DNA from: an uncultured Brevundimonas sp.
Lineage (GTDB): Bacteria > Pseudomonadota > Alphaproteobacteria > Caulobacterales > Caulobacteraceae
NCBI GenBank assembly: GCA_946885435.1
Contig: CAMPGL010000061.1
Location: 1 to 11,273 of the forward strand
Direction: 5' to 3'
Length of the DNA: 11,273 bases
The notes under the pieces are model-generated. The model had not been told where the DNA came from. It worked only from the letters and a program-made list of their open reading frames with translations, and made no database searches. Shown here piece by piece: positions 1-11,273 of the stretch. Position 1 is the first letter of the stretch; every line of letters begins with the position of its first letter. Both the position numbers and the translations under genes were made by a program.

Positions 1-2
1 GA

Positions 3-290
3 GGAAACCCGCGCCGGCTGCCGCGGATCCTCTCCGCCCACGCCCGCCCAGACCCCTTGCTCGGCCTGCTCCGTCGCATTGACGAAGGGCCCGAACGGAT
101 GCGCGCGCACGGCTATCTCAACAGGGGCGGGACGCTCGATCCCTTCGGCATGCTCTTCGCCAACCGCTGCACCTGGGCCCATCTGCTTGGCTCCGCCGCC
201 AGCCTCCTTCGCAGGGAGGCGGGCGCCTTCCTCGCCGCCGACGAGGCGGCGGCCGTCCTGGGCCAGGGCGATCCGAACGTGCTCCGTTAG
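3..290 (+). CDS. Probable phosphoketolase, C-terminal fragment (5' end outside window)
   Basis: The reading frame is open from the window edge to a TAG at 288-290, so this is the 3' end (95 codons visible) of a longer gene; an in-frame TTG at 57 is probably internal. A visible segment, GYLNRGGTLDPFGMLFAN followed by RCTWAHLL, aligns without gaps to the end of xylulose-5-P/fructose-6-P phosphoketolases as I remember them (GY, a GT-rich turn, PF-x-M, then N and HL at the same spacing). Those enzymes cleave xylulose-5-P with phosphate to acetyl-phosphate and glyceraldehyde-3-P using thiamine diphosphate in the cytoplasm. The thiamine-binding parts lie outside the window and cannot be checked. 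The downstream phosphoribosyl genes fit a pentose-phosphate role. The assignment rests on one short motif plus context; another transketolase-like or unrelated enzyme remains possible. Confidence 0.6.
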   Translation, partial: GNPRRLPRILSAHARPDPLLGLLRRIDEGPERMRAHGYLNRGGTLDPFGMLFANRCTWAHLLGSAASLLRREAGAFLAADEAAAVLGQGDPNVLR

Positions 291-294
291 CGGC

Positions 295-308
295 TTGACC
301 AAGGTCAA
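295..308. promoter_or_regulatory. FNR/FixK-type binding site upstream of the RNase-phosphorylase operon
   Basis: The sequence TTGACCAAGGTCAA contains the core TTGA-N6-TCAA used by FNR, FixK and Dnr regulators. Its six-base arms TTGACC and GGTCAA are perfectly inverted around AA. It starts 5 bp after the upstream stop codon and its centre is about 58 bp before the TTG start at 360. If it acts as a class II activator site at -41.5, transcription would begin near 343, leaving a short leader that contains the Shine-Dalgarno sequence. No convincing -10 hexamer is visible at that spacing. Confidence 0.55.
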
Positions 309-346
309 TGCGCGGGGGCCAGCTTCGGCCAGGCTGTCGGAGTTGC

Positions 347-353
347 GGGAGGT
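347..353 (+). promoter_or_regulatory. Ribosome binding site that fixes the TTG start at 360
   Basis: GGGAGGT lies 6 nt before the TTG at 360. The reading frame has no better-placed ATG or GTG, and the protein family begins with a beta strand matching the residues right after this TTG, so the rare start codon is supported. Confidence 0.65.
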
Positions 354-359
354 GCGGCC

Positions 360-1717
<1,358 letters not shown>

Positions 1718-1721
<4 letters not shown>

Positions 1722-3235
1722 CGCCCGCCGCCCCGCCGCCGGATCACACGCTGCGGGCGCGACGCCTGGGCCTGATCACGCAGGACGAGCCGGTCGTCCT
1801 GGTGCGGGCCGACTCCTATGTGGGCCGCGCCGAGGGCGTGGCCCCGCGGTCGCAGGTGCTGGTGACGTCCCGGAAGGGAGCCGTCACGGCCACTCTCTAT
1901 CATGTGACCTCCGACCTGCTCGGGCCGATGGAGATCGGCCTTTCCGAGGCGGCCTGGCGACGCCTGTGCGTCGAAGACGGCGACGAACTCGCGGTCTGTC
2001 ACCCGCCTCCCCTGGAGTCCTTGACCGGTCTGCGCCGGCGCATCTTCGGCGAGCGGCTGAGCGAGCGGGGCTACGCGGCGCTGGTCGGAGACATCGTGGC
2101 CGGGCGGTACACCGACGCCCATTTGGCGGCCTTCATCGCGGCCAGCGCGGCCTTTCCCCTCGACCTGACGGAAACCACCCACCTGACGAACGCCATGGTG
2201 AACTCGGGTCAGAGGATCAGCTGGTCCAGGCCCCTGGTCATCGACAAACATTGCGTCGGGGGGCTGCCCGGCAACCGGACCAGCCCCATCGTCGTGGCCA
2301 TCGCAGCCGCGGCCGGACTGATCATCCCCAAGACGTCGTCGCGCGCGATCACCTCCCCCGCCGGCACGGCAGACGTCATGGAGGTCCTTATGAAGGTGGA
2401 TCTGGACATCCCCCATGTCCGCAAGGTGGTCGAGGCCGAGGGCGGCTGTCTGGTCTGGGGCGGCCGGATGGAGCTGAGTCCCGCCGATGAGGTCCTGGCC
2501 CGCATGGGGCGGATGCTCGAGATGGACGTAGAGGGCCAGCTCGTCGCCTCCATCCTGTCGAAAAAGGTGGCCGCGGGCGCGACGCATGTCGTCATCGACA
2601 TCCCGGTCGGGCCCACCGCCAAGGTGCGTACGCCGGCCGCCGCGGCGTCGCTCATCGAGCGGCTGGTGGCCGTGGGTCGGGCCCTGGACCTGGAGGTGCG
2701 GTGCCTGGTCAGCGACGGACTTCAACCGGTGGGCCGAGGCATCGGCCCGGCGCTGGAGGCGCGCGATGTGCTGGCCGTGCTCGGGCGTGAACCAGACGCG
2801 CCGACGGACCTTCGCGAACGGGCCCTGGCGGTCGCCGGCCTGGTGCTCGAGTTGGGACGCCTCGCCTCGGGAGGCGGCGGCGTGCAACTGGCCCGAACCA
2901 TCCTCGACGATGGCCGCGCCCTGAAGAAGTTCGAGCGCATCCGGCGTGCCCAGGGTGGTGTCCGCGCTCCGACCGACGCCCCCCTGCGGCGCGACTGGCC
3001 GGCGCCGACCAGCGGCGCCCTGGTCCACATCAACAACCGCAAGCTGGCCCGGGTGGCCAAGCTCGCCGGCGCCCCGGACGTCAAGGCCGCGGGCCTCGTG
3101 AGGCACGTGAGCCTGGGCGCCTCGGTGGTGGCCGGCGAGCCGCTGATGACCGTGCACAGCGCCGCGGAAGGCGAGCTCCAGTACGCTCTGGACTACGCCC
3201 GCGCCAACCCGGACATTTTCGGGATCGAGACATGA
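1718..3235 (+). CDS. Thymidine/AMP phosphorylase family protein (type 2, with N-terminal extra domain)
   Basis: This 505-residue enzyme belongs to the pyrimidine-nucleoside/AMP phosphorylase family, which splits a nucleoside or nucleotide with phosphate to a free base and ribose-1-phosphate or ribose-1,5-bisphosphate. It carries an N-terminal domain of about 95 residues that the 440-residue E. coli DeoA lacks but archaeal AMP phosphorylases have. The phosphate-binding motif is DKHCVGGLPGNRTS at 176-189, and KTSSRAITSPAGTAD follows at 205-219. Both look closer to AMP phosphorylase (GG-x-PGN) than to classical thymidine phosphorylase (DKHSTGGVGD). The annotation pipelines' usual name is putative thymidine phosphorylase; true substrate preference cannot be read from the sequence. 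The ATG at 1718 overlaps the previous stop by 4 bp without its own strong ribosome site, and the end overlaps the next gene in the same way. In-frame codons upstream of 1718 belong to the preceding gene's region. Confidence 0.9.
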
Positions 3236-4107
3236 GCTGCTTCGTCGCCATGCCGGGCAACGAGGCGATGGCCCGGGCGCTCGCGCAGGCGACCGGGGGC
3301 TCCTGGCTGCGGGCCGAGGTGCGCCGGTTCCCTGACCGCGAAAGCCACGTGCGTCTTTCTGAGCCGGTCGAGGGGCTCAAGGTGGTCGTGGTCTGCACCC
3401 TGGATGACCCGGACCCGAAGACGGTTCCCCTGATCCTGGCGGCCGGAGCCGCCCGGGACAACGGCGCGGCCTGCGTGGGGCTGGTGGCGCCCTATCTGGC
3501 CTACCTCCGCCAGGACGCCGTCTTTGGAACCGGAGAGCCGTTGAGCGCCCGACACTACGGACGCCTCCTCGCCGGGGTCTTCGACTCCCTGATCACCGTG
3601 GATCCTCATCTGCACCGGATCGACCGGATTGGCGACATCTTCCCCGGCCCGGTGGTGGCGGTGCAGGCCGCGCCGCTCCTCGCCGACTGGGTGCTCGCCA
3701 ACGTCCAGCGGCCCGTGGTGATCGGACCTGACGCGGAAAGCCGCCAGTGGGTCGCCGAGGTCGCCGAACGCGCGGGCGCGCCCTGGACCCTTATGGAAAA
3801 GCAACGGCTGGGCGACGAAACGGTCCGTCTGCGCCTGCCCGACCTGTCGGAGTATCGCGGGCGGACCCCCGTCCTGGTCGACGACATCATTTCGACGGGA
3901 GTCACCCTGACCCAGGCCGCCATGGAACTGCGACGGCTCGGCTTCGCGCCGCCCGTGTGCCTGGCCGTCCATGCGCTGTTCGCCGCAGAGGCGGCCTGGT
4001 CCAGCCTCCGGGCGGCGGCGAGCCGGGTGGTGACCACGGACACCGTGCCCCACCCGTCCAACGGCGTTTCGATAGGCCGGGCGATCGCCGAGGCCCTGCG
4101 CGGATAG
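3232..4107 (+). CDS. prs: Ribose-phosphate diphosphokinase (PRPP synthetase) family protein
   Basis: The 291-residue protein has the order of motifs of PRPP synthetases, which transfer pyrophosphate from ATP to ribose-5-phosphate: RFPDRES at 32-38, PYLAYLRQD at 87-95, the TVDPH segment at 122-126, GPDAES at 165-170, the flexible-loop KQRLGDE starting at 190, and the PRPP-binding loop VLVDDIISTGVTL at 214-226. It is shorter than the 310-320-residue housekeeping enzymes. Several motifs deviate: DPHLHR replaces the usual DLHxxQ, GPDAES replaces SPDxGG, and DDIISTG replaces DDMIDTAG. This suggests a specialised or archaeal-like paralogue rather than the main cellular PRPP synthetase. It overlaps the phosphorylase gene by ATGA, so it probably acts on that enzyme's sugar product directly or after isomerisation (inference). 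It ends 20 bp from a convergent gene, with no clear terminator between. Confidence 0.87.
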   Translation: MSCFVAMPGNEAMARALAQATGGSWLRAEVRRFPDRESHVRLSEPVEGLKVVVVCTLDDPDPKTVPLILAAGAARDNGAACVGLVAPYLAYLRQDAVFGTGEPLSARHYGRLLAGVFDSLITVDPHLHRIDRIGDIFPGPVVAVQAAPLLADWVLANVQRPVVIGPDAESRQWVAEVAERAGAPWTLMEKQRLGDETVRLRLPDLSEYRGRTPVLVDDIISTGVTLTQAAMELRRLGFAPPVCLAVHALFAAEAAWSSLRAAASRVVTTDTVPHPSNGVSIGRAIAEALRG

Positions 4108-4127
4108 CGACGGCTGGCCTCTGTCCC

Positions 4128-4331
4128 TCAGCGAAAGGCGGGCCCGAGGCCGATTCCCAGTCGCTTGAACACCAGAGCGGCGGGGCAGAAGCCGGTGAAC
4201 GCCGCCTGGATCATGTTCAGGGCCGCAAAGACGGCGAGCAGAATCCAGGCCGGATGGACCCAGCGAGCGAGCGCGATGCTGGTCAGCACGACCAGACCGG
4301 CGAAGACGAACACGGCCTTGTCGACGTTCAT
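4128..4331 (-). CDS. DUF2892 (YgaP-like transmembrane domain) small membrane protein
   Basis: This 67-residue protein has two hydrophobic helices (about residues 6-22 and 28-45) followed by the TGFCPAA motif at 46-52 and a short basic tail. That matches the DUF2892 domain that forms the membrane part of E. coli YgaP; here there is no rhodanese domain. DUF2892 proteins commonly sit beside sulfide- or thiosulfate-handling genes, and here the gene overlaps the SQR gene upstream by ATGA. A GGAG ribosome site also lies about 8 nt before the ATG. The conserved Cys49 after the second helix may matter for sulfur chemistry, but its role is unknown to me. It probably sits in the inner membrane as part of the SQR unit. 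Confidence 0.88.
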   Translation of the reverse strand: MNVDKAVFVFAGLVVLTSIALARWVHPAWILLAVFAALNMIQAAFTGFCPAALVFKRLGIGLGPAFR

Positions 4332-5632
4332 GAATGCATCTCCGGCTGTCGAACGGTGGGGCGCAGCTTGGGCGCGCCGATGAGGTCGAGGACGAGTTTC
4401 TCGTAGATCGGCTCGCTCTGGCCGGACTTCACCTTGTGGAGGAAGTACTTCTCGAAGGCGATCTTGGCGGCGTGGACCCAGCCGCCGCTGGCCGACCAGT
4501 TGATGTTGCGCGGCGGAATCTGCGGCTGGGCCATGAAGGCGACGCCGCCGTCGCCGAAGTCGGCCAGACAGATGGCGTTCCAGGTCGCTTCGTGCGTCGG
4601 TGCTTCGCCCGACAGCAGCTGCTTGAGATTGGCCGCTACGGCGGAAACCATGCTCTCGATCATGAAGCCGGTCTTGGGCACGCCGACCGGTACGGGCGTG
4701 GGGCCCGTCGGCGGGATGGCGATGCAGACGCCGACGCCGAAGATGTTCGGATAGGTCGGATTGCGCTGGTGCTTGTCCACCAGGATGAAGCCGCGCGGGT
4801 TGGTCAGGCCATCGACGCCGCGCACCGCGTCGACTCCGCGGAAGGCCGGCAGCATCATGGAGAAGCTGAACGGGAGGTCGTGGGTGGCCTTGACCTGCCC
4901 GCCCTCAGCGACCTCTTCGACATGCATCACGCCCGCATCGACGGACGTCACGCGGGCGTTGGTGATCCACTTGATGTGCCGCTGGCGCATCTCGCTTTCG
5001 AGCAGGCCCTTGGTGTCGCCGACGCCGTCCAGGCCGAGGTGGCCGACGTAGGGCTCCGACGTCACGAAGGTCATGGGGACGCGGTCGCGCACGCGGCGAC
5101 GGCGCAGCTCGGTGTCGAGGATCATCGCGAATTCGTAGGCCGGGCCGAAGCACGAGGCGCCCTGCACCGCGCCGACCACTATGGGCCCCGGGTTCGCCAC
5201 GAGGGCGGCGAAGGCCTCGCTGGCCCCGACGGCATGGCCGACGTGACAGACTGACTGCGTGTGGCCATCGGGTCCGAGCCCGGGGATTTCGTCAAAGGCC
5301 AGTTCGGGTCCCGTCGCGACGACGAGATAGTCGTAGGCCAGCACACGGCCGTCCTCGAGCTCGAGCTGATTTTCCTGCGGGCGCACCCTGGCGGCGCCCA
5401 CGCCGACGAACCCTATCCCCCGCTTCTCCATCACGGGCGGCAGGGCGACCTCGATGGCGTCGCGCCGGCGCCAGTTGACCGCGACCCACGGGTTCGAGGG
5501 CACGAAGTGGAAGGTCTCGCCCTTGGAGACGACGGTCAGTTCGACACGGTCCCCAAGGACATGCCGCAGCTCGTAGGCGGCGATTACGCCGCCGAGGCCC
5601 GCTCCCAGCACGATGACGACAGGCTTGCTCAC
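4328..5632 (-). CDS. sqr: Sulfide:quinone oxidoreductase (FAD-dependent)
   Basis: With the GTG start at 5632 the protein has 434 residues. It opens with the FAD-binding GAGLGG at 10-15 and has the second flavin motif VVATGPE at 104-110. Three cysteines match the redox-active set of sulfide:quinone oxidoreductases: C129 (SVCHVGHA), C161 (GASCFGPAYE) and C355 (ICLADFGDGG), almost the same numbering as the well-studied Acidithiobacillus enzyme. TPVPVGVPKTGFMIE at 312-326 is also typical. Such enzymes sit on the inner membrane, oxidise sulfide to polysulfide or a persulfide and pass electrons to quinone. The GTG start has GGAGG 5 nt upstream; an ATG at 5644 (GGAGG 11-12 nt away) and one at 5695 are less likely. 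An FNR/FixK-type site lies upstream. Having all three cysteines argues against a plain type II NADH dehydrogenase. Confidence 0.9.
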   Translation of the reverse strand: MSKPVVIVLGAGLGGVIAAYELRHVLGDRVELTVVSKGETFHFVPSNPWVAVNWRRRDAIEVALPPVMEKRGIGFVGVGAARVRPQENQLELEDGRVLAYDYLVVATGPELAFDEIPGLGPDGHTQSVCHVGHAVGASEAFAALVANPGPIVVGAVQGASCFGPAYEFAMILDTELRRRRVRDRVPMTFVTSEPYVGHLGLDGVGDTKGLLESEMRQRHIKWITNARVTSVDAGVMHVEEVAEGGQVKATHDLPFSFSMMLPAFRGVDAVRGVDGLTNPRGFILVDKHQRNPTYPNIFGVGVCIAIPPTGPTPVPVGVPKTGFMIESMVSAVAANLKQLLSGEAPTHEATWNAICLADFGDGGVAFMAQPQIPPRNINWSASGGWVHAAKIAFEKYFLHKVKSGQSEPIYEKLVLDLIGAPKLRPTVRQPEMHS

Positions 5633-5637
5633 GCCAA

Positions 5638-5642
5638 CCTCC
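5638..5642 (-). promoter_or_regulatory. Ribosome binding site deciding the SQR start
   Basis: On the minus strand GGAGG at 5642-5638 is followed by TTGGC and then GTG at 5632, an ideal 5-nt spacing. It lies inside the alternative reading from ATG 5644, whose own upstream GGAGG is about 11 nt away. If the FNR-like box works at -41.5, transcription would begin near 5647 and the leader would contain just this site, which favours the GTG. Confidence 0.5.
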
Positions 5643-5681
5643 ATTTTCGAGCATTCCTCCCAGAGCCGACCGAGACCCGCC

Positions 5682-5695
5682 TTGAGATGGATCAA
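5682..5695. promoter_or_regulatory. FNR/FixK-type binding site upstream of SQR
   Basis: The sequence TTGAGATGGATCAA has the TTGA-N6-TCAA core, extended on both sides by C and G to a perfect CTTGA-N6-TCAAG dyad. It differs from TTGAT-N4-ATCAA by one base. Its centre lies about 56 bp before the GTG start of SQR. A class II position (-41.5) would put the start of transcription near 5647, with a weak AGGAAT at 5658-5653 as the -10 element. Confidence 0.55.
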
Positions 5696-5732
5696 GGAGC
5701 CGCAGAGCGGTCAGCCGCAGCCTTGTCGGGGC

Positions 5733-5761
5733 TTGCGTCTATGATTAGCACTATCTAATAT
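5733..5761 (+). promoter_or_regulatory. Candidate sigma70-type promoter of the RND efflux operon
   Basis: TTGCGT at 5733-5738 and TAATAT at 5756-5761 are separated by 17 bp and resemble -35 and -10 elements (3/6 and 4/6 matches). The start of transcription would fall near 5768, about 9 nt before the ATG of the adaptor gene, so the message would be almost leaderless. The -10 element lies inside the tandem dyad at 5744-5775, so a bound protein would block it. Confidence 0.4.
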
Positions 5762-5775
5762 TAGGGCAAGCTAAT
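5744..5775. promoter_or_regulatory. Tandem dyad operator: two adjacent ATTAG-N6-CTAAT sites
   Basis: Copy 1 is ATTAG-CACTAT-CTAAT (5744-5759) and copy 2 is ATTAG-GGCAAG-CTAAT (5760-5775). They touch without a gap, so the arms form one larger symmetric array with CTAATATTAG (5755-5764) at its centre. The spacers differ while all four arms are identical, which indicates selection on the arms. This is the most AT-rich stretch in a very GC-rich window. TA-rich palindromes over a -10 region are typical of ArsR-family repressors, including the sulfur-sensing BigR/SqrR group that controls sulfide genes; that link is inference. It abuts the adaptor start codon (5777) and lies between divergent operons. 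Confidence 0.72.
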
Positions 5776-5776
5776 T

Positions 5777-6808
5777 ATGGAGCAGCCTGTGCGAGTCCTG
5801 CCGCCCCCCCTTCTTCTTGTCGGCGCGCTCGTGGTCGCCGTCTCGCTGTCGGGATGCGGCGGACACGAGGACGCTCCGCCGGCGCCCGCCGCGGCCCAGG
5901 GCGAACGCCTCACGGTGGTTCGCGCGGCGATCCCCGACATGAAGGCCGTGCCGGCGGTCGTCGCCTCGCGGGATCTCGGCGAGGCCCGCGCCCGCATCGG
6001 CGGCGTGCTGGTTCGTCTGGACGTGCGCGAGGGCGACCAGGTGCGTGAAGGCCAGGTGATCGGCGTGGTCGTCGACGATCGCATCGGCATGCAGACCGCC
6101 GTCCAGGATGCGCTCGTCGCGGCGGCCGAAGCCGAAGCCGGACGGGCCCGCGCCGACTTGTCGAGAATCCAGTCCCTGTTCGATCAGGGAATCTACGCTC
6201 AGGCCCGGCTCGACCAGTCCCGCGCGGCCTATGAGGCGGCGGCGGGCCAGGCTCGGGCGGCGCGGGCCCAGCGGGCCGCCACGGCGGAGCTCGGGGCCCA
6301 GGGACGGATCCTGGCCCCCGCCGCAGGTCAGGTCCTGACCGCAGATGTGCCTGAGGGCTCCGTCGTGACGCCGGGCCAGTCCATCGCCACGATCACCGCC
6401 GGGCCCCTGGTCGTGAGGCTCGAGGTTCCGGAGGCGCAGGGTCGCCTCCTGAGGATGGGACAGACAGTCGAGGTCGAGAGCCTCGCCCAGCCCGGCGTCA
6501 TCACCCAGATCTACCCGGCCGCCACCGCCGGCCGCATCGTCGCCGACGTGGCGGCGCCCGGCCTCGACCAGCGCGGCGTCGGCCAGCGGCTGGAGGTGCG
6601 GCTGTCCCTCGGCGAGCGCCAGGCCATCGCCATCCCCCGCCGGTTCGTCGCGACCCGTTTCGGCATCGACTATGTCCGCACCGTCGGTCCCGGTGGGGCG
6701 GCGGTCGAGGCGCCGGTCCAGCTGGGCGTCGACCTGCCCGACGGCCGGGTCGAGGTCCTCTCCGGCCTGGCCGAAGGCGACGTCGTCGTGCCGGCGGAGG
6801 CCCGCTGA
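5777..6808 (+). CDS. RND efflux periplasmic adaptor lipoprotein (membrane fusion protein)
   Basis: The 343-residue protein begins with a hydrophobic signal and a lipobox LSGC with Cys27, so it should be a lipid-anchored periplasmic protein. A lipoyl-like half (about 71-98, GVLVRLDVREGDQVREGQ) is followed by an Ala/Arg/Glu-rich coiled-coil hairpin (about 105-172), the second lipoyl half (173-207) and beta-barrel and membrane-proximal domains to the end. This is the standard order in HlyD/AcrA-type adaptors that link an RND pump to an outer-membrane channel. The stop overlaps the pump start as TGATG. No Shine-Dalgarno sequence precedes the ATG, and an in-frame TAG at 5762-5764 prevents an upstream start; near-leaderless translation is likely. 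No metal-binding His/Met clusters are seen, so a metal-exporter role has no support. Confidence 0.9.
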   Translation: MEQPVRVLPPPLLLVGALVVAVSLSGCGGHEDAPPAPAAAQGERLTVVRAAIPDMKAVPAVVASRDLGEARARIGGVLVRLDVREGDQVREGQVIGVVVDDRIGMQTAVQDALVAAAEAEAGRARADLSRIQSLFDQGIYAQARLDQSRAAYEAAAGQARAARAQRAATAELGAQGRILAPAAGQVLTADVPEGSVVTPGQSIATITAGPLVVRLEVPEAQGRLLRMGQTVEVESLAQPGVITQIYPAATAGRIVADVAAPGLDQRGVGQRLEVRLSLGERQAIAIPRRFVATRFGIDYVRTVGPGGAAVEAPVQLGVDLPDGRVEVLSGLAEGDVVVPAEAR

Positions 6809-9800
6809 TGCGACTGGGCCTTTCCGGGCGCCTGACCCAGGCGACCCTCAAGTCACCGCTGACGCCCCTGATGCTCCTGGCGGCCATCGCCGTCGGTCTC
6901 ATGGCGCTGCTCAGCATCCCCCGCGAGGAAGAACCGCAGATCAGCGTCCCCATGGTGGACGTCATGGTCGCGGCGCCGGGCCTCAACGCGTCGGACGCCG
7001 TCGAACTGGTCGCCGAACCCCTGGAGGCCATCGTCAACAGCATCGACGGGGTGGAGCACGTCTACACCCAGGCCGAGGACGACCGGGTCATGGTGACCGC
7101 CCGCTTCGAGGTCGGCTCCGATCCGGACGACGCTGCGGTACGGGTGCACGAGCGCATTCGCGCCAACTACGGCGACATTCCTGTCGGCGTCAGCGAGCCG
7201 ATCATCACGACCCGCGGCATCGACGACGTGCCGGCCCTGATCCTGACCCTGACGCCGGCCCCCGAGGCGGTCGGACGCTGGAGCGACCAGGCCCTCTACG
7301 AGGTGGCCGGTCGCCTGCGAGCGGAGATCGCCAAGGTCGACAACGTCGGCCAGACCTTCATCGTCGGCGGGCGACCGTCGGAGATCCGCGTCGAGCCGGA
7401 TCCCGCCCGCATGAGCCTGCGGGGCGTTCCGCTGTCGTCCCTGCTCGAGACCGTGAGCCAGGCCAATCGCAGCTTCCCGGCCGGCGCGGTGCGGGAGGAC
7501 GGCTCTGCCGCCGCGCTCAGGATCGGCGAACGCCTCCGTACTCCCGAAGACGCCTCGCTCCTCACCGTCTCGTCGGTCGGCGGCGATCCGGTCTATCTGC
7601 GGGACGTGGCCGACATCGTGCTGGCGCCGCGCGAAGACCAGGCGCGGGTCGCCCACTATGCGCGCGGCGAAGAGGGGTGGAACCGCACGCCTGCGGTCAG
7701 CCTGGCCGTCGCCAAGCGGCCCGGCGCCAACGCCGTCGTTCTGTCGCACGACCTGCATGCGCGGCTCGACCAGCTCCGCGGCTCGCTGATCCCCGAAGGC
7801 CTCGAGGTCGTGATCGCGCGCGACTACGGCGAGACGGCGAACGAGAAGGCCAACGAGCTGCTCTTCCACCTGGGCCTGGCCACGGTGTCGATCGTCGTCC
7901 TGATCGGCTTCGCCATCGGCTGGAGAGAGGCGGCGGTGACCGCCGTGGTCATCCCCACCACCATCCTGCTGACGCTCTTCGCTTCGAACCTGATGGGCTA
8001 CACCATCAACCGCGTCAGCCTGTTCGCCCTGATCTTCTCGATCGGCATCCTCGTCGACGACGCCATCGTCATCATCGAGAACATCGCCCGCCACTGGGCC
8101 ATGAACGACGGCCGCAGCCGCGCCGAAGCCGCCGTCGAGGCCGTGGCCGAGGTCGGCAATCCGACCATCGTGGCCACCCTGACCGTGGTGGCGGCGCTGC
8201 TGCCGATGCTTTTCGTGTCCGGCCTGATGGGTCCCTACATGGCGCCGATCCCGGTCAACGCCTCGGCGGCCATGGTCTTCTCCTTCTTCGTGGCCGTGGT
8301 GCTGGCGCCCTGGCTGATGATCCGACTGGCGCGCCGCGCCCTGGCCGCCGGCCATGGCCACGGGGAGAGCGAAGGCTGGATCGGACGGCTCTATCGGCGT
8401 TGGGCCAGCCGGGTCATCCGCACGCGCCGCAGCGCCTGGATGTTCCTCGGCGCGGTCGGGATCGCGACGCTGCTCGCCATGTCCATGTTCGGCCTGCGCG
8501 CCGTGCCGGTGAAGCTGCTGCCTTTCGACAACAAGTCCGAACTCCAGGTCGTTCTCGACATGCCCGAGGGCACGAGCCTGGAGATCACCGAACGCACCCT
8601 GGCGGCGGCGGCGGTCATCACCCAGGGCGTGCCGGAAGTGATCGCCATCCAGAGCTATGCGGGGACCGCGGCGCCCTTCAACTTCAACGGGCTGGTGCGT
8701 CACTATTTCCTGCGCGACCGGCCCGAACAGGGCGACCTGGCGGTGGCGCTCAGCCACAAGGGGGAACGCGATCGCGCCAGCCACGCCATCGCCATCGATC
8801 TGCGCGAACGGCTGTCTGAGCTCAGCCTGCCCGACGGCGCCTCGCTCAAGGTGGTTGAGGCCCCGCCCGGACCGCCGGTGCTGGCCACCCTCCTGGCCGA
8901 GGTCTACGGCCCCGACGCCGAGACGCGCCGGGCCGTGGCTCGCCGGATCGAGGCGATCTTCCGGGACGAGCCCTCGATCGTCGACGTCGATAACAGCTTC
9001 GGCGAGCGGCGGCCGACGCTCCGGCTCACGCCGGTGCGCGAGCGGATCGAGCGCTTTGGGCTCCAGGAACGCCAGGTTCACGACACCGTCGGAGCTCTGA
9101 TGGGCGGATCGACCCTGGGCTACGCGGCGCGCGACGAGGGTCGGACCCCGGTGGAGATCGCCGTGCGCCTGCCCCAGTCGGAAAGGACCTGGAGCGAGAC
9201 CCTAGCCACCCTGCCGGTGGCGGTCACGACCTTGGGCGGCGCGCCCCGTCTGGTCGAGCTCGGCGAGGTGATCGAGGCGCGCCGGGAACTCGCCAGCTAT
9301 CCGGTCTATCGTCGGGACGGGCGCGACGCCGAGATGGTCATGGCCGAGCTGGCCGGCCGCTACGAGGCCCCGATCTACGGGATCCTGGCCGTGGGCGACG
9401 CGATCGAGGCGGCGGACTGGGGCGATACGCCCCGCCCCGAGGTCCGCCTCAACGGCCAGCCCGACGATGAAAGCCGCCCGACGGTGCTCTGGGACGGCGA
9501 GTGGGAGATCACCTGGGTGACCTTCCGCGACATGGGCGCGGCCTTCGGGGTGGCGCTGGTCGGCATCTACATCCTGGTGGTCGCCCAGTTCCGCGACTTC
9601 CGCCTGCCGCTGGTGATCCTGACGCCCATCCCGCTGACCCTTATCGGGATCGTGATCGGTCACATGCTGTTCGGAGCGCCGTTCACCGCCACCTCGATGA
9701 TCGGCTTCATCGCGCTGGCGGGCATCATCGTGCGGAACTCCATCCTGCTGGTGGACTTCATCGAGCATGCGCGAGCGACCGGACGTCCCCTCAAGGAGGT

Positions 9801-10023
9801 TCTGCTGGAAGCCGGCGCGATCCGCTTCAAGCCCATCCTGCTGACGGCGCTCGCGGCCATGATCGGGGCGGCGGTGATCCTGTTCGACCCCATCTTCCAG
9901 GGCCTGGCGATTTCGCTCCTGTTCGGGCTGATGTCCTCCACCCTGCTGACGGTCCTGGTGATCCCGGCGATCTATGTGGCGCTGAAGGGCGGTGAACCGG
10001 CCGCTGGTGAAACCGTCACATGA
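6808..10023 (+). CDS. RND efflux pump, inner-membrane permease (AcrB-like)
   Basis: The 1071-residue protein has the full RND architecture: first membrane helix near 18-36, a periplasmic porter domain, a helix bundle from about 354 to 520, a second porter domain, and a C-terminal bundle from about 910 on. The proton-relay pair is visible as GILVDDAIVI with D417 and D418. In the tenth helix the usual lysine of AcrB (K940) is an arginine, R976, in GIIVRNSILLVDF. It uses proton flow to export small molecules from the periplasm or inner membrane; the substrate cannot be read from the sequence. GGAGG in the adaptor gene lies 7 nt before its ATG, supporting the start. No outer-membrane channel gene is next to it, so it would share a TolC-type channel encoded elsewhere. 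Its place opposite SQR hints at a role in sulfide or electrophile stress (inference). Confidence 0.93.
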   Translation: MRLGLSGRLTQATLKSPLTPLMLLAAIAVGLMALLSIPREEEPQISVPMVDVMVAAPGLNASDAVELVAEPLEAIVNSIDGVEHVYTQAEDDRVMVTARFEVGSDPDDAAVRVHERIRANYGDIPVGVSEPIITTRGIDDVPALILTLTPAPEAVGRWSDQALYEVAGRLRAEIAKVDNVGQTFIVGGRPSEIRVEPDPARMSLRGVPLSSLLETVSQANRSFPAGAVREDGSAAALRIGERLRTPEDASLLTVSSVGGDPVYLRDVADIVLAPREDQARVAHYARGEEGWNRTPAVSLAVAKRPGANAVVLSHDLHARLDQLRGSLIPEGLEVVIARDYGETANEKANELLFHLGLATVSIVVLIGFAIGWREAAVTAVVIPTTILLTLFASNLMGYTINRVSLFALIFSIGILVDDAIVIIENIARHWAMNDGRSRAEAAVEAVAEVGNPTIVATLTVVAALLPMLFVSGLMGPYMAPIPVNASAAMVFSFFVAVVLAPWLMIRLARRALAAGHGHGESEGWIGRLYRRWASRVIRTRRSAWMFLGAVGIATLLAMSMFGLRAVPVKLLPFDNKSELQVVLDMPEGTSLEITERTLAAAAVITQGVPEVIAIQSYAGTAAPFNFNGLVRHYFLRDRPEQGDLAVALSHKGERDRASHAIAIDLRERLSELSLPDGASLKVVEAPPGPPVLATLLAEVYGPDAETRRAVARRIEAIFRDEPSIVDVDNSFGERRPTLRLTPVRERIERFGLQERQVHDTVGALMGGSTLGYAARDEGRTPVEIAVRLPQSERTWSETLATLPVAVTTLGGAPRLVELGEVIEARRELASYPVYRRDGRDAEMVMAELAGRYEAPIYGILAVGDAIEAADWGDTPRPEVRLNGQPDDESRPTVLWDGEWEITWVTFRDMGAAFGVALVGIYILVVAQFRDFRLPLVILTPIPLTLIGIVIGHMLFGAPFTATSMIGFIALAGIIVRNSILLVDFIEHARATGRPLKEVLLEAGAIRFKPILLTALAAMIGAAVILFDPIFQGLAISLLFGLMSSTLLTVLVIPAIYVALKGGEPAAGETVT

Positions 10024-10193
10024 CCCAGGCCACATCACCCGCCACCGCCACGCCCGAAGCTCTCGCCCGGCTGGAGGCGGACGCGGCGCGCCGCCCACAG
10101 GCAGAAGTGGTTCACCTTCTCCGCTGGCGCGCGTGCCAATCATCGGATGAAGGTCTCAACTGGTCCCTTGAGAAAGTCGCCAGGTTTTCGTGA
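10020..10193 (+). pseudogene. Short ORF overlapping the pump gene; possibly the truncated start of a lost gene
   Basis: An ATG at 10020 overlaps the pump stop as ATGA, the same coupling used elsewhere in this window. The frame runs 57 codons to TGA at 10191. The first 36 or so residues (MTQATSPATATPEALARLEA and on to VVHLLRW) look like a normal GC-rich helical protein start. After about 10135 the codon use changes, becoming less GC-biased at third positions up to the stop. This suggests that a longer third operon gene was cut here, perhaps when the resolvase-like gene arrived. I do not recognise the product. It could also be a genuine tiny protein or chance. Confidence 0.33.
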
Positions 10194-10210
10194 GCCCCTT
10201 GGCCGGGGTC

Positions 10211-10822
10211 CTAGGGCCGTCCCGCGCCGCGCGGCTGCTTGCTGATCGCCTTCCAGACGTCGTCGGGCGCGACGCGCATGATGAGGCCGATGGTGCGCAG
10301 CGGCTCCCCTTCGCTGAACAGTCGCCGGGCATATTTGACCTGCACTTCGGACAGGGTGGCCGTGCGCGGACGCCGAGCATGGCCGGTGTCGGCCGCCTGC
10401 CGGTGGCTCGACGCGAAGGCGACGAGGGTGCGCATCGCCTCGGCGACGGGTTCGAGGGGGGAGATCACAGAGGTGTTTTCGGCCTCCACAACCTTGATGG
10501 TCACCCCGGTCTCAAGCAGCCCTCGCACCAGACGCAGCAATTCGGGCAGTGAGCGCCCAAAGGCGTCCAGGCCAGTCACGTGCACGGTGGCGCCGGCTCC
10601 GAGACCCGCCACAAGCTGATCGAGCTGCTGACGACCGCGGGCGTCATGGCTGATACGCCAGAAGGCGCCGGCGCCGGCCGAGGCCAGCTGGCGCTCCTGC
10701 TGCCCTTCGGACAGGGCCGCGCCCAGATGAATCAGGCCGATGCTCCTCGCGCCGAGGTCCGCATCGCCCGCTTCGCTCGAATGTTCTTCGACCGCCATCA
10801 TGAGGATGGGATAGCGGGGCAT
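10211..10822 (-). CDS. Resolvase-like serine recombinase homologue with degenerate active site
   Basis: From the ATG at 10822 the protein has 203 residues. Residues 27-115 follow the resolvase fold (RSIGLIHLGA, then GATVHVTGLDAFGRSLPELL, then GVTIKVVEAE), and 157-195 form a resolvase-type helix-turn-helix (LSEVQVKYARRLFSEGEPLR onwards). The usual YARVS motif reads LIHLG, so both the catalytic serine and the nearby arginine are gone. The DRLGR motif reads DAFGR, keeping only R90, and the later FER-x2-I-x-ER helix is absent. It is therefore probably not a recombinase; a DNA-binding protein with a dimeric resolvase fold is more likely. The frame stays open upstream to an ATG at 10990, but that would overlap the divergent gene; ATGs at 10801 and 10798 are also possible. 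No good ribosome site marks any of them. Confidence 0.68.
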   Translation of the reverse strand: MPRYPILMMAVEEHSSEAGDADLGARSIGLIHLGAALSEGQQERQLASAGAGAFWRISHDARGRQQLDQLVAGLGAGATVHVTGLDAFGRSLPELLRLVRGLLETGVTIKVVEAENTSVISPLEPVAEAMRTLVAFASSHRQAADTGHARRPRTATLSEVQVKYARRLFSEGEPLRTIGLIMRVAPDDVWKAISKQPRGAGRP

Positions 10823-10951
10823 TGCGACGGAGCGTCGACCCACCGGTGAAGGTTTTTCGGCACGCTTGCGTCGCTTCGGGCACGACCGCTTGCCGATTAC
10901 ACGCACGGCCTGTGTCACACGGCCACAATCAATACCCGCTACGGCAGCCGC

Positions 10952-11273
10952 GTGACCGAGTTCATCACCGCCCTGCCGCTGCTGCATCATCCCGTCTTTC
11001 TGGGAGTGCTCGGGACGATCGTCGGCAGTTTCCTGGCCCTTGTGAGCCGGCGGCTGCCGGCCGGCGAGCCCGTCGTTGCCGCCAGATCCCGGTGCGTCGC
11101 CTGCTCCCGGACTCTGGCGCCGGCGGAGCTGATCCCTGTCATCAGCTGGCTGGCCCTGCGCGGCCGTTGCGCCGGCTGCCGCGCGCCGATCTCGCCTCGC
11201 TATCCCCTGATCGAGGCCTCGGCCGCGTTCCTGGGCGTCTGGGCGGGGCTGGCCCAGCCCGGGTGGGCCAGCC
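10952..11273 (+). CDS. Prepilin peptidase (type IV leader peptidase), N-terminal part; runs off window
   Basis: The first 107 codons are visible. Residues 20-36 (GTIVGSFLALVSRRLP) form the first membrane helix with the GSF...RLP signature of the family. The cytoplasmic zinc/methylase loop follows with C48-x2-C51 and C73-x2-C76, then SPRYPLIE at 81-88 leading into the next helix. Such enzymes cleave and N-methylate type IV prepilins or type II secretion pseudopilins in the inner membrane. The four cysteines identify the long bifunctional PilD/GspO type rather than the short CpaA type. The catalytic aspartates lie beyond the window. The GTG at 10952 is the best start by length of the N-terminus, but no clear ribosome site precedes it, and the frame is open for at least 20 codons upstream without an ATG. 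Confidence 0.87.
   Translation, partial: MTEFITALPLLHHPVFLGVLGTIVGSFLALVSRRLPAGEPVVAARSRCVACSRTLAPAELIPVISWLALRGRCAGCRAPISPRYPLIEASAAFLGVWAGLAQPGWAS

What the first reader, a model, noticed from the sequence alone, without database searches (positions are those of the whole stretch)
5744..5775. Back-to-back ATTAG-N6-CTAAT operators between SQR and RND efflux operons
Four identical 5-base arms with different 6-base spacers sit without a gap in an AT-poor genome, overlapping the likely -10 element and ending one base before the adaptor start codon. This looks like a cooperative two-dimer repressor site. The neighbouring SQR and DUF2892 genes resemble targets of the ArsR-type sulfur sensors BigR and SqrR, but no such gene is in the window and the motif itself is assigned only by form.
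Basis: partly seen in the sequence, partly recalled or inferred. Interest (0 to 1): 0.75.

Follow-up and report, generated by a model that had tools for sequence, protein, structure and literature searches.

The report
Twin repressor sites controlling sulfide-linked efflux
Two back-to-back 16-base palindromes before a membrane pump operon next to a sulfide-oxidising enzyme are very likely landing sites for an ArsR-type repressor of the kind that senses reactive sulfur, and the same twin layout recurs in many related bacteria.

Summary
In detail: ATTAGCACTATCTAAT (5744-5759) and ATTAGGGCAAGCTAAT (5760-5775) abut exactly. The ArsR/BigR reading is largely supported. The window and its 9 closest orthologous SQR/RND spacers share the two-site layout; 49 of 83 more distant spacers keep it with drifted arms, ATnnG-N6-CnnAT. 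Of 60 loci with exact single sites in Caulobacteraceae, 41 have a site -6 to +33 bp from the extrapolated start of an ArsR-family gene or the adaptor; 0 of 30 control loci do. The sites fill the stretch from just after the -35 box to the Shine-Dalgarno, and their junction is the -10 box. E. coli K-12 ygaV, whose product is a footprinted SqrR/BigR-like repressor, has the same abutting 16+16 layout. Cautions: the arms do not identify the ligand, since Cys-less ArsR genes carry them too, and the RND-linked ArsR has its second cysteine four residues away from the SqrR spacing. Binding, cooperativity and persulfide response are inferred.

The parts
5744..5759 (.). operator site 1, ATTAGCACTATCTAAT
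   Evidence: tandem form within 1 mismatch of ATnnG-N6-CnnAT x2 in the window and 9 of 9 closest loci; left arm degenerate in L002
5760..5775 (.). operator site 2, ATTAGGGCAAGCTAAT, abutting site 1
5733..5738 (+). likely -35 box TTGCGT of the adaptor-RND promoter
   Evidence: TTG[AC] starts 10 nt upstream of the left site in 50 of 59 spacers that hold the tandem, 11 in the window; inferred
5756..5761 (+). likely -10 box TAATAT, formed by the junction of the two sites
   Evidence: 17 bp from TTGCGT; junction hexamers tallied; inferred, not called by the consensus scan
5779..5782 (+). likely Shine-Dalgarno GGAG for an adaptor start at GTG 5789
   Evidence: GGAG-N6-GTG shared by window, L001 and L002 (positions)
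5682..5695 (.). FNR/FixK-like box TTGAGATGGATCAA (one mismatch to TTGAT-N4-ATCAA, a recalled consensus)
   Evidence: box within 2 mismatches in 61 of 93 spacers against 4.1 from mononucleotide shuffles; the window is not among the 61 because its spacer was cut at the TTG 5695 ORF start, found
4328..5632 (-). sulfide:quinone reductase (SQR); likely start GTG 5632 with SD GGAGGT
   Evidence: PDB 3sz0 SQR E=3.3e-145
4128..4331 (-). DUF2892 / YgaP-like transmembrane protein (PF11127)
5777..6808 (+). RND periplasmic adaptor (true start probably GTG 5789)
   Evidence: HlyD families; TIGR01730 RND_mfp
6808..10023 (+). RND permease (ACR_tran)
   Evidence: PF00873 E=2.3e-147
10020..10193 (+). truncated start of arsR, overlapping the RND stop codon; similarity to L001 ends about 10078 (DNA) or 10121 (protein)
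   Evidence: residues 1-32 of L001 ArsR, 65% identity, E=1.3e-6

Best explanation
The two dyads are a double operator for a winged-helix ArsR-family repressor of the SqrR/BigR/YgaV/NolR branch, in most relatives encoded by the last gene of the same adaptor-RND operon. Each 16-bp palindrome is one dimer site. Two dimers side by side cover the region from just after the -35 box through the -10 box (the junction of the sites) and the expected start of transcription to the Shine-Dalgarno, and so block RNA polymerase. Persulfide or polysulfide made when sulfide is oxidised by the neighbouring SQR would link two cysteines of the repressor, release it, and switch on the pump and the repressor gene. 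In this window the repressor gene is truncated, so control, if any remains, must come from a paralogue elsewhere. Shown here by sequence: sites, conservation, geometry, gene association, truncation. Inferred: promoter, binding, two dimers, the persulfide signal.
For: Motif and chance. Conservation and geometry: window plus 9 of 9 closest loci; other spacers 49 of 83 within 2 mismatches at spacer 6 and gap 0, 1.3 expected from shuffles. Association: 41 of 60 loci against 0 of 30 control loci, plus 5 loci with the site before rhodanese or in a rhodanese / ETHE1-related MBL spacer. arsR downstream of RND, same strand, in 86 of 107 sequences examined; 12 of the other 21 end within or just after the RND gene. 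Cys42 in 86 of 86. Closest solved relatives 13ct/6o8k, E=2e-21, filed as ArsR family regulator (that they are SqrR is recalled). Orthologous spacers that hold the published SqrR site ATTC-N8-GAAT exactly (L092, L144, L150, L153, L160) and an intermediate (L112). E. coli ygaV promoter: two abutting TTTAG-N6-CTTAA sites with a YgaV footprint near the start of transcription (PMC9774250, section 22 read). Perfect double sites (WTTAG-N6-CTAAW twice) in 385 alphaproteobacterial genomes: 3, each with a DUF2892 gene in the neighbouring divergent operon; in one the site is 18 bp before an arsR with Cys at the SqrR spacing.
Against: No binding data. Class III ArsR proteins (arsR-SRPBCC operons) lack Cys at positions 42, 104 and 108 but have the same arms before their genes, so the arms do not prove a sulfur sensor. 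The second Cys of the RND-linked ArsR is at 104, four residues before the SqrR spacing, and is Ser in 11 of 86. The BigR model of NCBIfam is matched below its cut-off, 68.7 against 155 bits. 34 of 83 more distant spacers do not match the tandem within 2 mismatches, and at spacer 8, gap 0, 24 also match. 14 of 60 exact-site loci matched none of my ArsR, adaptor or rhodanese queries near the site. Exact-site counts are only mildly above the control, 110 against 65. Relatives of this branch can use other sites: HlyU a 17-bp palindrome (PMC4330345 passages), YgaV a katG site without the SqrR motif (PMC9774250 passage). The cognate arsR is broken in the window.
Confidence: 0.85

Rival explanations
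1. It is an ArsR double operator, but the repressor answers another signal (metal, hydrogen peroxide or another thiol oxidant, haem), not persulfide.
For: Same arms before Cys-less ArsR genes. The second Cys is shifted in the RND-linked ArsR and Ser in 11 of 86. RexT is a hydrogen peroxide sensor and HlyU has been suggested to be redox-sensing (PMC8960804 passages).
Against: SQR and DUF2892 beside the operon in most fetched loci, often with rhodanese. Paralogous sites sit before rhodanese and an ETHE1-related MBL gene. Class II ArsR proteins have Cys at the SqrR spacing in 29 of 29 rows, 26 distinct loci.
Confidence: 0.2
2. The binding unit is not two 16-bp dimer sites but one dimer on the central CTAATATTAG palindrome, with the outer arms accessory.
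For: CTAATATTAG is invariant in the window and 9 of 9 closest loci, while outer arms drift in L001, L002 and L082-L086.
Against: Class II operons mostly have single 16-mers without the central palindrome, and class III pairs have a 2-bp gap, so the centre is not fixed. The -10 box alone can explain constraint at the junction.
Confidence: 0.12
3. The operator is bound mainly in trans by a class II (arsR-rhodanese) paralogue, and the RND-linked ArsR has another role.
For: Class II genes carry the same exact 16-mer mostly 9-10 bp upstream. The window keeps four perfect arms although its own arsR is broken. G002 has both an RND-linked ArsR and a class II-type locus with a one-mismatch site (L018).
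Against: The window's genome is not held. The G001 draft shows no class II-type site within one mismatch. In other groups operator arms differ while the RND-linked ArsR stays.
Confidence: 0.25
4. Chance dyad or an operator for an unrelated regulator (TetR, MarR).
For: Twin palindromes are known for TetR-type repressors (recalled).
Against: Association with ArsR genes and conserved geometry; no TetR or MarR protein among the seven window ORFs scanned against Pfam and NCBIfam.
Confidence: 0.03

Closest known systems
SqrR / BigR persulfide-sensing ArsR repressors and the deduced SqrR site ATTC-N8-GAAT (PMC9774250, passages and section 22 read; PMC5823870, PMC9995734, passages read)
   Same: 16-bp palindrome of the same length and outer bases (ATT...AAT); targets sqr, rhodanese and sulfur dioxygenase; conserved first Cys; overlap with the promoter; closest solved relatives 13ct/6o8k are SqrR (name recalled)
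   Different: arms ATTAG/CTAAT rather than ATTCx/xGAAT; two sites abutting; second Cys four residues earlier in the RND-linked protein; below the NCBIfam BigR cut-off
E. coli YgaV-YgaP
   Same: two abutting 16-bp sites TTTAG-N6-CTTAA just before ygaV; DUF2892 is the YgaP-like membrane domain (Pfam name; its presence in YgaP recalled); footprint near the start of transcription
   Different: no RND pump; different arms; the start of transcription falls in the first site; the paper's text describes only similarity to the SqrR site (figures not held)
NolR box (A/T)TTAG-N9-A(T/A) (PMC12445080 and PMC8960804, passages read)
   Same: both window sites fit this consensus on both strands; a Gln in the recognition helix (Q62 in every row; Gln56 reported for NolR in PMC8960804, equivalence by position in the helix, not aligned here)
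   Different: NolR has no Cys (PMC8960804 passage) and regulates symbiosis genes; the published consensus is not a full palindrome
RexT site ATTCG-N15-CGAAT (PMC8960804 passage)
   Same: same half-site family
   Different: much wider spacing; hydrogen peroxide sensor

Membership tests
SqrR/BigR persulfide sensor | ArsR-type winged helix-turn-helix | tested here: met
   PF01022 on L001 ArsR; 13ct/6o8k E=2e-21. The window's own copy is only a fragment
SqrR/BigR persulfide sensor | first sensor Cys (SqrR C41) | tested here: met
   86 of 86 RND-linked ArsR; 29 of 29 class II rows, 26 distinct loci
SqrR/BigR persulfide sensor | second sensor Cys 66 residues on (SqrR C41-C107, PMC9995734 passage) | tested here: not met
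   RND-linked ArsR: Cys 62 residues on (104) in 75 of 86, Ser in 11; group I has Gly or Arg at 108. Class II: Cys at 108 in 29 of 29 rows. The SqrR chain's own residue 108 lay outside the printed alignment
SqrR/BigR persulfide sensor | curated NCBIfam BigR model NF040642 | tested here: not met
   68.7 bits, cut-off 155
SqrR/BigR persulfide sensor | 16-bp palindromic site ATTC-N8-GAAT | tested here: inconclusive
   window arms are ATTA-N8-TAAT; exact ATTC-N8-GAAT in orthologous spacers L092, L144, L150, L153, L160
SqrR/BigR persulfide sensor | controls sulfide/persulfide genes | tested here: met
   by position only: SQR and DUF2892 beside the site; rhodanese and an ETHE1-related MBL gene at other exact sites
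SqrR/BigR persulfide sensor | persulfide releases the repressor from DNA | not testable with these tools
   needs gel shift or anisotropy
NolR regulon | (A/T)TTAG-N9-A(T/A) box | tested here: met
   both window sites fit
NolR regulon | Cys-free NolR protein | tested here: not met
   the RND-linked ArsR has Cys42, Cys65 and Cys104 in 9 of 9 group I proteins

The most novel reading that the evidence does not exclude
The abutting 2 x 16-bp operator that forms or overlaps the core promoter is an old regulatory module of sulfur-sensing ArsR proteins, shared by Alphaproteobacteria and E. coli ygaVP. Its geometry is kept while half-site letters and sensor cysteines drift independently; in the RND-linked branch the sensing pair has moved to Cys42/Cys104 and, in the group nearest the window, a third Cys lies in the recognition helix. 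The RND pump it controls would be a dedicated exporter for reactive sulfur products.
Probability: 0.35. Interest if true: 0.7.

Novelty: new variant of a known kind. Interest (0 to 1): 0.55.

Why it matters
It ties an RND efflux pump to sulfide oxidation through a defined operator, repressor and promoter layout that can be tested with one protein and one 32-bp DNA. It offers a single geometric rule (16+16, gap 0) that links the SqrR, NolR and YgaV sites, and a natural series of operators and sensor cysteines for studying how a repressor's DNA reading and ligand sensing evolve apart.

Tried and rejected
Own-genome search for the motif: not possible, no genome is held for the window; relatives' genomes were used instead, as the tool message allowed. 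Double-site search with up to 2 mismatches in 385 alphaproteobacterial genomes: not above chance (24 genomes; the reversed control hits 39 by my hand count of the table), so only the 3 perfect matches are used, though the 2-mismatch hit L281 also lies before an arsR. Exact single-site counts alone are only mildly enriched (110 sites in 78 genomes against 65 in 58 for the reversed control; per-genome figures of the table copied by hand and summed; genome tallies), so the claim rests on context, not on counts. A sigma-70 consensus scan found no promoter. The resolvase segment had no match among plasmids and no clear flanking repeats of a transposon. Plasmid loci L010-L013 do not carry the tandem within 2 mismatches. 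A structure prediction was considered and not run because the tool returns no inter-residue distances. The NolR structure paper is not held. Literature searches on BigR/SqrR operators, NolR TTAG, SqrR with RND efflux, BigR inverted repeats, and Caulobacter ArsR sulfide RND rhodanese listed no paper whose title, shown abstract start, or the passages I read describe a tandem abutting operator of this kind; only up to 20 papers per search were listed, most subscription papers are not held, and figures were not visible.

Full report
OBSERVATION. The window reads ATTAGCACTATCTAAT at 5744-5759 and ATTAGGGCAAGCTAAT at 5760-5775, without a gap. With up to one mismatch these are the only two such 16-mers in 11,273 bases (0.01 expected), and the 32-mer occurs once with up to three mismatches allowed (0.00 expected).

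GENES. On the minus strand lie a sulfide:quinone reductase (best PDB match 3sz0, E=3.3e-145; Cys in SVCHV, GASCF and GVCIAI, read from the sequence) and a DUF2892 / YgaP-like_TM protein. On the plus strand lie an RND adaptor and an RND permease. The SQR start is more likely GTG 5632 than the TTG 5695 of the ORF list, and the adaptor start GTG 5789 rather than ATG 5777: L002 lacks an ATG there and GGAG-N6-GTG is shared by window, L001 and L002. The operator therefore ends just before the Shine-Dalgarno.

THE MISSING REGULATOR. In the closest relatives, a Brevundimonas MAG (L001, adaptor 85%) and Peiella sedimenti (L002, 70%), an intact arsR overlaps or follows the end of the RND gene. The window keeps its start: ATG 10020 overlaps the RND stop, residues 1-32 match L001 ArsR (E=1.3e-6), DNA similarity to L001 ends near 10078, and the frame closes at 10193. 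A resolvase-like gene follows at 10211-10990. Whether the truncation is natural or an assembly join cannot be told here.

CONSERVATION. The adaptor has a relative (E up to 1e-40) in 99 of 299 Caulobacteraceae genomes (102 places). I fetched 100 of the 102 regions; the other two lie in L001 and L002. With four plasmid loci and the window, 107 sequences were examined. An ArsR-family gene follows the RND gene on the same strand in 86 of 107. Of the other 21, 12 end within or just after the RND gene, 3 have an arsR overlapping the RND end and so missed by my rule (L159, L164, L170), 3 have one on the opposite strand (L132, L151, L158), 2 have none (L161, L179), and one is the window with its fragment. 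The window and the nine loci with the most similar adaptors (61-85%; L001, L002, L080-L086; no rhodanese gene between; 'group I') all carry CTAATATTAG between the genes; outer arms drift in L001, L002 and L082-L086. For the general form ATnnG-N6-CnnAT twice, a grid of spacers 3-9 and gaps 0-5 peaks at spacer 6, gap 0: 10 of 10 group I (window included, within 1 mismatch) and 49 of 83 other spacers within 2 mismatches, against 1.3 expected from shuffles; the next geometry (spacer 8, gap 0) has 24 and all others at most 8. In 50 of 59 tandem-bearing spacers TTG[AC] starts exactly 10 nt upstream of the left site (11 in the window), so site 1 would fill the space between -35 and -10, the junction of the sites would be the -10 region, and site 2 would cover the expected start of transcription. 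Arms range from ATTAG (group I) through ATTAGCAATTGCGAAT (L112) to ATTCG-N6-CGAAT (L092, L144, L150, L153, L160), the last holding exactly the deduced SqrR site ATTC-N8-GAAT given in PMC9774250 (passages read). 34 of 83 other spacers, including plasmid loci L010-L013, do not fit within 2 mismatches.

GENOME-WIDE ASSOCIATION. In the whole genomes of L001 and L002 the exact 16-mer occurs once each, both times in this spacer. Over 299 Caulobacteraceae genomes exact 16-mers number 110 in 78 genomes, the reversed control 65 in 58, so counts alone are only mildly enriched. Context differs sharply. I examined 60 loci with exact sites: those given or fetched for the places listed, whose list is cut off, together with L014, L046, L048 and L049; the one listed place left out (G039:C8) lies in the L080 SQR/RND spacer. 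In 41 of 60 a site lies -6 to +33 bp from the extrapolated start of an ArsR-family gene (34) or the adaptor (7); in 30 loci of the 65 control sites none does. Five more have the site 15 bp before rhodanese in arsR-rhodanese loci (L183, L189, L234) or between rhodanese and an MBL protein related to ETHE1 persulfide dioxygenase (4chl, E=8.1e-20; L212, L232). The remaining fourteen matched none of my queries near the site; for seven of these I also looked at the neighbouring ORFs by eye. Related genomes are not independent, so these are not independent events.

THREE CLASSES. (1) SQR/adaptor-RND: two sites, gap 0. (2) arsR-rhodanese(-DUF2892): mostly one site. (3) arsR-SRPBCC/AHSA1: 12 of 13 loci with two exact sites, gap 2. 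All 51 aligned ArsR rows (9 + 29 + 13; 48 distinct loci, since L034, L036 and L041 repeat L199, L201 and L206) share Q62, S66, Q67 and H68 in the recognition helix; NolR Gln56 is reported to contact an A or T base (PMC8960804 passage). Class 2 has Cys42 and Cys108 in 29 of 29 rows, the SqrR spacing; RND-linked ArsR has Cys42 in 86 of 86 and Cys104 in 75 of 86 (Ser in 11), four residues earlier; group I also has Cys65 in the recognition helix in 9 of 9; class 3 has Cys at none of 42, 65, 104 and 108. So the arms point to ArsR reading, and gene context plus Cys42 point to sulfur, but the two are separate arguments.

OUTSIDE THE FAMILY. Of 385 alphaproteobacterial genomes, three have a perfect double site (WTTAG-N6-CTAAW twice): L001's, L280 and L286. 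Each has a DUF2892 gene in the neighbouring divergent operon, and L280 has an arsR with LLILCKL and HYC, 66 residues apart, starting 18 bp downstream. At up to 2 mismatches the search is not above its control. E. coli K-12 ygaV has TTTAGAGTTTACTTAA and TTTAGAAAATACTTAA abutting, ending 6 bp before the ATG; it was noticed by eye and then found within 2 mismatches of the pattern already used (0.00 expected). PMC9774250 (section 22 read) reports a start of transcription 28 bp before the codon, which falls inside the first of these sites, a YgaV footprint near it, and similarity to the SqrR site; the figure was not visible, so I cannot say whether the tandem was noted. Not every relative follows the rule: HlyU binds a 17-bp imperfect palindrome (PMC4330345 passages), YgaV's katG site lacks the SqrR motif, and the ArsR protein Rv2034 reads a different palindrome (PMC3338718 passages).

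MECHANISM. Most likely two ArsR dimers occupy the two sites side by side on the core promoter and repress adaptor-RND-arsR, including their own gene; sulfane sulfur made by SQR and its partners releases them. Shown: sequence, conservation, phasing, association, truncation. Inferred: promoter, binding, two dimers, cooperativity, signal. In this window the intact arms with a broken arsR suggest either a recent loss or control by a paralogue in trans, as the paralogous class uses the same 16-mer; the genome needed to tell is not held.

ANOTHER CONTROL ELEMENT. A TTGAT-N4-ATCAA box (FNR/FixK-type, recalled consensus) lies on the SQR side in 61 of 93 spacers against 4.1 from mononucleotide shuffles. 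In group I it is present in 10 of 10, starting 71-74 bp before CTAATATTAG in nine and 55 bp in L002; in the window it is at 5682-5695. It is well placed for SQR activation under low oxygen (inference).

VERDICT. Real, conserved, and mechanistically well placed. It is a new variant of a known kind: a SqrR/BigR/YgaV-like double operator with NolR-type arms, beside SQR and before an RND operon. It works like a SqrR/BigR system; the RND-linked ArsR is not filed as a BigR/SqrR member, because the second Cys position and the curated BigR cut-off were tested and not met.

Noticed in passing
window 5682-5695: FNR/FixK-like box TTGAGATGGATCAA on the SQR side; such a box is in 61 of 93 orthologous spacers against 4.1 expected and 71-74 bp before CTAATATTAG in 9 of 10 group I loci; suggests oxygen-linked control of SQR.
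   Followed up: partly
window 10020-10193 and 10211-10990: arsR is truncated after about 20-30 codons and followed by a resolvase-like gene; no plasmid match and no clear flanking repeats.
   Followed up: partly
window 360-4107: Cluster of MBL/beta-CASP nuclease-like, AMP/thymidine phosphorylase-like and ribose-phosphate diphosphokinase-like genes next to the sulfide genes.
   Followed up: no
L180, L185-L188, L192, L223, L227-L230, L235: Pairs of exact ATTAG-N6-CTAAT sites 2 bp apart before arsR-SRPBCC/AHSA1 operons; these ArsR proteins lack the sensor cysteines.
   Followed up: partly
L266 2674-2705 (E. coli K-12 ygaV promoter): Two abutting TTTAG-N6-CTTAA sites just before ygaV, a same-geometry double operator in a footprinted promoter.
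   Followed up: yes
L001 ArsR residue 65 and group I orthologues: A Cys in the DNA-recognition helix in 9 of 9 group I ArsR proteins, where class II rows have Leu (28) or Val (1) and class III Ile or Val.
   Followed up: no
L088, L110, L140, L177: Some relatives carry an ArsR-type gene between SQR and rhodanese at the start of the RND operon.
   Followed up: no
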